From Methylocella sp. (GTDB taxonomy: Bacteria > Pseudomonadota > Alphaproteobacteria > Rhizobiales > Beijerinckiaceae): a DNA stretch of 64,000 nucleotides. Shown one piece after another: positions 1 through 64,000 of this stretch (within the stretch, counting starts at the first letter, position 1; each line of letters begins with the position of its first letter). A model generated the notes under the pieces. That model did no database searches. It was not told where the DNA came from and was given only the letters and a program-made list of their open reading frames with translations. The DNA is taken from contig JBBCGG010000001.1 in NCBI GenBank assembly GCA_037200525.1, forward strand, positions 1,778,501 to 1,842,500, given 5' to 3'. The translations under genes and the position numbers were made by a program.

Positions 1-1
1 G

Positions 2-154
2 GCGATGATCAGCGTCGGTTGGATCGGAAATGCCGCACTGCAGGCATTGGTGGGCAAGCGAAATATCCGCCGGGTGAGTGAGCTGCGTATTCCTCCGTTT
101 GAAATTGGGCTCTCCCGGGCTCAATTGGTGATCAACGCAACGATGAGAGGATAG
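2..154 (+). CDS. 3' end of an unidentified CDS (partial)
   Basis: An open frame enters from the left edge and ends at a TAG at 152-154, giving the last 50 residues of a protein. I do not recognise the family. The tail contains the hydrophobic stretch AMISVGWIGNAAL and a basic segment around GKRNIRRV. The next gene starts 7 bp downstream, and its ribosome-binding site lies inside this gene's 3' end, so the two probably share a transcript. The frame is plausible but not confirmed by any motif. Confidence 0.4.
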   Translation, partial: AMISVGWIGNAALQALVGKRNIRRVSELRIPPFEIGLSRAQLVINATMRG

Positions 155-161
155 TCCGCAA

Positions 162-545
162 ATGACTTACGCTGAAAAAACCGCCATTGGACGCCTCCTC
201 CATTCGAGCCTGGTCGCGCGCGATTGGGCTGCGCTCGGCGCGATGCTCGCGGAAAATGTCGTCTGGACGTTGCCGGGCGATAATCAGGTGTCGGGCGAAA
301 TTGCTGGCCGCGACGCGGTGATCGCCCATTTTCAGAAAATCGCAGCCTTCGGCGTGAATTTCAAACTCGAGCACATTCTCGTTAGCCGGGACAATGTCGC
401 GCTTGGCTTGCACAATACGGCGCGGCGCGGGGATGCTTTGCTCGATGAGCATCTGGCGACGGTCTGCTTACTTGACGGCGAAATCATCCGCGCCATTGAA
501 ACCTATTTGTCGGATGTCGAAGGCATGAACGCCTTTTTCGCGTGA
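162..545 (+). CDS. SnoaL-like/NTF2-fold protein
   Basis: This 127-residue protein has the length and pattern of the SnoaL-like (NTF2 fold) family: an N-terminal helix (EKTAIGRLLHSSLVARDW), then the LAENVVWTLPGD segment and the GRDAVIAHFQKI segment that line the family's cone-shaped pocket. Members are small-molecule isomerases, hydrolases or binding proteins, and the substrate cannot be read from sequence. The start is supported by a GAGAGGATAG ribosome-binding site just upstream. It follows the partial upstream gene by only 7 bp, which suggests one operon. Fold assignment is fairly firm; function is unknown. Confidence 0.75.
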   Translation: MTYAEKTAIGRLLHSSLVARDWAALGAMLAENVVWTLPGDNQVSGEIAGRDAVIAHFQKIAAFGVNFKLEHILVSRDNVALGLHNTARRGDALLDEHLATVCLLDGEIIRAIETYLSDVEGMNAFFA

Positions 546-596
546 AGGAAAAAGGGCTCTCGGCATCGTTTGATCCATCGAAGCGCCGGCCTTTCG

Positions 597-1544
597 CTAC
601 TGACAAAACTTCGATGTTCCATCGCTTCCGCGTGGTTCGAGATCAAAGTGCCAATGGTTGGCGTGAAAGGCGTCGGAGCCCGGACCTAGCGCCGTATGGA
701 AATAGCCGCAAGCTGCGGAGCGGGCGGCGCGGTCGAATCCGCGCTCCGTCTCGTCGGCCATTTTCCCGACCTGATATGTCCTCCCGCCCGTAAATTTGAT
801 TTCGGCGATGTCGATCGCGAGACCCGTAGCATGCGCGCTCAGCTTCGCGCCCACGACGTGGTCGCGGGTTCTGCATTCGAAGCCGGGGCCGGTCCCAATC
901 GCAATGATGGAAGCGTCAAATGCGCCTTTGGCGAGGGGGACTAGCAGTTCATTCGTGAAATTGGCGAAGGTCGCGGCGGTAATGCAAGCTACCGTCGGAC
1001 GATCCGGCAAATCGACGCGCTGCCCGCCTCGGAGCGTCAGAGCCTCAAGCGTAACCGGTTGCGCAATAAGGCAGCGCCGATCGCTCGACGCCTCAATCGC
1101 GGCCGGCTTTGCGACGACGCCTTGGGCCGCGAGCGTTTCCATGCAGCCCTCTGACGTTGCAGGCGCTGGGGCTGCGAGCGGCTCAGGCGGGCGGGCGACC
1201 TCGGCTGGCTTTGGCGATTTTGGTCTTTCGGGAGGAAGAGGAACGTCCGCCCTCTCGTCCCGTGGAAGCTCGATGGGAGCAGACTTAGCGTCGGATAACG
1301 TAAAGCTCTGCAAGACGCAGATAAGCGCGACGCTCAGCAAGATACGTTGGCGGGAGACCTCGCTAGAATTCGCCTGCGCGGGGTTTTTCTCGCGCTTTGT
1401 TTCGATTTCAAATCTGATGGCGTTTCTCCTGTCTGCAACGAACAATATTCTCGAAGCAAAATAGTTCGCTCGCGCGAGGAGAAGTTCTGAGCCAAACGTG
1501 CGAGCGGTCCGCGGCGCGGGGCTGGACAGGATGTGGCAAAGCAC
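597..1544 (-). CDS. Extensin-like family protein, exported
   Basis: The C-terminal half matches the bacterial extensin-like domain: SEGCMETL, then VACITAATFANFTNELL, the SAHATGLAIDIAEIKF segment, and the final HANHWHFDLEPRG motif. The His/Asp pattern (HATGLAIDIA and HWHFD) resembles D-Ala-D-Ala carboxypeptidase/peptidase-M15-like folds, so a cell-wall role is possible. A Pro-rich linker (about residues 95-125) precedes the domain, and a hydrophobic signal-like segment (RILLSVALICVLQSF) lies near residue 67. The first ATG gives an unusually long N-terminus; the true start is probably a non-ATG codon nearer the signal segment, so the first ~50 residues are doubtful. Export to the periplasm is inferred. 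Confidence 0.75.
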   Translation of the reverse strand: MLCHILSSPAPRTARTFGSELLLARANYFASRILFVADRRNAIRFEIETKREKNPAQANSSEVSRQRILLSVALICVLQSFTLSDAKSAPIELPRDERADVPLPPERPKSPKPAEVARPPEPLAAPAPATSEGCMETLAAQGVVAKPAAIEASSDRRCLIAQPVTLEALTLRGGQRVDLPDRPTVACITAATFANFTNELLVPLAKGAFDASIIAIGTGPGFECRTRDHVVGAKLSAHATGLAIDIAEIKFTGGRTYQVGKMADETERGFDRAARSAACGYFHTALGPGSDAFHANHWHFDLEPRGSDGTSKFCQ

Positions 1545-1620
1545 GCGATAAGATTCGGCGCAGCATCAAATGCGCGCAGGCGCTAAAAGCCTGAAAAGAG
1601 CAATCATGGGAGTGAAGCCA

Positions 1621-2100
1621 ATGCATATCGGGACGATTGTCGCCGCGACGCTTTTGAGTATTGCCGCGGGCTCCGCCTCCGCCGCCTCAGTGACGAAAAG
1701 CATTGATGTCAACGCCCCGCCGGCAAAGGTGTGGGCGATGATCGGTCCGTTCTGCTCGATCAGCGCTTGGCATCCGGCCATCGGCACGTGCACTTCGGAT
1801 GGTAAGCCGGAGCCAACCCGCACGCTCGTCACCAAAGATGGCGCAGCTACTTTTGTAGAGCTGGAGACCGCCCGCGACGACAAAGGGATGAGCTATTCCT
1901 ACGCCATCAAGTCAAGCCCGCTGCCGCTCAGCAATTACCTCTCGACGATCAAGGTCGTTCCCAAGGGCGACGGCATGTCGACGATCACCTGGTTCAGCAC
2001 TTTCACGCCGGTGAGCGGCAAGGAAGCTGATGCGGACACCGCCGTTAGCGGCATCTATCAATCCGGCCTTGACGCGGTGAAAGCCAAAGCCGCCATGTAG
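1621..2100 (+). CDS. Secreted SRPBCC (START/Bet v1-like) protein
   Basis: The 159-residue product begins with a clear signal peptide (MHIGTIVAATLLSIAAGSA, cut after ASA). An SRPBCC fold follows: the opening strand SVTKSIDVNAPPAKVWAMIG is typical of polyketide cyclase/dehydrase-type lipid-transport proteins, and the C-terminal helix is SGIYQSGLDAVKAKAAM. I chose the ATG at 1621 over in-frame ATGs at 1570 and 1606 because a GGGAG ribosome-binding site sits 8 bp before it and the signal peptide then starts correctly. Probable role: binding a hydrophobic ligand in the periplasm. No operon partner is evident. Confidence 0.75.
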   Translation: MHIGTIVAATLLSIAAGSASAASVTKSIDVNAPPAKVWAMIGPFCSISAWHPAIGTCTSDGKPEPTRTLVTKDGAATFVELETARDDKGMSYSYAIKSSPLPLSNYLSTIKVVPKGDGMSTITWFSTFTPVSGKEADADTAVSGIYQSGLDAVKAKAAM

Positions 2101-2522
2101 GAAGCGTAAGGGCCACCATCCCTCGCTTGCCTTGGGTTCGCCATCGCCTGACCGCGGCTTATGACGCCTCGGCTGCGGAAGTCTTCGCGAATCCCGCCGG
2201 TTTCGGCTGGACTCGCTTGCATCGCAGCCGCAGGAAACCGCCTTCCCGAAACCGCCAGAACATGATGTCGGAAATTACCCAAGCGCTGGTCACACCCCGC
2301 GAGCGTGACCGGCGAAGTGGCGTGCCGCCGGCCAGCGCGACGACATCCACTGCTTGACCGCCATTGAATAGATAGACGAAACGACGTTTGAACCTGCGGC
2401 CGTCACTCATTGGAGTTGAGCGGAACTGCTCTACGGCCAAATGACTGACGGCGAGAGCACCTGGCTACTGGCTGGATGACTCCGCTCTTCGTAAGCGCGA
2501 CCGCTCAACTAAAGAACTATCC
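2101..2522. other. Intergenic, no supported gene
   Basis: About 420 bp between the SRPBCC gene and a convergent small secreted-protein gene. Short open frames exist on both strands but show no ribosome-binding site, signal peptide or family pattern. No convincing terminator or repeat was seen. Confidence 0.5.
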
Positions 2523-2753
2523 TTAATCGTCGTGGCAGATTTCGAGCGTGTCCAACGATGGCGTCCCCTCGGGCGTCGTTGAAGGCTCACCCCGCGTGCA
2601 ATTGTTCCTCGGGACATATTTTTCATTCGCCGGACGTTCTTTCTCTTCGATCGAGCGCCCGGATTGCTCCCTTGGCTCCTCGCTCTGAGCATAGCTGATG
2701 CCCATCGAAGCCGCGAGAAAGACAATGGCTCCAAGCAATTGAATCGTCTTCAT
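2523..2753 (-). CDS. Small secreted hypothetical protein
   Basis: A 76-residue product with a typical signal peptide (MKTIQLLGAIVFLAASMGI, cleavage after SYAQ) and a short, charged mature part ending in GTPSLDTLEICHDD, with two cysteines (NNCTRG and EICHDD) that could form a disulphide. A GGGGGAGAAAATC ribosome-binding site precedes the ATG. The C-terminal GTP-x-LD...IC pattern is echoed in the small secreted protein at 14,484-14,738, suggesting a distant paralogous pair. Function unknown. Confidence 0.6.
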   Translation of the reverse strand: MKTIQLLGAIVFLAASMGISYAQSEEPREQSGRSIEEKERPANEKYVPRNNCTRGEPSTTPEGTPSLDTLEICHDD

Positions 2754-2953
2754 GATTTTCTCCCCCTATTTAAGACAGGCATCCTCCCCAGAAACCCGCG
2801 CAAATAAACGATCCGAACAAGGAATAGTTCCGCTTCGGCTGATATTTAATATCATTTGGTGACGGATTACCTGAAGTGAAATTAAATTTCGCTTCGGGGC
2901 AGTCGCCGCCGAAGACGTTTTGCGCTTCGGTTCGTGAGAACTGCTGATGCCTC

Positions 2954-4318
2954 TCAACCGGCCCTCCGGCGGCCCGAGCTAGCTCGCCCGAATCTGGCTG
3001 AAGCCGAGCAGAATCGCGGGATGAACATTCTTGGAATGATCAGGCCAAAGCCCATCGCCAGAGTAATGAGGAACGCCGTCATTCCGTCCTTGAACACCGC
3101 AGGGAGCAGACCGAAAGGAGCGCGCCCATCGAGAGTCATCAGTTCGGCGAGGCCGCCCGCCATTTGGAAGATGAAGACGCCCGGTATCAGCGACACCACC
3201 GACGCGAAGGCGACCGCCGCGAAAGGCAGCCGCAACCGATCCGCGGCCTGCGTGGTGATAATCCCCGCCACAAGGCAAGCGACGAACGCTCCAGCCTCAA
3301 CGCTGGCGCCTAATGCCGAGATCATGCCCCAGCGGCACGCATGGGCGAGCATTCCGACAAGAATCGGGATCGGCAGCATCCGCCACGGCATTGAGAAAAA
3401 TGCGCCATATGCCGCAACGGCGACGCCGGCGGCGGCCACGTCACACAGAAACGGAGCCGAGCTTGAAGACTCTGAAACGGGCACGGTCACGCCGCCGAGC
3501 GAAAGACCAAGGAGCAAACCCGCGCAAATCATGAGAATGATCAGGCTCGCATAGCCAATGCGCGCCGCCCCAAGCACAATGCGCGTCCGGGCAAGATCAA
3601 GCATGCCATTGAGGAGATGCGGGCCGGGCACCAGCACCATGCACGGACATACCGCGATAAGGCGCAACGAAGGGCTGAGATTAAATTTTGCGACGATCGC
3701 GCCAATGACGCCGGCAAGCAATGCGGCGCACAAAGGCGGCGCGAATGGACTGGCGGTTACCTTTGCCACTCCGCGCCGCAGAACAGCGCCCGCCCCCGCG
3801 CTGAACGCGATCAGAATAAGGCTAAGCGGGTCAGCGGCGCCAAAGATGACCCCCAGCGCCGCGGCTCCAGCGGCCGCCAGCAATGCGAAACGCACAATCG
3901 AGACGGGCGGATATTGCGTGATCGCCTCAAGATCCGATCGCGCCGCTTCGGCATTGATCCGCCCATCGCGGAGATCGTCGATCACATTCATCGTCGCTGC
4001 GACTTTGTTCATGTCGACGCCTGTGGGCGCGACGGCGATAATCTCGAAATGGACGCCGGCGTCGTCCTCGATGCGGAGGGTCAACTCCCCCCAATGCGGA
4101 AAGAGAATCGCCTGAAAGCCCAGAGCCTCGGCGAGATGCGTTGCGGCCGCCGCCATTTGCTCAGTCGTCTGGCCGTTGACCATTAGAAGCCTGAGGCAGG
4201 TCAGGATCAGATCCGCGGCGTCTTTCCGCGACAGCGTTGCACAAGAAGGCGCGGCTGCGGGATCCCGCGGCGCATCGGGCGAATGCGCGGCGTTTCTCCC
4301 CGCGTCGGAATTGCTCAT
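2954..4318 (-). CDS. ThrE-type threonine/serine exporter family protein
   Basis: This 454-residue membrane protein has the layout of the ThrE (DUF1212) family: a soluble N-terminal domain with the LRLLMVNGQTTEQMAAAATH helix and the VAPTGVDMNKVAATMNVIDDL stretch, followed by about ten hydrophobic segments. Family members export threonine, serine or small dipeptides from the cytoplasm by proton antiport. Here both halves (ThrE and ThrE_2-like) are in one polypeptide. Its start lies 18 bp after the fumC stop on the same strand, so it is probably co-transcribed with maeA and fumC. The substrate is inferred from the family only. Confidence 0.8.
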   Translation of the reverse strand: MSNSDAGRNAAHSPDAPRDPAAAPSCATLSRKDAADLILTCLRLLMVNGQTTEQMAAAATHLAEALGFQAILFPHWGELTLRIEDDAGVHFEIIAVAPTGVDMNKVAATMNVIDDLRDGRINAEAARSDLEAITQYPPVSIVRFALLAAAGAAALGVIFGAADPLSLILIAFSAGAGAVLRRGVAKVTASPFAPPLCAALLAGVIGAIVAKFNLSPSLRLIAVCPCMVLVPGPHLLNGMLDLARTRIVLGAARIGYASLIILMICAGLLLGLSLGGVTVPVSESSSSAPFLCDVAAAGVAVAAYGAFFSMPWRMLPIPILVGMLAHACRWGMISALGASVEAGAFVACLVAGIITTQAADRLRLPFAAVAFASVVSLIPGVFIFQMAGGLAELMTLDGRAPFGLLPAVFKDGMTAFLITLAMGFGLIIPRMFIPRFCSASARFGRASSGRRRAG

Positions 4319-4336
4319 GCTTTCGCACGCAGTCTC

Positions 4337-5743
4337 TTACCCATTGGTTGCGACGTAGGGTTTGACCATCTTCACCGGGTCGACCACACGGTCGAATTCC
4401 TCTTCAGTGACGAATCCGAGTTTTAGAGCCGCAGCTTTTAGCGTGAGGTCATTGTCCATCGCGTAATGCGCGATTTTCGAGGCCTTGTCGTAGCCGATCA
4501 CTGGCGCCAGCGCCGTCACCAGCATCAACGAGCGGTCCACATACTCCTTGATCTTCTTGAGATTCGGCTTTGTTCCCTCAACCAGATATTTGCGGAAATT
4601 CACGCATCCATCGGTCATGATCGTGATTGAATGAGCGATGTTATAGATCATCAGCGGCTTATAGACGTTCATCTCCAGATAGCCGCCGGCCCCGCCGAAC
4701 CCGACCGCCACGTCATTCGCCATCACCTGCGCCGCGATCATCGTCAGCGCTTCGGCTTGCGTCGGATTGACTTTGCCCGGCATGATCGAGGAGCCTGGCT
4801 CATTCTCCGGAATCAGCAGTTCGGCGAAGCCTGCGCGAGGGCCGCAGGACATCAGCCGGATATCGTTGCCGATCTTATAGAGCGATGCCGCCAAGGTGCG
4901 GAGCGTGCCTGAGAGCTGCACCAAAGCATCATGGGCGCCCTGCACGGCGAACTTATTCGGCGCGGTGACGAAAGGCAGGCTCGTCAGTCTGGCGATTTCG
5001 GCGGCGGCCGCTTCGGCAAATCCCGGCGCCGCGTTGATGCCGGTGCCGACGGCCGTACCGCCTAGCGCCAGGCGGTAGACGCCTTTCAGCGCGTCGTCGA
5101 TGCGCTCCAGATCGTCCGCGAGCATGGCCGCATAGCCAGACCATTCCTGTCCGAGCGTGATCGGCGTTGCATCCTGCATATGAGTGCGGCCGATCTTGAC
5201 GATATCGGCCCAATCCGCGGCCTTCGCCGCAATGGCGTCGCGCAGGGCCTTCACCGCGGGGATCAGGCGCTGCGTGACATTGATCGCGGCGGCCATATAC
5301 ATCGCGGAGGGAAACGTGTCGTTCGACGATTGCGACATGTTGACGTGATCGTTTGGATGAACCGGAGTCTTGCCGCCAAGCGGCGCGCCGGCGAGCTGGC
5401 TGCAGCGATTGGATATCACCTCGTTCACATTCATGTTGAACTGCGTGCCGCTGCCGGTCATCCACACGTGCAGCGGGAACATGTCCTGATGCTGGCCGGC
5501 TAGAATCTCGTCGCAAACCTCGACGATCAGACTATGGGCGCGATCGTCGAGCCTCTTGCCGGCATGGTTGGCGTTAGCCGCCGCCTTCTTCAAGATCGCG
5601 TATGCGCCGATCATTTCCCGAGGCATCAGATCCTTGCCGATGCTGAAATGCTCCAGCGACCGCTGGGTCTGCGCGCCCCAGAGCTTGTCGGCAGGCACGC
5701 GAACCTCACCGAGGCTATCGGTTTCGGTGCGAAAGTCAGTCAT
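4337..5743 (-). CDS. fumC: Fumarate hydratase class II
   Basis: Interconverts fumarate and (S)-malate in the TCA cycle (cytoplasmic, iron-independent class II enzyme). The 468-residue product has the normal FumC length and all three conserved regions: [14 protein letters not shown] near residue 98, [13 protein letters not shown] near 138, and the superfamily signature [11 protein letters not shown] near 320 carrying the catalytic-loop serine. The open frame extends upstream, but the ATG at 5743 is preceded by AGGAG with 7-bp spacing and gives the canonical N-terminus [19 protein letters not shown]. It sits between maeA (133 bp upstream) and a ThrE-type exporter (18 bp downstream) on the same strand, a malate-centred cluster. 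Confidence 0.95.
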
Positions 5744-5876
5744 GGTCATTCTCCTGAGCCGTGGAGACGCATCCTTAGGCCGCGCGCGTCGACGGATGGA
5801 GGATAAGGGCGGTCGCGGCGGTCGTCCAGCAACCATGCGCGAGATAGGCGCGGCGCCTCGCCCGAACGAGATCGGC

Positions 5877-7574
5877 TTAACCCCGCTTTTTATAGGGCCG
5901 ATAGCGCGGCTCCCAAACATGGGCGCGGATGCGCTCGGCCAAGGCCGCGTCATCGCAGGGCTCGGCAAGGCCATCCGCTTGCGCTTGGCGCGCAACTGCT
6001 GTCGCGACCGCAACCGCCACCGCGCGCAATTGATCCACAGAAGGCAGCAGCGGCCCGTTCTTGTCGTTCTTTGTCGGGGATAATTCGGCCACAGCCTTGC
6101 CGGCTGCCGCAAACATAGCGTCGTTGATGCGGCGCGCTCCAACGGCCAGGACGCCAAGGCCCACGCCGGGAAAAACGTAAGAATTATTGGTTTGGTTCAT
6201 CGGTACCGGCTTGCCATTCCATGTGACTGGCGGAAAGGCGGTTCCCGTGCCAATCAGCGCCCGCCCATCGGTCCATGCCAAAAGTTGCTCCGGCGTCGCC
6301 TCGCTGCGCGATGTCGGATTCGACAGCGGGAAAATCACGGGGCGGTCGACGTTTGCGGCCATAGCGCGCACGATCGGTTCGTTGAAGGCGCCGCCCTGGG
6401 CTGAGACGCCGATCAGCGCCGTCGGCTTGGCGTTCACCATGACGTCGAAAAGACTGATCTCATTTGGCTTGGCGAGCGTCCAGCCGGCCACGGCTTCCCG
6501 CGTCTGAACAAAGGGCGCCTGCGCGGGGCGAATGCCCGACATGCCTTCGACAAGCAGCCCGTCGCGATCGACGGCATAGAAACGGCTCCTCGCCTCGGCC
6601 TCACTCAAGCCGCCTTCGATCATCGTCCGCAGCAAAAGCGAGGCGATCCCGCATCCCGCAGAGCCCGCGCCGAGAAAGGCGATCCGTTGATCCGTCAGCT
6701 TTACGCCCGTCACATTGATCGCGGCGAGAAGCGTCGCGGCGGCGATCGCCGCCGTGCCCTGGATATCGTCGTTGAAGGTGCAAAGGCGATCGCGGTAGCG
6801 CTCGAGGAGGGGACCGGCGTTGGGCCCGGCGAAATCCTCCCACTGCAGAAGAACGTTCGGCCAACGCTCGGAAACGGCGGAGACGAACTCCTCGACAAAA
6901 GCATCATATTCGGCGCCGCGCACCCGCTCGTGCCGCCAGCCGATATAGAGCGGATCGTCCAGACGATCCTGATTGTTGGTTCCAACGTCGAGAAGGATGG
7001 GCAAGGTTTGATTGGGATGAATTCCGGCGCAACCCGTATAGAGGGAGAGTTTGCCGATTGGGATCCCCATGCCGCCGGCCCCTTGGTCTCCAAGCCCCAG
7101 GATGCGCTCGCCATCGCTGACGACAATGATGCGAACGGCGTCCAACCGCGAATCGGCCAGAATTTCGCGGATGCGCCGCTTGTTCGGATAGCTTAGAAAC
7201 AATCCGCGCGGCTTGCGCCAGATCTCGCTAAAACGCTGACAACCCTCGCCGACCGTCGGCGTGTAGGCCAATGGCAATATCTCCTTGAGATTGCCTACCA
7301 GCAACGCGTAAAACAGCGTTTCATTGGTGTCCTGCAAATCGCGCAAGAAGGCGTAACGTTCAAAATTCGTCTCAAAAGCGCGCAAGACTTTAAGCCGCCG
7401 CGCCATCTGCTGGTCGAGCGAGCCGATGTGCGGCGGCAACAGCCCATGCAAATGGAAAAGATCGCGCTCCTCTTCAGTGAAAGCGGTTCCTTTATTGAGC
7501 ATGGGTTGGTTGATCAAAGCGAAGCCGGTCAGATCAGTCTCGAGAGGGGAGTCCATGCTAGGGGCTGTCGTCAT
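5877..7574 (-). CDS. maeA: NAD-dependent malic enzyme
   Basis: Oxidatively decarboxylates malate to pyruvate, with NAD the likely cofactor. The 565 residues match the length of the SfcA/MaeA single-domain class, not the longer MaeB type with a phosphotransacetylase tail. Visible motifs include the tyrosine region [12 protein letters not shown], the malate-binding [12 protein letters not shown]-like loop ([20 protein letters not shown]), the metal-site [10 protein letters not shown], and a Rossmann loop [21 protein letters not shown] lies 5 bp before the ATG. The gene is followed by fumC, so fumarate to malate to pyruvate conversion may be co-expressed. Cofactor specificity is family inference. 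Confidence 0.93.
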
Positions 7575-8106
7575 TGTACTTTTTCCTGACTACGCGCCGG
7601 CCAAAATCCGGGGCCGCGAACAAGGCGGATAGCGCGATCGGTTCCATCATCGTTCAGACCGTGCGAAGATGCGCCGCCCGCGCTGTCTGCGCACGCACCT
7701 CCTCGCACAACATGGCGTCGTCGATCAAGGAATGGCCACAGGATGTCAGTTGCTTTTGTTTGGGGAGCAGCGACGTTAAAACCCGCCGCTCCAGCTTAGC
7801 CTTGCTACAGCGTTGCGCGATTCTAACGCCAATGTGACCGAAGCACAGCGCGGCGATGCCAGACGCGTTTTCTATACAGCAGAGTTCGTTACCTGCACCC
7901 ACATGAAATTAGCATTAGGTCGGCGCTCACGCAATTAACGCATGTCTTAATCAGCTAACTCATGGCGCGGAGCCGGTAATCGTGGTTGATTGACGCCTCG
8001 GCTTTCGATACTTGCAACCATAACTTCTGATGGCGTCCCGATTGCGGTTCTGCATAATGGCCGCTCTGCCTTGAGATGCCTGCATCAGAATTAAAGGAGC
8101 TCGATC
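7575..8106. other. Divergent intergenic region maeA/poxB
   Basis: About 530 bp between the divergently transcribed maeA and poxB. It must hold both promoters. The last 200 bp before poxB are comparatively AT-rich. Short open frames here lack initiation signals. I could not define a specific operator. Confidence 0.5.
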
Positions 8107-9837
8107 ATGAAGACCGTGGCGGATCAATTTGCGGAGACGCTTGCGGCGGCGGGCGTCAAGCGAATCTATGGCATCGTCGGCGACAGCCTCAACGGACTGA
8201 CCGACTCGATCCGTCGCCAGGGCAAAATCGAATGGATCCATGTCAGGCACGAGGAAGTCGCCGCCTTCGCGGCCGGGGCTGAGGCGCATCTCACTGGCGA
8301 CCTTGCAGTCTGCGCGGGCAGCTGCGGGCCGGGGAATCTGCATCTCATCAATGGATTGTTCGATTGCCAACGGTCGCGCCTGCCGGTGCTCGCCATCGCC
8401 GCGCAGATTCCCTCGGCTGAGATCGGCTCCGGCTATTTCCAGGAAACTCATCCGCAGGATTTGTTCCGCGAATGCAGCCACTATTGCGAGCTGATCTCCG
8501 GCGCAAACCAGATGCCGCGCGTGCTCGAGATCGCCATCCGCACCGCGGTAGGCAAGCGCGGCGTCTCCGTCATCGTAATTCCGGGCGACGTCGCCCTCGA
8601 GCCCGCCATTGAAGCGCCTGCGCCTAAACTCTCCAGCCTTCTGCCGCCTCAGGCCCTTGTGACGCCGCCGCGCGCCGCTCTGACGCAGCTCGCCGATCTA
8701 CTCAACGGCAGCCGCCGCGTCACCGTTTTTTGCGGCTCGGGCTGTGAGGGCGCTCACGATCAGCTGATTGCGCTGGGCGATCGACTTAAATCGCCGATGG
8801 TTCATGCGCTCAAGGGCAAGGAGCATGTCGAGTGGGATAATCCCTATGACGTCGGCATGACCGGGCTGATTGGCTTCTCGTCCGGCTATTTCGCGATGAA
8901 CGACTGCGACGTCCTGCTCATGCTGGGGACTGACTTTCCCTATCGCCAGTTCTACCCGCAAGGGGGAGCGACGCGCATCGCGCAGATCGACATCAGGGCC
9001 GAACAGATCGGCCGCCGCGCCTCGGTTGATCTTGGTCTCGTCGGCGATGTCCGCTCGACGCTCGAGGCATTATTGCCGCTGCTCAATGAGAAAACCGATC
9101 GCGCGCATCTCGATCAAGCGCTGGAGCATTATCGCAAGGCGCGCGAAGGCCTCGATGCGCTTGCGGTCGGAACGCCTGGCAAGGTCATTCACCCGCAGCA
9201 AGTCGCCAGCGCGGTCAGCAAATTGGCCGCGGACGACGCCATCTTCACCTGCGATGTCGGCTTGCCGACGGTATGGGCCGCCCGCTATCTCGCGATGAAT
9301 GGCAAGCGGCGACTTATCGGGTCGTTCTGGCACGGCTCCATGGCCAATGCGATGGCGCAGACGATTGGCGCGCAAACGGCTTTCCCCGGCCGGCAGGTAA
9401 TTTCACTGTCGGGCGATGGCGGGTTCACAATGCTGATGGGCGACTTCCTCAGCATGGCGCAGCTTGGCCTGCCCGTAAAGGTGATCGTGTTCAACAATGG
9501 CGCTCTTGGTTTCATCGAGCTGGAACAGAAATCGAGCGGCTTCATCGATAATGGCACGGAGCTTAAGAACCCGAATTTCGCGGCGATGGCCGAAGCCGTT
9601 GGCGTGCGCGGAATCCGACTTGAGGATCCAGCCGACGTCGAGCGCGGCATAGCCGAGGCGCTCGCCCATGACGGGCCGGTGCTGGTCGACGCTGTGGTGA
9701 ACCGGCTGGAGCTCGCCATGCCGCCCAAGGTGACAGCCGAGATGGCCAAGGGCTTCACTCTCTATATGGTGAAGGCGGTGATGAGCGGCCGCGCCGACGC
9801 AGTCATCGATTTGGCGCGGACAAATCTCTGGCGCTGA
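8107..9837 (+). CDS. poxB: Pyruvate dehydrogenase (quinone)/pyruvate oxidase, ThDP enzyme
   Basis: Oxidative decarboxylation of pyruvate to acetate with electrons passed to ubiquinone at the membrane. The 576-residue product has the three-domain ThDP-oxidase layout: the N-terminal PYR domain ([20 protein letters not shown], and the active-site glutamate in [18 protein letters not shown]), a central FAD domain ([12 protein letters not shown], then [11 protein letters not shown]), and the C-terminal PP domain with the ThDP motif [11 protein letters not shown]...[10 protein letters not shown] strong AAAGGAGC ribosome-binding site precedes the ATG. The length and overall pattern fit PoxB better than acetolactate synthase. 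It is monocistronic. The neighbouring malic enzyme could supply pyruvate (inference). Confidence 0.88.
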
Positions 9838-10094
9838 TTCTCCGAGGCGGACGTGGGCAGTCGCCGGCGGGTTTCCCAGCTCGCATGTTGAGGCCTAAAA
9901 CCCGGTAAATTGGCGACAGTCTCCGAGAAGCTTATCTTCGCGCGCGAAATGCGAGCGCTGGGCGTTGCTCGCCGATGCCGGACGCGCGGTCGCGACTGCG
10001 ATTGCTTTTGCGCGGAAATCGGTTGGGATGACGCAGGACAATCTTGTCGACCGCCTGCCTTTCGCGCGGCCAGGCGTCTGTCGACGACAAACAA

Positions 10095-10135
10095 AAAGAG
10101 CATGACTGCTTCAAGAGGAAGCCATCATGCTCTTT
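10095..10135 (-). terminator. Rho-independent terminator for the porin gene
   Basis: An 11-bp perfect inverted repeat (AAAGAGCATGA / TCATGCTCTTT) with an inner CTTC/GAAG extension. Read on the minus strand it is followed by a T-rich run (TTTTTGTTTGT). It lies about 115 bp after the porin stop codon. Confidence 0.75.
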
Positions 10136-10159
10136 AGCGATGCTGCGTTTTGGTAGCGC

Positions 10160-10190
10160 GCTATCAGCCGAACCTGCGTTCGGCTGAGAG
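10160..10190 (-). terminator. Hairpin downstream of the porin gene
   Basis: CAGCCGAAC and GTTCGGCTG form a 9-bp perfect stem with a 4-nt loop, 60 bp after the porin stop. It lacks a strong U-tract on either strand, so it may protect the 3' end of the mRNA or act as part of a tandem terminator. Confidence 0.5.
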
Positions 10191-10249
10191 ATTTAGGTCG
10201 CTCGTCCTGTCAGGCAGAGAGTCTAGCCAGCCAGGCGAGAGCGAGCGGC

Positions 10250-11965
10250 TCAATTCGTCTGGAACGGATAGTAGCGAAGGCTGGTGAAGAACGAGTTCTC
10301 CGTGGCCTTGGCTGCGCCGCCGAAGCCCTGGAAAGAGTATTTCTCGGTAAAGGCATATTGCAGGCCAACCCGCAATTGGCCGAAGGAGCCTTGATAGACC
10401 TTATCCCAGAAGCCGGCGGTGATATTCCGGATCAACTTGACGTTGCCGACGCAAGCGGAGCTGAGAATATTCGAGCATCCCGCATTGGTGTACAGCGGAT
10501 TGCCATCGCCGAACGCGTTGACCGTTGTCTTTCCGCCAGCCGTGGTGATGCTGTTGGAGAAGCTGGCCTGCTGTTGTTCTTGACCCGCGTAGGTGTAGAA
10601 GTCGAACTCTGGCGTAACATGCCATGTCAGCCCGGCGAGCAAGGTCGTTTCCTGGATGGGCGAAAGCGAGCCATTCGCATTGACGCTGACGTCAGGAAGT
10701 TGCCCGGAGGAATAGCGTCCGATGCCGCGCCCGTTCATGCCGGTGAACTGGACGTCGAGTACGTGCGGAAGCACGGGAACAATGATGGTGCCGCCGTAGC
10801 TGCCGGCTGCGACGTCCTGATTGCTGCCGTTGACCTGGTTATAAAAATCGCGGAACAGGCCGAAGGCTTCCACATGGATATGGCGATCGGCAATAGTCGG
10901 ATCCCACGCCACCTTGCCGATGATATCCGGCATGTGATTGAGAGATATCGAGTTCCCGGAATTGAACAAAGACGAGCCCGGGGGCACGAAGGTGTCTACG
11001 AGGGTGCTGGGGAGAGCGGCTGTCGGTCCGGCTTGCGCGATGCCATTCGTAAATCCGCCATTCGTCGCGCCGGGTCCGACGAAGGTGTTCGTCTGCGGGC
11101 TTTCCGCCGACAAACCGAACCACAAGGTTTGGTCGAAGTCTTTGACGACGCGGATCTGCGGCTGACGCGCCCAGTTAAAGCCAGGCACGTATTGCGCGTC
11201 GATTGTCAGAGGGATGTCCTCCGTGCGCGGCGTGATGCCTCTCGTATTTGGCGTCAGCAACGACCAGTTCTGACCGGCGAGGAGATGCGCGCCGAAATCG
11301 TCCTGATCGATCGTCGCGTAGATATTGCGGATACGCGGCGTAAAGGAGTTGCTCTCGTTGTTATTGGCGGTCTGCGCTGCGCCGAGGAAGTCGAGCTCCA
11401 TCCAGCCGGCGAGATGCGTCGTCGGCGTGGCGTCGCCCTGCACGAGAAGCGAGGCGCGGCTTTGACGCGCGCTCATGCGGTACTCGTTGGCGTTGCCGGT
11501 GCGCACGTTGTTGAAAGGAATGTTTTGGAACGGGGTCGTTATGTCCGCGCCAATGTTGCGGGTGCGGAAAACGCTTTCCGCGGCAAGGAAGCCCCCGGGC
11601 GTAATTGTGACGCCGTTAATAAACAGACTGGGGGAGCCAGCCACGGGACGGCCTTGGATCGCGGCCTCCTGCGCGGTGAGTCCTGTGGGCGCCGCGCCGC
11701 CAAGGCTGCCCACTCCGATGCCTGACCCGGCCTGTCCCCATCCTGCCCCAGCCGGGGCGGGGCGCGCCTCGACGTTGCGGATCTGAACCTGCGTCTCTTT
11801 TTGCTTGCGCGCCTGGTCGTTGACCTTCTCTTCAAGCTTCTTCAGCTGAGCCTTGAGCAGGCGAATTTCCTCGGAAGTGTCGTCTGCGCGCGCAGTCCCC
11901 TGGAACGCTACAAGCGCCCCCAAGGTCAAGGCCGCTAGGGCCTGATTGCGTTCTCGTCGTTTCAT
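10250..11965 (-). CDS. Outer-membrane porin with N-terminal coiled coil (DcaP-like)
   Basis: The 571-residue product has a signal peptide (NQALAALTLGALVAFQG, cut after ARA), then a coiled coil (TSEEIRLLKAQLKKLEEKVND), a Gly/Ala-rich linker, and a long beta-barrel region of alternating strands ending in an aromatic terminal strand (SLRYYPFQTN), as outer-membrane barrels do. The coiled coil followed by a barrel is typical of DcaP-like trimeric porins. Two Cys (NAGCSNILSSACVGN) could form a loop disulphide. AAGGGG precedes the ATG. It is transcribed alone and is followed by a terminator. The transported solute is unknown. Confidence 0.75.
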   Translation of the reverse strand: MKRRERNQALAALTLGALVAFQGTARADDTSEEIRLLKAQLKKLEEKVNDQARKQKETQVQIRNVEARPAPAGAGWGQAGSGIGVGSLGGAAPTGLTAQEAAIQGRPVAGSPSLFINGVTITPGGFLAAESVFRTRNIGADITTPFQNIPFNNVRTGNANEYRMSARQSRASLLVQGDATPTTHLAGWMELDFLGAAQTANNNESNSFTPRIRNIYATIDQDDFGAHLLAGQNWSLLTPNTRGITPRTEDIPLTIDAQYVPGFNWARQPQIRVVKDFDQTLWFGLSAESPQTNTFVGPGATNGGFTNGIAQAGPTAALPSTLVDTFVPPGSSLFNSGNSISLNHMPDIIGKVAWDPTIADRHIHVEAFGLFRDFYNQVNGSNQDVAAGSYGGTIIVPVLPHVLDVQFTGMNGRGIGRYSSGQLPDVSVNANGSLSPIQETTLLAGLTWHVTPEFDFYTYAGQEQQQASFSNSITTAGGKTTVNAFGDGNPLYTNAGCSNILSSACVGNVKLIRNITAGFWDKVYQGSFGQLRVGLQYAFTEKYSFQGFGGAAKATENSFFTSLRYYPFQTN

Positions 11966-12669
11966 AAAAGTTGCCCCTTCAATCGGCGAAAGGCACGAAT
12001 GTACCTAGTGCTGATTCACAGTATCTCGATGACAGCTAAGTGACGGCCCCTCAATTGTCTAGCTAGACTGTCTCTACTGTAACACCTTGAAAATAAAGGA
12101 TATTCAAGATTGTGGCCGTAGCGCGGGGCTGCTTGCTATAATGATTCGAAATGAATGTGCCTTATTTGTCACGCTGAAATTCTGACGTTGCCCAATATCT
12201 GTCAGCGCTAAAATTACAAACGCAACTAAAAATCTGTCTCGTGTGATGAAAAAATGGGCAGCCTATAAGACGTTCTCCGAATATGCAGCGTATAACGCAA
12301 GTCTGCGGATGGAAATGTTTATTGAAATAAATTTTTGAACATATATGCACGTACCAAAATATTGGATCTGCTATTTATAGGTCATGCAAGGTATAACGCA
12401 ATGAGCTGTTATTTGTTGTTTCATGCGTATATTTTGGTGCGCCGACTGAACGCACTTATATAGTGCAGTTAACAGTAATACGCTGCGGCTGGCAACTTTG
12501 CTGCTACGGTCGTGCTTGTTTCGTTTGGCGCTATGCAGGGCAATTCCCAACTCCGCCAAGCAAATTTGGAATTCCAGCGGCAGCTCATAGCGTTTTAGCG
12601 CAGACGCGCTATGTTGACTGCAAGCGCGGCGTCTGTGGGGCGCGGGACAGACTTGATGGGCGGATTCTG
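11966..12669. other. Long AT-rich intergenic region
   Basis: About 700 bp between the divergent porin and membrane-protein genes. Positions 12,060-12,470 are markedly more AT-rich than the rest of the arm and contain only weak open frames. It probably holds promoters for both genes. No RNA gene or repeat family was recognised. Confidence 0.5.
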
Positions 12670-13254
12670 ATGAGCGCACCGATGCTAGACACGAGTCCGG
12701 ATGTCGCCCCCGCGCCTTCGCCAAAAGCGGGATTTTGGCTGCGCGAATCGCCGTATCTTGTCGTGCTTTTGTTGGCGGTGATTGGCGTTGCTTATACTAG
12801 CTTTTCGAAACAGCCGCTGGTCACCTATTGGGAATTTCTGGCTATCCTCATAGGAATCGCCTGCATCATTACTGGCTGGCTGCGCGTTGACGATAGCAAA
12901 GCGCGATTGCGTTTGGTGTGGACTCAAGCGCTCCACTGGCTGGCGTTTTTGTTCGCGATGAATCTGGTGCTGCTCCCGAGCGTGCAGAGAATGCTGAATT
13001 CGGAGGCAACCGGGCTGACGCTTCTGATGCTGCTCGCCCTCGGCACGTTCATCTCGGGGGTTCACATTTCGTCATGGCAGATTTGCTTTATCGGCTTCGT
13101 CATGGCGATCAGCGTGCCGGGAATCGCTTGGCTTGATCAATCCGCTCTCATCGTAGCTTTAGCAGCGCTCTTTATAGTAGCCGTCGTCGCGACGGTGCTG
13201 TGGCGCCGACGCAGCGATCGGCGCGAGAAGATTGCTCACCACTTTGAAGTTTGA
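12670..13254 (+). CDS. Multi-pass membrane protein of unknown function
   Basis: A 194-residue product with a short Pro-rich cytoplasmic N-terminus (about 25 residues), about six hydrophobic segments (for example YLVVLLLAVIGVAYTSF, FLAILIGIACIITGWL, GLTLLMLLALGTFISGV, IVALAALFIVAVVATVLW), and a basic tail RRRSDRREK, which by the positive-inside rule is cytoplasmic. The frame is open for another 69 codons upstream, but the ATG at 12,670 gives the most natural N-terminus. I do not recognise the family. It is flanked by the convergent mtnA, with no operon partners. Confidence 0.6.
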   Translation: MSAPMLDTSPDVAPAPSPKAGFWLRESPYLVVLLLAVIGVAYTSFSKQPLVTYWEFLAILIGIACIITGWLRVDDSKARLRLVWTQALHWLAFLFAMNLVLLPSVQRMLNSEATGLTLLMLLALGTFISGVHISSWQICFIGFVMAISVPGIAWLDQSALIVALAALFIVAVVATVLWRRRSDRREKIAHHFEV

Positions 13255-13287
13255 ACGCCAGATGCGGCGAACGAAGGGCCAAAGCGG

Positions 13288-14403
13288 CTAACGCAGCGCG
13301 ACGCGTTCAGGGAAAGCCTTCGCCAAAGCGTCGCGATTCGCGGCGATCACGCCGCGCTCGGTAATCAGTCTGGTGACGAGACGGGCGGGCGTCACATCAA
13401 AAGCGGGGTTGTGAGCGGCGCTTCCCGCGGGGGCGAGGCGAACGGTTTTGACGTCGCCGTCGTCGCCAAGCCCCGATATATGGGTGATCTCGCGCTCCGA
13501 TCGAACCTCGATCGGGACCTCCGCCACGCCGTCGGAGATTGAGAAATCGATCGAGGGCGAAGGAGCCGCGACATAAAAGGGCACGCCATTGTCTCGCGCC
13601 GCCAGCGCCTTCAGATAGGTGCCGATCTTGTTGCAGACGTCGCCCGAGGCAGTCGTGCGATCGGTGCCGACGATGACGAGATCAACCTCGCCATGTTGCA
13701 TCACATGGCCGCCGGCATTGTCGACGATGATCGTGTGGGGCACGCCATGCTGCTTGAGCTCCCAGGCGGTCAGCGAGGCTCCTTGGTTGCGCGGGCGAGT
13801 CTCGTCCACCCAGACATGCAGCGCGACGCCGGCCTCATGCGCCTTGTAAATCGGCGCCGTGGCGGTGCCCCAATCCACTGTCGCCAGCCAGCCGGCGTTG
13901 CAATGGGTGAGAATATTGACGGGCTGCCCGGCCTTAGGACCGGCGACTTTCCGAGCGGCGACGGCGGTGATCAGGCCGAGCCCATGATCGCCGATCGCTT
14001 CGCAAAGCGCTATATCCTCGGCGGCAATAGCGGCGGCATGCTTGAAGCCGGCTGCAAAGCGCTCAGTTGGCGGCAAAGCCGCCAACAGCCGGCGCATAGA
14101 AGTCAGCGCCCATTGCAGGTTGACGGCGGTCGGCCGCGTCGCCGCCAGAACGGCGCACGCTTTTTCGAGATTGAGATCGGAGGGATCGGCGCGCATCGCT
14201 AGCGCGGCTCCATACGCCGCCGTCACGCCAATCAGCGGCGCGCCGCGCACCTGCATATCCTTGATGGCCCGCGCTGCGTCGGCGACATTGGCGATTGTCA
14301 CAATTTCGAACCGATGCGGCAACCGCGTCTGATCGATGATTTTAACGCTCGCCGCGTCGTCGCCAACCCAAATTGTTCTAAGCGCTTTGCCCTCGACCCG
14401 CAT
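13288..14403 (-). CDS. mtnA: S-methyl-5-thioribose-1-phosphate isomerase
   Basis: Isomerises 5-methylthioribose-1-phosphate to methylthioribulose-1-phosphate in methionine salvage. The 371-residue product begins with the family segment [17 protein letters not shown] and contains [16 protein letters not shown] (sugar-phosphate loop), the catalytic cysteine in [17 protein letters not shown], and the catalytic aspartate in [18 protein letters not shown]. These distinguish it from the related eIF2B alpha/ribose-1,5-bisphosphate isomerases. Other methionine-salvage genes are not adjacent, so it stands alone here. Confidence 0.93.
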
Positions 14404-14483
14404 CCGTCAGCTCCTCGTCTCGCATGGAGACATAGAGCATTCCGGACTCAATTGCGATTACAGGCGGGCGGAAAGAGCGGCGT

Positions 14484-14738
14484 TCAGCAATTGCTGCAAA
14501 TGCCGTGCTCCACGTGATCATCCAAATCGAGGATGTGTCGATCGAGCGGCGTCCCGGTGGGTTCGAGGGGGGCTGCTCCCAGCCGAGGAACCGTTTCACC
14601 CGTCGACGTCAGATAATCCTGATTTAAAAGGCGCGGAGCCGATCCGCCAACGGACCTCCCGACATTAGAAGGATCGGCGTTAGCGGAAACACCCGCCATC
14701 GCGACAAAAAAGACGGTCGCTAGACTGATTTTGATCAT
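14484..14738 (-). CDS. Small secreted hypothetical protein
   Basis: An 84-residue protein with a signal peptide (MIKISLATVFFVAMAGVSA, cut after NA) and a short mature region ending LDDHVEHGICSNC. An AGGAG site lies 6 bp before the ATG at 14,738, which rules against the longer in-frame start at 14,810. The C-terminus shares a GTP-x-LD...IC pattern with the small secreted protein at 2,523-2,753. Function unknown. Confidence 0.6.
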   Translation of the reverse strand: MIKISLATVFFVAMAGVSANADPSNVGRSVGGSAPRLLNQDYLTSTGETVPRLGAAPLEPTGTPLDRHILDLDDHVEHGICSNC

Positions 14739-15010
14739 CGCTTTCTCCTGCACCGTTCCGCCTGCATCGCCCCGGCGCCGAATAATTGCAGCCGTTTTGG
14801 AAGCTGTCATTGCGCTGAAACAACAAACCCATCATCAACTCAAGTTGAAGCGCAGTATTGCCGATTCAGGGGCCGCAAGAGGCAAAATGTGCCGAAAAAG
14901 ACTTATTTTCGGGCTTTCTTGTCCGATGCAGACGCCGAACCCTTAACGCGGATTTAAGGGAAACGGTTCAATCCTCGTTGTTAAATGTTTAACCTCCGTG
15001 GAGGACGCGT

Positions 15011-15955
15011 ATGGACCATCCTGAAGATAATGCCGGCTCCAATGCAGGCGACGGGCGGCCAGAGAATTCGGGCGGAACATCCGGAACGGGATCAGGCAAG
15101 GCGCAGGGTAAGGATCTAAGTCCGCTGGACGCCGCTCCCATCGATCTCGCCCAGCTGTTTGAGCGCGCGGCGGCGGGAGAAGGACGGCGGGGACGCTTCC
15201 AGCCCCTGCTGAATTTCGCCTCGAACGCTGCTTTTGTCGCTGGGGTTTTGGGGTTCGCCTTCGCGGCGGGCACTTATTTCTTTGGCGGCGATATTCCGGG
15301 CAAGGGGCTGAAAACAGCGGCGGTCGTCTCGCAGGAGGGCGCCGAGCGCGCCGAAATGCTGCGCACGACACAAAAAATGGTCGAGGACATTCGCGAGCTC
15401 AAAGCCAATGTCGATGCGTTGCGATCCACCGTCGCGCAAAACTCAAGCGCGAAAGATCAGCATGGACTCGAAAAGAACGTCGAGGCCCTAAAGACGAGGC
15501 TGGATGCGGCGAAGGCCGAGACCAGCGGCGCTTTGGCCGAGCTTTCGAACAAAGTCGACCACATGCAGCATGATCCGGCATTGAAACAGGTCGTCGAGCG
15601 GCTGGATCGCATCGAAAAACAGACGGCGGCGCCGCTTTCCACAAGTTCGTCCGCCACGATGGTCAAGGCCGCGACGCAAGGCCGGCCGGACATGGCGCAG
15701 GCGAAGTCGCCGGCCGATAGCGCGAGCCCGCCAAAACAACATCTGGCGTTGATCACCGACTGGGTGGTGCGCGACGTCTATGACGGCGTCGCCCTAGTGG
15801 AAAATGCCCGGGGCTCGTTGGAGGTAGCGCTTGGCGAAACCATTCCTGGGGCCGGCACAGTGAAGGCGATTGAACGGCGCGGCCCCGGCTGGATCGTCAT
15901 CACAAGCCGCGGCCTTGTCGACTACGACCGCGGAAACATGTTTCCGATGAATTAA
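15011..15955 (+). CDS. Single-pass membrane protein with coiled coil, unknown function
   Basis: The 314-residue product has a polar N-terminus of about 75 residues, one transmembrane segment (NAAFVAGVLGFAFAAGTYFF), then a long helical region (about residues 100-200) with coiled-coil character (ETSGALAELSNKVDHMQH), a Ser/Pro linker, and a compact C-terminal domain with the pattern ITDWVVRDVYDGVALVENA...GETIPGAGTVKAIERRG..., which looks like a small beta-rich domain exposed to the periplasm. GGAGG precedes the start. I recognise no named family. Confidence 0.65.
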   Translation: MDHPEDNAGSNAGDGRPENSGGTSGTGSGKAQGKDLSPLDAAPIDLAQLFERAAAGEGRRGRFQPLLNFASNAAFVAGVLGFAFAAGTYFFGGDIPGKGLKTAAVVSQEGAERAEMLRTTQKMVEDIRELKANVDALRSTVAQNSSAKDQHGLEKNVEALKTRLDAAKAETSGALAELSNKVDHMQHDPALKQVVERLDRIEKQTAAPLSTSSSATMVKAATQGRPDMAQAKSPADSASPPKQHLALITDWVVRDVYDGVALVENARGSLEVALGETIPGAGTVKAIERRGPGWIVITSRGLVDYDRGNMFPMN

Positions 15956-16054
15956 GACCCGACGAATCGCCGTTACGGCGCCCGGAAGCCTCAACGGTCT
16001 CTGGGCGCCGAACGGCTTTCTTGTTTTGCGGCCTTCTCGTCTTCGGCCGAGCTC

Positions 16055-17272
16055 TCAATTCAGTTCGTATCTCTCCAGCCGGGGAAGAAAATAGGCCAGA
16101 AGGCCAATCGCCGGCAGGAACGCGCAGAGGCGGTAGACAAACCCGATGCTCGTCGCGTCGGCGAGCGCGCCCAGCACGGCCGCGCCAAGGCCGCCCATGC
16201 CGAAAGCAAATCCGTAAAACAGGCCCGCCACGGCGCCGACTTTTCCGGGGAGAAGCTCGGTTGCGTAAACAAGGATCGCGGCGAAAGCCGAGGATAGGAT
16301 CAGACCGATGAGAACGCTGAGCGCGCCGGTGAAGAAGAGGTTGGCGTAAGGCAGCAGGAGCGTGAAGGGCAGCACGCCGAAGATCGAGACGAGGATCACG
16401 AGGCGGCGGCCGATCCTGTCCCCGATCGGGCCGCCAAGGAATGTGCCGACCGCGGTCGATCCGAGGAAGAAGAACAGGAAAACCTGTGCGGTCTGGACGG
16501 AAAGCCCGAATTTTTCGATGAGGTAGAAGGTATAGAAGTTGCTGAGCGCCGCTATGTAGAAATACTTTGAAAAAATCAGCGCGAGCAAGATCAGGATCGA
16601 GGCCACCACTGTTTTTCGAGGGATATTAAGAGGTTTTAGCGCCAACCTCGGGCGCGCCCGCGCCGCCTTCATCCGCGCAATGTGCCATCGTCCGATCAGA
16701 AACTGGATCAAAATCCCGGCGAGCGGGCAGAAGGCGAGCCAGGCGACGCTCTTTTGACCATATGGGGCGACAATGAAAGCGGCGACCAAAGGCCCAAGCG
16801 CGGTGCCGGCGTTGCCGCCGACCTGAAAAATCGATTGCGCCAGTCCGTGCTGAGTCCCCGCGGCGGCGCGCGCCACGCGGGAGGCCTCTGGGTGAAATAC
16901 CGAAGATCCCAGCCCGACCAGCGCTGCGGCGGCGAGCACCATGATAAAGCTCGGCGCGACAGATAAAAGGAACAGGCCACAGAGCGTCAGTCCCATGCCG
17001 GCCGCCAAAGAATGGGGGACCGGCTTGCGGTCCGTGTAAAGGCCGACAAAGGGCTGCAATAGAGAGGCCGTGAGCTGGTAGGCGAGGGTAATGAAGCCGA
17101 TTTGTCTGAAATCGAGCGCGAAGGTCGTCTTCAGAATCGGGTAGATCGCCGGAATTAACGACTGGACGAGGTCGTTCAAGCCATGAGTGAGGCTGAGCGC
17201 CATGAGAATCGTAAGATGGGTAGACTGATCCCTGCCGGCGTCGCGCGCCAGTTGGGTCGTTTTCGCGTCCAT
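16055..17272 (-). CDS. MFS transporter, fosmidomycin-resistance (Fsr) family
   Basis: A 405-residue, 12-helix major facilitator. The N-terminal sequence LMALSLTHGLNDLVQSLIP is the hallmark of the Fsr branch, and the A-motif-like loop between TM2 and TM3 reads GLYTDRKPVPHSLAAGMG. The second half has the matching GGPIGDRIGRRLVI motif. Fsr proteins are inner-membrane proton antiporters that expel fosmidomycin and related compounds; the natural substrate is generally unknown. No regulator gene is adjacent. Confidence 0.83.
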   Translation of the reverse strand: MDAKTTQLARDAGRDQSTHLTILMALSLTHGLNDLVQSLIPAIYPILKTTFALDFRQIGFITLAYQLTASLLQPFVGLYTDRKPVPHSLAAGMGLTLCGLFLLSVAPSFIMVLAAAALVGLGSSVFHPEASRVARAAAGTQHGLAQSIFQVGGNAGTALGPLVAAFIVAPYGQKSVAWLAFCPLAGILIQFLIGRWHIARMKAARARPRLALKPLNIPRKTVVASILILLALIFSKYFYIAALSNFYTFYLIEKFGLSVQTAQVFLFFFLGSTAVGTFLGGPIGDRIGRRLVILVSIFGVLPFTLLLPYANLFFTGALSVLIGLILSSAFAAILVYATELLPGKVGAVAGLFYGFAFGMGGLGAAVLGALADATSIGFVYRLCAFLPAIGLLAYFLPRLERYELN

Positions 17273-17577
17273 GGAGCCAGCTTTGATTTCAGAGGCTTGG
17301 AGCCGCCGGCGCGGCGTGGACCCTCAGCCTCCAGGTCGACAATCCGAGAATTTCGCTTATCAGCCATTCTCACACATTGTCAAAACACGTTTGGATGACG
17401 CACAATTTGCGCCATGCCATTGGCGTTCCGTAATCTCAACAGGGTTGCGAAGTCACGAACGGTCCTGATTTGGGGGATCGGGGGCTTCAATCTACCGGCT
17501 CCCGCATGAACTGTTGGAGGCCAATCGCAGGCCTTCCCCATCGCCGAATTTGTCGAAGCGCTTTCGCCCGCCAGCGA
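17273..17577. other. Intergenic region, no supported gene
   Basis: About 305 bp between trpC and the MFS gene, both on the minus strand. Short frames on either strand lack ribosome-binding sites. No terminator was identified with confidence. Confidence 0.45.
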
Positions 17578-18381
17578 TCATGCCGCGGGATTGGTCCCCA
17601 ACAGCTCGCGGGTCGCCGCCGCGACATCCGTTTTGCGCATAAGGCTTTCGCCCACCAGGTAGGCGCCGATGCCAACGCGGGAAAGCCGCAGAATGTCGTC
17701 ATGCGTGAAGATGCCGCTTTCGGCGACGACAATCCGATCGCCCGGCGCTTTCGGGGCCAATTCTTCACATACCTCGAGATTTGTTTCGAAAGTCCGGAGA
17801 TCGCGGTTGTTGATGCCAACGAGCGTCGTGTCGAGGCTTAGCGCCCGGTCGAGCTCCTGTTCATCGTGGACTTCGACCAATGCATCCATGCTCAGTTCCC
17901 GCGCCGTTTCGGTCAGGATGCGGGCATCCGCATCCGTGACGCTCGCCATGATCACCAGAATGCAATCGGCGCCCCAAGCGCGCGCTTCGAAGACCTGGTA
18001 GCGCTCAAAAAGAAAATCCTTGCGCAGGGCCGGCAGCCCGGATGCTTCCCGCGCGGCGGCGAGATATTCGGGACGCCCCTGGAACGAAGGGCTGTCGGTC
18101 AGCACGGAGAGACAAGTCGCTCCCCCTTCCGCATAGGCCTTCGCAAGATTCGGAGGATCGAAGTCCGCGCGGATCAAGCCTTTAGACGGGCTCGCCTTTT
18201 TAATTTCGGCAATAAGAGCGGGACGCCCCGTTGCCACGCGGGCCTTGATGGCTGCAGCAAAGCCTCGCGGCGGCGCTGCTTTGGCCGCTCGCCGCTCGAT
18301 TTCAGCTGGAGAAATCGCCTCTTTCGCCGCGGCGATCTCCTGGCGCTTGTAGCGTTCGATTTTGGCGAGGATATCGCTCAT
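17578..18381 (-). CDS. trpC: Indole-3-glycerol-phosphate synthase
   Basis: Converts CdRP to indole-3-glycerol phosphate in tryptophan synthesis. The 267-residue TIM barrel shows the family motifs: the N-terminal [13 protein letters not shown] helix, the catalytic lysine in [23 protein letters not shown] with the second catalytic lysine, [15 protein letters not shown], and the phosphate-binding VAESGI. It is a stand-alone TrpC with no TrpF fusion and no trpD neighbour in this window, although trpD commonly lies next to it in related genomes. Confidence 0.93.
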
Positions 18382-18474
18382 AGTCTCTCCAGCGACGTAA
18401 TCAGTCGCCGGACTGTGTCGGGAACATGCTATGTAAATATTTCAAGACCCGAAAAGAGCGTTACAATTGCAAGG

Positions 18475-19248
18475 CTATCGGAGCGGCTTTTCGAATTTGA
18501 GGACGAACTCGTCCACTGGAGTCTTAGACCCGGCGACCAGCGCATCGCGGGGGTCATCTGGATGACGCAGGAAATCGCCTTCGGCGACAAGCTTGAAGCC
18601 GGCCGCTTCGACCTCGCGCCGCACCACATTCTCCTCAATGCGAAGCAATGTGCTTGCAACCGCCGTCCCGTCGCCGAGGCGGGCCGAGTGGTCAGCAATC
18701 ACAAGGTACCCGCCAGGTTTCAACGCATCGAACAGCCGCTGATTCATCTTCGCGCGGTCGACTGGCTGTAAGCTTATGGCGTGATAGAAGAAGAATATAG
18801 TTACAAGGTCGAGATCGCGGACATCCTGCGGCAAGGGGTCATCGTAATCCCGCACAAGATGCACGACATGCTCCATCGCGAGGGCCTTTGCGCGCAGATC
18901 GAAGCGGTCCTTCACATAGCGCTCGATCACCTGAGTCGAGTCCTGCGCGTATACGACGCCCCCGTCGCCCACGGCGCGCGCAAGCAGCTCGGTGCTGTAG
19001 CCGGCGCCTGCGCCTACATCCAGAACTTTCATGCCTGGACGAACGCCTGCAAACGCCAAGAGCTTCGCCGGGTCCCGCGGCTGATCAGTTTGTCGGTCCG
19101 CGTCGCTGCGTTCAGGCGCGGCCACGATCGCCGCGTAGTCGGGCGCGACAGTCTGCCCAGCTGCGCCATTATGCGCGCCGAGCATTGCGGCGAGCGCAAT
19201 GCCGCAGATGGCGATGCGGTACGGAATGGAGATGACTGCCGGGAGCAT
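18475..19248 (-). CDS. Exported class I SAM-dependent methyltransferase-like protein
   Basis: The 257-residue product has a signal peptide (IAICGIALAAMLGAH, cut near GAAG) and then a Rossmann methyltransferase core with the SAM-binding motif KVLDVGAGAGYSTELLA, the acidic strand-2 position in VVYAQD, and a motif-IV-like DLVTIFFFYHAI. This matches a family of periplasmic, predicted methyltransferases in proteobacteria; SAM is not normally present in the periplasm, so the real function is unclear. The ATG at 19,248 is preceded by AGGA and gives the signal peptide. It lies upstream of trpC on the same strand with a 93-bp gap. Confidence 0.7.
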   Translation of the reverse strand: MLPAVISIPYRIAICGIALAAMLGAHNGAAGQTVAPDYAAIVAAPERSDADRQTDQPRDPAKLLAFAGVRPGMKVLDVGAGAGYSTELLARAVGDGGVVYAQDSTQVIERYVKDRFDLRAKALAMEHVVHLVRDYDDPLPQDVRDLDLVTIFFFYHAISLQPVDRAKMNQRLFDALKPGGYLVIADHSARLGDGTAVASTLLRIEENVVRREVEAAGFKLVAEGDFLRHPDDPRDALVAGSKTPVDEFVLKFEKPLR

Positions 19249-19542
19249 CGTTTGTCCTATTATGGTCGGGCGGGGGTAACTGAGGCTGCGAATCATAGCT
19301 CGTCGTGAACGGCCATTCGCCTCGAATCGTCGATTGGCTACACTACTTCGCGATTTCACCGCAGAGGAAGTTGGTTGCGGGCGTAACGCGCCGTCGATCG
19401 AGGCGGATAACCGCATGGGGCAAGAAAGCGAAGCGGCGCGCCTCAGCCAAAATAAATTGAGGAAGCGCGCTCGGATCGACGCATTCCGTCGCCGCAGGCG
19501 TTGCTCGGACAGCGATCAAGGCGACGCGAGTGCTTGTAAGTG

Positions 19543-19610
19543 GCGTTAAGCCTCTGATTTGTTTGGTACCGCCACCCCGGCTCGAACGGGGGACCTCTAG
19601 ATCCACAATC
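19543..19610. repeat. attL: duplicated 3' half of tRNA-His plus flank
   Basis: This 68-bp segment matches 40,002-40,069 in direct orientation with a single mismatch (C at 19,554 against T at 40,013). It carries the tRNA-His 3' half, from the anticodon loop to CCA, plus about 20 bp beyond. The 5' half of the tRNA is absent here, so it is a target-site remnant and not a functional tRNA gene. Confidence 0.9.
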
Positions 19611-19742
19611 AGACAAATCCATTTATCATCCCTTCTCATATTTTACCAAAGCACGACAGTATACCAAGCGATTTGAGTGGGTTAGGCCAAAGCAGCATCC
19701 CAAAACGTATCAACCAAAAACATCCGTTGACATAGGCCATGT

Positions 19743-19760
19743 GTTGCCCCATTGTTGCCC
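19743..19760 (+). promoter_or_regulatory. Candidate integrase arm-type sites, left end
   Basis: Two copies of GTTGCCC(C) at 19,743 and 19,754 (11-bp spacing) lie just before the integrase gene. A matching pair (12-bp spacing) occurs next to the right attachment site at 39,946-39,965. Paired short repeats near both ends are what arm-type integrase sites look like. They could also bind a repressor of the integrase promoter. Confidence 0.45.
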
Positions 19761-19782
19761 ATACGGAGCACGGGAGCAATTC

Positions 19783-21042
19783 ATGAAAGAAGTTTTGACC
19801 GACCGCCGTCTGAAGGCATTGGTGCCTGCGCCCCCCGGCGAGCGCGTCATGATTTGGGATGCCGTCGTGCCGAGCTTCGGCGTCCGTGTGACCGACAAGG
19901 GTTCGGCCACGTTCGTCATCATGCGCCGACTCGGCGGGAAGCTTATTCGCCGCAGCATTGGGCCTGCTTGGCAGGTTCCCCTTCGCGGCCCTAAGGAATT
20001 GCCAGTCGGGCTGGCCGTGGCGCGAGAAGAGGCGCGGTCGGCGCTTTTTGACATAACGAGGGGAGTCGACCCCAAGGAAAAAAGGCGCGCCGAGCGGAAC
20101 GAAAAACAAAAACAGCAGGAAAACAGCTTCGGTGTCGTCGCCGAGGCCTTCATCGCACAGCACGTCAAAAACCTGCGATCGGCAGCTAACGTCTCATCAG
20201 CAATCAGGCAGAAGCTCATCCCCGCGTGGGGCGATCGGCCGATTAGCGATATCACTCGATCCGACGTTATCAAAATCGTTAAGAAAGACGCGGAGGCACA
20301 TCCGACTGCGAGCCGTCACCTTTTGGCCTATTGCAAAAAGCTGTTTGGATGGGCTGTGGCCCAGGACTGTTATGGGCTAACCGCCTCGCCATGCGACCGC
20401 GGCGTCACCGCTTCAGATTTGATCGGTAAGAGCGAGCCTCGGGCTCGCGTTCTTGGCGACGCCGAGCTCCGGGCGATTTGGAGCGCATCCTCACGGCTCG
20501 GCTATCCATTCAGCGACTTCATGCACTTCTTACTTCTAACTGGTCAGCGCTTGCGCGAAGTCGCGAATGCGGAATGGCGTGAGGTCGATCTCGATCGGGG
20601 CCTTTGGACGATTCCCGCAGGTCGGATGAAAGGCAAGGTTGCGCACGAAGTTCCATTGGCCCCCGAGGCCCTAGCTCTACTCAGTTCGTTGCCGCGGGGC
20701 ACCGGACCTTGCGTTTTCTCCACAACCGGCGGCCATCGTCCTGTTTCTGGATTTTCGAAAGCCAAGGCTCGGCTGGATAAACTTTTGGATAGCGAAGTGG
20801 AAAACTGGACCTTCCATGACCTCCGACGCACTATGCGTACCCACTTAGGCGGACTGCCGGTGCCGACGAACGCCGCCGAGCTCGTCATCGCGCACGCTCA
20901 GCCGGGGCTGCATAAAGTCTATGATCGCCACACCTATCGCGAGGAAAAGCGGCGTGCGCTGGAGCTTTGGGCGAAGCGTCTTTCGTCGATCGTTGAGACC
21001 AAAGAATGCCTTGCCGTTGCGCCTTATCTGGCAAGGGTATGA
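19783..21042 (+). CDS. int: P4-type tyrosine-recombinase integrase of the island
   Basis: Catalyses site-specific integration and excision at tRNA-His. The 419-residue protein has the N-terminal Arm-DNA-binding domain (DUF4102: TDRRLKALVPAPPGERVMIWD), a SAM-like core-binding domain (about residues 110-200), and a C-terminal catalytic domain with the first Arg in LLTGQRLREV, the HxxR box in HDLRRTMRTHL, the second His in IAHA and the nucleophilic Tyr in VYDRHTY. The ATG at 19,783 has GGGAGC upstream; an in-frame GTG at 19,741 lies inside the repeated GTTGCCC sites and is less likely. The downstream gene overlaps by ATGA. Confidence 0.92.
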   Translation: MKEVLTDRRLKALVPAPPGERVMIWDAVVPSFGVRVTDKGSATFVIMRRLGGKLIRRSIGPAWQVPLRGPKELPVGLAVAREEARSALFDITRGVDPKEKRRAERNEKQKQQENSFGVVAEAFIAQHVKNLRSAANVSSAIRQKLIPAWGDRPISDITRSDVIKIVKKDAEAHPTASRHLLAYCKKLFGWAVAQDCYGLTASPCDRGVTASDLIGKSEPRARVLGDAELRAIWSASSRLGYPFSDFMHFLLLTGQRLREVANAEWREVDLDRGLWTIPAGRMKGKVAHEVPLAPEALALLSSLPRGTGPCVFSTTGGHRPVSGFSKAKARLDKLLDSEVENWTFHDLRRTMRTHLGGLPVPTNAAELVIAHAQPGLHKVYDRHTYREEKRRALELWAKRLSSIVETKECLAVAPYLARV

Positions 21043-21695
21043 CCGCCATGTCCTTTTTCTTTTCTTTGCACCCTAGCCAGATCGATCAACGCCCTCTGAT
21101 TGCTTTCCTTGAAAAGCACAAGGTTGACCCTGCGCGCCGTGATCAGATGCTTAACGACGTTAACATCGCAATCGGCAGGTATGGGCACGCCCAAGAGAAT
21201 GAGCGTTTAAAGTATCGCCTTCAGACTGTCCGAACGGCTGCTGAAAAATTGTGTAAGGTTATGCCGAAGCTCGGCTCTAAGGAATATATCCGATTCTTGG
21301 AGGCGATAGTGCCTCCCGTAACAGTCGCTGAGACGGCAGCAGTTAACAAACATCTGCAGGCGTTACATGACTTGGAAGCAACCCTTGCGCTCATTTGCAA
21401 TGGCGCGGCCGCCGCACTGGATAAACTAGAACAGCCGGGATCTCCGACGAAGGCTACAACGATTTTTGCCGCTCATCTTGCCGAGGCATGGACTCGGGGC
21501 ACCGGCGAAAAGCCCCATATTTCCGGCAGCACGACTTTTGAAAAGCCGAACACCACCTTCTCGCAATTTGTAACGATAGCTGCCGGGATGCTTCCAGACG
21601 CCGCCGAATTCAAGCGTGGGTTTGCCGAGCTCTTGAGGCGCGCGGTGAAGGTGTCAAAACAATCCCAAAAACCTGAAGTTTCGACACTTATGTGA
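21039..21695 (+). CDS. Island protein of unknown function
   Basis: The 218-residue product starts at an ATG overlapping the integrase stop (ATGA), so it is probably translationally coupled to it. The sequence is mostly helical, with segments such as NERLKYRLQTVRTAAEKLCKV and a short C-terminal basic helix. No signal peptide, membrane segment or recognised domain. Its position next to int suggests an accessory role in the element, but nothing in the sequence proves it. An alternative start is the ATG at 21,048. Confidence 0.6.
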   Translation: MTAMSFFFSLHPSQIDQRPLIAFLEKHKVDPARRDQMLNDVNIAIGRYGHAQENERLKYRLQTVRTAAEKLCKVMPKLGSKEYIRFLEAIVPPVTVAETAAVNKHLQALHDLEATLALICNGAAAALDKLEQPGSPTKATTIFAAHLAEAWTRGTGEKPHISGSTTFEKPNTTFSQFVTIAAGMLPDAAEFKRGFAELLRRAVKVSKQSQKPEVSTLM

Positions 21696-21758
21696 AGCGC
21701 TAACATCCATCACTTTCACCATAAGCACCGCTGAGACACGGAGCGATAACGTGAGAGG

Positions 21759-22004
21759 ATGTCCAATATGCGCAAGGTTTTGCGATACAATGATTTGGTA
21801 GAGCGGGGCGTGTGCGGGAGTCGAATGACCCTGCATCGAATGCGGAAAGAGCGTGGATTTCCGCTGGCTGTCGAGATCGGCGGCGGAATTGGGTGGTTTG
21901 AAGACGAGCTCAACGAGTGGCTCGAATCCCGTCCTCGACGCATGCCGTCAAACGCTGAAGGACAGCCTAAGCAGTCCCTCGTGTCCTGCGGGGAGGCCGT
22001 CTAA
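21759..22004 (+). CDS. AlpA-like/excisionase-type helix-turn-helix protein
   Basis: An 81-residue MerR-like winged helix of the AlpA type: LRYNDLVERGVCGSRMTLHR (helix-turn-helix), then GFPLAVEIGGGIGWFEDELN and EWLESRP, the usual pattern of AlpA regulators found beside P4-type integrases. Such proteins activate the integrase gene or act as excisionase. A GAGAGG sequence precedes the ATG. Its place between int and the replication module fits a control role. Confidence 0.82.
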   Translation: MSNMRKVLRYNDLVERGVCGSRMTLHRMRKERGFPLAVEIGGGIGWFEDELNEWLESRPRRMPSNAEGQPKQSLVSCGEAV

Positions 22005-22174
22005 AACATGGTTTTAGAAACAGCGAACCCCGCGCGCGATGGCGTCGCGGCGGGGCTCGGAAATGTCTCTTGCTGCCAGGCGATTGACTACCGAGTTATA
22101 GCACTTCCACTCGCAGAAGTCCAAACTGTTTTCTTCGCTTCGTGCCGTTACACCGCCGAGCTAGGCGGTGACGC

Positions 22175-22426
22175 ATGAGTGTCGCTGGCAACGAAACTTC
22201 GCCGCCTGTTGATGCGAACAGCATCGATGATGTCGATACTCTGCTTGATCGCATTTTCGAGCGGATGAACCACGTCGACCATCAGGTGACGCTGATAAAG
22301 ACGTTTTGCAACATCAATGACATTGCCGGCGTTGCGCGCCAGCTGAAGTTCTTGTCCGCGCACGTGACCTCGGCGACGCTCGTAAGTCAGCGTATCGGCG
22401 AACTCCGAAATGGAGGCGCCGAATGA
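22175..22426 (+). CDS. Small helical island protein
   Basis: An 83-residue, mainly helical product (VDTLLDRIFERMNHVDHQVT, then a helix through GVARQLKFLSAHV). It is the first gene of a tightly packed set: its stop overlaps the next start (ATGA). No recognised domain. The tight coupling to the next gene and the RepA-like ATPase suggests a role in element replication, which is inference. Confidence 0.55.
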   Translation: MSVAGNETSPPVDANSIDDVDTLLDRIFERMNHVDHQVTLIKTFCNINDIAGVARQLKFLSAHVTSATLVSQRIGELRNGGAE

Positions 22427-22893
22427 CCGTACGCCTTCCTACCTGCTCAGAGGCTACCGCCGCCAAAATGCTCGCGAAGGGCAGCAAGACGAGTCACTCG
22501 ATTCTTGCCGCAGTCCGCGATCATCAGTGCGGATACATACCCGTTCTGCAGGATTGGTTGAGCGGCCAACCCTTTATGCCGGCGTCTCTCGTAAAGCCGA
22601 CGGTTGTCAAAATATTTGATGCCGATGACGACCACGCAGGGCCGGCCGGATTCGACGCAGACTCTTTGGCCAAGCTCTTCGACATAGCCGCATTGGTCAC
22701 GATCATCGCTTGTAAATGCCCGCAGGCGTACTGCGATGCCGTGAGGGTTGCGAAAGAACTGCGCCTGCATTCGGTCGTCATTTCTACTAGGCAGTCGCGT
22801 GTCAATGAATGGGTCAAAGTCGTCCGTGGCCGACACGGCGACGGTATTCGCATCGCGTTGTGGACGCAGATCGACAAAGGGTGGGTGCAATGA
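22423..22893 (+). CDS. Island protein of unknown function
   Basis: A 156-residue product coupled by 4-bp overlaps to both neighbours. It contains an alternating strand/helix pattern (KPTVVKIFDADDDHAG, FDIAALVTIIACKCPQAY, LRLHSVVISTRQSRV), so a small alpha/beta fold is likely. No catalytic motif was recognised. Its place immediately before the RepA-like ATPase suggests it belongs to the same replication operon. Confidence 0.55.
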   Translation: MTVRLPTCSEATAAKMLAKGSKTSHSILAAVRDHQCGYIPVLQDWLSGQPFMPASLVKPTVVKIFDADDDHAGPAGFDADSLAKLFDIAALVTIIACKCPQAYCDAVRVAKELRLHSVVISTRQSRVNEWVKVVRGRHGDGIRIALWTQIDKGWVQ

Positions 22894-24065
22894 TGGAGTC
22901 CGCCCACGATCCATATCCCATGAACATTGCGCCGGTTGGATATGAAGACTGGACGCAAGAAAGGAAAAACGCTTGGTGGGCGAGACCCACAGGCAAGAGC
23001 GAAATCACTGCCCAATCGGCCCCGCGATTCCAACTTGTTCCGTTCGAAAAGATCGCGCTCGATACAACGCCTGCCTATCTCGTCAAAGGTTTGGTTCCTC
23101 GCGTCGGCCTCACAGTCGTATGGGGACCACCGAAGTGCGGCAAATCGTTTTTCGTTTTTGACCTCGTTATGCATGTCGCGCTCGGTTGGGAGTACAGGGG
23201 CAAACGCGTCAGGCAGGGGCATGTCGTATATTGCGCCTTGGAGGGAGCAGAAGGTTTTAGAGGCCGAGTCGAGGCTTTCCGGTTTACTCGGTTAGCGGAG
23301 ACCTCAGTAGAAGTACCGTTCCATCTCATGGCCTCGCCGATGACTCTGGTCGCTGACCATGCGGCCCTGGTCGCGTCGATCCGCGATACGCTGGGGACCG
23401 TCAGCCCCGGCGTCGTCGTCATCGATACGCTAAACAGATCACTAGCCGGCTCGGAAAGCGATGACCGAGATATGGCGGCCTATGTGAAAGCAGCCGATGC
23501 CATCAGAGACGCGTTCAAGTGTGCGGTCATTATCGTTCATCATTGCGGCCACGACGCCAGCCGTCCGCGGGGCCACAGCAGTCTCATGGGCGCTGTCGAC
23601 GCTCAGCTGTCCGTCAAACGCGACGCAGCCGACAATATCATCGCCACCATCGATCTTATGAAAGACGGCGCACAGGGCGAAGAGGTGGCAAGCCAACTCG
23701 AAGTCGTCGAAGTTGGAGTCGACGATGATGGAGATCCGATCACGTCATGCGTCATCGTGCCAGTCGAAGGCTTAGCGTTTTCCCGGAGCACAGGACGGTC
23801 TAGGCTAACCAAGGGCGCTAAGATCGCACTTGCCGCCTTGCAGGAGGCGATCAGTGACGTTGGGGTGGTTCCTCTCGCTGCGAGCCATATCCCGCCAGCC
23901 GTGAGGACAGTCACGGTAGCCCAGTGGCGAGACTACGCCTTCCGGCGCGGCATTTGTTCATCGGACGAGCCCAGAGCGAAACGCATGGCCTTCCAACGTG
24001 CATCAGAGGCGCTTGTCGCCGCAACGGCCGTTGCAATCTGGGAACCATACGCGTGGCCAGTATGA
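22890..24065 (+). CDS. RepA-like AAA ATPase (AAA_25, DnaB/RecA-fold)
   Basis: The 391-residue protein has a Walker A motif WGPPKCGKS (about residues 78-86), a Walker B motif GVVVIDTLN near 178, and a following HHCGHDASRPRGHSSL segment as in plasmid RepA hexameric helicases and their AAA_25 relatives. Such proteins open or unwind an origin. The C-terminal 110 residues (from FSRSTGRSRLTKGAK) look like a DNA-binding winged-helix region with an alpha-helical tail. The start overlaps the upstream stop (ATGA). A cluster of GGAACA/TGTTCC repeats begins 4 bp after its stop, which fits replication initiation in cis. Confidence 0.8.
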   Translation: MMESAHDPYPMNIAPVGYEDWTQERKNAWWARPTGKSEITAQSAPRFQLVPFEKIALDTTPAYLVKGLVPRVGLTVVWGPPKCGKSFFVFDLVMHVALGWEYRGKRVRQGHVVYCALEGAEGFRGRVEAFRFTRLAETSVEVPFHLMASPMTLVADHAALVASIRDTLGTVSPGVVVIDTLNRSLAGSESDDRDMAAYVKAADAIRDAFKCAVIIVHHCGHDASRPRGHSSLMGAVDAQLSVKRDAADNIIATIDLMKDGAQGEEVASQLEVVEVGVDDDGDPITSCVIVPVEGLAFSRSTGRSRLTKGAKIALAALQEAISDVGVVPLAASHIPPAVRTVTVAQWRDYAFRRGICSSDEPRAKRMAFQRASEALVAATAVAIWEPYAWPV

Positions 24066-24068
24066 AGA

Positions 24069-24179
24069 GGAACAGGTGGGAGGAACAGGAACAGGTTCTT
24101 ATAGAACCCTGTTCCTTTTGTTCCGCCCCGGTACACCCGGAACACAGAGGCACATTGTTCCCTTTGTTCCTTTTGTTCC
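24069..24179. repeat. GGAACA/TGTTCC iteron-like cluster, possible origin
   Basis: In 111 bp there are four GGAACA (24,069; 24,082; 24,088; 24,139) and five TGTTCC (24,110; 24,119; 24,156; 24,165; 24,174), with exact 9-bp spacing within the TGTTCC groups. The first part also folds as a hairpin around the TAT at 24,101. An AT-rich stretch follows at about 24,350-24,415. Iterons plus an AT-rich region next to a RepA-like gene resemble a replication origin. A terminator or protein-binding regulatory array is the alternative. Confidence 0.5.
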
Positions 24180-24416
24180 GAGCGGGAAGGCCGGAATGCC
24201 TCGCGGTGACCGACTTTCATCTCAAGTTGAGACGAAAGGTAAAAAGGCAAACCCACCTTAATTTTTTCGCGGCCGGCCCAGCTGTAGCGACTGCACGTTA
24301 ATTCAGCGTTTCGGGGCTCAAACGCCGGCCGCGCCCATGAATATAGTCTCGTGCCCAAAATAATAAACACAATGATAATCAATTAGATAGATTGTTAGTA
24401 TTGAAAAATATAGCGT
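24180..24416. other. Non-coding, AT-rich towards its right end
   Basis: No supported gene. The last ~60 bp are strongly AT-rich and could be a DNA-unwinding element if the adjacent repeats form an origin. A single copy of GGGGCAAC (reverse complement of the arm-site motif) sits at 24,419-24,426, just past this stretch. Confidence 0.4.
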
Positions 24417-24857
24417 ATGGGGCAACAATGGGGCATCTTTTTGCTGATTTGGATGCTCAAACTAATGGATGGCCCACTCCTCGCCTCACCACCGCCCGCC
24501 AGTCGGAGCGCAGTCTCCAACGGGTCGCAGCTGTTTGTCGACAATGTCGATGGCCGCTCAAAAGAGGCTCGCCGATTTCGTGACGTCCTTGCGGAGATTA
24601 TCTCCGATCTTGGCGGCGCCGATGGCTTGTCAGAAGGCCAGCGCCAGCTTGCGCGTCGATGCGCCCTGATGAGCGTGGAATGCGAGAAGATGGAAGCAAA
24701 GTCGGTTGCTGGCGAGGCAATTGACTTGGATGTCTTTGGCCAGCTCTCCGACCGCATCGGGCGCGCGTTTCAACGCCTCGGTCTCAAGCGCACCAAGCGT
24801 GACGTAACGCCGGATCTGGCCAGCTACATCGCGGCGAATTACCCGAAGCGTGGCTAG
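24417..24857 (+). CDS. Probable small terminase-like/packaging-associated protein
   Basis: A product of up to 146 residues whose core (GRSKEARRFRDVLAEIISDL, then SEGQRQLARRCALMSVECEK, then FGQLSDRIGRAFQRLGLKR) is helical and sits directly upstream of the terminase large subunit, where small terminase subunits normally lie. I infer this role from position and helical character only. The start is uncertain: the ATG at 24,417 has no ribosome-binding site and the first ~45 residues look unlike the rest, so the real start may be further in. Confidence 0.5.
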   Translation: MGQQWGIFLLIWMLKLMDGPLLASPPPASRSAVSNGSQLFVDNVDGRSKEARRFRDVLAEIISDLGGADGLSEGQRQLARRCALMSVECEKMEAKSVAGEAIDLDVFGQLSDRIGRAFQRLGLKRTKRDVTPDLASYIAANYPKRG

Positions 24858-24864
24858 AGCAGTA

Positions 24865-25092
24865 ATGAATTCCCCGTCCGCCATTTCCCCCTCGGTTCAG
24901 GACAGCGAAGAGGGCAACGACGCCTCGGATCGGTCGGCGCAAAATGAGGCATCGCGGCTCGCGGTGCAGCAGGCGGGGCACATTGACACCCGTAATCCGA
25001 GGAAGCTGTCGCGGCGTCGGGCAAGGCGACAGCCTTGTCCGGCCCGGACATTCAAGGGCGTAGCTCTCCGGGGGTTCGTGCTCACTCGATGA
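24865..25092 (+). CDS. Small low-complexity island ORF
   Basis: A 75-residue frame with a polar, acidic first half and an Arg-rich second half (NPRKLSRRRARRQ). It ends in an ATGA overlap with the terminase start, which supports it as a real gene. No family recognised. It could instead be an untranslated leader. Confidence 0.35.
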   Translation: MNSPSAISPSVQDSEEGNDASDRSAQNEASRLAVQQAGHIDTRNPRKLSRRRARRQPCPARTFKGVALRGFVLTR

Positions 25093-26537
25093 ACATCATT
25101 GAAGCCATTGACGACGAGCGCTTGCTCGGGTCCGCCATTCGTGACCCCGAGTCGTGGCGGCCCTGGCGCGCGCTGCTGGCGGCTCTCTTCGGTTTGCCGC
25201 TAGATAGTGACGGCGCGGGCCTTTTTCGGCAGTGTACGGGCCGCGCTGAGCTTCCGTCAGCCGCATTCGGCTTTCTGTGGCTAGCCATTGGCCGGCGCGG
25301 CGGAAAGACGTTCGCCATGGCCGTCATGGCGGTCTACATCGCCGTGTTCAAGGACTGGGCGGATAGCCTATCGCCAGGCGAGCGTGCGGTCGTGCTATCA
25401 GTCGCCGCCGATAGAGAGCAAGCGAAGATCCTGAGGCGCTATATCTCCGGCATCCTATCGTCTCCGATCCTGTCGCAACACGTCGAATCGGAGACGGCGG
25501 ATTCGATCGAGCTCCGTGGCAATGTCATCGTTGAAGTGGTGACCTGTTCGTATCGCACCACCCGTGGGCGTTCGGTTTGCTGCGCCTTGCTCGATGAGGT
25601 CGCGTTCTGGCGCTCCGAAGGGTCGGCCAGCCCAGATTTTGAAGTCTTCACCGCCATTCGCGCATCGATGGCAACGTTTGGCGACGAAGCCATGATGGTC
25701 ATTGCTTCTTCGCCATACAGCCGTCGCGGGTTGCTCTGGGACGCCCACCGCAAATATTACGGCAAAAATGACCCGCGGAACCTGTTTTGGCAGGCTGCGA
25801 CACGTGTGATGAACCCGTCCGTCCCGCAAAGCTTCATTGACGCGGAGTTTGAGCGCGATGCCGCCTCGGCGGCGGCGGAATATGGGGCGGCGTTCCGCAC
25901 CGACCTGGAAGCATTCGTATCTCGCGACGTCATCGACTCTTGCATCGAGCCAGATTGCCACGAAATCGGGCCTCAGCATTCCATCGGTTACGTTGGGTTT
26001 GTCGACGCCGCAGGTGGCTCTGGATCGGACAGCATGGCGATGGCCGTAGCTCACGCCGAGGGCGAGGTTGCCGTCCTCGATTGCCTGCGCGGAGTGAAAC
26101 CGCCGTTCTCGCCCGAAAGCGTCGTCGCTGATTTCGCCGAAACGCTGAAGCGCTATGGCATTCGCCGGGTTACGGCTGACCGATGGGGCTCGGAATTCGT
26201 GACTGAGGCCTTCATGCGCCACGGCATTGTTTGCGAGCAATCTGCGAAACCGAAATCGGATCTATATCGCGAGCTGCCTTTGCTGAATTCCAGCAAGGCT
26301 CGATTGCTTGATCATCCGGTTTTGATTGCCGAGCTATGCAATTTGGAACGTCGTACCGCACGCGGCGGCCGTGACAGCATCGACCATCCGCCGTCTCAAC
26401 ATGACGACTATGCCAATAGCTGCAGCGGCGCGCTCACTCAAGCCGTTAGCGGGCAGCGGTCTTTCCGTCGTGCATCAATCGATGCGGCGTTCAGCGCCGA
26501 CGTCAAACCCCTCCGACTGGAGCTGCCAACTTGGTGA
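25089..26537 (+). CDS. Terminase large subunit-like ATPase/nuclease
   Basis: The 482-residue protein has the two-domain layout of phage packaging motors. The ATPase domain carries a Walker A-like AIGRRGGKTF (about residues 66-75) and a Walker B motif CALLDEVAFW. The C-terminal RNase-H-like nuclease carries acidic positions in VGFVDAAGGSGSDSMAMAV, RVTADRWGSEF, and PSQHDDYANS. In a phage it would cut and package DNA; no portal or capsid gene follows, so on this island it may redirect packaging by a helper phage. The ATG at 25,089 overlaps the upstream stop; an in-frame TTG at 25,035 is less likely. Confidence 0.85.
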   Translation: MNIIEAIDDERLLGSAIRDPESWRPWRALLAALFGLPLDSDGAGLFRQCTGRAELPSAAFGFLWLAIGRRGGKTFAMAVMAVYIAVFKDWADSLSPGERAVVLSVAADREQAKILRRYISGILSSPILSQHVESETADSIELRGNVIVEVVTCSYRTTRGRSVCCALLDEVAFWRSEGSASPDFEVFTAIRASMATFGDEAMMVIASSPYSRRGLLWDAHRKYYGKNDPRNLFWQAATRVMNPSVPQSFIDAEFERDAASAAAEYGAAFRTDLEAFVSRDVIDSCIEPDCHEIGPQHSIGYVGFVDAAGGSGSDSMAMAVAHAEGEVAVLDCLRGVKPPFSPESVVADFAETLKRYGIRRVTADRWGSEFVTEAFMRHGIVCEQSAKPKSDLYRELPLLNSSKARLLDHPVLIAELCNLERRTARGGRDSIDHPPSQHDDYANSCSGALTQAVSGQRSFRRASIDAAFSADVKPLRLELPTW

Positions 26538-27157
26538 TGACAACGTCCTCTTACACCAGCCGCATCGGCTTCGTCGTCGGCGTCAGTTTTGGCGCCCGGA
26601 CATCAATCGCCGTTATCGAACGGGTGGCGCGGATTGAGAACGATGAGCGCATGCCGCCAATCCATAACGTCCCGGCGGTCGCACAGTTCGCCGCGGATGA
26701 TTCAATCGGCAAGCAGATCGACGACCTCGTCAGGATTATGGAGGCGCTGCCGAATGCTCCGTGCTCGCCAATGTTGCTAGCGGACTTAACGACTGTCGGT
26801 CGCCCCGTTGGCGTTGATATGAAGAAGGCGGGGTTACGGCCGCTGACTTGCCTCGTTCACGATGGTGCGACCGAAAACAAATCTGCCGATTTCAAATTCA
26901 GCATTCCGGCGTTGAATTTGGCGTCGGCGCTGTCCTCAATTCTTGACGCCGGACGACTGAGGATCGCCCAAGACTTGCCCGCCGCATCGGCGCTGGCCGC
27001 AGAACTCGCCAATGCCCGCGATGGCGCCGTCGACGGTCTCGCGCGGGCGGTCGCGTTGCCGATCTGGTGGCTGGAGCGCAAGGCGCCCTTACCCCAAATC
27101 GACAATCCAATTTACCGCAGCAACCATCGGCCCGGCTTCATCGCCGGCCGCACATAG
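26537..27157 (+). CDS. Island protein with possible RNase-H-like fold
   Basis: The 206-residue product starts at an ATG overlapping the terminase stop (TGATG). Its opening GFVVGVSFGARTSIAVIERV resembles the first strands of RNase-H/RuvC-like folds, with a later SPMLLADLTTVGRPVGVDM strand and acidic position. I cannot identify the full catalytic set, and the fold is inference. Its place after the terminase suggests a packaging or processing accessory. Confidence 0.5.
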   Translation: MTTSSYTSRIGFVVGVSFGARTSIAVIERVARIENDERMPPIHNVPAVAQFAADDSIGKQIDDLVRIMEALPNAPCSPMLLADLTTVGRPVGVDMKKAGLRPLTCLVHDGATENKSADFKFSIPALNLASALSSILDAGRLRIAQDLPAASALAAELANARDGAVDGLARAVALPIWWLERKAPLPQIDNPIYRSNHRPGFIAGRT

Positions 27158-27167
27158 GAACAGTTGA

Positions 27168-27347
27168 ATGACTGACGACATCACACAGAAGCATGCCCGG
27201 GAGCTCACAGAGGAGCAATGGCAGCGGGTTTTGACCGGCATTGACGCCTATAGCGCCAGACGCGCTGAGCGCATGAAGGCGGAATCCGAAGCAAACATCG
27301 AACACCTTTTTGGCAAACCCAACACCAACGATGGAGAACAGAAATGA
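27168..27347 (+). CDS. Small helical island protein (59 residues)
   Basis: A short frame MTDDITQKHARELTEEQWQR... through to a TGA at 27,345-27,347. It overlaps the next start by ATGA, which supports translation. It is charged and helical, with no recognised domain. Confidence 0.55.
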   Translation: MTDDITQKHARELTEEQWQRVLTGIDAYSARRAERMKAESEANIEHLFGKPNTNDGEQK

Positions 27348-27928
27348 ACATGTTGAATCCCGAAGGCCTCATCAACCAGCTTGACCCCGTCGCCGCATCT
27401 ACGCGTGCGGAGCTCACCGAGGCACAGGCCCGTTTTGAGCGGGAATATATCAATGCGTGGACCGTCGAAGTCAGCGGCAATCCCCGTGCCCAGCAGAAGT
27501 ATTTTTCGACGAAGGAACAGATCAAGTCCTTGAACCCGCAACTTGCAATCAAGGCGCTGAACGCAGCTGCTGACATCTTTGCACGCTATGCGACAGCCAC
27601 GCCCACGGAGCGGCAGCAGGCTGCTTATCGCGGCATTCTCGACATAGACGCCGCGAATCGTGCCCACCAAGAAAAGCTTGAGGCGGAGCAATCCGTGTGG
27701 GCCAACATCGCTGCGCAGCAGGCACAATCCTTCAACGCGGCGACCTTTATCGCCGAGGTAACTGGCCGCGGAATCACGCTGACACTTGCTGAAGACGGCT
27801 CCGTCGCCGCTGTTCGGGCGTCGCTGCTAACGCCGGCTGATCTGGGGAAGGTTCGGCAGCATAAGGCGGCCATCGTTGCAGAACTTGAGGCTCGAGCCGC
27901 CGCTGTTGCTCCAACCGTCATTGCTTGA
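27344..27928 (+). CDS. Island protein with C-terminal docking-like domain
   Basis: A 194-residue protein, helical in its first 130 residues. The C-terminal segment VTGRGITLTLAEDGSVAAVRASLLTP followed by a helix KAAIVAELEARA resembles the small TubC-N-like/primase-associated docking domain (a beta hairpin followed by helices). No catalytic motif. It is coupled to the preceding 59-residue gene by ATGA and is the last clear gene of the terminase cluster. Confidence 0.55.
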   Translation: MNMLNPEGLINQLDPVAASTRAELTEAQARFEREYINAWTVEVSGNPRAQQKYFSTKEQIKSLNPQLAIKALNAAADIFARYATATPTERQQAAYRGILDIDAANRAHQEKLEAEQSVWANIAAQQAQSFNAATFIAEVTGRGITLTLAEDGSVAAVRASLLTPADLGKVRQHKAAIVAELEARAAAVAPTVIA

Positions 27929-27965
27929 GGCTTCTGATGAGCACGGGAGACCGGCGATTCATGGG

Positions 27966-28112
27966 ATGGGGAGGCGTCTCGTCCATGGCGCTTTGATGCA
28001 GGGCGGTCCGAATTACCGAGAGCTGCGTGAGATCATCCATTTGCTTCGGGAAATCGGCCGCGAGATCAAGAAGGCTTACAAAGAGTTCGTCAATGACCGA
28101 CAGAACAATTGA
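27966..28112 (+). CDS. Possible small helical ORF
   Basis: About 48 residues with a basic amphipathic helix (IIHLLREIGREIKKAYKEF). The start is uncertain and no ribosome-binding site is clear. It may be the last gene of the terminase cluster or noise. Confidence 0.35.
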   Translation: MGRRLVHGALMQGGPNYRELREIIHLLREIGREIKKAYKEFVNDRQNN

Positions 28113-28186
28113 CGCGCCGACGCCTACGCCGAAGTCGGCACCATCGTGAGCAAATGCCTCGCACGTAGCGCTCGCTCATTGCTGCA

Positions 28187-28342
28187 TTAGAGCACTACTA
28201 TGGCGAGACCGCCGCCGAAGCCCAGTGTCAGACCAAGCAATGCAGCCTCGACCGATGTATCGGTTGCGCCCAGATTGATGCCCAGGAGAAGGCCAGCTCC
28301 AGCGGACAAGACGATAGTGCCTAAAAGCCGTATGTAACGCAT
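28187..28342 (-). CDS. Possible small membrane protein
   Basis: A 51-residue frame with two hydrophobic segments (LLGTIVLSAGAGLLLGINLG and AALLGLTLGFGGGLAIVVL). No strong ribosome-binding site. It lies on the opposite strand to both flanking clusters. Plausible but unproven. Confidence 0.4.
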   Translation of the reverse strand: MRYIRLLGTIVLSAGAGLLLGINLGATDTSVEAALLGLTLGFGGGLAIVVL

Positions 28343-28863
28343 GCTCACAGTCTTTACTGAAAATAGTCGCCGGCGATCTTGGCGATCGCGAACGACACGA
28401 TAAGTTGAGTGGGAGCGCCGCATAATAGGCAGGTGTTGCTACATATCGACTACGAAAACTGAGCGAATTGGTTACAAACGAATGTTATAAGTTAAAGCCT
28501 GAGCTTGGGCGTTATGCTCAACTGATCTGAGGGTCGCGGTTACAGGACTTGTGCTGACGAAGGTCCGGATGGCTTATGCTCTGCACCCGACGCGGGCGTC
28601 TCATCATGGCGGCTACGCCATGTGTGGACCGCCGGGCATGAACGTAGCTTGCGGTTAATCATGGACAGCGATCTCGTCCGCAACATGAGCCCGGCGGCAC
28701 AGTGATGCGAGCGGAGTTGGTGGCCGGAACGACACTCAAGATCTAAGGATCGTCGGGCAACCCAGAAATTTTACAGGGGACTAAGGTCTCGGACGATAAG
28801 TTTCTGGGAAAATAATGATGCTGTGACTTCGTCGGTGCAGCCTTTAGTCTAGGGGGAGAGGCC
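28343..28863. other. Intergenic region upstream of the QueC/PfkB operon
   Basis: About 520 bp with no supported gene. It should contain the operon's promoter. An AT-rich AAAATAATGATG segment lies about 50 bp before the first gene and could include a -10 element, but no matching -35 is convincing. The clear initiation signal is GGGGGAGAGGCC directly before the first ATG. Confidence 0.5.
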
Positions 28864-29256
28864 ATGGGAAGCAGCGGGTCCGGAAGAATTAGCGATTATC
28901 CAGGTTCGTCATCACAGGACCAACCTGGCGGTGGGGCCGGTAGCAACGGCGGTCCTCCCGAGGATCGCTGTGCCCGCGCATTTAGCGTGCGCTTAGAGGA
29001 CGTCGAGCAGTCTGACCACTATCTGGCACGCGGGTCGGCCCCGTCGGTGGGTACGCGATTGGAAGTAGTTCAACGCAAACGGCTTGTTGCTCAGGCCGCG
29101 AACGGGGAAAGCGTCGGTAATCTCCCGACGTCGCACAATTACCTTGCCTCATGCCTGAGCGCCGGGTGGAAGTACGTCGGGGCAGTCCAAGGTGTCTCTA
29201 ATGGTCCGCCGGTAATTTTCATATCGGCTGATTTCGCCGCGACGTCTCCTCCATGA
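28864..29256 (+). CDS. Small protein with MGSSGSG N-terminus, candidate modification substrate
   Basis: A 130-residue protein. The first ~33 residues are Gly/Ser-rich and disordered, beginning Met-Gly-Ser-Ser-Gly-Ser-Gly, so Met removal would expose an N-terminal glycine. The rest is a compact domain (CARAFSVRLEDVEQSDHYLA, then VGTRLEVVQRKRLVAQ, then ESVGNLPTSHNYLASCL) with a beta-rich pattern that I cannot assign to a family. It is the first gene of four with 4-bp overlaps and has a strong GGGGGAGAGG site. In Qat and type IV CBASS, QueC-like enzymes have been reported to attach a deazaguanine to the N-terminal glycine of a partner. By analogy this may be the partner here (inference). Confidence 0.7.
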   Translation: MGSSGSGRISDYPGSSSQDQPGGGAGSNGGPPEDRCARAFSVRLEDVEQSDHYLARGSAPSVGTRLEVVQRKRLVAQAANGESVGNLPTSHNYLASCLSAGWKYVGAVQGVSNGPPVIFISADFAATSPP

Positions 29257-30581
29257 GCACACAGCAATCGGCCCCACTTTTGGTTGGCGAAATCTTCGTC
29301 GATTTTACGGTGTCCGAACATGGAGCTGAGAACAAGCTAAGACTTGGTGGCATTACGCATGCCGCGCGCGGCTTTTGGGCGCTCAATGCGCCATTCAGTG
29401 CCGCGGTCATTTTGCCAGGTTATTTAGAAGTCTTAGCGCGCAACTATTTCGTCGCCCTCGGTTGCGTCGATTTCTATGTGGTGGGGCGCGTCCACGGCGC
29501 GCCGAACGTTACAGTGATTCTTGATGCGACCGAAGTCGCGGACCAAGGATATGACACGCTGCTGCGTGAAGAGAAGACGATTGAGTTATTTTCCGTCGAT
29601 TTCGACCGCGCGTCATGTAAAGATATCTTAATCTTCCCAGGGAGTTATGATCTCGCGAAAGTTTGCGCAACGCTACCCTCGGATGCGCTACTGCATATAG
29701 ACGTTGCTTACGACCTTGATGATCCCAAGATCCTTGCGGAGCTTCCCCAGCGTATTCAGACCATCCTAATCTCAACGTCATCACCGTTGTTCAAATCGGT
29801 CGCTGGCGAGGGCTTTAGCGGTGTAATTGCGGCGTTCGCTTCGTGCCCTGCTGCGACGCTCATCCTTAAAGAGAATCGCGGTGGCGCGAGAATGGTTGTC
29901 GCCGGCAGCACGGCAATAGAAGCATTGCCCGCTCAGCTCGGAACGACGATTAATTCGGTGGGCGTCGGCGACGTGTTCGCGGCCGCGTATGTCGTGCATG
30001 TCGACCGCGGGTACGTTGGAGCAGCTTGGCGAGCGACTTACGCTGCGGCCGCATACTCGCAGACAACCTATCCCGATCTTTTCAAGACATATGTTCAGCG
30101 CGACCTAAAGTTGAGTCTTGATGACATGAGACAGCTTTGGGGCGTATTTTTACCATGGGAGAAGCGGCGCCAATATCAGATTTACCTCGCCGCACCGGAT
30201 TTCAGCACCGCCGATCGGCGCGCATTAGACAAAGCAATCGCTTCTCTAAGCTATCATAATTTCCCCGTCCGGCGCCCCGTTCTCGAAAATGGCGAGTTGC
30301 CGCCCGAATCGGCCCCATTCGCCCTCCAGCAGACTTATCAGGCGGACTATGAGATGCTGAAGCGATGCTCGTTGGTGTTTGCCGTTCCGACGGGGCGAGA
30401 TCCAGGGACGCTTGTGGAAATCGGCATTTCGATCGAGGCCGACATCCCAGTCGTAGTCTACGACCCGGCACGCGAAAACGCGAATACAATGGTGATCGCT
30501 GGTGCGGCGCACTATTCGGCTGATCTAGATGCCTCGCTTAATGCCGTGTTCGAAATTCTATCGCGAGCCTCGGTTCAATGA
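29253..30581 (+). CDS. PfkB-type kinase fused to nucleoside 2-deoxyribosyltransferase-like domain
   Basis: A 442-residue, two-domain protein. Residues 1-290 look like a PfkB/ribokinase-family sugar or nucleoside kinase: the start reads VGEIFVDFTVSEHG, and the catalytic signature NSVGVGDVFAAAYV places the base at Asp240. Residues 306-440 match nucleoside 2-deoxyribosyltransferase/DUF4406-like folds: YQIYLAAPDFSTADR, then ADYEMLKRCSLVFAVPTG, then DPGTLVEIGISIEADIPVV, where Glu389 corresponds to the catalytic glutamate. It could release or exchange a base on a nucleotide and phosphorylate the product. ATGA overlaps couple it to both neighbours. The fusion is unusual; the substrate is unknown. 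Confidence 0.8.
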   Translation: MSTQQSAPLLVGEIFVDFTVSEHGAENKLRLGGITHAARGFWALNAPFSAAVILPGYLEVLARNYFVALGCVDFYVVGRVHGAPNVTVILDATEVADQGYDTLLREEKTIELFSVDFDRASCKDILIFPGSYDLAKVCATLPSDALLHIDVAYDLDDPKILAELPQRIQTILISTSSPLFKSVAGEGFSGVIAAFASCPAATLILKENRGGARMVVAGSTAIEALPAQLGTTINSVGVGDVFAAAYVVHVDRGYVGAAWRATYAAAAYSQTTYPDLFKTYVQRDLKLSLDDMRQLWGVFLPWEKRRQYQIYLAAPDFSTADRRALDKAIASLSYHNFPVRRPVLENGELPPESAPFALQQTYQADYEMLKRCSLVFAVPTGRDPGTLVEIGISIEADIPVVVYDPARENANTMVIAGAAHYSADLDASLNAVFEILSRASVQ

Positions 30582-31204
30582 CGCCCGCGCTACTGCTTTG
30601 CTCAGGTGGTCTCGATTCCACAACGCTAGGGTACTGGCTGCGTGAACGTGAGATTGAGATCCTTCCAATCTTTTTCGACTATGGCCAACACTGCGTCGAG
30701 AAGGAATGGCAGACGCTTAGACGGGTGCTCCCGAGGAAGGACGTGCTCCCAGCGGAACGGATCGACGTCTCCGCCATCTTTCGTGGGTCGAGATCTCGGC
30801 TTATCGTCGAAGCTGATCTGTGGCGCGAGCCAGTCGCTGATGATGATCTATACATACCATACCGCACACTCCTTTTCTTTTCGATGGGAGCGGCATGTGC
30901 GCAAACTCGGGGACTAACCGACGTCTACAGTGGTTTCATCAATAGCAATCACGCTAAGGAATTGGACTGTTCGGCGCGATTTCTGAATGGACTTGATGCG
31001 CTAGCGGAGAGCGTCGGCCCAGTCCGCTTTCACATGCCCTTTCGCTTTTGGTCGAAGACACAGGTGGTGGCGGAGGCGGTGAGGTTGGGCGTTGCGATTG
31101 GTGCTACCTATTCATGTCAATTACTCAGCGACGTTCCTTGCGGAGCATGCCCAAATTGCGTCGAAAGATTAAATGCAATCGAAGCCAACAGAGTAGTCGC
31201 TTGA
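30578..31204 (+). CDS. QueC-like 7-cyano-7-deazaguanine synthase homologue
   Basis: A 208-residue member of the QueC family of ATP-pyrophosphatases. It has the PP-loop LLLCSGGLDSTTLGYW (SGGLDS at residues 9-14), the YIPYRTLLFFSMGAA segment near 92-106, and four zinc-ligand cysteines C180, C188, C191 and C194 in CQLLSDVPCGACPNC. Canonical QueC makes preQ0 from carboxydeazaguanine. No queD, queE or folE is nearby, and the operon context (small MGSSGSG protein, NDT fusion, DNA glycosylase) resembles defence-associated QueC enzymes such as QatC or Cap9 rather than tRNA modification. It overlaps both neighbours by 4 bp. Confidence 0.88.
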   Translation: MTPALLLCSGGLDSTTLGYWLREREIEILPIFFDYGQHCVEKEWQTLRRVLPRKDVLPAERIDVSAIFRGSRSRLIVEADLWREPVADDDLYIPYRTLLFFSMGAACAQTRGLTDVYSGFINSNHAKELDCSARFLNGLDALAESVGPVRFHMPFRFWSKTQVVAEAVRLGVAIGATYSCQLLSDVPCGACPNCVERLNAIEANRVVA

Positions 31205-31881
31205 CCTCCTCGCCCGGCATCCTAGAGCAACTTGCATTCGCACGCCAAATTGCTGATCACGCTGATCGGCTCGGCGTTCACCGTTGGCCAGTTGCCTCGC
31301 GGGCCGTTTCGGATCACCTCGGTGCGGTGCTTGCTGACTCTGTTCTACAAGCTGGCATGAGCTACCGGACAGTGGTGCGAGTGCGCGTCGAACGAATTAA
31401 ATCACGATTTCCTGACACAGCAACGCTATCTGGCGTTACCGCGCTCATCGACCGTGAAGAGGTCGGCGATTTTCTGCTTTGGAACCACCCCACCAAGTTA
31501 CTACGGTTCGTGATTCTAGCACAATTCCTGGCTGAACAAGGCATTGAAACAACCACTGATCTCAAACGCGGGCTTGGCGTTAGCGGCATACGAGAGGGTT
31601 TGCTTGAATTGCATGGCATCGGTCCGAAGACTTACGACTATCTGTGTTGTCTAGTTGGTGTCGACTGCATCGCAGTCGATCGACACGTCAAGACGTTTGC
31701 GAGCGAGGCGGGGGTGTCAGTCAGCGACTACGAACACCTCAAATCGATTGTTTCTTGGGCGGCGGATCTGCTCGGCGTGGCACGCCGGGACTTCGACGCC
31801 TGGATCTGGCGGACTATTTCGGCTCGTAGAGCGAGCAATGGTCGTAAGCGCCAAGCTGGACCCATATGGCGGAGCGTCTGA
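31201..31881 (+). CDS. HhH-GPD DNA glycosylase, 3' end altered by IS66
   Basis: A 226-residue protein with a helix-hairpin-helix LHGIGPKTYDYL (about 137-148) followed by VDCIAVDRHVKTFA. Lys143 and Asp160 sit where endonuclease III/OGG1-type bifunctional glycosylases have their catalytic pair, so base excision with lyase activity is possible. No 4Fe-4S cysteine cluster is seen. The start is a TTG overlapping the QueC stop (TTGA); upstream ATGs inside queC are alternatives. An IS66 insertion at 31,844 replaced the last five original codons (read on the far side at 34,359-34,375, ending in TAA) with twelve IS-derived residues, so the protein is nearly complete. Confidence 0.8.
   Translation: MTSSPGILEQLAFARQIADHADRLGVHRWPVASRAVSDHLGAVLADSVLQAGMSYRTVVRVRVERIKSRFPDTATLSGVTALIDREEVGDFLLWNHPTKLLRFVILAQFLAEQGIETTTDLKRGLGVSGIREGLLELHGIGPKTYDYLCCLVGVDCIAVDRHVKTFASEAGVSVSDYEHLKSIVSWAADLLGVARRDFDAWIWRTISARRASNGRKRQAGPIWRSV
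31836..31843. repeat. IS66 target-site duplication, left copy
   Basis: CAATGGTC at 31,836-31,843 is repeated exactly at 34,351-34,358. Eight base pairs is the duplication size expected for the IS66 family. Confidence 0.9.
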
Positions 31882-31930
31882 CGAGCAGGTATTTATGCGG
31901 GAGCTGCAATAAATGCTGGTTTGAACTTCT

Positions 31931-32320
31931 ATGTCTGCGCATAGGTCTAGGGATAGAAGCTTCCATATGATCGAGGTGCTTCCTGATCGTCTTGAGGGAG
32001 CACCGTCGCAGCTGCGGCGGCGATGGTCGGACGAGATCAAAGAACAGGCCGTAGCTGCATCTCTGGTGCCTGGAGCGAATGTCTCGGCGATCGCCCGAGG
32101 CATCGGCATCAGTCCCGCGCAGCTTTTTGATTGGCGGCGCATGGCCTTACGTAAGGGATCGGCCAGCCTGCCAGCGCCACCGGCGGATGCATCTCTTGAA
32201 GTCACGCAGCCCACGCCTTGCGTTATCGAAATTGTTGTCGGCGGCGTTGTCATCCGCGCGGATGCGACGGCCGACGAAACACATTTGCGGCGCGTGATCC
32301 GCGCGGTTCGTTCGGCATGA
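31931..32320 (+). CDS. tnpA: IS66 accessory protein TnpA
   Basis: A 129-residue protein with a helix-turn-helix typical of IS66 OrfA: RRRWSDEIKEQAVAASLVPG, then VSAIARGIGISPAQLFDWRR. It is needed for IS66 transposition. The stop overlaps the tnpB start (ATGA). The family start may be the ATG at 31,967 rather than 31,931. Confidence 0.9.
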   Translation: MSAHRSRDRSFHMIEVLPDRLEGAPSQLRRRWSDEIKEQAVAASLVPGANVSAIARGIGISPAQLFDWRRMALRKGSASLPAPPADASLEVTQPTPCVIEIVVGGVVIRADATADETHLRRVIRAVRSA

Positions 32321-32661
32321 TCCCATCGGGCGTCAAAGTGTTTCTGGCAAGTCACCCGATCGATTTTCGCAAGGGCGTAGACGGTTTGCTGTCCCTGGTC
32401 CGTGACAGCGGCAGCGATCCATTCGATGGCGCGCTTTACGTCTTCCGTGCAAAAAGGGCCGACAGAATCAAAATTGTATTTTGGGATGGATCCGGCGTTT
32501 GTCTTTATGCGAAACGTCTTGAGAAAGCGCAGTTTTGCTGGCCGAAGATCGGGCATAGCCGGATTCAACTCAACCAGGCTCAGTTAATGGCGCTGGTCGA
32601 TGGGATGGACTGGAAACGCGTTCACGCGGTGGCAGTGAAACGGCCGGAGTTTGCTGGATAA
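32317..32661 (+). CDS. tnpB: IS66 accessory protein TnpB
   Basis: A 114-residue protein with the characteristic IS66 OrfB pattern: IPSGVKVFLASHPIDFRKG, then FDGALYVFRAKRADRIKIVFWDG, then GVCLYAKRLEKAQFCWP. Start overlaps the tnpA stop. It acts with TnpA and TnpC. Confidence 0.93.
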   Translation: MIPSGVKVFLASHPIDFRKGVDGLLSLVRDSGSDPFDGALYVFRAKRADRIKIVFWDGSGVCLYAKRLEKAQFCWPKIGHSRIQLNQAQLMALVDGMDWKRVHAVAVKRPEFAG

Positions 32662-32726
32662 AACGCCTGCGACAGAGTGAATCGGGCGTTTCAATAGGGC
32701 GGCAATCGCGGGCAAAATGTGCTCTT

Positions 32727-34328
32727 ATGAGCCCCATGGTAGTGCCTGGCTCCAAGCTCCCCGACGACGTTGATGCGCTCAAGGCCATGGTGTTGGCCAT
32801 GACTGAAAAAGCGGCTCGCGCGGAAGCTCTTGAAGCCGAAGTTGCCGATCTCAAAGCCTTGAATGCGAGCGCCGACGAACGCATCGCGCGACTGACCTCC
32901 ATCCTCAAGGCATTGGAACGGGCAAGGTTCGGGCGCCGCTCCGAGAAGCTTGGCTCGAAAGCTCTTGATGACGAACAGAGTGCCTTCGTCTTCGACGAGA
33001 TTGAAACGGGGATCGGAGCCATCCAGGCCGAACTCGACAAGCGGCCCAGTCCCGATAAGGCCAAACGAGCCGCACGTCCCCGCAAAGGTTTTGCCGCCCA
33101 TCTCGAGCGGCTCGAAATCGTCATCGAACCGGACACTCTTCCCGAGAATGAAGGCAAACAGAAGATCCTGATCGGCGAAGATGTCTCCGAGCGGCTCGAT
33201 GTCACGCCGGCCAAGTTCCGCGTCATCGTCACGCGCCGGCCTAAATACGCATTCAAGAATGAGGATGGTGTCATCCAGGCTCCAGCGCCGGCCCATATCA
33301 TCGAGGGCGGCGTTCCGACGGAAGCTCTCCTGGCGCTTATTGCCGTTTCCAAATATGCCGATGGCCTGCCGCTTTACCGGCAAGAGGCCATCTACACGCG
33401 CGACAAGGTGGAACTCAATCGCGCCCTGATGGCCCAATGGATGGGCCGGCTCGGGTTTGAACTTGAGATCCTCTCTGAACACGTCCTCACCCGGATCAAA
33501 CAGGCGGAAAGAATCTTCGCCGACGAAACGACCTTGCCGACCTTGGCGCCCGGTTCCGGCAGCACAAAGACAGCCTATCTCTGGGCCTATGCGAGAGACG
33601 ATCGCCCCTTTGGCGGCAGCGGCCCGCCGATGGTTGCCTATCGCTTCGAAGATAGCCGGTCTGGCGATTGTGTCGCCCGTCATCTCGGTGGTTATAGGGG
33701 CATTCTGCAGGTCGACGGATATACGGCCTACAATCGCCTCGCGAGGCCAGACCGCGGCAATGACGCCGTCACGCTCGCGGGATGTTGGAGCCATGTCCGG
33801 AGACGATTTTACGAACTGCACGTCAATGGCAGCTCCGAGCTTGCCACGGCTACGATTGAACGCATGACCCATCTATGGGAGGTCGAGGAAAACGTCCGGG
33901 GCAAAGAGCCAGAAGTGCGCGCTGCGGCCCGGCAAGAAACTGCGGTGGCGATCGTCGCTGATCTGTTCAGGCTTTGGCAAGATGCGCTCCCACGTATCTC
34001 CGGCAAGTCTAAGCTCGCCGAGGCGATACGTTACGCCATCTCACGCCGGGCGACGCTCGAACGCTTCCTGAATGATGGCCGCATCGAGATCGACTCCAAC
34101 ATCGTAGAGCGTGCAATCCGGCCGCAAACAATCACACGAAAAAACTCACTCTTCGCCGGCAGCGATGGTGGAGGCCGTACTTGGGCATCCATAGCCACAT
34201 TGCTGCAAACTGCAAAAATGAACGACATCGATCCTCAGGCCTGGCTCACCCAGACACTCGAGCGCGTCGCAAACGGCTGGCCCAATGCCGAAATCGATGC
34301 CCTCATGCCCTGGAAATACGCCGCCTGA
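32727..34328 (+). CDS. tnpC: IS66 transposase TnpC
   Basis: The 533-residue DDE transposase. An N-terminal leucine-rich coiled coil (VLAMTEKAARAEALEAEVAD) is followed by a zinc-finger-like region and the catalytic core, with acidic positions in FADETTLPTLAPG, ILQVDGYTAYNRL and RIEIDSNIVERAIRP. The C-terminal segment DPQAWLTQTLERVANGWP is also typical. It appears intact, so the element could be active. Confidence 0.95.
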   Translation: MSPMVVPGSKLPDDVDALKAMVLAMTEKAARAEALEAEVADLKALNASADERIARLTSILKALERARFGRRSEKLGSKALDDEQSAFVFDEIETGIGAIQAELDKRPSPDKAKRAARPRKGFAAHLERLEIVIEPDTLPENEGKQKILIGEDVSERLDVTPAKFRVIVTRRPKYAFKNEDGVIQAPAPAHIIEGGVPTEALLALIAVSKYADGLPLYRQEAIYTRDKVELNRALMAQWMGRLGFELEILSEHVLTRIKQAERIFADETTLPTLAPGSGSTKTAYLWAYARDDRPFGGSGPPMVAYRFEDSRSGDCVARHLGGYRGILQVDGYTAYNRLARPDRGNDAVTLAGCWSHVRRRFYELHVNGSSELATATIERMTHLWEVEENVRGKEPEVRAAARQETAVAIVADLFRLWQDALPRISGKSKLAEAIRYAISRRATLERFLNDGRIEIDSNIVERAIRPQTITRKNSLFAGSDGGGRTWASIATLLQTAKMNDIDPQAWLTQTLERVANGWPNAEIDALMPWKYAA

Positions 34329-34350
34329 ACGGCCTCGGCTAAGCGCTTAC

Positions 34351-34358
34351 CAATGGTC
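34351..34358. repeat. IS66 target-site duplication, right copy
   Basis: Exact copy of CAATGGTC. Joining 31,843 to 34,359 restores the glycosylase frame, which then reads four more sense codons after the junction codon and stops at the TAA at 34,373-34,375. Confidence 0.9.
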
Positions 34359-34482
34359 AGTTATCTCTCATCTAAAGTTTCACCAGTTCTCGCGCGTTCC
34401 CCGTGCCGATCACGAAGAACAGGTGTCCGAAGCTATTCGCCCCGGCCGCCTGCAAAAAGGAGCTATTTCGTGACAGCGCGAG

Positions 34483-34872
34483 TCACGAAATCATTATCCC
34501 GGCGGTTCCGCTTCCGGCCCGAAGCGCGGACAACGCCGCGTCAATTATCCCGCGCTCGGTCGCTACAGAGCCGAGGCGGCGAACAAGCGCGATGACGTCG
34601 TCGTCATCCAGCATCGTTTCGCAGGCGGCGAGTGGCTTCGTCGTCGGGGTGTATATTACCTTGTGTTCCCCTGACGGGAGCGTCACTTCGACCTTCTCCC
34701 AATAAGTGATTCCAGGCGGCGCGGGTATATATTTCTCCGCCGCCTTCTGTCTCGCTTTGGCCCGCAGCGCTTTTGCGACTGCTGCTGATTGTTTTGAAAC
34801 AAGCAACTTGCGTCGGCGTCTCTGGCGCTCCGCCGGAGTCATCGCGCGCTTTCCAATCGGAGGTCGTGCCAT
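34483..34872 (-). CDS. Island hypothetical protein with basic N-terminus
   Basis: A 129-residue product that begins MARPPIGKRAMTPAERQRR, an Arg-rich N-terminus seen in many phage- and island-borne hypotheticals, followed by a short beta segment (ITYWEKVEVTLPSGEHKVIY) and a helical tail. The ATG at 34,872 is preceded by GGAAGGGCG; the in-frame ATG further upstream is less likely. Last gene of a three-gene minus-strand set with the two genes below. Confidence 0.6.
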   Translation of the reverse strand: MARPPIGKRAMTPAERQRRRRKLLVSKQSAAVAKALRAKARQKAAEKYIPAPPGITYWEKVEVTLPSGEHKVIYTPTTKPLAACETMLDDDDVIALVRRLGSVATERGIIDAALSALRAGSGTAGIMIS

Positions 34873-34940
34873 TATTCGCCCTTCCTCAGCCTCACGCCAG
34901 TTCCTCCGCCATTGTCGGAGAGGAATCCACGCCGTCAGGG

Positions 34941-35249
34941 TCAAGGTATTTTATTTGTGAGCTTCTTCTTGACCACCGTCGTGTGCAACTTCCCATCCGG
35001 GCCTGTGAATAGTTTCTTTTTGTACACGACGCGCGACCATTTATCCGGCTCGGGTTTTTTCGGTAGGACGGGGATAAAAGCGAATGCCTCGACCCAGGTT
35101 CCGGCGGGCCCCCGACAGACAGCGGCGTTCGGCGGGATTCCAACATCATCGCCGTAGATAGCGCGGGCTATCTCCCTAAGTTCTTTGTCGGTTCTTTCGT
35201 CCCCAACATTGAACTCGTCTGGCCTTGTTGTTTTAGCGTAATCAGTCAT
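34941..35249 (-). CDS. Island hypothetical protein
   Basis: A 102-residue product starting at an ATG that overlaps the stop of the RHH gene (TGATG). The middle part has a strand pattern (TWVEAFAFIPVLPKKPEPD) and the C-terminus is Lys-rich (VVYKKKLFTGPDGKLHTT). No family recognised. Translational coupling to the RHH gene suggests they act together, for example as a toxin-antitoxin-like or regulatory pair, which is speculative. Confidence 0.55.
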   Translation of the reverse strand: MTDYAKTTRPDEFNVGDERTDKELREIARAIYGDDVGIPPNAAVCRGPAGTWVEAFAFIPVLPKKPEPDKWSRVVYKKKLFTGPDGKLHTTVVKKKLTNKIP

Positions 35250-35431
35250 CACTTCCCCGTCGGTTTCGGCTTGGGCTCTTTAGCCATCTTCTCGAGCGCG
35301 TAGTGGACCAGCCGCCGGATGGCTTCCGCTCGCCCAGGTAAGTCCGGCTGCGACCGACGCCATTCGTCCAACGTTGTCAGAAACTCCTGCGAAGCTCGCA
35401 TCTGGAATTGCTTGTCGTTTATAAGCGGCAT
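35249..35431 (-). CDS. Ribbon-helix-helix-like regulator
   Basis: A 60-residue protein with the RHH pattern: a short strand KQFQMRASQEFLTTLDEWRR and a second helix GRAEAIRRLVHYALEKM, followed by a basic Pro-rich tail. The ATG at 35,431 has AAGGGA upstream; the in-frame ATG at 35,458 is an alternative. RHH proteins bind palindromes as dimers. Two palindromes lie 23 and 40 bp upstream, which suggests autoregulation and control of the divergent gene. Confidence 0.65.
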   Translation of the reverse strand: MPLINDKQFQMRASQEFLTTLDEWRRSQPDLPGRAEAIRRLVHYALEKMAKEPKPKPTGK

Positions 35432-35453
35432 CGATTCCCTTGCATCATGTATT

Positions 35454-35486
35454 GACATGAGATGTCTGGTCCATGTATGTACATGG
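35454..35486. promoter_or_regulatory. Two palindromes in a divergent promoter, candidate operators
   Basis: GACAT-GAG-ATGTC at 35,454-35,466 and CCATGTA-TG-TACATGG at 35,471-35,486 are both perfect inverted repeats in the 87-bp gap between divergent genes. They are good candidates for binding by the adjacent RHH protein. Confidence 0.5.
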
Positions 35487-35518
35487 TGTACAGCAATACC
35501 ATCAAGGGAGCAACCACA

Positions 35519-35836
35519 ATGCCGAACAGCACAGTTCCGGCAGCCGATACCGGCTTGCCAAATCTCAATCACCAATCGAAAGACCAAAAGCCATCGATGT
35601 CCGAATCCGCGGCCCCCGGGCGTCAATGGCCGGATTACATCGACGCCGAGCTTGCCATCGACCGCACCCAATCGTTGATGCTCATCGGGGGGCTCGCTGC
35701 ACGAAGCCTCGAAACCACTTTCGGCGGCGAGCGGGAGGCGATGGAAGAGCTCTTTACGATGGCGCTCGACCAGATCACGACCGTTAAGACGTGGTTCCAC
35801 GCCTTCGTGCCCGAAGCCAAACGGGAGGGGCTCTGA
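35519..35836 (+). CDS. Island hypothetical protein
   Basis: A 105-residue product with a polar N-terminus and a helical C-terminal half (ELAIDRTQSLMLIGGLAARS, then REAMEELFTMALDQITTVKT). AAGGGAGC precedes the ATG at 35,519. Divergent from the RHH gene and probably controlled by it. No family recognised. Confidence 0.55.
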   Translation: MPNSTVPAADTGLPNLNHQSKDQKPSMSESAAPGRQWPDYIDAELAIDRTQSLMLIGGLAARSLETTFGGEREAMEELFTMALDQITTVKTWFHAFVPEAKREGL

Positions 35837-35838
35837 CC

Positions 35839-36279
35839 ATGACGCATGAAGAAGCAATGGCCAAGGCCAGGGAATTTAGACGAGACCGTCCGACCAACGC
35901 CCATCTCCACGAGACCGAGGACGAGCGTAGGCTCTGGGAAGCGGACTATGCCACTCGCCTTCAGTTCGAGGCGGATTTCAACGAGTGGTTGCTACAGCGC
36001 ACGACCGCCGAGGGGGCTGACGAGGCCGAAGATGACAAACTCTTCGAGCGCGAGGACGAATTGATACAGCTCATCCTAACCGCGCCGGTGCCTTATGAAT
36101 GGATGATATTTCGTAAGTTTGAGGTCGCCACCTATTGCATCACCAAGCACGGTGAAGCCTCGTGGGCCGAATTGTTTGCATTGCAGGCGCTCGACGCTAT
36201 CAAGGCTGACATCCTACGTATGGGCCAAACGCGCGAAAGAGAGCTCAGACGGAAGTTCGTGAAGAGGGCTGCGGCATGA
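35839..36279 (+). CDS. Acidic helical island protein
   Basis: A 146-residue, highly charged product with an acidic stretch (GADEAEDDKLFEREDELIQL) and a predicted C-terminal helix rich in Arg. It starts 3 bp after the previous stop and overlaps the next small gene by ATGA, so it belongs to the same operon. No family recognised. Confidence 0.55.
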   Translation: MTHEEAMAKAREFRRDRPTNAHLHETEDERRLWEADYATRLQFEADFNEWLLQRTTAEGADEAEDDKLFEREDELIQLILTAPVPYEWMIFRKFEVATYCITKHGEASWAELFALQALDAIKADILRMGQTRERELRRKFVKRAAA

Positions 36280-36416
36280 CCCAGCCGCTTCACCGCACGT
36301 TATGGGCGCGTATTCGGATTTGGGTCGCTATGAGCTTATTGGGTCTGGCGGCTCGGATAACCGATGACCTCGAAAGATCGCGTGCTGGAGATAACCAATT
36401 TAGGCGGAAAGCTTGA
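36276..36416 (+). CDS. Small basic island peptide (46 residues)
   Basis: A short frame starting at an ATGA overlap, with a hydrophobic centre (IWVAMSLLGLAARI) flanked by basic residues. It could be a single-pass membrane peptide. Supported mainly by the overlap. Confidence 0.45.
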   Translation: MTQPLHRTLWARIRIWVAMSLLGLAARITDDLERSRAGDNQFRRKA

Positions 36417-36663
36417 CCTTAGAATCGCCAACAAACTCCAAATACTGGAACAGCTTGACTATTCAACTACTGCCAATCAATAGCTATAATCTATCAATAC
36501 AGCGCGATTTTAATGAACTCTCGATAGGTAAGGGCATTATCGACCGCCGGAACTCTTCACGGAGGTCGAAAGCTGTGGTCTGCTTCCGGCGTCGCGCACC
36601 GAGACTATTCCAAGTGCGCGTCCAATCAACCGGGAAACCTCCCGAAATCAAGGGAACTGGACC

Positions 36664-36870
36664 ATGGCCACTACAAAACATCCATCTATAGACCACCACC
36701 ATCAGGCCGCAGCACACCACGAAACGGCCGCACATCACCACCGGCAGGCGGCGCATCACCACGAGCACGGCCGGGACACCGAGGCCAAAGAGCACGCTGT
36801 GTCGGCTCACGAACACAGCACCGCTGCTCACAAGCACACAACCACCGCTCACGAGCATTCAAAGAAATAA
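36664..36870 (+). CDS. Small histidine-rich protein
   Basis: A 68-residue protein with about a third of its residues histidine, arranged in a repeating HHH-x(n)-AA pattern (QAAAHHETAAHHHRQAAHHH). AAGGGAACTGG precedes the ATG. His-rich small proteins often bind nickel, zinc or copper; no metal-transport genes are adjacent, so the role is unknown. There is no signal peptide, so it should stay in the cytoplasm. Confidence 0.7.
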   Translation: MATTKHPSIDHHHQAAAHHETAAHHHRQAAHHHEHGRDTEAKEHAVSAHEHSTAAHKHTTTAHEHSKK

Positions 36871-37552
36871 ATGCCGTAAGAAGCGGGGACTGTTTCTGCG
36901 GCTTCCGGATCTGAGCGCCTACGCAGGAATGCGCCTTTCTCGCTGAGCATGTTGAGACCGAGCCCTTTGAGTGGGAACCCCCGCCGGCCAGCGAAGACGC
37001 GGCGGGGGCAGCCGGGACAACAAAGCTACCGGATCACGATCGTTGGGCCTCGGTCCAATTGGATTCGTCGAATATGGATCGAGGGGGTGGCGAAACGGCC
37101 GGTTCCCGCGCGGGCTGAAGCCTCCCGCGTTTTTGGCCGGGGGACCTGGAGCCCTCGGCCAAAAGGATGCTCGTCGTAACGCGCCACTTCGCGATGGGTT
37201 CGGCCCGTGCGGGTCAAGGGTTAGCCCGCGCAGAAAAAAGCCCAGCGCTAAGCCGAGCTATTAGTTGGGGAAACGAGGAAAAAGCCGAAAAGCCGCAACG
37301 GCGATTCCCTGCCGAGGCGCATACAGACAGACGCAAGAACCGAGCCATCTTGAAGATGGCAGCGCATTATATCGAAAGGGCGTGCAGCTGGCGGTAATGT
37401 TCAGCGAAACAAAATGCGATGCGAGAGGGACGACGCCGGTCACGTTGAGAACCGAGCGCTGAGAAACGCGGCCGAGGTGGCGAGCCTCAAGTCCCCGCGT
37501 TTTGGCCCAGATAAGCGCGGATAAACCCGGCCAAGATCGATCACTGAAACAA
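36871..37552. other. Non-coding stretch with hairpins
   Basis: About 680 bp with only low-quality frames. It contains a strong inverted repeat at 37,131-37,164 (TTTTGGCCG arm pairing with CGGCCAAAA), which could terminate transcription, and at about 37,232-37,256 a minus-strand GC hairpin followed by a T6 run that resembles the terminator at 38,606-38,641. Otherwise nothing recognisable. Confidence 0.5.
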
Positions 37553-37942
37553 TCAGGTATTATATTTAAAATCGGGAAGGCTCTTTAGCGAGTCTTTGGT
37601 AGCGCCGGGCAGGACCATCTTCTTGCCTTGCACTTGCAATGAGCTGAACGGCACGACCACGTACTTAGTGCCGATTCCTAGAAAGCCGCCAACCGATAGC
37701 ACCGCGAAGGGGACCTTCTCGCTGGGGGTGACGATTAAATCGTCGATCGTTCCTACGTTTTGGTCGGCCTCGTTCACGACGGTGCTGCCAACAACCTTAG
37801 AAGTCCTATATCCGGTCGCCAGGGATGCAGGGTCAACTCGCATCAGAGTCACCGTTTGTGGCGCGCCCTGGGAAATGGCCGCAGTGCTAAATGCGGTTGC
37901 GGTGAAGGCCGCACTCGCCAGAAGTGTGATCGCGCGTCTCAT
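37553..37942 (-). CDS. Exported PRC-barrel domain protein
   Basis: A 129-residue product with a signal peptide (AITLLASAAFTATAFSTAAI) and a PRC-barrel: VVGSTVVNEADQNVGTIDDL, then PFAVLSVGGFLGIGTKYVVV, then PFSSLQVQGKKMVLPGATKD. The ATG at 37,942 is preceded by AAAGGA with good spacing. PRC-barrel proteins of this exported type are common in Hyphomicrobiales and are often stress-linked; the exact function is unknown. Confidence 0.78.
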   Translation of the reverse strand: MRRAITLLASAAFTATAFSTAAISQGAPQTVTLMRVDPASLATGYRTSKVVGSTVVNEADQNVGTIDDLIVTPSEKVPFAVLSVGGFLGIGTKYVVVPFSSLQVQGKKMVLPGATKDSLKSLPDFKYNT

Positions 37943-38191
37943 GTCGTTTCCTTTCATTTGAAGCTCGCGGTCCGCGGAAGTTCGAGAGCCAGCGGTCGCA
38001 GTTTCCCAATGAACAGCGGCAGGGCCTTTCGGTTCAATTGAGGGGGGCAAAATAATGAGCGACAAAGAGAAACCATGAAAAATTGGGTATACCGGCCAGT
38101 GCGATCGCGCATCTGTAGCTGCCCCGTTCTAGCGGCAGGAGCCGGCGGATGGCGGAGTTGGACGTCGCGCAGTCGATTACTCACGATCGGC

Positions 38192-38440
38192 CTATTGGTC
38201 GTGGCCTTTCGGATCACCCGATGAGCTACCGTGGCCGAGTCTGTTTGGCGAAGGCAGCCCGTCTTGACCCGCGGCGTTTCCGGCGCCTCCGGGCTCTTTG
38301 GAGCCAGTAGACGGGTTGGAATCGCCCTTCTGCCCACTTTGACCCATGGTTTGCCCAGTCCGATTTGTGTCATAGCCTTGCGCCAGTGCGATCGGTGAGA
38401 ACGTAAGCATGGCTGCAGATAGCGTCGCGATCAAATTCAT
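38192..38440 (-). CDS. Small secreted Gly/Ser-rich protein
   Basis: An 82-residue product with a signal peptide (NLIATLSAAMLTFSPIALA) and a low-complexity mature part rich in Gly, Ser, Asn and Gln. GGGAGG lies 5 bp before the ATG. No family function known. Similar composition to the secreted protein at 39,200-39,436. Confidence 0.6.
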   Translation of the reverse strand: MNLIATLSAAMLTFSPIALAQGYDTNRTGQTMGQSGQKGDSNPSTGSKEPGGAGNAAGQDGLPSPNRLGHGSSSGDPKGHDQ

Positions 38441-38605
38441 GTTTTCCTCCCAGGTCGCTTGCCCTAACCGCCAACCGCCGGGAACTGTTCGATGATTTGA
38501 TCTGCGATACGCTCAATTATGAGCACGCCCGAATGGATCGCTTTTTTTTTTGGCCCGCTCCTCGGAGACAAGGCGCTGACCGTGCCGGCAACGACCGATC
38601 CAGCA

Positions 38606-38641
38606 GCAAAAAAGGCCCAGCGCTAAGGCGGGCTTCTTTGC
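38606..38641 (-). terminator. Rho-independent terminator
   Basis: A stem formed by GGCCC and GGGC around AGCGCTAAGG, followed on the minus strand by a run of six T. It lies about 50 bp after the stop of the 28-residue membrane-peptide gene. A related sequence sits at about 37,232-37,256. Confidence 0.6.
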
Positions 38642-38690
38642 GGTAGCAGGAGCCATTCCGACGGATGAGACGAGTTTCAATCAAGGGCGT

Positions 38691-38777
38691 TCAGTACCAC
38701 CGTCCGCGGCCATACCATCCACCGCCACCAACGAGCAAAACGATTAACACGATGATAAGAAGCGTGGTCGTATCCAT
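38691..38777 (-). CDS. 28-residue single-pass membrane peptide
   Basis: A very short gene with an excellent GGAGGAGC ribosome-binding site. The product is almost entirely one transmembrane helix (TLLIIVLIVLLVGGGG) with an aromatic, basic tail (WYGRGRWY). It resembles small DUF3309-like peptides common in this order. It has its own downstream terminator. Function unknown. Confidence 0.65.
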   Translation of the reverse strand: MDTTTLLIIVLIVLLVGGGGWYGRGRWY

Positions 38778-38847
38778 TTGCTCCTCCATTTGAAGACGCG
38801 AGTTGAAGACGCAATCTCGCAAACGTTATCTAGTCGCAGTACCAACA

Positions 38848-39078
38848 CTAGGCCTTCAGGTTCCTGTGAACAAAACGTCTTTGGCCGCCACAAACTTCCG
38901 CCTCCAGCAGTACCGTTCCGCAGTCAGTGCTAATACTGTAGTTCGTCACTTTGCCGAAAAGATCACTTCTCGCCGACACTGAAGATTCAGCCTGGTCGAG
39001 TGCGTCTTTAAGGGTCAGGAAAGATCTGGCGACTTCGCGCATCCTTAAGCCGCGCCCATAAAGCTGGACCTTAAACAT
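38848..39078 (-). CDS. Small cytoplasmic hypothetical protein
   Basis: A 76-residue product starting FKVQLYGRGLRMREVARSFL, with an alternating strand/helix pattern and a C-terminal strand pair (CGTVLLEAEVCGGQRRFV). GGAGG lies 6 bp before the ATG at 39,078. No family recognised. Confidence 0.55.
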   Translation of the reverse strand: MFKVQLYGRGLRMREVARSFLTLKDALDQAESSVSARSDLFGKVTNYSISTDCGTVLLEAEVCGGQRRFVHRNLKA

Positions 39079-39199
39079 AATAACCTCCAATGCTGAGGAA
39101 CTAACGACCATGTCATCGTTTAGTTCAACTTCAAGTTGAAGGAACGAAACTCTGGAAGACAAGTTATCCGGTTAATCAACCAAAACTTGGGAGGTTAGC

Positions 39200-39436
39200 T
39201 TGAATAGGAAAATCGTGACATTTGCGGCTGCAGCAACCCTGTTTATGGGTGGTGTGGCCCTTGCTGATTCTATGGGGAAAACAAGTGGCGGATCCCCGGA
39301 CCCCGCGATGCAAAAAGGCGCGGACACCGATCCAGGCATGACGGGCACGCCGCCAGCCGTAGAAACGCCCGGCGTCGAGGGAAAAAGCGGTTCCCAGAGC
39401 GGGGCTAAGCCGTCAGACAAAATGGCTCCAAAGTAG
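39200..39436 (+). CDS. Small secreted hypothetical protein
   Basis: A 78-residue product starting at TTG with GGGAGG upstream. It has a signal peptide (IVTFAAAATLFMGGVALA) and a short mature part rich in Gly, Pro, Ser and Lys, probably disordered. Function unknown; one of several similar small secreted proteins at the right end of the island. Confidence 0.6.
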   Translation: MNRKIVTFAAAATLFMGGVALADSMGKTSGGSPDPAMQKGADTDPGMTGTPPAVETPGVEGKSGSQSGAKPSDKMAPK

Positions 39437-40001
39437 CGATTGTTACTTTCCGCCTCTCGCACCTCGATGGCGTCGTTCGGCCTAGGAGCGCGGGCATGCG
39501 TGGGCGGCCCGACAAACTGGAAGCCTTCTTTGTGCCATGGTGCACTGGAGTGTTTGGTGGATCGGCTAAAGGCTCCGCCAAGGGCGTAATAAGAACCAGG
39601 CTCGAAAGCCTGGTCCCAAGTCAGAAGAAGTCGGAATCGTGCCCGTCAGGTAGCCCGATCGGAAATTCCTATCTGCCAACTATGACCGCGCGAAGGTCCC
39701 CACCAGCGCAGGCATAGCCTCAGTTACAGCCGTCGCCCCCACGGCGGCTCTAGCCCGCAGTAAGCCCTTTACTGCGGCGAAGATGACGTTACCACAATTG
39801 TCAATCGTCACGAGTGTCGCGGCTGCACTTGCTCTACCGTCAAAATTTCCGGGATGTTTTACACCTGCCCCTCGACGGCTGTGTCGGCGGGGCCTCGGTA
39901 GAAGACCGTTCACGGATTCGTGATTGACAACGAAATATTGGCGCTGTTGCCCCAAACGTTGCCCCGAAAGCCCATCGATCCTAATGACGGGTCGAAATGG
40001 C
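39437..40001. other. Right-end non-coding part of the island
   Basis: About 565 bp without a supported gene. It contains a perfect 8-bp hairpin ACCAGGCT-CGAA-AGCCTGGT at 39,595-39,614 and the paired GTTGCCCC motifs near the attachment site. Open frames here lack initiation signals. Confidence 0.5.
39946..39965 (+). promoter_or_regulatory. Candidate integrase arm-type sites, right end
   Basis: Two GTTGCCCC copies at 39,946 and 39,958, 12 bp apart and about 37 bp inside the right repeat. They match the pair at the left end and are in the same orientation. Confidence 0.45.
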
Positions 40002-40069
40002 GCGTTAAGCCTTTGATTTGTTTGGTACCGCCACCCCGGCTCGAACGGGGGACCTCTAGATCCACAATC
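40002..40069. repeat. attR: right direct repeat, overlapping tRNA-His
   Basis: The 68-bp partner of the repeat at 19,543-19,610. Its right 47 bp are the 3' half of the intact tRNA-His gene, so integration restored the tRNA with element-supplied sequence. Confidence 0.9.
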
Positions 40070-40099
40070 TAGCGCTCTAACCAACTGAGCTATGGCGGC
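40023..40099 (-). tRNA. tRNA-His (GTG anticodon)
   Basis: A 77-nt cloverleaf read on the minus strand. The acceptor arm is GCCGCCA/TGGCGGT, the D arm is GCTCAGTTGGTTAGAGC, the anticodon arm is CTAGA-TTGTGGA-TCTAG with anticodon GTG, the T arm is CCCCG-TTCGAGC-CGGGG, and the encoded end is ACCA. The base before position 1 is C, so G-1 is not templated, and the discriminator is A73 rather than C73. This departure from the universal tRNA-His identity is known in a clade of alphaproteobacteria. It is the integration target of the island. Confidence 0.95.
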
Positions 40100-40346
40100 G
40101 CATCAACAAGCGCCGGACCCTAAAAGGAACGAAATCCGATTGCAAGGCCTAGCGCGACGCGTCTTTAGGCCTGATCGGTCCTATTTCAAACCATTCTTTT
40201 GGCCCAAAGGCAATCATTGCCGCGTGTGATTGAAAAGTTAAGGATAGATTATCAATTTTAACTGAAATCGCTTCTGTCGATGGACCCGCCGCGATAGCGC
40301 CGTTAGGATTTGCTTAAGGTTATCAGAAGGAAGCCGTTGGGGCGGC

Positions 40347-43088
40347 ATGACCGACATTTGCATTGAGTCCGGCTTGACCGGACAAGACGTCGCGGATGCG
40401 TTGCGCAGCCTGTCGCCAAGGCTCGCCGCCAACACGCCGGTCCTTGCGTTGGAAGGCGGCCGTGCGGCGGAAGCGGAGCGGGCTGTTTTCGCGAGCGGCG
40501 CGGTCATGCGTCTCTTTGGCGCCGTTACGCTCGCGGATCTCTCCGAGCAAATCGCGAAGGCCGATGCGCCGGGTCTGAGCCGGCTCAGGGAACTCGCCGC
40601 GACTCTGCCGCTCGAGGGACCGGCGCGCCTCGAAAGGCTGCGGTTCCGCTTTGGGTCATCGGCGCGAAGCGTAACTTTTCTTTGCCGGCGGGTGGCGGAT
40701 GCGCACGGCCGGCCGCTTTTCCTGGCGGCCGCGCTCGACATTCCAAGCGCTCTCGTCGACTCGGAGCCACCCCCGCGCGGTTCTGCTGAGAAAAGCGGCG
40801 CCCGTTTGCAGCGCGGACCCCGCGGGGTTGAGGATGTCCGCGTCATGCTTGCGCCGTTCAAAGACGCGGGCGCGCTGCGATTTCTTTGGCGGACGGACGC
40901 CGAGCATCGAATCATCAATGTCGGCGCATTGCTGGCGGAGATCGTCGGCGAGGCGGCGGCCGATCTTACGGGTCGGGACCTAGCCGAAGCGGCGGAGCGT
41001 CTCGAGGCTGGGCAGGGCGCGCGGCTCGCTCAATCGCTACAGCAAAAGAAGAGCTGGAGCGGAGTTGAAATCGACTGGCCGATCTCCGGCGCCACCGCCG
41101 CCGTTCCGATCATCCTTGCCGCTTCGCCGAGTTTTGACGGCGAGCGGCGCTTTTTGGGTTACCGTGGCTTTGGGTTGATCCATCTGGAGCGTCTGCGCTC
41201 CGCCGCGCAGCGGATCCCCGCCGAGCGCGTCGCCGCCACCCTATCGGGCGCGACGAGCCTTGAGGCCCGACCGCCGCGATTCGCGTCGAATGCCAATGTC
41301 ATACCTTTGCGGCCGCTTGCGCCAACTCCGAAGGCCGGGGAGTTTCCGCACGGCGATGATGCGGCTTTAACCGCCGGCGCATTGACCCCGGACGAGCAGA
41401 AGGCCTTCCGCGCCATCGCGACGACTCTTGGGGCGGATACAGGTCTTCTGGCAGATGCAGGTCTTGGGGCGGATGCAGGCGTCGGCAACGTCCCGCCATT
41501 CGTCAATCAAGCCAGCGTCGCCGATCTCGCCCGAAAGCTTGAGGCGGAATGGCCGTGGACGGCGATGGATGGGGCGCCAGCCGCGCGGCCGGGAGAGATC
41601 CTGGCGGATGCCGAGGCGATCTTGGATGCGCTCCCGATTGGCGTACTCGTTTGCCGCGATGAGGCGCCCATCTTCGCCAACCGCTTTCTGCTTGATCTTC
41701 TCGGCTGCGTCGATCTTCTCAGCGCCCGCGCCGTCGGGGCCTTGGAGCCCATCATCCATCGCCTGCCGCGTCTTTCGCGCGAAGGCGGGAGCGTCGACGC
41801 GCGGGATAGCGTCGGACAAACCGTCTCCTTGCGCATGCGTGCGGAAAGCCTCGACGGGCTTTCCCAGAAGCTTACCCTCGTCTCTCTACAGCCTCGCGCG
41901 GAAAGCAACCGAGCGGGTCTCGAAGCGGAGCTGCGCCATTATCAAAATGAGGCGCGCGAACTCAACGCGATCTTGGACACGGCGACGGACGGCGTCGCGG
42001 TTCTGGATTCGCAAGGCCGCATCGTGACCCTGAACCGCTCCGGAGAGGCGCTATTTGGCTATGATAAAGCCGAAGTCGCCGGAGAGCCTTTCACCATGCT
42101 GATCGCGCCTGAGAGCCGCGAGCGGATGGAAGCTTATCTCGAGGGGCTTAAATCGCATGGGGTCGCCAGTCTGCTGAATGATGGGCGCGAGATCACCGGC
42201 CTTGCCCGGCAAGGCGGCGCAATTCCCATCTTCATGACCCTCGGCCGGGTCAGCTCCGGCGTTCATTTCGGATTGGGCTCTGAAACAGACCAGGATCTGC
42301 GTTACTGCGCGCTTTTGCGCGACATGACGCATTGGAAAAAGGTCGAGCGCGAACTCGACGACGCGCGGCGACAGGCCGAACGCGCGAATGCTTTGAAATC
42401 GGATTTTCTGGCCAAGATCAGCCATGAAATCCGCACGCCGCTGAATGCGATTCTGGGCTTTGCCGAGGTCATCATGGACGAGCGTTTCGGGCCTATCGGC
42501 AATGAACGCTATAAGGATTATCTCAAGGACATTCATAGCTCCGGCGCGCTCGTCATGAGTCTCGTCAACGATCTTCTCGACCTCTCTAAAATCGAGGCCG
42601 GCAAGATGGAGCTGGAGTTCAAATCGGTCGACGCCAATCGCATCGTGACCGAGTGCGTCTCGATCATGCAGCCTCAGGCGAGCCGCGCGCGTGTCATCAT
42701 GCGGCTCTCCCTCGCGAACCGGCTGCCGCATATTTCCGCCGACGAACGCTCATTGCGTCAGATCGTCCTGAACCTCCTCTCCAATGCGGTGAAGTTCAAT
42801 CAGCCGGGCGGTCAGGTGATTGTAGCGACGGCGCTGACCGATGGCGGCCACGCTGTGCTGCGCATTCGCGATACGGGCGTCGGCATGTCAGCGGCCGATA
42901 TTGAAGTCGCGCTCGAACCGTTTCGGCAGGTTGCGACCTCGCGCGCGGTAGGGGGCACCGGGTTGGGTTTGCCGCTGACGAAGGCTTTGGTCGAGGCCAA
43001 CCGCGCTTTCTTCTCGATCAAGAGCAAGAAATACGAAGGCACCTTGGTCGAGGTGGCTTTTCCACCGGCTCCGATTTTGACGGAATAA
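40347..43088 (+). CDS. PAS-domain sensor histidine kinase (PdhS/PleC-like)
   Basis: A 913-residue cytoplasmic kinase with no transmembrane segment. A long N-terminal region (about 1-530, with PAS-like segments) leads to a clear PAS domain (AILDTATDGVAVLDSQGRIV, near 545-660), then the HisKA domain with the phospho-acceptor His693 in FLAKISHEIRTPLNAILGF, and a HATPase_c domain with the N box LLSNAVKFNQPGG, the G1 box RIRDTGVGMS and the G2 box GGTGLGLPLTKALVEAN. The ISHEIRTPLNAILGFAE...LKDIHSSGALVMSLVNDLLD arrangement is typical of the DivK-linked PdhS/PleC/DivJ kinases of alphaproteobacteria. Its exact partner cannot be told. Confidence 0.87.
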   Translation: MTDICIESGLTGQDVADALRSLSPRLAANTPVLALEGGRAAEAERAVFASGAVMRLFGAVTLADLSEQIAKADAPGLSRLRELAATLPLEGPARLERLRFRFGSSARSVTFLCRRVADAHGRPLFLAAALDIPSALVDSEPPPRGSAEKSGARLQRGPRGVEDVRVMLAPFKDAGALRFLWRTDAEHRIINVGALLAEIVGEAAADLTGRDLAEAAERLEAGQGARLAQSLQQKKSWSGVEIDWPISGATAAVPIILAASPSFDGERRFLGYRGFGLIHLERLRSAAQRIPAERVAATLSGATSLEARPPRFASNANVIPLRPLAPTPKAGEFPHGDDAALTAGALTPDEQKAFRAIATTLGADTGLLADAGLGADAGVGNVPPFVNQASVADLARKLEAEWPWTAMDGAPAARPGEILADAEAILDALPIGVLVCRDEAPIFANRFLLDLLGCVDLLSARAVGALEPIIHRLPRLSREGGSVDARDSVGQTVSLRMRAESLDGLSQKLTLVSLQPRAESNRAGLEAELRHYQNEARELNAILDTATDGVAVLDSQGRIVTLNRSGEALFGYDKAEVAGEPFTMLIAPESRERMEAYLEGLKSHGVASLLNDGREITGLARQGGAIPIFMTLGRVSSGVHFGLGSETDQDLRYCALLRDMTHWKKVERELDDARRQAERANALKSDFLAKISHEIRTPLNAILGFAEVIMDERFGPIGNERYKDYLKDIHSSGALVMSLVNDLLDLSKIEAGKMELEFKSVDANRIVTECVSIMQPQASRARVIMRLSLANRLPHISADERSLRQIVLNLLSNAVKFNQPGGQVIVATALTDGGHAVLRIRDTGVGMSAADIEVALEPFRQVATSRAVGGTGLGLPLTKALVEANRAFFSIKSKKYEGTLVEVAFPPAPILTE

Positions 43089-43186
43089 CCGCCGAACGCT
43101 GGTTTCGGTTTTCTCGGCGAGGTAAAGGAACGGTTGGCGGCAGGGACCGTTACTGTCCCTGCGGCGCATCAGAGGAAGGGATCAGC

Positions 43187-43369
43187 ATGACTGAGAAAGC
43201 GAAGTCGAAGGCGAGCGACAAGGCAAAGCAGGAACAGGGCAAAAAAAGCCAAGATGCCGAGCTTGAGCAGGAGCTTGAGGATTCCTTTCCCGCGAGCGAT
43301 CCGCCATCGGTGACGCAGCCAAGAGCGACGGCGGGCGCGCCGGACCACAAGGGCCGAAAGGCCAAATAG
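43187..43369 (+). CDS. Small charged protein with ELEDSFPASDPPS motif
   Basis: A 60-residue, Lys-rich, probably disordered protein with the motif EQELEDSFPASDPPSVTQP, which recurs in small proteins across Hyphomicrobiales. GGAAGGG precedes the ATG. No known activity; the conserved motif suggests a binding peptide. Confidence 0.65.
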   Translation: MTEKAKSKASDKAKQEQGKKSQDAELEQELEDSFPASDPPSVTQPRATAGAPDHKGRKAK

Positions 43370-43459
43370 TCTCGCTTCGACCAGACCGGACGCGGGAGAG
43401 GGGTCCCCCCCGCGCCGAGACAGATTTGGATGCTGTCAGGTCTCTCCGATTCTTCTAGC

Positions 43460-44143
43460 TCACTTCAGGAAAACATAAATATCCGCCTCGAGGCTGGCGT
43501 CGTCGCTCTCTTTCGTATCCGTGAGATATTCCTCGATGAACAGGTTTTGCGCTTCGAGACCTTTTTCATCGAGATAGGCGGTGATGAGATCGTAGGTCGA
43601 ATCGATATCGTCATAGGCTCCGCGATGCAGAAATTTGATCGCCTTGCCTGCCGGCGATGCGCCGAGTTTGACGCCATCGGGCAGGTCGCCCTTGCCCTCG
43701 GGTTTGTCGCCGATGGGGACCATCGCTTCGAAGTGAAAGCTGGTTTCGTCGGTTGATAGAAACACCACGAAGGGATGTCCTGCCTGCTTCAGCCCGGCGG
43801 TCTTGATCGCGGCTTGTACCTTCTCGATGGAGCCGACGATGGACTTGAATCCGTCCGCCCATTCCGCATCGCCGGTCAATAGGGCGACCGGGCGGGCCGG
43901 CACGTCCACGGTTTCCACGGTGGCGTCGCTTGGCACGCCAGGCGCCGCTTTCTGCTGGTCGGACTCTGGAATCGAAGATCCAGGGGCGGAATTATCATTG
44001 GGAGAGGCCGGAGCGGCCTCCTCGACTGGCGTTGCGGCCGAGGGCGCTTGCGCAAAAGCTGGCATAGCGATGCTCGCCGCCACCAAAAGCAGGCCAAAAG
44101 CTAGCGCCCAGTTAGTCAATCTTTTGATTTTGCCGATTCTCAT
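43460..44143 (-). CDS. Exported GyrI-like domain protein
   Basis: A 227-residue product with a signal peptide (LTNWALAFGLLLVAASIAMP, cut after AFA), a Pro/Ser-rich linker, then a GyrI-like small-molecule-binding domain: VETVDVPARPVALLTGDAEW, FHFEAMVPIGDKPEGKGDLP, and AIKFLHRGAYDDIDSTYDLI with a final EEYLTD...LEADIYVFL strand. The ATG at 44,143 (GGAG 6 bp upstream) is preferred over 44,155. GyrI-like domains usually occur in cytoplasmic AraC regulators, so a free exported one is less common. Ligand unknown. Confidence 0.75.
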   Translation of the reverse strand: MRIGKIKRLTNWALAFGLLLVAASIAMPAFAQAPSAATPVEEAAPASPNDNSAPGSSIPESDQQKAAPGVPSDATVETVDVPARPVALLTGDAEWADGFKSIVGSIEKVQAAIKTAGLKQAGHPFVVFLSTDETSFHFEAMVPIGDKPEGKGDLPDGVKLGASPAGKAIKFLHRGAYDDIDSTYDLITAYLDEKGLEAQNLFIEEYLTDTKESDDASLEADIYVFLK

Positions 44144-44310
44144 ATGCCGCTCCAAATCATCACGTCAGCGTGTACGACCCTTTTTTAGCCTCGCTTGCAC
44201 GGCTAGATCGGCAAATCCAAGCGGGCTAGCCGGATAAAGAACGCTAAGCTTCGTCAAAGCAATGGTCGTGGCGAATTATTTTTCCTATATGAAAGTAGAT
44301 CCAGGGAAAC

Positions 44311-45195
44311 ATGACGCGCTCAATGAACCCTCTCGCCAACAGACCAGTATCCAAGATGAACGGCCTCGGCAACGAGATCGTGGTTTTAGATCTGCGCGGC
44401 GCTGGCCTCAAAGTCAGCGGGCCGGAGGCGCGGGCGATCGCACGCGGCCAGGGTCTGGCTTTTGATCAACTCATGGTGCTAGAGGAGCCGCGCACGGCCG
44501 GCGCCGAGGCTTTCATGACCATCTTCAATGCTGACGGCTCACAAGCGGGGGCCTGCGGCAATGGAACGCGCTGCGTCGCTTGGACTCTTATGCGCGGAAC
44601 CTCGCGCGAAAGGCTCATTCTGGAGACCGCGTCCGCACAGCTCGAATGCCGCCGCACGGGTGAGTGGAGCTTTTCCGTCGATATGGAGACCCCACGCCTC
44701 GGTTGGGACGAGATTCCCTTGGCCGCAGCCGTTGCGGATACTCGCGCGATCGATCTGGCGTTCGGTCCGCCTGATGCGCCCATTCTGCAGCAGCCGTCTG
44801 TGGTCAGCATGGGCAATCCCCATGCAATATTCTGGGTCGACGATATCGAGGCCTATGATCTCGCAGCTATCGGTCCGGCGCTCGAACATGATCCGATTTT
44901 CCCCGACCGCGCCAATATTTCGCTCGCGCATATCGTTTCGCGCGATCACATCGAGCTGAAAGTCTGGGAGCGCGGCGCTGGCCTCACCCGCGCCTGCGGT
45001 TCGGCCGCTTGCGCTGCGCTTGTCGCGGCGGCGCGGAAAAATCTCACCGGCCGTCATGCAACCGTGACATTGCCCGGCGGCGATCTCGCGATCGAATGGC
45101 GCGCGAGCGACGACATGGTCATCATGACCGGCCCCGTTGAACTTGAATTCGAAACTCGTCTCGACCCGGTTTTGTTCGCGGACATCGCCGCGTAA
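44311..45195 (+). CDS. dapF: Diaminopimelate epimerase
   Basis: Converts LL- to meso-diaminopimelate for lysine and peptidoglycan synthesis. The 294-residue product starts with the family [15 protein letters not shown] segment, has the first catalytic cysteine Cys82 in GACGNGTRC, the [13 protein letters not shown] segment, and the second catalytic cysteine Cys229 in [21 protein letters not shown] precedes the ATG. It is followed by a small membrane peptide gene and xerD on the same strand. Confidence 0.94.
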
Positions 45196-45360
45196 CCGTC
45201 CACCCGATGCTCGGGCGCTTTCTGGCGCGGTTTCCCTGGCGCCGCCGTATGTTTGCCTGGCCGCATGATCTGATCTGAAAAGTTGGACCCTTGGGACGAG
45301 ATCCTGCTTGCCTCAAGCGCAACGTTGGACCGATAAGGCAAGCTGCTTTCGGAGGATCGC

Positions 45361-45504
45361 TTGCCCAGCCTGATTCGTTTCCTGTTGGTTGTCGCCATTT
45401 TAGCCGGCATCGGTTTCGCGGGAATGGTCGCACTGGTGACGTTCGTGAAGCCCGAGCCGCGCGAAATCAGCCAAACGATTCCGCCGGCGCGGCTGAACAA
45501 ATAG
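45361..45504 (+). CDS. Small membrane protein upstream of xerD
   Basis: A 47-residue frame starting at TTG with CGGAGGATCGC upstream. One transmembrane helix (LLVVAILAGIGFAGMVALVTF) is followed by a short polar tail KPEPREISQTIPPARLNK. Small proteins with this REISQTIPP-like tail next to xerD are familiar in the order. It ends 8 bp before the xerD start, so the two are probably co-transcribed. Function unknown. Confidence 0.65.
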   Translation: MPSLIRFLLVVAILAGIGFAGMVALVTFVKPEPREISQTIPPARLNK

Positions 45505-45512
45505 GTGAGTTC

Positions 45513-46475
45513 ATGGCGGCCAAGCACGGCTCCGCGCGTCTGATCGAGAGTTTCCTCGAGATGATCGCCGCCGAGCGGGGCGCGGCGAAAAACACCCTGG
45601 AAGCCAACCGCCGCGATCTTTCCGACTATGCCGCCCGTTTAGCCGATGTCGACAAGACGCCGCTGGAGGCGACCAGCGACGACATCCGGGCTTATCTTTC
45701 GCATTTGGAAAAGCGCGGCTTGAGAGCGGCCTCGAGCGCCCGCAAACTCTCATCGATGCGCCAGTTCCATCGCTTTCTCGTCGCGGAAGGAAGGCGCGCC
45801 GACGATCCCGCCGCCATTCTCGAAGGGCCGCGCCGGGGGCGCCCGCTGCCAAAAATCCTCTCGATCGGCGAAGTCGATCATTTATTGGCGGTCTCGAAGG
45901 AGGGTCTCGACGATTCCGCCCGTCCGGGCGGCGAGCGGCTGCGCGCGCTGCGCACCGCCGGTCTGCTCGAACTCCTTTACGCGACGGGACTGCGCGTCTC
46001 CGAACTCGTGGCGCTCCCCAAAAGCGTGGCGCGCGGCAAAGAGCCGCTCATCCAGGTTCGCGGCAAGGGAGGCCGCGACCGGCTGGCCCCGATATCGACC
46101 GCCGCGCGTCAGGCAATCCTCGCCTATCGCGTCTTTCTCGAACGAAAGCAGCCTGGCGCCGCCGCCGCCCCCTGGTTGTTTCCGGCCGACAGCGAAAGCG
46201 GTCATCTGACCCGGCAGGCTTTCGCCCGTGACCTGAAGATTTGCGCGGTGGCGGCCGGCATCGCCTCAGTGCGAATTAGTCCGCATGTGCTGCGCCATGC
46301 CTTCGCCAGCCATCTTTTGCAGAATGGCGCCGATCTGCGCGTCGTACAGGAATTGCTGGGCCACGCCGATATTTCAACGACGCAAATCTATACCCACGTG
46401 CTCGATGAGAGGATGAAAGCCATGGTGCGCGACCTGCATCCGCTCGGCGACGATGAGGCCTCATCATCGAGGTGA
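45513..46475 (+). CDS. xerD: Site-specific tyrosine recombinase XerD
   Basis: Resolves chromosome dimers at dif with XerC and FtsK. The 320-residue product has the N-terminal SAM-like domain (LIESFLEMIAAERGAAKNTL, then SYAARLADV-like helices) and the catalytic domain with Arg in ATGLRVSELVAL, the HxxR box in PHVLRHAFASHLL, the second His in LLGHADISTTQIY and the Tyr in IYTHV. The start at 45,513 is preceded by AGGTGAG. The similarity is to the XerD rather than XerC type; this distinction is family inference. Confidence 0.92.
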   Translation: MAAKHGSARLIESFLEMIAAERGAAKNTLEANRRDLSDYAARLADVDKTPLEATSDDIRAYLSHLEKRGLRAASSARKLSSMRQFHRFLVAEGRRADDPAAILEGPRRGRPLPKILSIGEVDHLLAVSKEGLDDSARPGGERLRALRTAGLLELLYATGLRVSELVALPKSVARGKEPLIQVRGKGGRDRLAPISTAARQAILAYRVFLERKQPGAAAAPWLFPADSESGHLTRQAFARDLKICAVAAGIASVRISPHVLRHAFASHLLQNGADLRVVQELLGHADISTTQIYTHVLDERMKAMVRDLHPLGDDEASSSR

Positions 46476-46482
46476 TCCGCCG

Positions 46483-47208
46483 CTACGGAGCCGTCTGGCC
46501 GCCGCGGAGCCAGCTGCGCAAAAAGGCTCCGGACCAGCGCGCAATGGCCGCATCGTGCCGGAACCAGCCGCCAAAATGGCGGTGGAACGGACGCGCGCCA
46601 GGAAACGGCAGGCGCTCGCTCTTCCGGGCGGACCAGCGGCACATCATGGTGAAAGTAACTTCTGGATGGAATTGGAAGCCGAAGGCGTTCGCGCCGTAAC
46701 GGATGGCCTGCGCCTCGAAATCCTTGCCCTTTGCGAGAAGGGTGGCCCCGTTCGGCAGGTCGAAGCCCTCGCGATGCCATTGATAGACCCGGGAAGGGAA
46801 CCGGCAATCGCAGATCTTATGGCCGTGTTCGGTCGGATCGATAGGGTAATAGCCAACCTCGACGCGGCCCTGCGGATGCGGGCGCACGCGGTGGCCAAGA
46901 TGACGCGCTAGCATTTGCGCGCCGAGGCAAATGCCAAGAAACGGCTTCTCTTCCTTCAGCGGAACCCCGATCCAGTCGATTTCGCGCCGAATCCAATCGT
47001 CCTGGTCGTTGGCGCTCATCGAGCCGCCGAAGATGATGGAGCCGACATGGCCATCAAGGGTTTTCGGCAGCGAATCACCTAAGGACGGCCGGCGGATGTC
47101 AAGCTCATAGCCGTTAGCGCGCAAAAGCCGACCAAGCCGCCCCGGCGTCGAGTTATGTTGGTGCAGGACGACGAGAACCCTGCCTGATGATTCAACGCTC
47201 GTTGGCAT
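46483..47208 (-). CDS. Class I glutamine amidotransferase
   Basis: A 241-residue stand-alone GATase1 domain. The catalytic triad is visible: Cys94 in GICLGAQML, His181 and Glu183 in FQFHPEVT. The oxyanion region IIFGGSMSANDQDDW is also typical. It belongs to the GuaA-like stand-alone group whose substrates are mostly unknown (some hydrolyse gamma-glutamyl compounds). It is convergent with xerD, 7 bp apart. The C-terminal 50 residues are unusually Arg- and Trp-rich. Confidence 0.85.
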   Translation of the reverse strand: MPTSVESSGRVLVVLHQHNSTPGRLGRLLRANGYELDIRRPSLGDSLPKTLDGHVGSIIFGGSMSANDQDDWIRREIDWIGVPLKEEKPFLGICLGAQMLARHLGHRVRPHPQGRVEVGYYPIDPTEHGHKICDCRFPSRVYQWHREGFDLPNGATLLAKGKDFEAQAIRYGANAFGFQFHPEVTFTMMCRWSARKSERLPFPGARPFHRHFGGWFRHDAAIARWSGAFLRSWLRGGQTAP

Positions 47209-47253
47209 CGCTAACTTGTTTGACGTACATCCAACCCAGGCGAAACAGCAGCA

Positions 47254-48069
47254 TTAAACAGAATCATGGCGTTTTTGCTGCATCCGCGAAATCAACATCA
47301 GGATCACGTCTTTTGGCATAAAGGCCAAGACCGCCATACCAATTTTATTGAACAAACCCGGTATAATCTCGCGTTTTCCCGCCATTAGTCCTGCGTAGCC
47401 TGCCTCGGCGACTTCCATTGAGGACGTCGCCGGCATGCGATCGAGATTCATGCCCGCGCCAAATTTAGCTCGAGCCTGAAACCCGGTGGGGGTAACGCCC
47501 GGGCATAAAGCAGTGACGGTGACGCCATCCGAGCGCAATTCCCGCGAGAGCCCAAGCGAAAACGAGAGAACAAAAGCTTTCGAAGCGTAATAGACGGTCA
47601 TGCCCGGACCGCCCGGAAAATAGGCCGCGACCGAAGCGACGTTCAGGATTTTCCCGCGAGCCGCGCGAATCTGTGGGAGAAAACGCAAGGTAATTTCAAC
47701 GAGGGCGCGGACATTCAGGTCCACGATCCCCAATTGCTCCGTAGATTCAAGGTCAGCCACATCGCCCGCAAGGCCAAATCCGGCGTTGTTGACAAGAATT
47801 TCGGGCGTAGCTTGCGCCGCCTCGAGCCCGGCTGCGATCGCCGCCGCGGCGCCTTGTTGCTCCAGATCGCAGACAAGCACCAAGGGGCGCGGGCGCCCCG
47901 ACGCCGCAATTTCATTGGCGAGCGCCTCAAGCTTGTCGCCGCTGCGCGCCGCCAAAGCGAGGTCGTGACCATGCCGGGCGAAAACGCGGGCGAGATCCGC
48001 GCCGATTCCGCCGGACGCGCCGGTGATCAACGCAACGCGGCGATAGCTCTGGCGGATGTCGTCGCTCAT
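47254..48069 (-). CDS. Short-chain dehydrogenase/reductase
   Basis: A 271-residue classical SDR: cofactor-binding TGASGGIGADLARVFARHG, the NNAG motif in ILVNNAGFGLAGD, the catalytic Tyr and Lys in YYASKAFVLSFS, preceded by Ser in LNVASVAAYFPG, and a C-terminal hydrophobic helix (FNKIGMAVLAFMPKDVILML) as in the membrane-associated DltE-like group. The ATG at 48,069 with GGGGGAAAGC upstream is preferred. It overlaps the end of the TerB-like gene by 4 bp. Substrate unknown. Confidence 0.87.
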   Translation of the reverse strand: MSDDIRQSYRRVALITGASGGIGADLARVFARHGHDLALAARSGDKLEALANEIAASGRPRPLVLVCDLEQQGAAAAIAAGLEAAQATPEILVNNAGFGLAGDVADLESTEQLGIVDLNVRALVEITLRFLPQIRAARGKILNVASVAAYFPGGPGMTVYYASKAFVLSFSLGLSRELRSDGVTVTALCPGVTPTGFQARAKFGAGMNLDRMPATSSMEVAEAGYAGLMAGKREIIPGLFNKIGMAVLAFMPKDVILMLISRMQQKRHDSV

Positions 48070-48571
48070 GCTTTCCCCCTGGCGGCCGGAGTGGACCAAG
48101 GGCCCTCCGTCACCGGCTCTGGCTCGGTGGTTGCGCCGATTACGCGCTGACGCAGCAAAATCCGGTCGCGATTCGAAACGCCGAGCAATTCGGCGACGCG
48201 CCAGACCGTATTATCCTCCAATTCGTCGATGACCCCATCGGCGAAGGCGATGTCCCACATCATCTCGATGACTTTGAGCCGGCCATCTTCATCGAGAGTG
48301 CGTTTTAAAACGCTGGTAAATTGGTAAAAATCAACGGCGTCGCGATCGCTTTGCTCGGCTTTCGCGATCAATTGCGCGGTTGCGGCATCATCTAGCCCAA
48401 AGCGCTCCTCTATGATCGCCTTTAGCCTGCGCCGCTCCAGATCATCCGCTTGGCCGTCGGCGCTCGCGACGTGAATCAGCAGAGCCACGGCGGCGAGGCG
48501 GTAATCGTTCTCTTCTCGGCGGCATTGGCTCCGCTAAGTTCGGCGATGAAGCTCTTCAACGCATCAAACAT
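48066..48571 (-). pseudogene. TerB-like (tellurite-resistance family) gene with a frameshift
   Basis: The N-terminus MFDALKSFIAELSGANAAEK starts at an ATG (48,571) with GGAGGCTTTG upstream, but that frame stops early at a TGA. The body of the protein continues in another frame as DYRLAAVALLIHVASADGQA..., the usual TerB sequence, to 48,066, and this second frame has no plausible start of its own. A single-base deletion near 48,500 explains both parts. It may be a sequencing error, a recent mutation, or less likely a programmed frameshift. If intact it would be a cytoplasmic TerB-like helical protein of about 165 residues. Confidence 0.7.
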
Positions 48572-48624
48572 CAAAGCCTCCGGGGCGGCGCCGCGCCCAG
48601 GATGGGGCGATTGCGAGCCTAATT

Positions 48625-49035
48625 CTAGCGCAGAAAAACACAGGCCCAATAGCCTTCCGGCCGATCGTAGACGTAACGCAGATGGCTGATCCAGGCCCGG
48701 CATTTGGCTCTCGACGGAAAGCAGACATGCTCATCCCGCCAATCGACGAGCACGCGGCCATCTGGACCCCTATATGGGCGCCCGCCCGAAAAATGCCCGT
48801 AATAGACGGAGCGCCAGGGCAAAGTTTCGGCGGTCACGCCTTGCGGCTCCCATATCGGCAACCCGATCGAGCAAGCAACGCCTTCAAACGGATCTTCGCC
48901 GCCTACCGGAGCGCGGTCAGGGTAGTCGGCGGCATGACCCGGCGCGGAAAGGCCGAGAGCCGCGATGACGGACAAAACCCCGGCCATTGCGCGCACCGCG
49001 TCGCGCGCTCCCGCTGTCTTCCTGTTGCGGCTCAT
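48625..49035 (-). CDS. Secreted hypothetical protein
   Basis: A 136-residue product with a signal peptide (AVRAMAGVLSVIAALGLSAPG, cut after HAA) and a mature domain with Trp/Tyr-rich strands (ETLPWRSVYYGHFSGGRPY, then DWRDEHVCFPSRAKCRAWIS) and three cysteines. The ATG at 49,035 is preceded by AAAGGAACGC. No named family recognised. Confidence 0.6.
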   Translation of the reverse strand: MSRNRKTAGARDAVRAMAGVLSVIAALGLSAPGHAADYPDRAPVGGEDPFEGVACSIGLPIWEPQGVTAETLPWRSVYYGHFSGGRPYRGPDGRVLVDWRDEHVCFPSRAKCRAWISHLRYVYDRPEGYWACVFLR

Positions 49036-49315
49036 TCCTTGCGTTCCTTTAATTCCGGTTGCGCGACTTGTGCGAAGCAAGCCATATTTCGCAATGCGAA
49101 GGCGTCTCAACCTTTGCCCAGAAAACGGCTTGGCCGCAAGGGTCAAAGCTTTGCTGTTTTAGGAGCAGCCAGAATTGACTTTCGCGCGATAAGGGGATTT
49201 CCCCTCGGCGCAGAAAGCCACTACAGAAATTAAAGAAACGTTGGACACAAGCAACCGGGTCATCGTTGCGCGGCGCTCCCCGGCGCGCTCGCGGTGACGA
49301 TCGCCCTCTGGGACT

Positions 49316-51751
49316 ATGATGAAATTCACGCTTTCCTGGCTCAAGGACCATATCGAGACCGATGCAACGCTGGACGAGATCGTCGCGACGCTGACGAAGA
49401 TCGGCCTTGAGGTCGAGCATGTCGATGATCCTGCGGTGACGCTTCAAGATTTTGTCATCGCTCAGGTGATCGAGGCGAACCCGCATCCCAACGCCGACAG
49501 GCTGCGGGTCTGCCGCGTCGACATCGGCGGCGAGGGTCTTGTGCAGGTTGTCTGCGGCGCGCCCAATGCGCGGGCCGGCCTTAAAACTGTGTTTGCGCCG
49601 CCCGGCGCGTTTATTCCCGCGAAAAAGATCACGCTGGGAAAGGGCGTCATTCGCGGCGTCGAATCGAACGGCATGCTCTGTTCGGGCGCCGAACTCGGCT
49701 TGTCCGAGGACCACGATGGCATCTTTGATCTCGCCAGCGACGCGCCTGTCGGTGCCCGTTTCGCGGCATGGGCCGGCCTCGCCGATCCTGTCATCGAGAT
49801 CAATCTGTTGCCGAATCGCCCGGACGCCATGGGCGTCGAGGGCATCGCCCGCGATCTTGCCGCCGCTGGGCTCGGCAAATTCATAAATCGCGCCGTCGCC
49901 CCGATCGAGGGTTTCTTTCCATGTCCAGTGGCAGCCCGTCTCGATTTTTCCGCCCATGACGTGCATCTTGCGCCGGCTTTCGCGCTGCGTCTGGTGCGCG
50001 ACGTTCGTAACGGGCCGAGCCCGGAATGGCTGCAAAAACGGCTGAAGGCGATCGGCTTGCGGCCCATTAATGCGCTCGTCGACATCACCAATTTTCTCGC
50101 CTTCGACCGAGCGCGGCCGCTGCACGCGTTCGACGCAAACAAAGTGCGCGGCGATCTAACCATCCGCCGCGCGAAAACCGGCGAGACTTTGGCCGCGCTC
50201 GACGGACGAGCTTATGCGCTGGATGGCGAGATGGTCGTCATCGCCGATGATCACGGCGTCGAATCGCTGGCCGGAATCATGGGCGGGGAGGCTTCGGGCT
50301 GCGACGAGGCGACGACGGATGTGTTGCTCGAATCAGCTCTATGGGACCCTGTCAACATCGCGCGGACCGGCCGCAAGCTTGGCCTTAACTCGGACGCCCG
50401 CTACCGCTTCGAGCGAGGAGTCGATCCGACCTTTTGCCTGCCGGGCCTTGACCTCGCCACATCCCTCGTTCTTGAGCTTTGCGGCGGGGAGCCCTCGCAA
50501 AAGCTGCTGGCCGGAAAAATTCCCCATCCCGACAAACGCACCGTCTTTTTCTTCAGCGATGTCTCCCGGCTCACGGGCCTGGAGCTGGAATCCTCCGAGA
50601 TGACCGGGATTCTGGAACATCTTGGCTTTGATCTCGCCTATTCGCCCGGCAATAGCGACCGCATCGTGGTCAAGGCGCCCTCATGGCGCCCAGATATCGA
50701 AGGCGCAGCCGATCTTGTCGAAGAAATCGTGCGCATCGCCGGGCTCGATCGAGTGGTCTCGCGCCCATTTCTCCGCGAGTCCGCGGATGTTCCACTACCG
50801 GTGCTGACGCCACTGCAAAAGCGCGTCAAAACCGCCAAGCGCGCTTTGGCCGCCGTCGGCCTTGTTGAAGCGGTAACGTGGTCCTTTGTGTCGCACGCCC
50901 GCGCAGTTGCATTCGGGGGAGGGGCGCCGGCTCTCGCCCTCGCCAATCCAATCGCGTCCGATCTCTCCGACATGCGGCCGAGCCTGCTGCCGGGGTTGAT
51001 TGCGGCGGCGCAACGCAATGCCGATCGCGGCCACGGCGATGTCGCGCTGTTCGAGGTCGGCCAGATTTTCCTGGGCGATGGGGAGGCCGATCAGAGGATC
51101 GCCGCAGCCGCCATCCGTCAGGGCTCCGCTAAGGCGGCGGGAGCCGGGCGGCATTGGTTGGCCGCGCCGGCGAAGGCCGATGTTTTCGACGCAAAAGCAG
51201 ATGTCCTCGCCCTGCTTTCAGCGCTGGGCGTTCCCTCCGGCGGCGTGCAGATCATACCGGGCGGTCCGAACTGGCTGCATCCTGGCCGTTCGGCGACTTT
51301 GCAGTTCGGGCCGAAAAATAAAATCGGCTCGTTTGGCGAAATTCATCCCCGCGCGCTGGAGATGCTTGGCGCCGAAGGGCCGATGATTGGCTTCGAACTT
51401 GTTCTAAATGACATACCAGTGACAAAATCCAAGCCGACAAAAGCTAAATCCAAGCTCGAACTTTCGGAATTCATGCCTTTGCAACGCGATTTCGCCTTTG
51501 TCGTCGATCGCTCCGTCCTCGCTGGCGACATTGTGAAGGCCGCGCTTGCCGGAGAGCGTCTGCTTGCGACGGACGCCGATGTTTTCGATGTCTATGAAGG
51601 GTCGGGGATCCCCGAGGGCAAGAAATCGGTGGCTATCTCTGTGACTTTGCAGCCGCGCGACAAAACCTTGACCGAGGCCGAGATCGACGCCGCCGCCGCC
51701 AAAATCATTGCCGAAGTGACGAAGAAAACCGGCGCGATCTTAAGAGGATAA
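49316..51751 (+). CDS. pheT: Phenylalanyl-tRNA synthetase beta subunit
   Basis: Charges tRNA-Phe as the beta chain of an alpha2-beta2 enzyme. The 811-residue length is normal. Domains in order: N-terminal EMAP-like tRNA-binding domain (VIAQVIEANPHPNADRLRVC, 45-64), B3/B4 editing domain (RPINALVDITNFLAFDRARP), B5, the catalytic-like core (WRPDIEGAADLVEEIVRI), and the C-terminal ferredoxin-fold anticodon-binding domain (MPLQRDFAFVVDRS onward). pheS, normally just upstream, is not present. rpmI and rplT, which usually precede pheST, lie convergently downstream on the other strand, so the block is rearranged. Confidence 0.96.
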   Translation: MMKFTLSWLKDHIETDATLDEIVATLTKIGLEVEHVDDPAVTLQDFVIAQVIEANPHPNADRLRVCRVDIGGEGLVQVVCGAPNARAGLKTVFAPPGAFIPAKKITLGKGVIRGVESNGMLCSGAELGLSEDHDGIFDLASDAPVGARFAAWAGLADPVIEINLLPNRPDAMGVEGIARDLAAAGLGKFINRAVAPIEGFFPCPVAARLDFSAHDVHLAPAFALRLVRDVRNGPSPEWLQKRLKAIGLRPINALVDITNFLAFDRARPLHAFDANKVRGDLTIRRAKTGETLAALDGRAYALDGEMVVIADDHGVESLAGIMGGEASGCDEATTDVLLESALWDPVNIARTGRKLGLNSDARYRFERGVDPTFCLPGLDLATSLVLELCGGEPSQKLLAGKIPHPDKRTVFFFSDVSRLTGLELESSEMTGILEHLGFDLAYSPGNSDRIVVKAPSWRPDIEGAADLVEEIVRIAGLDRVVSRPFLRESADVPLPVLTPLQKRVKTAKRALAAVGLVEAVTWSFVSHARAVAFGGGAPALALANPIASDLSDMRPSLLPGLIAAAQRNADRGHGDVALFEVGQIFLGDGEADQRIAAAAIRQGSAKAAGAGRHWLAAPAKADVFDAKADVLALLSALGVPSGGVQIIPGGPNWLHPGRSATLQFGPKNKIGSFGEIHPRALEMLGAEGPMIGFELVLNDIPVTKSKPTKAKSKLELSEFMPLQRDFAFVVDRSVLAGDIVKAALAGERLLATDADVFDVYEGSGIPEGKKSVAISVTLQPRDKTLTEAEIDAAAAKIIAEVTKKTGAILRG

Positions 51752-51755
51752 GGAT

Positions 51756-52181
51756 TTGCGATCTCTCTCCACGATAACCCTTGCGGCGATCCTTGGTTTC
51801 GCGTTGCCGGCAGCCACTATGGCCGCGCCGAGCACAATCAATGATTGCGAAAAAATCCAGGCCGCCGATGCCTATAATCAATGCCTGGCCATTTTTGGCC
51901 CGGTTGCTCATACGCACGGCGCCGCCACCGCGAAAGATTTTGGAGGCGATGGCGACGGCGATGGATCCGGAGCCGATGTGGTCGAGACGGCCAGTCCCGA
52001 GGCTTCAGTTGCGCAAAAAGAGCGGCATTCCTCGCATGGCCGCCATTCCGTGAGCCGCGGGTCGCGGCATTACCATTACCACTATCATTCCCATAAGCGC
52101 AGCAGCAGCGCGCAGGAGAGGCATGCCCACGGCAAAACGCTCGCCTTCAGCGTGATTTCGGGCCACACAAAAGTACGCTGA
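51756..52181 (+). CDS. Secreted hypothetical protein, His-rich C-terminus
   Basis: A 141-residue product starting at TTG 4 bp after pheT. Signal peptide LRSLSTITLAAILGFALPA, then a short Cys-containing segment (INDCEKIQAADAYNQCLAIF), a Gly/Asp-rich linker and a His/Ser-rich tail (RGSRHYHYHYHSHKRSSS). AGAGGATAAGGA supplies a ribosome-binding site. It is probably co-transcribed with pheT. A metal-binding role is possible but unproven. Confidence 0.6.
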   Translation: MRSLSTITLAAILGFALPAATMAAPSTINDCEKIQAADAYNQCLAIFGPVAHTHGAATAKDFGGDGDGDGSGADVVETASPEASVAQKERHSSHGRHSVSRGSRHYHYHYHSHKRSSSAQERHAHGKTLAFSVISGHTKVR

Positions 52182-52214
52182 GCGAAACTCTCGCGGCGCC
52201 CGTCATCGGAATAC

Positions 52215-52243
52215 GAAAAAGGCGCTCCTTAGCGCCTTTTTGC
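52215..52243. terminator. Bidirectional rho-independent terminator
   Basis: AAAAAGGCGCT-CCTT-AGCGCCTTTTT: a 6-bp GC stem GGCGCT/AGCGCC with A/T tracts on both sides. It separates the pheT transcript from the convergent rpmI-rplT transcript. Confidence 0.9.
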
Positions 52244-52316
52244 TTGTCTGATGCTCGAAGCATCGGACCGAAGTCCGCTCTCACAGCATGGTTACTTCGA
52301 CTTGAAGGATCGCGCC

Positions 52317-52682
52317 TCAGGCCGAGGCGGGCAGCGCGCTCTTAGCCTTTTCGACGATCGCCTTGAAGGCTTCCGGCTCTTTGATGGCGAGTTCCGACAA
52401 TACTTTGCGATCGATTTCGATCCCGGCCCTGGCCAGGCCATCAATGAAGCGCGAATAGGTGATGCCCAGTTCGCGCACGGCCGCATTCAGGCGCTGGATC
52501 CACAAGGAGCGGAACACCCGCTTCCTGACTCGGCGGTCCTTCGTCGCCCATTGCATCGAGCGATCGACAGCCGCCTTGGCGGCGCGGATCGTGTTCTTGC
52601 GGCGGCCATAAAAGCCTTTCGCCGCTGTGAGTGTCTTCTTATGCTTGGCGTGCGACGTGACGCCGCGTTTAACGCGTGCCAT
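52317..52682 (-). CDS. rplT: 50S ribosomal protein L20
   Basis: The 121-residue L20 with the basic N-terminal extension [20 protein letters not shown] and core ([40 protein letters not shown]). It is an early assembly protein of the large subunit. It lies 67 bp downstream of rpmI, the usual gene order. It normally represses its own operon. Confidence 0.97.
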
Positions 52683-52749
52683 GGCAAATCTCCGGATTAG
52701 CTAAATTGAACTGAACAAAGACAAAACTGGACAAGGCTCAAACAAGTCT

Positions 52750-52950
52750 TCAGCCGTACATCATAAAGTACTTGATGATATTGTCGCCGTCGCTCTTGAA
52801 CAGAACATTGGTGCCGCGCAAATTCCGGATTTGCTTATTGGTGCGTTTGATCATGCCGTGGCGTTTGCCGGCCTGCGCATACAAGACCTTGCCGGTGCCG
52901 GTGATCTTGAAGCGCTTCTTGACGCCTGATTTGGTCTTCAGTTTGGGCAT
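52750..52950 (-). CDS. rpmI: 50S ribosomal protein L35
   Basis: The 66-residue L35, starting at the family [20 protein letters not shown] segment and ending in [13 protein letters not shown]. The in-frame ATG further upstream at 52,983 is not used. It precedes rplT as expected; infC, often upstream, is absent from the window. Confidence 0.96.
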
Positions 52951-53315
52951 TTTGCTCGTCTCCGTCGGGCGGCTGGCCCGCAATTGTTAATCGAGTGGAA
53001 CCTTAAGGCCCACTCTCGTTCGTTTCCGAACGAGCGAACGAACCGCCACGGCAGCCCTACAGCCGGTCGGTTCGAAGCCCGCGTTTATAAAGAAAGCGCG
53101 ACGAAAAGCAATGGCCTGATCGCAAAACCTGACAAATAGGCCGCCGCCGCGCGGACCGACCTAGATCGCCCAGGCCGGGAGCGAAAATTTTCGGCGTACC
53201 GGTCGCTACAAACGAAAAATTCGGCTAGATTCTGCGGCGAGCGAAGCCTAGGCTCTAACAACGAAGCTTTACTTCGGCGACCAGCGCTGGCGGGATTGAA
53301 CGAAAGAGATTCGCA
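52951..53315. other. Divergent region rpmI/cydA with inverted repeat
   Basis: About 365 bp between divergent rpmI and cydA. A perfect inverted repeat CTCGTTCG-TTTC-CGAACGAG at 53,015-53,034 lies about 65 bp before rpmI. In the rpmI leader RNA it would form a hairpin, where L20 autoregulation is known to act in other bacteria. As DNA it could be an operator. Confidence 0.5.
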
Positions 53316-54728
53316 ATGCTTGGTTTGAGCGCCCTCGATCTTGCGCGGGTCCAGTTTGGCTTCACCATATCTTTTCACATTATTTTTCCGGCGATCTCCA
53401 TCGGACTGGCGAGCTATCTCGTCGTTTTGGAGGGGCTTTGGCTCTGGAAGAAGGAAACGGTTTATCGCGATCTCTATCATTTCTGGTCGAAGATTTTTGC
53501 CGTAAACTTCGCCATGGGCGTCGTATCTGGGGTGGTCATGGCCTACCAGTTCGGCACTAACTGGAGCTATTTTTCCAGCTTCGCCGGCGGCGTCACCGGC
53601 CCTCTGCTGACCTACGAGGTGCTGACGGCTTTCTTCCTTGAAGCTGGCTTCCTCGGCGTTGCGCTGTTCGGCTGGAACAAGGTCGGGCCCGGTCTTCATT
53701 TCTTCGCCACCGCGATGGTCGCGCTCGGCACTTTGGTCTCGACCATCTGGATTTTGGCCTCGAACAGCTGGATGCAGACGCCGCAAGGCTTCGAGATCCT
53801 CGATGGTCGCGTCGTTCCGGTTGACTGGCTCAAGGTCATTCTAAACCCCTCGTTCCCATACCGGCTGGCGCATATGACCGTCGCGTCTTTCCTCGCCACG
53901 GCGCTTTTTGTGGGAGCTTCCGGAGCGTGGCATCTTTTGAAGGGGCGCGACACCATTCGCGTGCGGACGATGCTATCCATGGCCATGTGGATGATTCTCA
54001 TCGTCGCGCCGATACAGGTCGAACTCGGCGACCAGCATGGCCTCAACACGCTGGAGTTCCAGCCAGCGAAAATTGCGGCGATCGAGGGCCATTGGGAGAA
54101 TAAGCCCGGCGAGAACGTCCCGCTTATCCTGTTCGGCTGGCCCGATATGAAGACGGAGACGACCCGCTTTGCGGTTCAGGTCCCCGATCTTGGCAGCCTC
54201 ATTCTCACCCATTCCTGGAACGGACAAGTTCCAGGCCTTAAGGAGTTTCCGCCAGAAGACAGGCCCAACTCCACGGTGGTGTTCTGGACTTTCCGCCTCA
54301 TGGTCGGGCTCGGAATGCTCATGGTTCTGCTTGGGCTGTGGAGTTTCGTTCAGCGCTGGCGCCGCGCCTTGTATGACTCGAGGTTCTTTCTGCGCTTCGC
54401 CGTCCTCATGGGACCGGCGGGCCTGATTGCGATCATCGCGGGATGGGTGACGACGGAAATGGGGCGTCAACCCTGGGTGGTTTACGGCGTCATGCGCACC
54501 GAGGACGCCGTCGCGCATCATTCGGCGCTCGAGCTCACCGCGACGCTCGGCCTCTTCATCGTGATGTATTTCATCGTCTTCGGAACCGGCGTGATATACA
54601 TGCTGAAACTCGTCGCCAAAGGTCCCGATCATGTCAGCGCCGAAGATGACGCCCATGGGCCAAACATCCAGCGGCCGGCGCGCCCGTTCTCGGCCGCGCC
54701 TGATGAAATTGGTCCGGCGATAAGCTAG
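53316..54728 (+). CDS. cydA: Cytochrome bd-type quinol oxidase subunit I (CioA-like)
   Basis: Quinol:oxygen oxidoreductase subunit carrying hemes b558, b595 and d. The 470 residues include His21 in FTISFHIIFPAI (heme ligand), the conserved glutamates in TYEVLTAFFLEAGFLG, the HMTVASFLATALF His (heme b558 ligand region) and GWVTTEMGRQPWVVYGVMRT near 375-400 with the quinol-site GRQPW. The short Q loop (470 residues in total) is typical of the cyanide-insensitive CioA group. It is followed by cydB and a DUF2474 peptide gene. Confidence 0.94.
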   Translation: MLGLSALDLARVQFGFTISFHIIFPAISIGLASYLVVLEGLWLWKKETVYRDLYHFWSKIFAVNFAMGVVSGVVMAYQFGTNWSYFSSFAGGVTGPLLTYEVLTAFFLEAGFLGVALFGWNKVGPGLHFFATAMVALGTLVSTIWILASNSWMQTPQGFEILDGRVVPVDWLKVILNPSFPYRLAHMTVASFLATALFVGASGAWHLLKGRDTIRVRTMLSMAMWMILIVAPIQVELGDQHGLNTLEFQPAKIAAIEGHWENKPGENVPLILFGWPDMKTETTRFAVQVPDLGSLILTHSWNGQVPGLKEFPPEDRPNSTVVFWTFRLMVGLGMLMVLLGLWSFVQRWRRALYDSRFFLRFAVLMGPAGLIAIIAGWVTTEMGRQPWVVYGVMRTEDAVAHHSALELTATLGLFIVMYFIVFGTGVIYMLKLVAKGPDHVSAEDDAHGPNIQRPARPFSAAPDEIGPAIS

Positions 54729-54847
54729 GGCATGATCTCGAAACGCCGCTCGATCTTCGGACGGGAGCGGCGGACTTTGAAGCGACGAGACGAAGACCGC
54801 AAACGACTCAAGCCGAAGCAATCAAGCTCCAAGGAGATCTGACGCAG

Positions 54848-55855
54848 ATGGGTATCGATCTTCCAGTCCTATGGGTGATCATTATCGCCTTCGGCTTGAT
54901 GATGTACGTGATCATGGACGGCTTCGATCTCGGCATCGGCATTCTGTTTCCCTTCGTTTCCGAAAGAGGCGACCGGGATACAATGGTCAACACGGTCGCG
55001 CCGGTTTGGGACGGCAACGAGACTTGGCTGGTGTTGGGCGGCGCGGGGCTGCTCGCGGCCTTTCCGCTCGCCTATTCGGTGCTGCTCAGCGCGCTCTATC
55101 TGCCGATCATCTTCATGCTCGCGGGCCTCATTTGGCGCGGCGTCGCCTTCGAGTTCCGCTTTAAGGCGGACGCGGCGCACACATGGTTCTGGGACCACGC
55201 ATTTGCATGGGGCTCTTACATCGCGGCTTTCTCCCAGGGCGTCTGCCTTGGCGCTTTCATCAATGGATTCAAGGTGACCGGGCCGTCCTATATGGGCGGC
55301 GCCTTCGACTGGCTGACCCCGTTCAGCCTGTTTACCGGCTTTGGTCTCGTCGTCTCCTACGCTTTGCTTGGCAGCACCTGGCTCATCATGAAAACCGAAG
55401 GCAGGCTGCAGCAGCGGATGATCGCATTGGCGCGGCCAATCACGCTGCTCCTGCTCGCCGTAATCGCAGCTGTCAGCATATGGACGCCGATCGCGCATAG
55501 CGCAGTTGCGGCGCGCTGGTTCAAGCTGCCGGACATCCTGTTTTTCTTGCCGGTTCCTGTCCTCGTGCTGGCGACCGCCTTAATGATCCTGCATCTCTTA
55601 AAGCGGGAAACCCACGGCGGCCCTTTCCTGCTTGCTCTGGCGCTGCTGTTTCTTGGCTATAGCGGCCTCGCCATTAGCATGTGGCCTCACATCATCCCGC
55701 CGAGCATCTCGTTCCGGGACGCTGCGGCTCCGCCGCAAAGCATGGGATTCACCCTCGTAGGAGCGCTATTCGTCATCCCATTCATCCTTTCCTACACCGC
55801 GTGGTCCTACTACGTGTTTCGCGGCAAGGTGAGGGCTGGAGAAGGCTACCATTGA
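54848..55855 (+). CDS. cydB: Cytochrome bd-type quinol oxidase subunit II
   Basis: A 335-residue, multi-helix partner of CydA. It starts with the family pattern PVLWVIIIAFGLMMYVIMDG, then FDLGIGILFPF and the TVAPVWDGNETWLVLGGAGL segment. Its stop overlaps the next gene (TTGA). It is about 120 bp after cydA on the same strand, so the two are one operon. Confidence 0.95.
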   Translation: MGIDLPVLWVIIIAFGLMMYVIMDGFDLGIGILFPFVSERGDRDTMVNTVAPVWDGNETWLVLGGAGLLAAFPLAYSVLLSALYLPIIFMLAGLIWRGVAFEFRFKADAAHTWFWDHAFAWGSYIAAFSQGVCLGAFINGFKVTGPSYMGGAFDWLTPFSLFTGFGLVVSYALLGSTWLIMKTEGRLQQRMIALARPITLLLLAVIAAVSIWTPIAHSAVAARWFKLPDILFFLPVPVLVLATALMILHLLKRETHGGPFLLALALLFLGYSGLAISMWPHIIPPSISFRDAAAPPQSMGFTLVGALFVIPFILSYTAWSYYVFRGKVRAGEGYH

Positions 55856-55998
55856 CCGAAGGGGTTTCCACCAATCGAAAGCCCTGGCTCAGCCGCATCG
55901 GTTGGCTCGTTCTGATCTGGACTTTAAGCGTGGCGGCGCTTGGCCTTGTGGCGTTGGCGATCCGCGTGATCATGTCCATGGCAGGTTTGACTACCTGA
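55852..55998 (+). CDS. DUF2474-type CydX-like small membrane peptide
   Basis: A 48-residue peptide beginning at a TTG that overlaps the cydB stop. One transmembrane helix with the KPWLSRIGWLVLIWTLSVAA pattern of DUF2474, which accompanies CioAB-type operons as a probable third subunit or stabiliser of the oxidase. Confidence 0.8.
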   Translation: MTEGVSTNRKPWLSRIGWLVLIWTLSVAALGLVALAIRVIMSMAGLTT

Positions 55999-56142
55999 CT
56001 CGAAGGCCGCCAGGAACCTATTCGTATTATTGGATCTATTCGTATTAATACTGCGCAAAAGCCAACAAAAAAGCCTGATCGCTTCGAGCTGAAGCGACCA
56101 AGCCGCCAGCGACTCTGAAAGCAGCCGCCCTTGATTTAATTT

Positions 56143-56355
56143 TTACCTCAAAGGCGTTTCTGCGCCGCCGCCGATTCTGACCTCGTGAGCCTCGATTTCA
56201 TCCTCGACGGCGGTCAGAACAATTTGCAAAAGCGCGATGTTGCGAAGAGCGTCGGCGGAAGGCGCTCCGCCTTTCTCAGCCAGTTCTTCGATCGCCTGCA
56301 AGCGGGATTTCTCAAGGCGATCCCGAAGGGCGTGTATCGGTGCGATATCGGCCAT
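56143..56355 (-). CDS. Small helical hypothetical protein
   Basis: A 70-residue, helical product (IHALRDRLEKSRLQAIEELA, then a second helix through LLQIVLTAVEDEIEAHEV). AAGGAAAC lies about 8 bp before the ATG at 56,355. No family recognised; possibly a coiled-coil dimer. Confidence 0.6.
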   Translation of the reverse strand: MADIAPIHALRDRLEKSRLQAIEELAEKGGAPSADALRNIALLQIVLTAVEDEIEAHEVRIGGGAETPLR

Positions 56356-56650
56356 CAGACGTTTCCTTTTAAAGTCTTGTTGCAATCTCGACCGTCAGAG
56401 CCCCTCTGACGGCTGGCCCCGAAAGAGGAAGCCTGCGCGGCGCGCCGCTTCCTCGGTCAAGTTCATTAACCTACCGCGCTCTATTGTGCGTCGACTATAG
56501 AACCCATGCATGGTTCGACGCGGGCGTCGATTGATCCTCGCATAATTCCGCCAGCATATCGAGAGGCGTAGTGTAATCGACGCACAGAACCTTATGGAAG
56601 GGATTTGCAGCCCGCAAATCGCTAAGAAAGCGGATGCAAATCTCCGGCGG

Positions 56651-57640
56651 TCAGACCGTGACGACGACTTTGCCGATCTGCTGGTTGGACTCCAGATAGC
56701 GGTGCGCTTCGACGATCTGATCAAGCGGGAAGGTTTTCGCGATGACAGGCTTTAGCGCGCCCGTGGCGAGACCGTGGACCACGAATTTCTTGCTGGCTTC
56801 GAACCGCGCTGGATCGCGAGTTGTATCCAACAGCACATAAGCCTGGATGGTCAGACGATTGGCCAGAAGGTCTAAGACCGGAAGCGGCGTCGATTCCGCG
56901 TTGAGCGCGCCATAAAGCACCAAAATGCCGTGCATGGTCATGCTCGGAGTCAGTTTGGCCAAAGTCGGGCCGCCGACAGGATCAAAGACCACCCGCGCCC
57001 CGCGCCCGTTCGTAATGCGTAGGGTTTCCGCGACGATGTCCTGCTCAGTGGTCACGATGACGTCCGCGGCCCCTAGCTCCAGCAGTTTCGCCTTCTTGGC
57101 GGCGCTCCGAGTCAAGGCGACGGGTATGGCCCCCACCATATTGGCGAGTTGAATTGCGGCGATGCCGACGCTGCTCGAGGCGGCTGGAATCAATATCGTA
57201 TCGCCGGCGAAGAGCTTTGCCGTCTCGATCAAAGCGCCATAGGCCGTAAGATACATCATCCACGTCGCAGCCGCCTCGGCGAATGACAGGCTTTTAGGAT
57301 GTTTTATCACGGCAAAAGCCGGCGCGAGGACGAGCTCGCCATAGAGGCCATAGGCGTTCAGCGAAAACGCCGGCGCGACGCTCACGGCATCGCCAATCGC
57401 GAAGCCCTCGACGCCCTCGCCAATGGATTCGATTTCGCCTGCGGCCTCATAGCCAAGGCCGGCAGGAAGCTTTGGATCCTCAATATATTGCCCCGAACGG
57501 AACATGGACTCAGCGCGGTTTAATCCTATCGCCTTCTCGCGGATGCGCACTTCGTCTTTTCTTGGAGGCGCAATGGCGACATCCTCGATTCGAAGCACGT
57601 CGGGGGAGCCTGTTGCGTGGAAACGGACGACGCGGGACAT
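56651..57640 (-). CDS. MDR-family quinone oxidoreductase-like protein
   Basis: A 329-residue medium-chain reductase of the zinc-independent quinone oxidoreductase type: N-terminal GroES-like domain (VRIREKAIGLNRAESMFRSG), the PAGLGYEAAGEIESIGEGVE segment, then a Rossmann domain (DTILIPAASSSVGIAAIQLA) and the C-terminal VEAHRYLESNQQIGKVVVTV. There are no zinc-site cysteines or catalytic His. NADPH-dependent reduction of quinones or alpha,beta-unsaturated carbonyls is likely; the substrate is unknown. GAGGAATTC precedes the start. Confidence 0.85.
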   Translation of the reverse strand: MSRVVRFHATGSPDVLRIEDVAIAPPRKDEVRIREKAIGLNRAESMFRSGQYIEDPKLPAGLGYEAAGEIESIGEGVEGFAIGDAVSVAPAFSLNAYGLYGELVLAPAFAVIKHPKSLSFAEAAATWMMYLTAYGALIETAKLFAGDTILIPAASSSVGIAAIQLANMVGAIPVALTRSAAKKAKLLELGAADVIVTTEQDIVAETLRITNGRGARVVFDPVGGPTLAKLTPSMTMHGILVLYGALNAESTPLPVLDLLANRLTIQAYVLLDTTRDPARFEASKKFVVHGLATGALKPVIAKTFPLDQIVEAHRYLESNQQIGKVVVTV

Positions 57641-57696
57641 AATGAATTCCTCATTGTTGGGGTCTAGAAATATCGGATGTTTCGATTAGCGGCAGG

Positions 57697-57906
57697 TCAC
57701 TTTTTGAAGAAGGCTGCGGCGGCCTCCAAAGAGGCGCGCTTGGCCTTTCGCGCCTCTTCCAAGCGGCCGATTTCGGCTTGCAAGAGGGCAATGCGCTCAT
57801 CGAGCTGATCAACGGAAAGATCGTCCAGGGCCTGTCCGATCTCATGAAAAGATGCGGCCCGGCGGCGTGGCGCCGCGCCAAAGATATTTCCATCGTCGAT
57901 AGCCAT
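57697..57906 (-). CDS. DUF1192 family protein
   Basis: A 69-residue protein with the DUF1192 pattern: an N-terminal AIDDGNIFGAAPRRRAASFH, then VDQLDERIALLQAEIGRLEE and a helical KAKRASLEAAAAFFKK tail. DUF1192 proteins are small, common in alphaproteobacteria, and of unknown role. The ATG at 57,906 is chosen because the upstream frame extension lacks a ribosome-binding site. It lies about 55 bp before the MDR gene on the same strand. Confidence 0.8.
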   Translation of the reverse strand: MAIDDGNIFGAAPRRRAASFHEIGQALDDLSVDQLDERIALLQAEIGRLEEARKAKRASLEAAAAFFKK

Positions 57907-58060
57907 GGCTTCACCTCGTCTGCCTGAAAAAGCCCGAACGCTCCACCCAGCGTTCCCCGTTCGCAGGGCCAGTCCGAAATCGTCCAGCCCTTTTCCGGCG
58001 GCTGGCGAAACTATGTCATTCGAAGACGGCGCGCGCGGCGGAGAGCCTGCTTTAGCATCC

Positions 58061-59866
58061 TTATCGCAATGCGAAGACCGTGAGCTGTCCGCCGAGCGCT
58101 GTGTAGTTGGCGAGGGCCGCATAGACTTCCGGCGAATTGGCGCCCTCTCCGGAATGGCTGAGGCCGGCGGTCAAGCCGACGCCGGACCAGCCTCCGACGC
58201 CGGAAAGCACCGCTACAAATTGCCTGCCATCGTACTCATAGGTCATGATGTTGCCGATAATGCTGGACGGCGTTTTGAATTTGTAGAGCTCCTTGCCGGA
58301 CCTCGCATCCACGGCTTTCAGATAACCCTCTAACGTCCCGTAAAAGACGACTCCGCCCGCGGTTGCGAGAACGCCCGAAGCGACGGCGAAAGGTTCGGCG
58401 TCCGACCAGACGATCTTGCCAGCCTTTGCATCCCACGCGATCAGGCCGCCCATCGCGGTCTCGCCCTTTGGCGGATAGACCGACGTGTCCGCCCCGGTAT
58501 AAGGCTGGCCCGCGGCATAGGTTATTTTGAACGGTTCGTAATCCATGCAGATATGAGTCACAGGCGCATAGAAAAGCGCGGTAAGCGGAGAATAGGCGGC
58601 AGGATTTGCATTCTTGGCCCCGACGGTGCTTGGGCAAATGCCTTGCGTCGTCGCCTCTTCGCCATTGTGATCGGGCGAATAGGCGTCAACGACCAGAGGC
58701 CGGCCATAGGTCTTTGAGCTTTTGTTCATATCGATATTAGTCGCCCAATTGACCGAGGGCTCGTATTTCTCCGCGGAGAGCAACTCGCCGTCGGCGCGAT
58801 CGAGCTTGTAGGCAAAGCCGTTGCGATCGAAGTGCGTCAGCGTTTTCCGCATGCCGCCATCGATCGTCTCATCGACCAGGATCATCTCGTTGACGCCGTC
58901 ATAGTCCCATTCATCGTGCGGTATCATCTGATAGACCCAGCGCGCCATGCCGGTATCGACGTCGCGCGCAAAAATCGTCATCGCCCATTTGTTGTCGCCC
59001 GGCCGCTGCCTGGGGTTCCATGTCGACGGATTGCCGGACCCGTAATAGATGAGATTCAGTTCGGGGTCGTAGGAAATCGAACCCCAGGGCGCGCCGCCGC
59101 CGATCTTCCACTGATCGCCCTGCCAGCTCGCAAGGCTCGACTCCGCGCCGACCGGCTCGCCAAGCGCGGTCGTCTTGACCGGATCGATGAGCGCATCGGA
59201 ATCAGGCCCGATCGAATAGGCGCGCCAGACTTGCCCCCCGGTCTTGATGTCATAAGCGGTGAGATAACCGCGCACGCCGAATTCGCCGCCGGATATGCCG
59301 ACGAGCACTTTATCCTTGACGACAAAAGGCGCTGATGTCCCAGTCGCGCCCGCCGCCGGGTCGCCGTTCCTCACCGACCAAATTTTTGCTCCGGTTATAG
59401 CGTCGAGCGCGACCAAGGTCGCATCGGCCTGATACAAGAAGATCTTGCCCTCGCCATAGGCGACGCCGCGGCTGACTGTATCGCAGCACATCACGGCGAT
59501 GACGTTCTCATCCTGGCGAGGCTCGTATTTCCACAGAATTTCGCCGTCGTGACTGAGATCGAGCGCATAGACGATATTGGGGAAAGGCGTGTGCATATAC
59601 ATGATGTCGCCGACGACCAGCGGCGCGCCCTCGTGGCCGCGCAGAACGCCAGTTGAAAACGTCCAGACGGGCGTGAGATTTTTGACGTTTTCCGAATTGA
59701 TCTGCTTCAGCGTCGAGTAACGCGCATTGGCGTAATCGCCCGCGGGTTGCGTCCAGTTTTTATCCGCGCCGATCCGCGCCGTCGCGGTTTGGGCATGCCC
59801 GCCCGAAACGCCGACCAGGCACGCGCAAACAAAGTCGACCGCGCGGGCGGTCCATTTCTTATTCAT
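58061..59866 (-). CDS. xoxF: XoxF-type lanthanide-dependent PQQ methanol dehydrogenase
   Basis: Periplasmic oxidation of methanol with PQQ. The 601-residue product has a signal peptide ([16 protein letters not shown]) and an eight-bladed propeller with W-motif repeats. The vicinal disulphide pair Cys127-Cys128 is in [11 protein letters not shown], metal ligands in GGEFGVRG and [12 protein letters not shown], and the catalytic Asp321 is followed two residues later by Asp323 ([11 protein letters not shown]), the extra lanthanide-coordinating aspartate that separates XoxF from calcium-dependent MxaF. No xoxG, xoxJ or pqq gene is adjacent, so electron-transfer partners must be elsewhere. Methanol specificity is inferred from the family. 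Confidence 0.9.
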
Positions 59867-59966
59867 TCAGGGCGAACCATTTCAATTGCGAGGATTTGGA
59901 AGTTCTCGCGTAAGAAAATGGCCGCTTCGGGATAAACCGGCCATTCGAAGGCCGGGACTTTGGCTC

Positions 59967-60286
59967 TCAAGAATGCGGCCGATGTTCGGCCTTTTGCTTT
60001 CGCGTGGCGGCGGCTTTTTTGGCCGAGGCCGACCGCTCCGCAGCAGGCCGATTGGCGGACGCTCTGCCCCCTATTTCTCCGCCCTTATGCGCCGCCGGGT
60101 GACCGGTTTCCTTGCCTCGTCCCGAGCCACCGACTCTCTTGCCGCCGCCATCGTCCTTGTTCACCTGGCCCAGGCCCGGCGTTCGGCCTGTTTGGTCGAG
60201 ACGCCCTTCTCCTCGTAGCTCCCGGCGATGTGCTCCGCCTTGCGTTCCTGTTTGTCGGTGTATTTCGACTTGTCGCCTTGTGGCAT
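59967..60286 (-). pseudogene. Small stress-type protein gene with a frameshift
   Basis: The N-terminal half MPQGDKSKYTDKQERKAEHI...AERRAWAR starts at 60,286 with GGAGAACTG upstream and stops at 60,161. The next frame continues at once as NKDDGGGKRVGGSGRGKETG... to 59,967. Together they match a family of small basic proteins, often annotated as plasmid-stabilisation or Gly/Lys-rich stress proteins, whose normal length is about 100 residues. A single missing base near 60,163 (GCCAGGTGAAC, where a GCC-ACG-GTG-like sequence is expected) explains the break. Confidence 0.65.
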
Positions 60287-60512
60287 ATCAGTTCTCCACA
60301 GCTCAATGCATGGTGCGGCGAAGGTTTTCGCGCCATCGTAAATTGGCGCAAACGCTACGTCGCGCTTTCCGTTCCGGGCGCGCGAAGGTTTCCGAATCAA
60401 CCTCAAGCCGTATATGGTGGCGCTTCAGCAGCTTTGATCCAAAGCGCGGCGCCCTGAGCTTGGCGGTTCGCATAGGGGACAGGCGCGGATATGATTTCTC
60501 GGGTGATCTCGT

Positions 60513-61751
60513 TTGCGCTTCCGTTTCATTCATGCAGCCGATCTCCATCTGGACAGTCCATTGCTTGGCCTTGCCAAGCAATCGGAAAATTTCGCCGCGC
60601 GCGTCGATGACGCCTCCCGGCGCGCGTTCGACAATCTCATCGCGCTCGCCATTGAAGAGGAATGCCGCCTCATTGTCATCGCCGGCGATGTGTTCGATGG
60701 CCAGTGGCGCGATTATCGCACCGGCCAATTCTTCGTCGATCGCATGCGGCGTTTACGGGAGCGCGGCGTTCGCGTGATCATGATCGCCGGCAATCACGAC
60801 GCCGAAAATCGCTTCGCCGCACGCCTCGAACTCTCCGATAACGTAACCCTGCTTTCGTCGAAACGGCCGGACACCGTGCTGGTCGACGAAATCGAAACCG
60901 CCGTCCACGGACAAAGCTTTCCGCAACGCGATGTGCTCGACAATATCGCCCTTGCGTACCCAAGGCCCGTTGCCGGCCGCTTCAATATCGGACTGCTGCA
61001 TACCGCCGGCGCTGGCCGCGACGGCCACGCAAATTATGCGCCTTGCACTGTCGAGCAACTGACGAACCACGGCTATCAATATTGGGCGCTGGGCCACATC
61101 CACGCCCGCGAAGAACTCTCGACTTCGCCCTATATTGTTTTTTCCGGCAATCTCCAGGGGCGGAGCATCCGCGAGACCGGCGCAAAAGGAGCGACGCTCG
61201 TCACCGTCGAGGAGGGAGCCATCGTTGCGCTCGAACATCGCGCGCTCGATGTGATTCGCTGGGCCGCGGAGGAGCTGGATTGTTCCGCCTTCAACGATCG
61301 TCACGAGCTTCTCGCCGCGATCAGATCGCTGATTGATGGCGCCTATGCCGCCGCTGACGGCCGCGCGCTGGCGCTCCGCCTGACGCTGACGGGAGCGACC
61401 GCGCTTCATGCCGATCTCGTGACGGGGGCGGCCGAGCTTCGCGAGGAGACCGAAACCCTGCTGGCCGGTGCAGCGAGCGATATCTGGTTGGAGAAATTGG
61501 CGGTCAAAACCTCGCCGCCGGGCGAAAGCGCCAGCCTCGATCCAACAATCGCAGGCGATCTGCATCGCACCATCAATGAGCTCGCTGATAGCCGCTGGCT
61601 GCAGGATCGGCTGGCGGATCGGCTCGGCGAGATCCGCGCGAAATTGCCGATGAATGCCCAGGTCGATGCGCTCCTGGCGCAGCTCGAGGCCGAAGGGGCA
61701 GAGCGGGCGCGGAACTTCGCGCTGGCGTTGTTGCGCAAGGGGCAGCGTTAG
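60513..61751 (+). CDS. SbcD/YhaO-like metallophosphoesterase (DNA exonuclease)
   Basis: A 412-residue nuclease of the Mre11/SbcD fold with all five motifs: FIHAADLHLDSPL, IAGDVFDGQW, AGNHDAENR, a following His region (LLHTAGAGRDGHANY) and GHIHAREELS. The C-terminal helical part resembles YhaO. Together with the next gene, which lies 3 bp downstream, it forms a YhaO-YhaN-type pair in DNA end processing, comparable to SbcCD. The start is a GTG/ATG-rich area; 60,513 gives the correct RFRFIHAADLHLD opening. Confidence 0.87.
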   Translation: MRFRFIHAADLHLDSPLLGLAKQSENFAARVDDASRRAFDNLIALAIEEECRLIVIAGDVFDGQWRDYRTGQFFVDRMRRLRERGVRVIMIAGNHDAENRFAARLELSDNVTLLSSKRPDTVLVDEIETAVHGQSFPQRDVLDNIALAYPRPVAGRFNIGLLHTAGAGRDGHANYAPCTVEQLTNHGYQYWALGHIHAREELSTSPYIVFSGNLQGRSIRETGAKGATLVTVEEGAIVALEHRALDVIRWAAEELDCSAFNDRHELLAAIRSLIDGAYAAADGRALALRLTLTGATALHADLVTGAAELREETETLLAGAASDIWLEKLAVKTSPPGESASLDPTIAGDLHRTINELADSRWLQDRLADRLGEIRAKLPMNAQVDALLAQLEAEGAERARNFALALLRKGQR

Positions 61752-61754
61752 CCG

Positions 61755-64000
61755 ATGCGCTTCGAATCGCTCACGCTCGAAAAATACGGCCGAAGCGATA
61801 GCCGCACGCTAAATTTTGCCGCGACGCCAGGGCTTGTGCTCATCTACGGTCCCAATGAGGCCGGAAAGAGCACCAGCCTCGAGGCCATTTCCGATTTTCT
61901 CTACGGCATTCCAGACCAGACCACCCGCGGTCACGTCTTTGGCTATGCCAGCATCCGGCTGTCGGCGACGCTCGTTCTCGCGGATGGAACGCGCCTTTCG
62001 ACGACGAGGCGCAAAGGCCGCACGCGCACGCTGACGGATGAGGTCGGTCAGGCCGTCGACGAGGCTGTGTTCACGCGCTTCCTCGGATCCACCGGGCGCG
62101 AGAGGTTCGCATCGTTGTTCGGTCTCAATCATGAAACGCTCCGCACCGGCGGCCAGCATCTCTTGGCCGCCGACGGCAACATTGGCCGATTGATTCTCGA
62201 GGCAGGCGGCGGCCTGCGGTCGCTCGTCGAAATGGTCGATGAGCTCAAAGACAAGGCATCGAGTCTGTTTGACACGCGGCGCAAAGCCGATCGCCTGTTT
62301 TACATCGGGCTCGACACGTTTGCGGCGGCCGATGCAGCTTTCAAGAAAGGCGTGATGACGCGGGAGGAATATGTCAAAGCCCGGCAGACTCTCAATGCTG
62401 CGGAAGATGCTGTGACCGAGCATAGAACTCGGCTTTCAGGGTTGACCCAAGAGACACTGCGTTACGGCCGTCTTGCCCGCGTCGTTCCCACGATCCGTGA
62501 ATTTGACCGCGTCAAAGAGGAACTCTCCGTCTTCGCAGACCTGCCGGTCTTGCGTGGCGATTTTCCAATTTCCTGTAAGACAGCCCTTGAGGCTTTGAAG
62601 CGGGGAGAAAACGATCTGCGCGAGGCTGAAGCGCGATGCAATATCTTGCAGGCCAAGATCGCTGCGCTCGCGCTGCCGATGACTCTGCTTGACGCGGAAA
62701 CCGCCATTCGCGATGTTGGCGAAAAAGCCATTCACGTCGGCAAAGCCCGCGATGACCGCTCGAACCGCGAGGTCGAGCTCGCCAAATTGAGCGATGAACT
62801 CAAAACCGTGCGCCATACCGTGGGCCTCGCGAGCGATGCGGAATTGGAAGCGGCCGCGCCTGCGCCGGAGGCGATCGAGACGGCGCAGCGACTAGCTGCG
62901 CAAGCCCTTGAGCATCGCGGCAAGATCGCCAGCCTCATCGCGGAGTGCGCGCGGGAAACCAAGACGCTTGAGGCGATCGCCGAACGCCAGAATGCACGCC
63001 GGGCGGCGGGCGAGCATGAACCCTTCGGCGTCAGTGCGGCGGACTTCGCTAATCTTGCCGCGTTGACCGCTTTGGCGGAATCCAAAGAGCGTCAGGCAGC
63101 CCAGCTCAAAGCGGAGATCGACGCCAGGCTTGCTCGGAATGGTTTCAGCGCGATCGACGAATTGATGGCGTGGCGCTGTCCTGACGCCGACGTGATTCAA
63201 TCTCAGATTCGCCGACAAGAGGTGATCGAAGTCGAAAAGGCGGCGGTGCTCGACAAGATCGCGACGGCGACAGAAAAGCGCGACAAAGCCGCTTCAGATA
63301 TACAACGCCTCCTAGCCGGCCGCGATGTGCCTTCGACAGCTATGATAGAAGCCGCGCGCGAAGAACGCGACCGCATATGGAATGAGATCAAGGCGCGCTA
63401 TCTGAGTTCTGGCGGCGCAGCGGTGGCCGCACGTTCCGAGCAAGGTCGGCTGTCCGATGTGGGGCTGCAAGAGGAGCGCGGAAAATTGGCCGACGCTCTC
63501 GCCGATAGGAAATCGGACGAGGCTGATCGGATCGCCGCGCTTGATCTGGCGCAGCGCGAACACACAAGCGCCGTTTCCACGCTTGCGGCGCTGGCTCAAC
63601 AGGGGCTGGCGCTCGATGGGCAACTGGCGGCGGCTAGCGCAGCTTGGAGCGCGGCTTGGCCTGAGGCCGTAAAACGCGCGGAGAATCTCGGCCGGCTGAA
63701 GCTCTTGTCAGACGAGTGCGTCGCTGCTCTCGCGCGATATGCTGATTGGCGAGCGCAGGTTGAAGGCGTCGAAGCGCAGAAGGCCGATATCGCGCCGCGG
63801 CTCGAAGCTTTGTCGCAGGCGGAGGCAAAACTGAAACTGCCTGCGACGTCGCCTTTGAGCGCGCGCACGGCCGCCGCGAGTAAGAGCATCAAGGCCCATG
63901 ACGATGCCTATGCGGATTTCAGGCAGGATGAAAACGCGTTGCGCGGCGTCCAGCTCAAACTGAGCGCCATCGAGGACTCTCAGGTCGCCCTCCAAAAAGT
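61755..64000 (+). CDS. YhaN-like AAA/SMC-type ATPase, partial at window end
   Basis: The frame starts at 61,755, 3 bp after the nuclease stop, and runs off the right edge (748 complete codons). The N-terminus FESLTLEKYGRSDSRTLNFA and the Walker A motif YGPNEAGKSTSLEAIS (about residues 33-48) mark a YhaN/SbcC-like ATPase. Long coiled-coil arms follow (LAKLSDELKTVRHTV, LAQREHTSAVSTLAAL). The Walker B and signature motifs must lie beyond the window. It probably acts with the preceding nuclease. Confidence 0.88.
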   Translation, partial: MRFESLTLEKYGRSDSRTLNFAATPGLVLIYGPNEAGKSTSLEAISDFLYGIPDQTTRGHVFGYASIRLSATLVLADGTRLSTTRRKGRTRTLTDEVGQAVDEAVFTRFLGSTGRERFASLFGLNHETLRTGGQHLLAADGNIGRLILEAGGGLRSLVEMVDELKDKASSLFDTRRKADRLFYIGLDTFAAADAAFKKGVMTREEYVKARQTLNAAEDAVTEHRTRLSGLTQETLRYGRLARVVPTIREFDRVKEELSVFADLPVLRGDFPISCKTALEALKRGENDLREAEARCNILQAKIAALALPMTLLDAETAIRDVGEKAIHVGKARDDRSNREVELAKLSDELKTVRHTVGLASDAELEAAAPAPEAIETAQRLAAQALEHRGKIASLIAECARETKTLEAIAERQNARRAAGEHEPFGVSAADFANLAALTALAESKERQAAQLKAEIDARLARNGFSAIDELMAWRCPDADVIQSQIRRQEVIEVEKAAVLDKIATATEKRDKAASDIQRLLAGRDVPSTAMIEAAREERDRIWNEIKARYLSSGGAAVAARSEQGRLSDVGLQEERGKLADALADRKSDEADRIAALDLAQREHTSAVSTLAALAQQGLALDGQLAAASAAWSAAWPEAVKRAENLGRLKLLSDECVAALARYADWRAQVEGVEAQKADIAPRLEALSQAEAKLKLPATSPLSARTAAASKSIKAHDDAYADFRQDENALRGVQLKLSAIEDSQVALQK

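Follow-up and report, generated by a model that had tools for sequence, protein, structure and literature searches.

A mobile four-gene cassette built around a QueC-like protein: a candidate N-terminal nucleobase-conjugation system

The window, a stretch of 64,000 nucleotides of Methylocella sp. DNA, contains four consecutive genes (28864-31881) whose ORFs are all open and overlap by 4 bp at each junction, just as an earlier note made from the sequence had described. That note had also placed the cassette on a mobile island, and it indeed lies on an island of about 20.5 kb at tRNA-His. The features of the cassette and the island are:

19555..19610 (no strand): left attachment repeat, 56 bp, copying the 3' part of tRNA-His
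19741..21042 (+ strand): tyrosine integrase of the island (PF00589, E = 8.2e-15)
25035..26537 (+ strand): terminase-large-subunit-like gene of the island (phrog_2, E = 1.6e-21)
28864..29256 (+ strand): gene 1, 130 aa with an MGSSGSG start, putative conjugation substrate; disordered tail MGSSGSG...SDYPG (residues 1-30) and HIRAN-like domain (residues ~32-127)
29253..30581 (+ strand): gene 2, 442 aa; PfkB-type kinase (residues ~1-300) fused to a nucleoside 2-deoxyribosyltransferase (NDT, residues ~307-430)
30578..31204 (+ strand): gene 3, 208 aa; QueC-like PP-loop ATPase whose best solved match is Cap9, with the motifs SGGLDS, DYGQHC, NSNHAKELDC and CQ(x)6CxxCPNCVxR
31201..31881 (+ strand): gene 4, 226 aa with a TTG start; HhH-GPD (OGG-like) DNA glycosylase/lyase
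40014..40069 (no strand): right attachment repeat, overlapping tRNA-His
40023..40099 (- strand): tRNA-His, the integration site

PADLOC returned no match for gene 1, for gene 2 or for 10 other ORFs of the island.

The predicted structure of gene 1 comprises a domain mostly above pLDDT 90 and a tail mostly below 50. Foldseek matched the domain to HIRAN folds with a probability of 1.00 and E-values of 2.4e-3 to 2e-2, none falling below 0.001, and the predicted fold is HIRAN-like, resembling a DNA-binding protein. Since Pfam HIRAN matched none of 75 gene 1 family members, this reading rests on structure comparison. In the alignment, Gly2 of the tail is kept in all 91 readable proteins (75/75 in a smaller set). 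According to the available parts of two reports, in type IV CBASS the Cap9 ligase attaches 7-deazaguanine to the CD-NTase at Gly2 (PMC11996544, PMC13279940), and QatB has a disordered N-terminal tail with Gly2 and an essential MGTS motif (PMC13279940). The gene 1 tail resembles both this MGTS and the MGGS of the CD-NTase, as given there (PMC13279940), and gene 1 looks like a conjugation substrate of gene 3. The proposal of the earlier note that all four genes handle bases, nucleosides or DNA must be amended for gene 1, which is no base or nucleoside enzyme but rather a tail joined to a HIRAN-like domain.

Gene 2 matched the NDT family of Pfam (PF05014, E = 1e-12), whereas the Pfam PfkB profile gave no better than E = 0.37; its structure model (pLDDT 94) matches ribokinases (Foldseek E = 3.5e-13). 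The PfkB-deoxyribosyltransferase fusion recognized earlier is thus upheld by Pfam for the NDT and by the ribokinase matches for the kinase. The catalytic Asp240 of the PfkB part (in GVGD) is kept among relatives, and Asp383 and Glu389 of the NDT are invariant in 95/95 gap-free rows. A natural fused frame, PfkB-NDT/QueC, is found at locus L091.

Gene 3 is a QueC homologue with intact PP-loop and zinc cysteines, as first described: it matched Pfam QueC (PF06508, E = 6.4e-31) and PADLOC QueC (9.3e-24), and the PP-loop and four cysteines are conserved in 95-97 of 97 relatives. Its best PDB match is Cap9 (4.5e-11, versus 5.7e-8 for QueC). In the base pocket of the family the stacking Tyr is replaced by an invariant Glu, Glu128 in gene 3, and the Asp is retained. 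The YPDC motif of canonical QueC occurs in 0/97 proteins of clade I, the group that includes the window, versus 9/10 canonical proteins; the zinc motif C(x)8CxxCxxC also occurs in 0/97, a pattern that separates poorly, as only 3/10 canonical rows fit it. The four-gene cassette contains neither queD nor queE, and the host's matches for queD, queE and canonical queC all lie outside the 64-kb window. The earlier note had argued from the lack of queD and queE on the island against queuosine synthesis; a role of gene 3 in the canonical pathway was rejected on motifs and host gene content. By profile search, QueE and canonical QueC are both missing from 12 of 45 carrier genomes, and these would not be expected to produce CDG, the base established for Cap9. 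Such carriers make it less likely that the Cap9 reaction is simply copied here and, together with the change from Tyr to an invariant Glu, suggest that the attached base may not be CDG.

General HMMs matched gene 4 weakly (Pfam HHH_5, 0.056; NCBIfam, 0.011), and its best PDB profile match is MagIII (1.8e-4). The earlier call of a DNA glycosylase with a Lys/Asp pair is nevertheless borne out by the PADLOC 'OGG' match (7.5e-6) and by Lys143 and Asp160, which are conserved in 93/93 gap-free rows. OGG is present in some type IV CBASS. The glycosylase gene is kept at 93 of 97 loci, with two of the four misses at contig ends. A C-terminal clamp-like motif is found in 73/94 glycosylase tails (59/80 distinct tails) with a broad pattern chosen after inspection of the tails, an earlier narrow pattern having given 42/94; the broad pattern matched 8% of shuffled tails and 4/848 internal stretches. 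The motif is missing from gene 4 of the window and from its closest relative.

Co-conservation, on which the earlier note had staked its proposal, is found: of the 97 loci left once duplicates were set aside, 88 have all four genes in the same order, which goes beyond chance. Some of the loci, L064-L066 for example, are still almost the same as one another. The set comes from Pseudomonadota, Bacteroidota, Bacillota, Acidobacteriota and phage contigs, and the PfkB-NDT gene is present at 95/97. Whole operons occur, for example, in Kosakonia pseudosacchari (L058), Caballeronia pedi (L037) and Alterinioella nitratireducens (L045). Carriage in the host's family is limited to one of 248 sampled genomes, namely that of the window, and a DNA search of E. 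coli genomes with the Kosakonia cassette gave no match. Among annotated phages, 209 records match the QueC-like protein, all below 60% identity and at no more than 33% in the best 20 of the 209. At locus L101, on a phage contig, the cassette has head genes on one side and tail genes on the other, and at some loci it is plasmid-borne. Its neighbours include defence-like genes (dGTPase, Septu, RM and GajA-like), a tally that has no matched background, and many further neighbours are ordinary metabolic genes. dGTPase-like genes adjoin 8/69 clade I loci, a count made after 11 of 80 genome loci had been dropped as near-duplicates by eye (including L055 and L064-L066, with dGTPase); among the nearest-neighbour ORFs, 2/131 were dropped as pieces of gene 2 and one such piece (L022) was kept. 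Such genes also lie in or beside three loci of a second group, clade II, two of them annotated as anti-phage dGTPase.

On balance, we lean towards reading the cassette as a QueC-based N-terminal nucleobase-conjugation system on mobile elements, most likely serving defence against phages or competing elements. Its chemistry we infer as follows. After removal of Met, the QueC-like protein would adenylate a nucleobase and, like its homologue Cap9 acting on the CD-NTase, couple it to the free amine of Gly2 in gene 1. PfkB-NDT would act on or read the base, in the role of the transglycosylase-family Cap10 of type IV CBASS; in the boldest form, the NDT would put deoxyribose on the protein-linked base and PfkB would phosphorylate it. 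The HIRAN-like domain and the glycosylase, clamp-tailed in most relatives, would bring the complex to 3' ends and replication forks of invading DNA, where cutting by the glycosylase/lyase or base exchange would produce a block. The role is probably defensive, judging from its scattered distribution, its presence on phages and plasmids, the defence genes nearby and homology to parts of type IV CBASS. Points that weigh against the reading as a whole are the carriers without QueE and canonical QueC, the HIRAN matches short of E = 0.001, the clade II tails that mostly expose Ser, the better fit of one Rhizobium QueC (L108) to canonical QueC than to Cap9, the 10 island ORFs free of PADLOC matches, the many metabolic neighbours and the lack of the clamp-like motif in the window glycosylase and its closest relative.

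A more specific version, which we regard as doubtful, would have the HIRAN-like protein capped with a whole protein-built nucleotide and shown to 3' fork ends by HIRAN and the clamp-bound glycosylase, as a defence system within a superfamily of exchangeable modules. Here the QueC-like ligase would join the base, in many hosts not CDG, to Gly2, the NDT would add deoxyribose, for example from deoxyguanosine freed by neighbouring dGTPases, and PfkB would add the 5' phosphate. CD-NTase, TIR, HIRAN-like and clade II tail proteins would be interchangeable substrates, and Cap10 and NDT interchangeable base handlers.

With the same conjugation, the NDT could instead be the effector: the tagged HIRAN-like protein would sense DNA, the NDT would destroy the nucleotide pool in an abortive infection, and the glycosylase would be auxiliary. 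The invariance of Glu389 and Asp383 (95/95 gap-free rows) and the dGTPase-like genes beside 8/69 clade I and three clade II loci speak for this minority possibility, yet the kinase fusion would be superfluous for simple depletion and the glycosylase is retained at 93/97 loci. We give the same limited weight to a conjugation that benefits the mobile element through replication, repair, counter-defence or superinfection exclusion, and not host defence. The L101 copy inside a phage structural module, the plasmid and island copies, and a HIRAN-like domain, clamp-like motif and glycosylase that point to DNA replication and repair all suit it; however, part of the loci adjoin known defence genes, and homologous parts defend in type IV CBASS and Qat, according to the available parts of PMC13279940 and PMC11996544.

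A base or nucleoside salvage operon, in which PfkB-NDT remodels purine nucleosides, QueC modifies a free deazapurine and the small protein acts as carrier or regulator, seems rather unlikely. A related cluster has been read so in print, in the accessible part of PMC13329287, the catalytic residues of NDT and PfkB are conserved, and a Vut_1 importer, annotated for queuosine salvage, lies near one clade II plasmid operon. Salvage leaves unexplained, however, the Gly2 tail, the DNA glycosylase and the HIRAN-like domain, as well as carriage on phages, islands and plasmids at 1/248 in the family. A relocated second gene set for queuosine/preQ0 or DNA-deazaguanine is very improbable: the PF06508 match (6.4e-31) fits it, but YPDC is missing from 97/97 clade I proteins (versus 9/10 canonical ones with it), the host retains its own queC, queD and queE elsewhere and the other pathway genes are missing from the cassette.

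Protein tags made by QueC-family enzymes are recent, with one proven case (Cap9) and one strongly suspected (QatC) in the part of the literature at hand. If the conjugation reading is true, another widespread family, whose substrate is simpler (a HIRAN-like protein of 130 aa) and whose enzymes usually handle nucleosides, would make the tag a general, exchangeable module, and the cassette would be a small system for learning what a QueC-made tag does. With about a quarter of tested carriers lacking QueE and canonical QueC, the identity of the attached base becomes testable, and a related cluster filed as purine salvage, in the available part of PMC13329287, gains a testable function.

How does the cassette compare with known systems? 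Three features recur from type IV CBASS, as far as the accessible parts of PMC11996544 and PMC13279940 describe that system: the QueC resembles Cap9, the glycosylase is OGG-like, and the partner protein bears an MG.. tail. By sequence, the N-terminal Gly acceptor of the partner is likewise present in gene 1 (Gly2, 91/91). The cassette has a HIRAN-like substrate instead of the CD-NTase and the PfkB-NDT fusion instead of the TGT-like Cap10, and its QueC has Glu in place of the base-pocket Tyr. With qatABCD it has in common an enzyme of the QueC family whose neighbour carries a disordered Gly2 tail, but QatC has about 400 aa with N- and C-terminal extensions, whereas gene 3, at 208 aa, is the core domain alone; the QatB substrate domain is helical, whereas that of gene 1 is HIRAN-like; and the QatC base pocket has Thr/Thr where the cassette QueC keeps Asp. 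The KAP ATPase QatA and the TatD nuclease QatD are missing from the cassette, and the 10 other island ORFs scanned have no PADLOC match. The earlier note had stated that the cassette contains no CD-NTase, Qat ATPase or TatD nuclease and matches neither system, and its gene content indeed differs from both. Its description as an undescribed candidate holds to that extent, but the QueC and PfkB-NDT pairing of a related cluster is already in print (PMC13329287, in the part available). A literature search for HIRAN together with QueC gave nothing related among the matches listed.

The cluster in question is the PF06508 'Cluster 4' of Libby et al. 2026, where QueC paired with PfkB-NDT is read as purine salvage (PMC13329287, same part). 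A PfkB (PF00294-PF05014) neighbour of QueC is common to Cluster 4 and the clade I cassette, and the window cassette was first thought likely to be a member, which the zinc motif and the tree ruled out. The zinc motif given there, CH(x)5CxxCxGCxK, occurs in 9/11 clade II versus 0/97 clade I proteins. The tree covers 19 rows of clade I, the window among them, together with 11 of 13 clade II, 2 of 3 Rhizobiaceae and 10 canonical proteins; as Cap9 and QatC are not in this set, its branching order between groups is provisional. In it, clade I and clade II separate with support of 100/99 and 100/100; that of the canonical group is only 84/91. Clade II is probably Cluster 4, short of certainty because neither clade carries YGQ(x)6E, the other motif in print (0/97 and 0/11), clade II having YGQ(x)5E. 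In clade II operons a tail protein, PfkB-NDT and QueC recur, with a nearby OGG-like gene matched in 6/13; the tails are mostly MSG, exposing Ser rather than Gly, versus MGS in clade I.

Operons in Rhizobiaceae share PfkB, OGG, QueC and a tailed partner (MGGG in theirs) with the cassette, but have a TIR protein as substrate and a Cap10-like protein instead of NDT as base handler; a literature search found no description of them. The Rhizobium operon L108 encodes PfkB, TIR-Cap10 (Cap10 E = 1.9e-8), OGG, QueC and an MGGG-tailed TIR protein, and by annotation L125 and L139 are like it, the MGGG tail being seen in L108 and L125. The L108 QueC matches canonical QueC (3e-17) better than Cap9 (1.3e-13). 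In its gene content, L108 links cassette-type systems with type IV CBASS.

The four ORFs of the cassette lie exactly where the earlier note had placed them (window 28864-31881, + strand), and the 4-bp overlap it had claimed for every junction is seen in each case; the start codon of gene 4 is a TTG at window 31201. We ran a profile of gene 3, the QueC-like gene, over 84,980 species genomes and used the best 80 of the 103 relatives returned, along with further relatives taken from viral contigs. After removal of 10 duplicate loci, 97 loci (80 genome and 17 viral) were analysed, near-copies such as L064-L066 remaining among them. Profile searches located QueC in 97 loci, the PfkB-NDT fusion (gene 2) in 95, the small tailed protein (gene 1) in 92 and the HhH-GPD glycosylase (gene 4) in 93. 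The complete set is present in 88 of the 97 loci, 74 of which belong to the 80 genome loci, and always in a single order on a single strand; within these 88, gene 2 of L007 and gene 4 of L043 are each split in two pieces. As to the nine incomplete loci, a contig edge cuts L015, L022, L025, L099 and L104, the L018 cassette is broken, with a dGTPase fragment fused onto the NDT gene, or what remains of it, at its end, L076 has no recognised gene 1, and the glycosylase is missing in L089 and L091, both Bacillota. In L091 (Ureibacillus, 1976-3940) PfkB-NDT and QueC share one open frame. Across the 87 loci with complete coordinates, and with starts chosen by script, the 4-bp overlap recurs at the first junction in 33, at the second in 48 and at the third in 9.

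Gene 1 has a strongly conserved tail followed by residues that drift. The exact motif MGS[S/T]G[S/T/N]G is found in 74/92 proteins, Gly2 in 91/91 readable rows, and Cys36 and Cys97 in 92/92 rows. In the AlphaFold2 model the tail is disordered (pLDDT <50 at residues 1-3, 10-12 and 14-30), and past residue 32 comes a confidently predicted domain, for which the top Foldseek ranks against the PDB are a Lactobacillus protein (3k2y) and HIRAN structures of HLTF (probability 1.00, E 2.4e-3 to 2e-2). Since no E-value fell below 0.001 and Pfam HIRAN did not match gene 1, we term the modelled domain HIRAN-like. The HIRAN domain of HLTF binds 3' single-strand ends. A PADLOC search returned no match for gene 1 or gene 2, and a literature search for HIRAN with QueC gave only unrelated papers among the matches listed.

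Gene 3 matches QueC in Pfam (6.4e-31) and in PADLOC ('QueC', 9.3e-24), and its PP-loop (S9, G10, G11, D13, S14), YGQ, R96 and four cysteines are kept in 95-97 of 97 proteins. Among solved structures, the closest match to the window protein is Cap9, the QueC-like ligase of type IV CBASS that puts 7-deazaguanine on Gly2 of the CD-NTase (4.5e-11 versus 5.7e-8 for QueC), and the gene 3 profile likewise ranks Cap9 ahead of QueC. PMC13279940 describes base recognition in canonical QueC and Cap9 as a Tyr that stacks and an Asp that reads the Watson-Crick edge. In the 97 window-type proteins (clade I) the Asp is retained (D130) and, by an alignment made by eye, the Tyr position is Glu (E128) in 96/96 gap-free rows; YPDC occurs in 0/97 of them versus 9/10 canonical QueC proteins.

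Gene 2 matches NDT in Pfam (PF05014, E=1e-12), and its predicted structure (pLDDT 94) resembles ribokinases. Asp240 of the PfkB GVGD motif is kept in 93/94 gap-free rows and NDT Asp383/Glu389 in 95/95, all of which we take to be catalytic residues of their families. Gene 4 matches 'OGG' in PADLOC (7.5e-6) and, by profile against the PDB, MagIII (1.8e-4) and an OGG (3.2e-4) best; Lys143 and Asp160, presumably the HhH-GPD catalytic pair, are kept in 93/93. A C-terminal motif, Q[LMIF].[LFIVM] (e.g. QLSLEF), lies in the tails of 73 of 94 gene 4 ORFs and occurs in 4/848 internal stretches and 8% of shuffled gene 4 tails; it is absent from the window copy and its nearest relative, L016. PMC12309361 gives QL[S/D]LF or QxxLF as the consensus for clamp binding.

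Which base the cassette would use was approached through 45 genomes that carry it: the window's own plus 44 from the 80 loci, hand-picked and mostly isolates. QueE was found in 32 (E<=1e-8), QueD-family proteins in 35 and canonical QueC in 27 (E<1e-50). In 12 of the 45 neither QueE nor canonical QueC was found, and 10 of these 12 also gave no QueD; six further carriers, all Bacteroidota, have QueE-like matches and no canonical QueC. The QueE model misses some cases, since carrier G042 has QueC and QueD and no QueE match. The Vut_1 importer is present in 11 of the 12 carriers and was not found in the window genome; TGT is present in 13/13 genomes searched for it. Given these gaps, carriers without QueE and canonical QueC probably do not make CDG, the Cap9 base, so that either another base is used or the operon is silent there.

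The cassette sits inside an island delimited by a 56-bp exact repeat:
window 19555-19610, left copy, island boundary, adjoined by the integrase
window 40014-40069, right copy, island boundary, overlapping tRNA-His

In two of 10 same-genus genomes searched (G170 and G188), left flank, tRNA-His and right flank lie within ~5 kb, as at an empty integration site; in others the tRNA matched together with the right flank. At E<=1e-30 the gene was found in one of 248 sampled family genomes, the window's own. On the phage contig L101 the cassette lies between portal/protease genes and genes for the tail terminator and tape measure, and in L105 terminase and portal genes come after it. Three ORFs starting ~50 bp past the glycosylase gene (window 31931-34328) presumably represent an IS66-type element.

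Flanking ORFs were called with a simple caller (two nearest each side, <=2.5 kb) at 69 of the 80 genome loci, and PADLOC matches were taken from the first 25 of 433 families (nearest) and of 405 (second-nearest). Among the matches listed, at least 8 of 129 nearest ORFs match the dGTPase model, a raw count without matched background, and further ones hit Septu, HEC-01 and type I RM; the 104 second-nearest include at least 8-10 matches to AAA models (GajA, PtuA, AriA, NsnB type) among those listed, again without matched background. Numerous other neighbours are ordinary metabolic genes. dGTPase-like genes stand beside 8/69 loci, on varying sides. They were noted near clade I loci L018, L027, L030, L031, L049, L055, L059, L061, L064-L066 and L085, and recur near both clades with varying side. 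Four Bacteroidota loci (L068, L070, L071, L073) carry an AAA ATPase (~430 aa) and a ~165-aa protein as a pair directly upstream of gene 1.

Two further operon groups were reached by plasmid tblastn with gene 3 and an archaeal PfkB-NDT as queries. Clade II (13 fetched loci: L109, L117-L124, L126, L138, L140, L141) encodes a small tailed protein upstream, PfkB-NDT and QueC, and the tree separates it (support 100/100) from clade I (100/99). Its tails begin MSG or MSS in 10 loci; of three haloarchaeal ones, two begin MGGG and one MCGG, and the gene 1 profile matches eight of its small proteins (3e-10 to 4.5e-3, some weakly). An OGG-like gene was matched near six clade II loci, and two have a nitroreductase by annotation. 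Three (L118, L120, L140) contain or adjoin a dGTPase, and an importer of the queuosine-salvage type, Vut_1, lies downstream in a Roseivivax plasmid (L119:7501-8040). Dam genes also occur near clade II operons. The zinc motif published for PF06508 Cluster 4 is in 9/11 tested clade II and 0/97 clade I proteins, whereas the printed YGQ(x)6E is in 0/11, all 11 carrying YGQ(x)5E; because the first fits but the second does not, we regard clade II as probably Cluster 4, which PMC13329287 files under purine salvage.

The other group, from Rhizobiaceae (L108, L125, L139), comes from plasmids of Rhizobium, Agrobacterium and Neorhizobium and encodes PfkB, a TIR protein, a gene in the glycosylase place (HhH-GPD or unnamed), QueC and a second TIR protein. 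The first TIR protein of L108 matches Cap10, the TGT-like partner of Cap9, in its C-terminal part (1.9e-8), the second begins MGGG in L108 and L125, and for the L108 QueC the match to canonical QueC is stronger than that to Cap9. Apparently these operons are the counterpart of type IV CBASS tagging built on TIR proteins. Literature searches, with thin coverage of subscription journals and preprints, found nothing joining QueC, TIR domain and glycosylase, and nothing joining QueC, NDT, glycosylase and phage, so that such absences are a weak sign of novelty; for PfkB with NDT in phage defence they found only PMC13329287.

By analogy, type IV CBASS is the strongest guide to the mechanism of the cassette, and we infer the steps that may follow conjugation. 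The two have in common a tailed partner, a QueC ligase, a base-handling enzyme and a glycosylase, and differ in the base-handling enzyme, which is Cap10 in type IV CBASS and NDT in the cassette.
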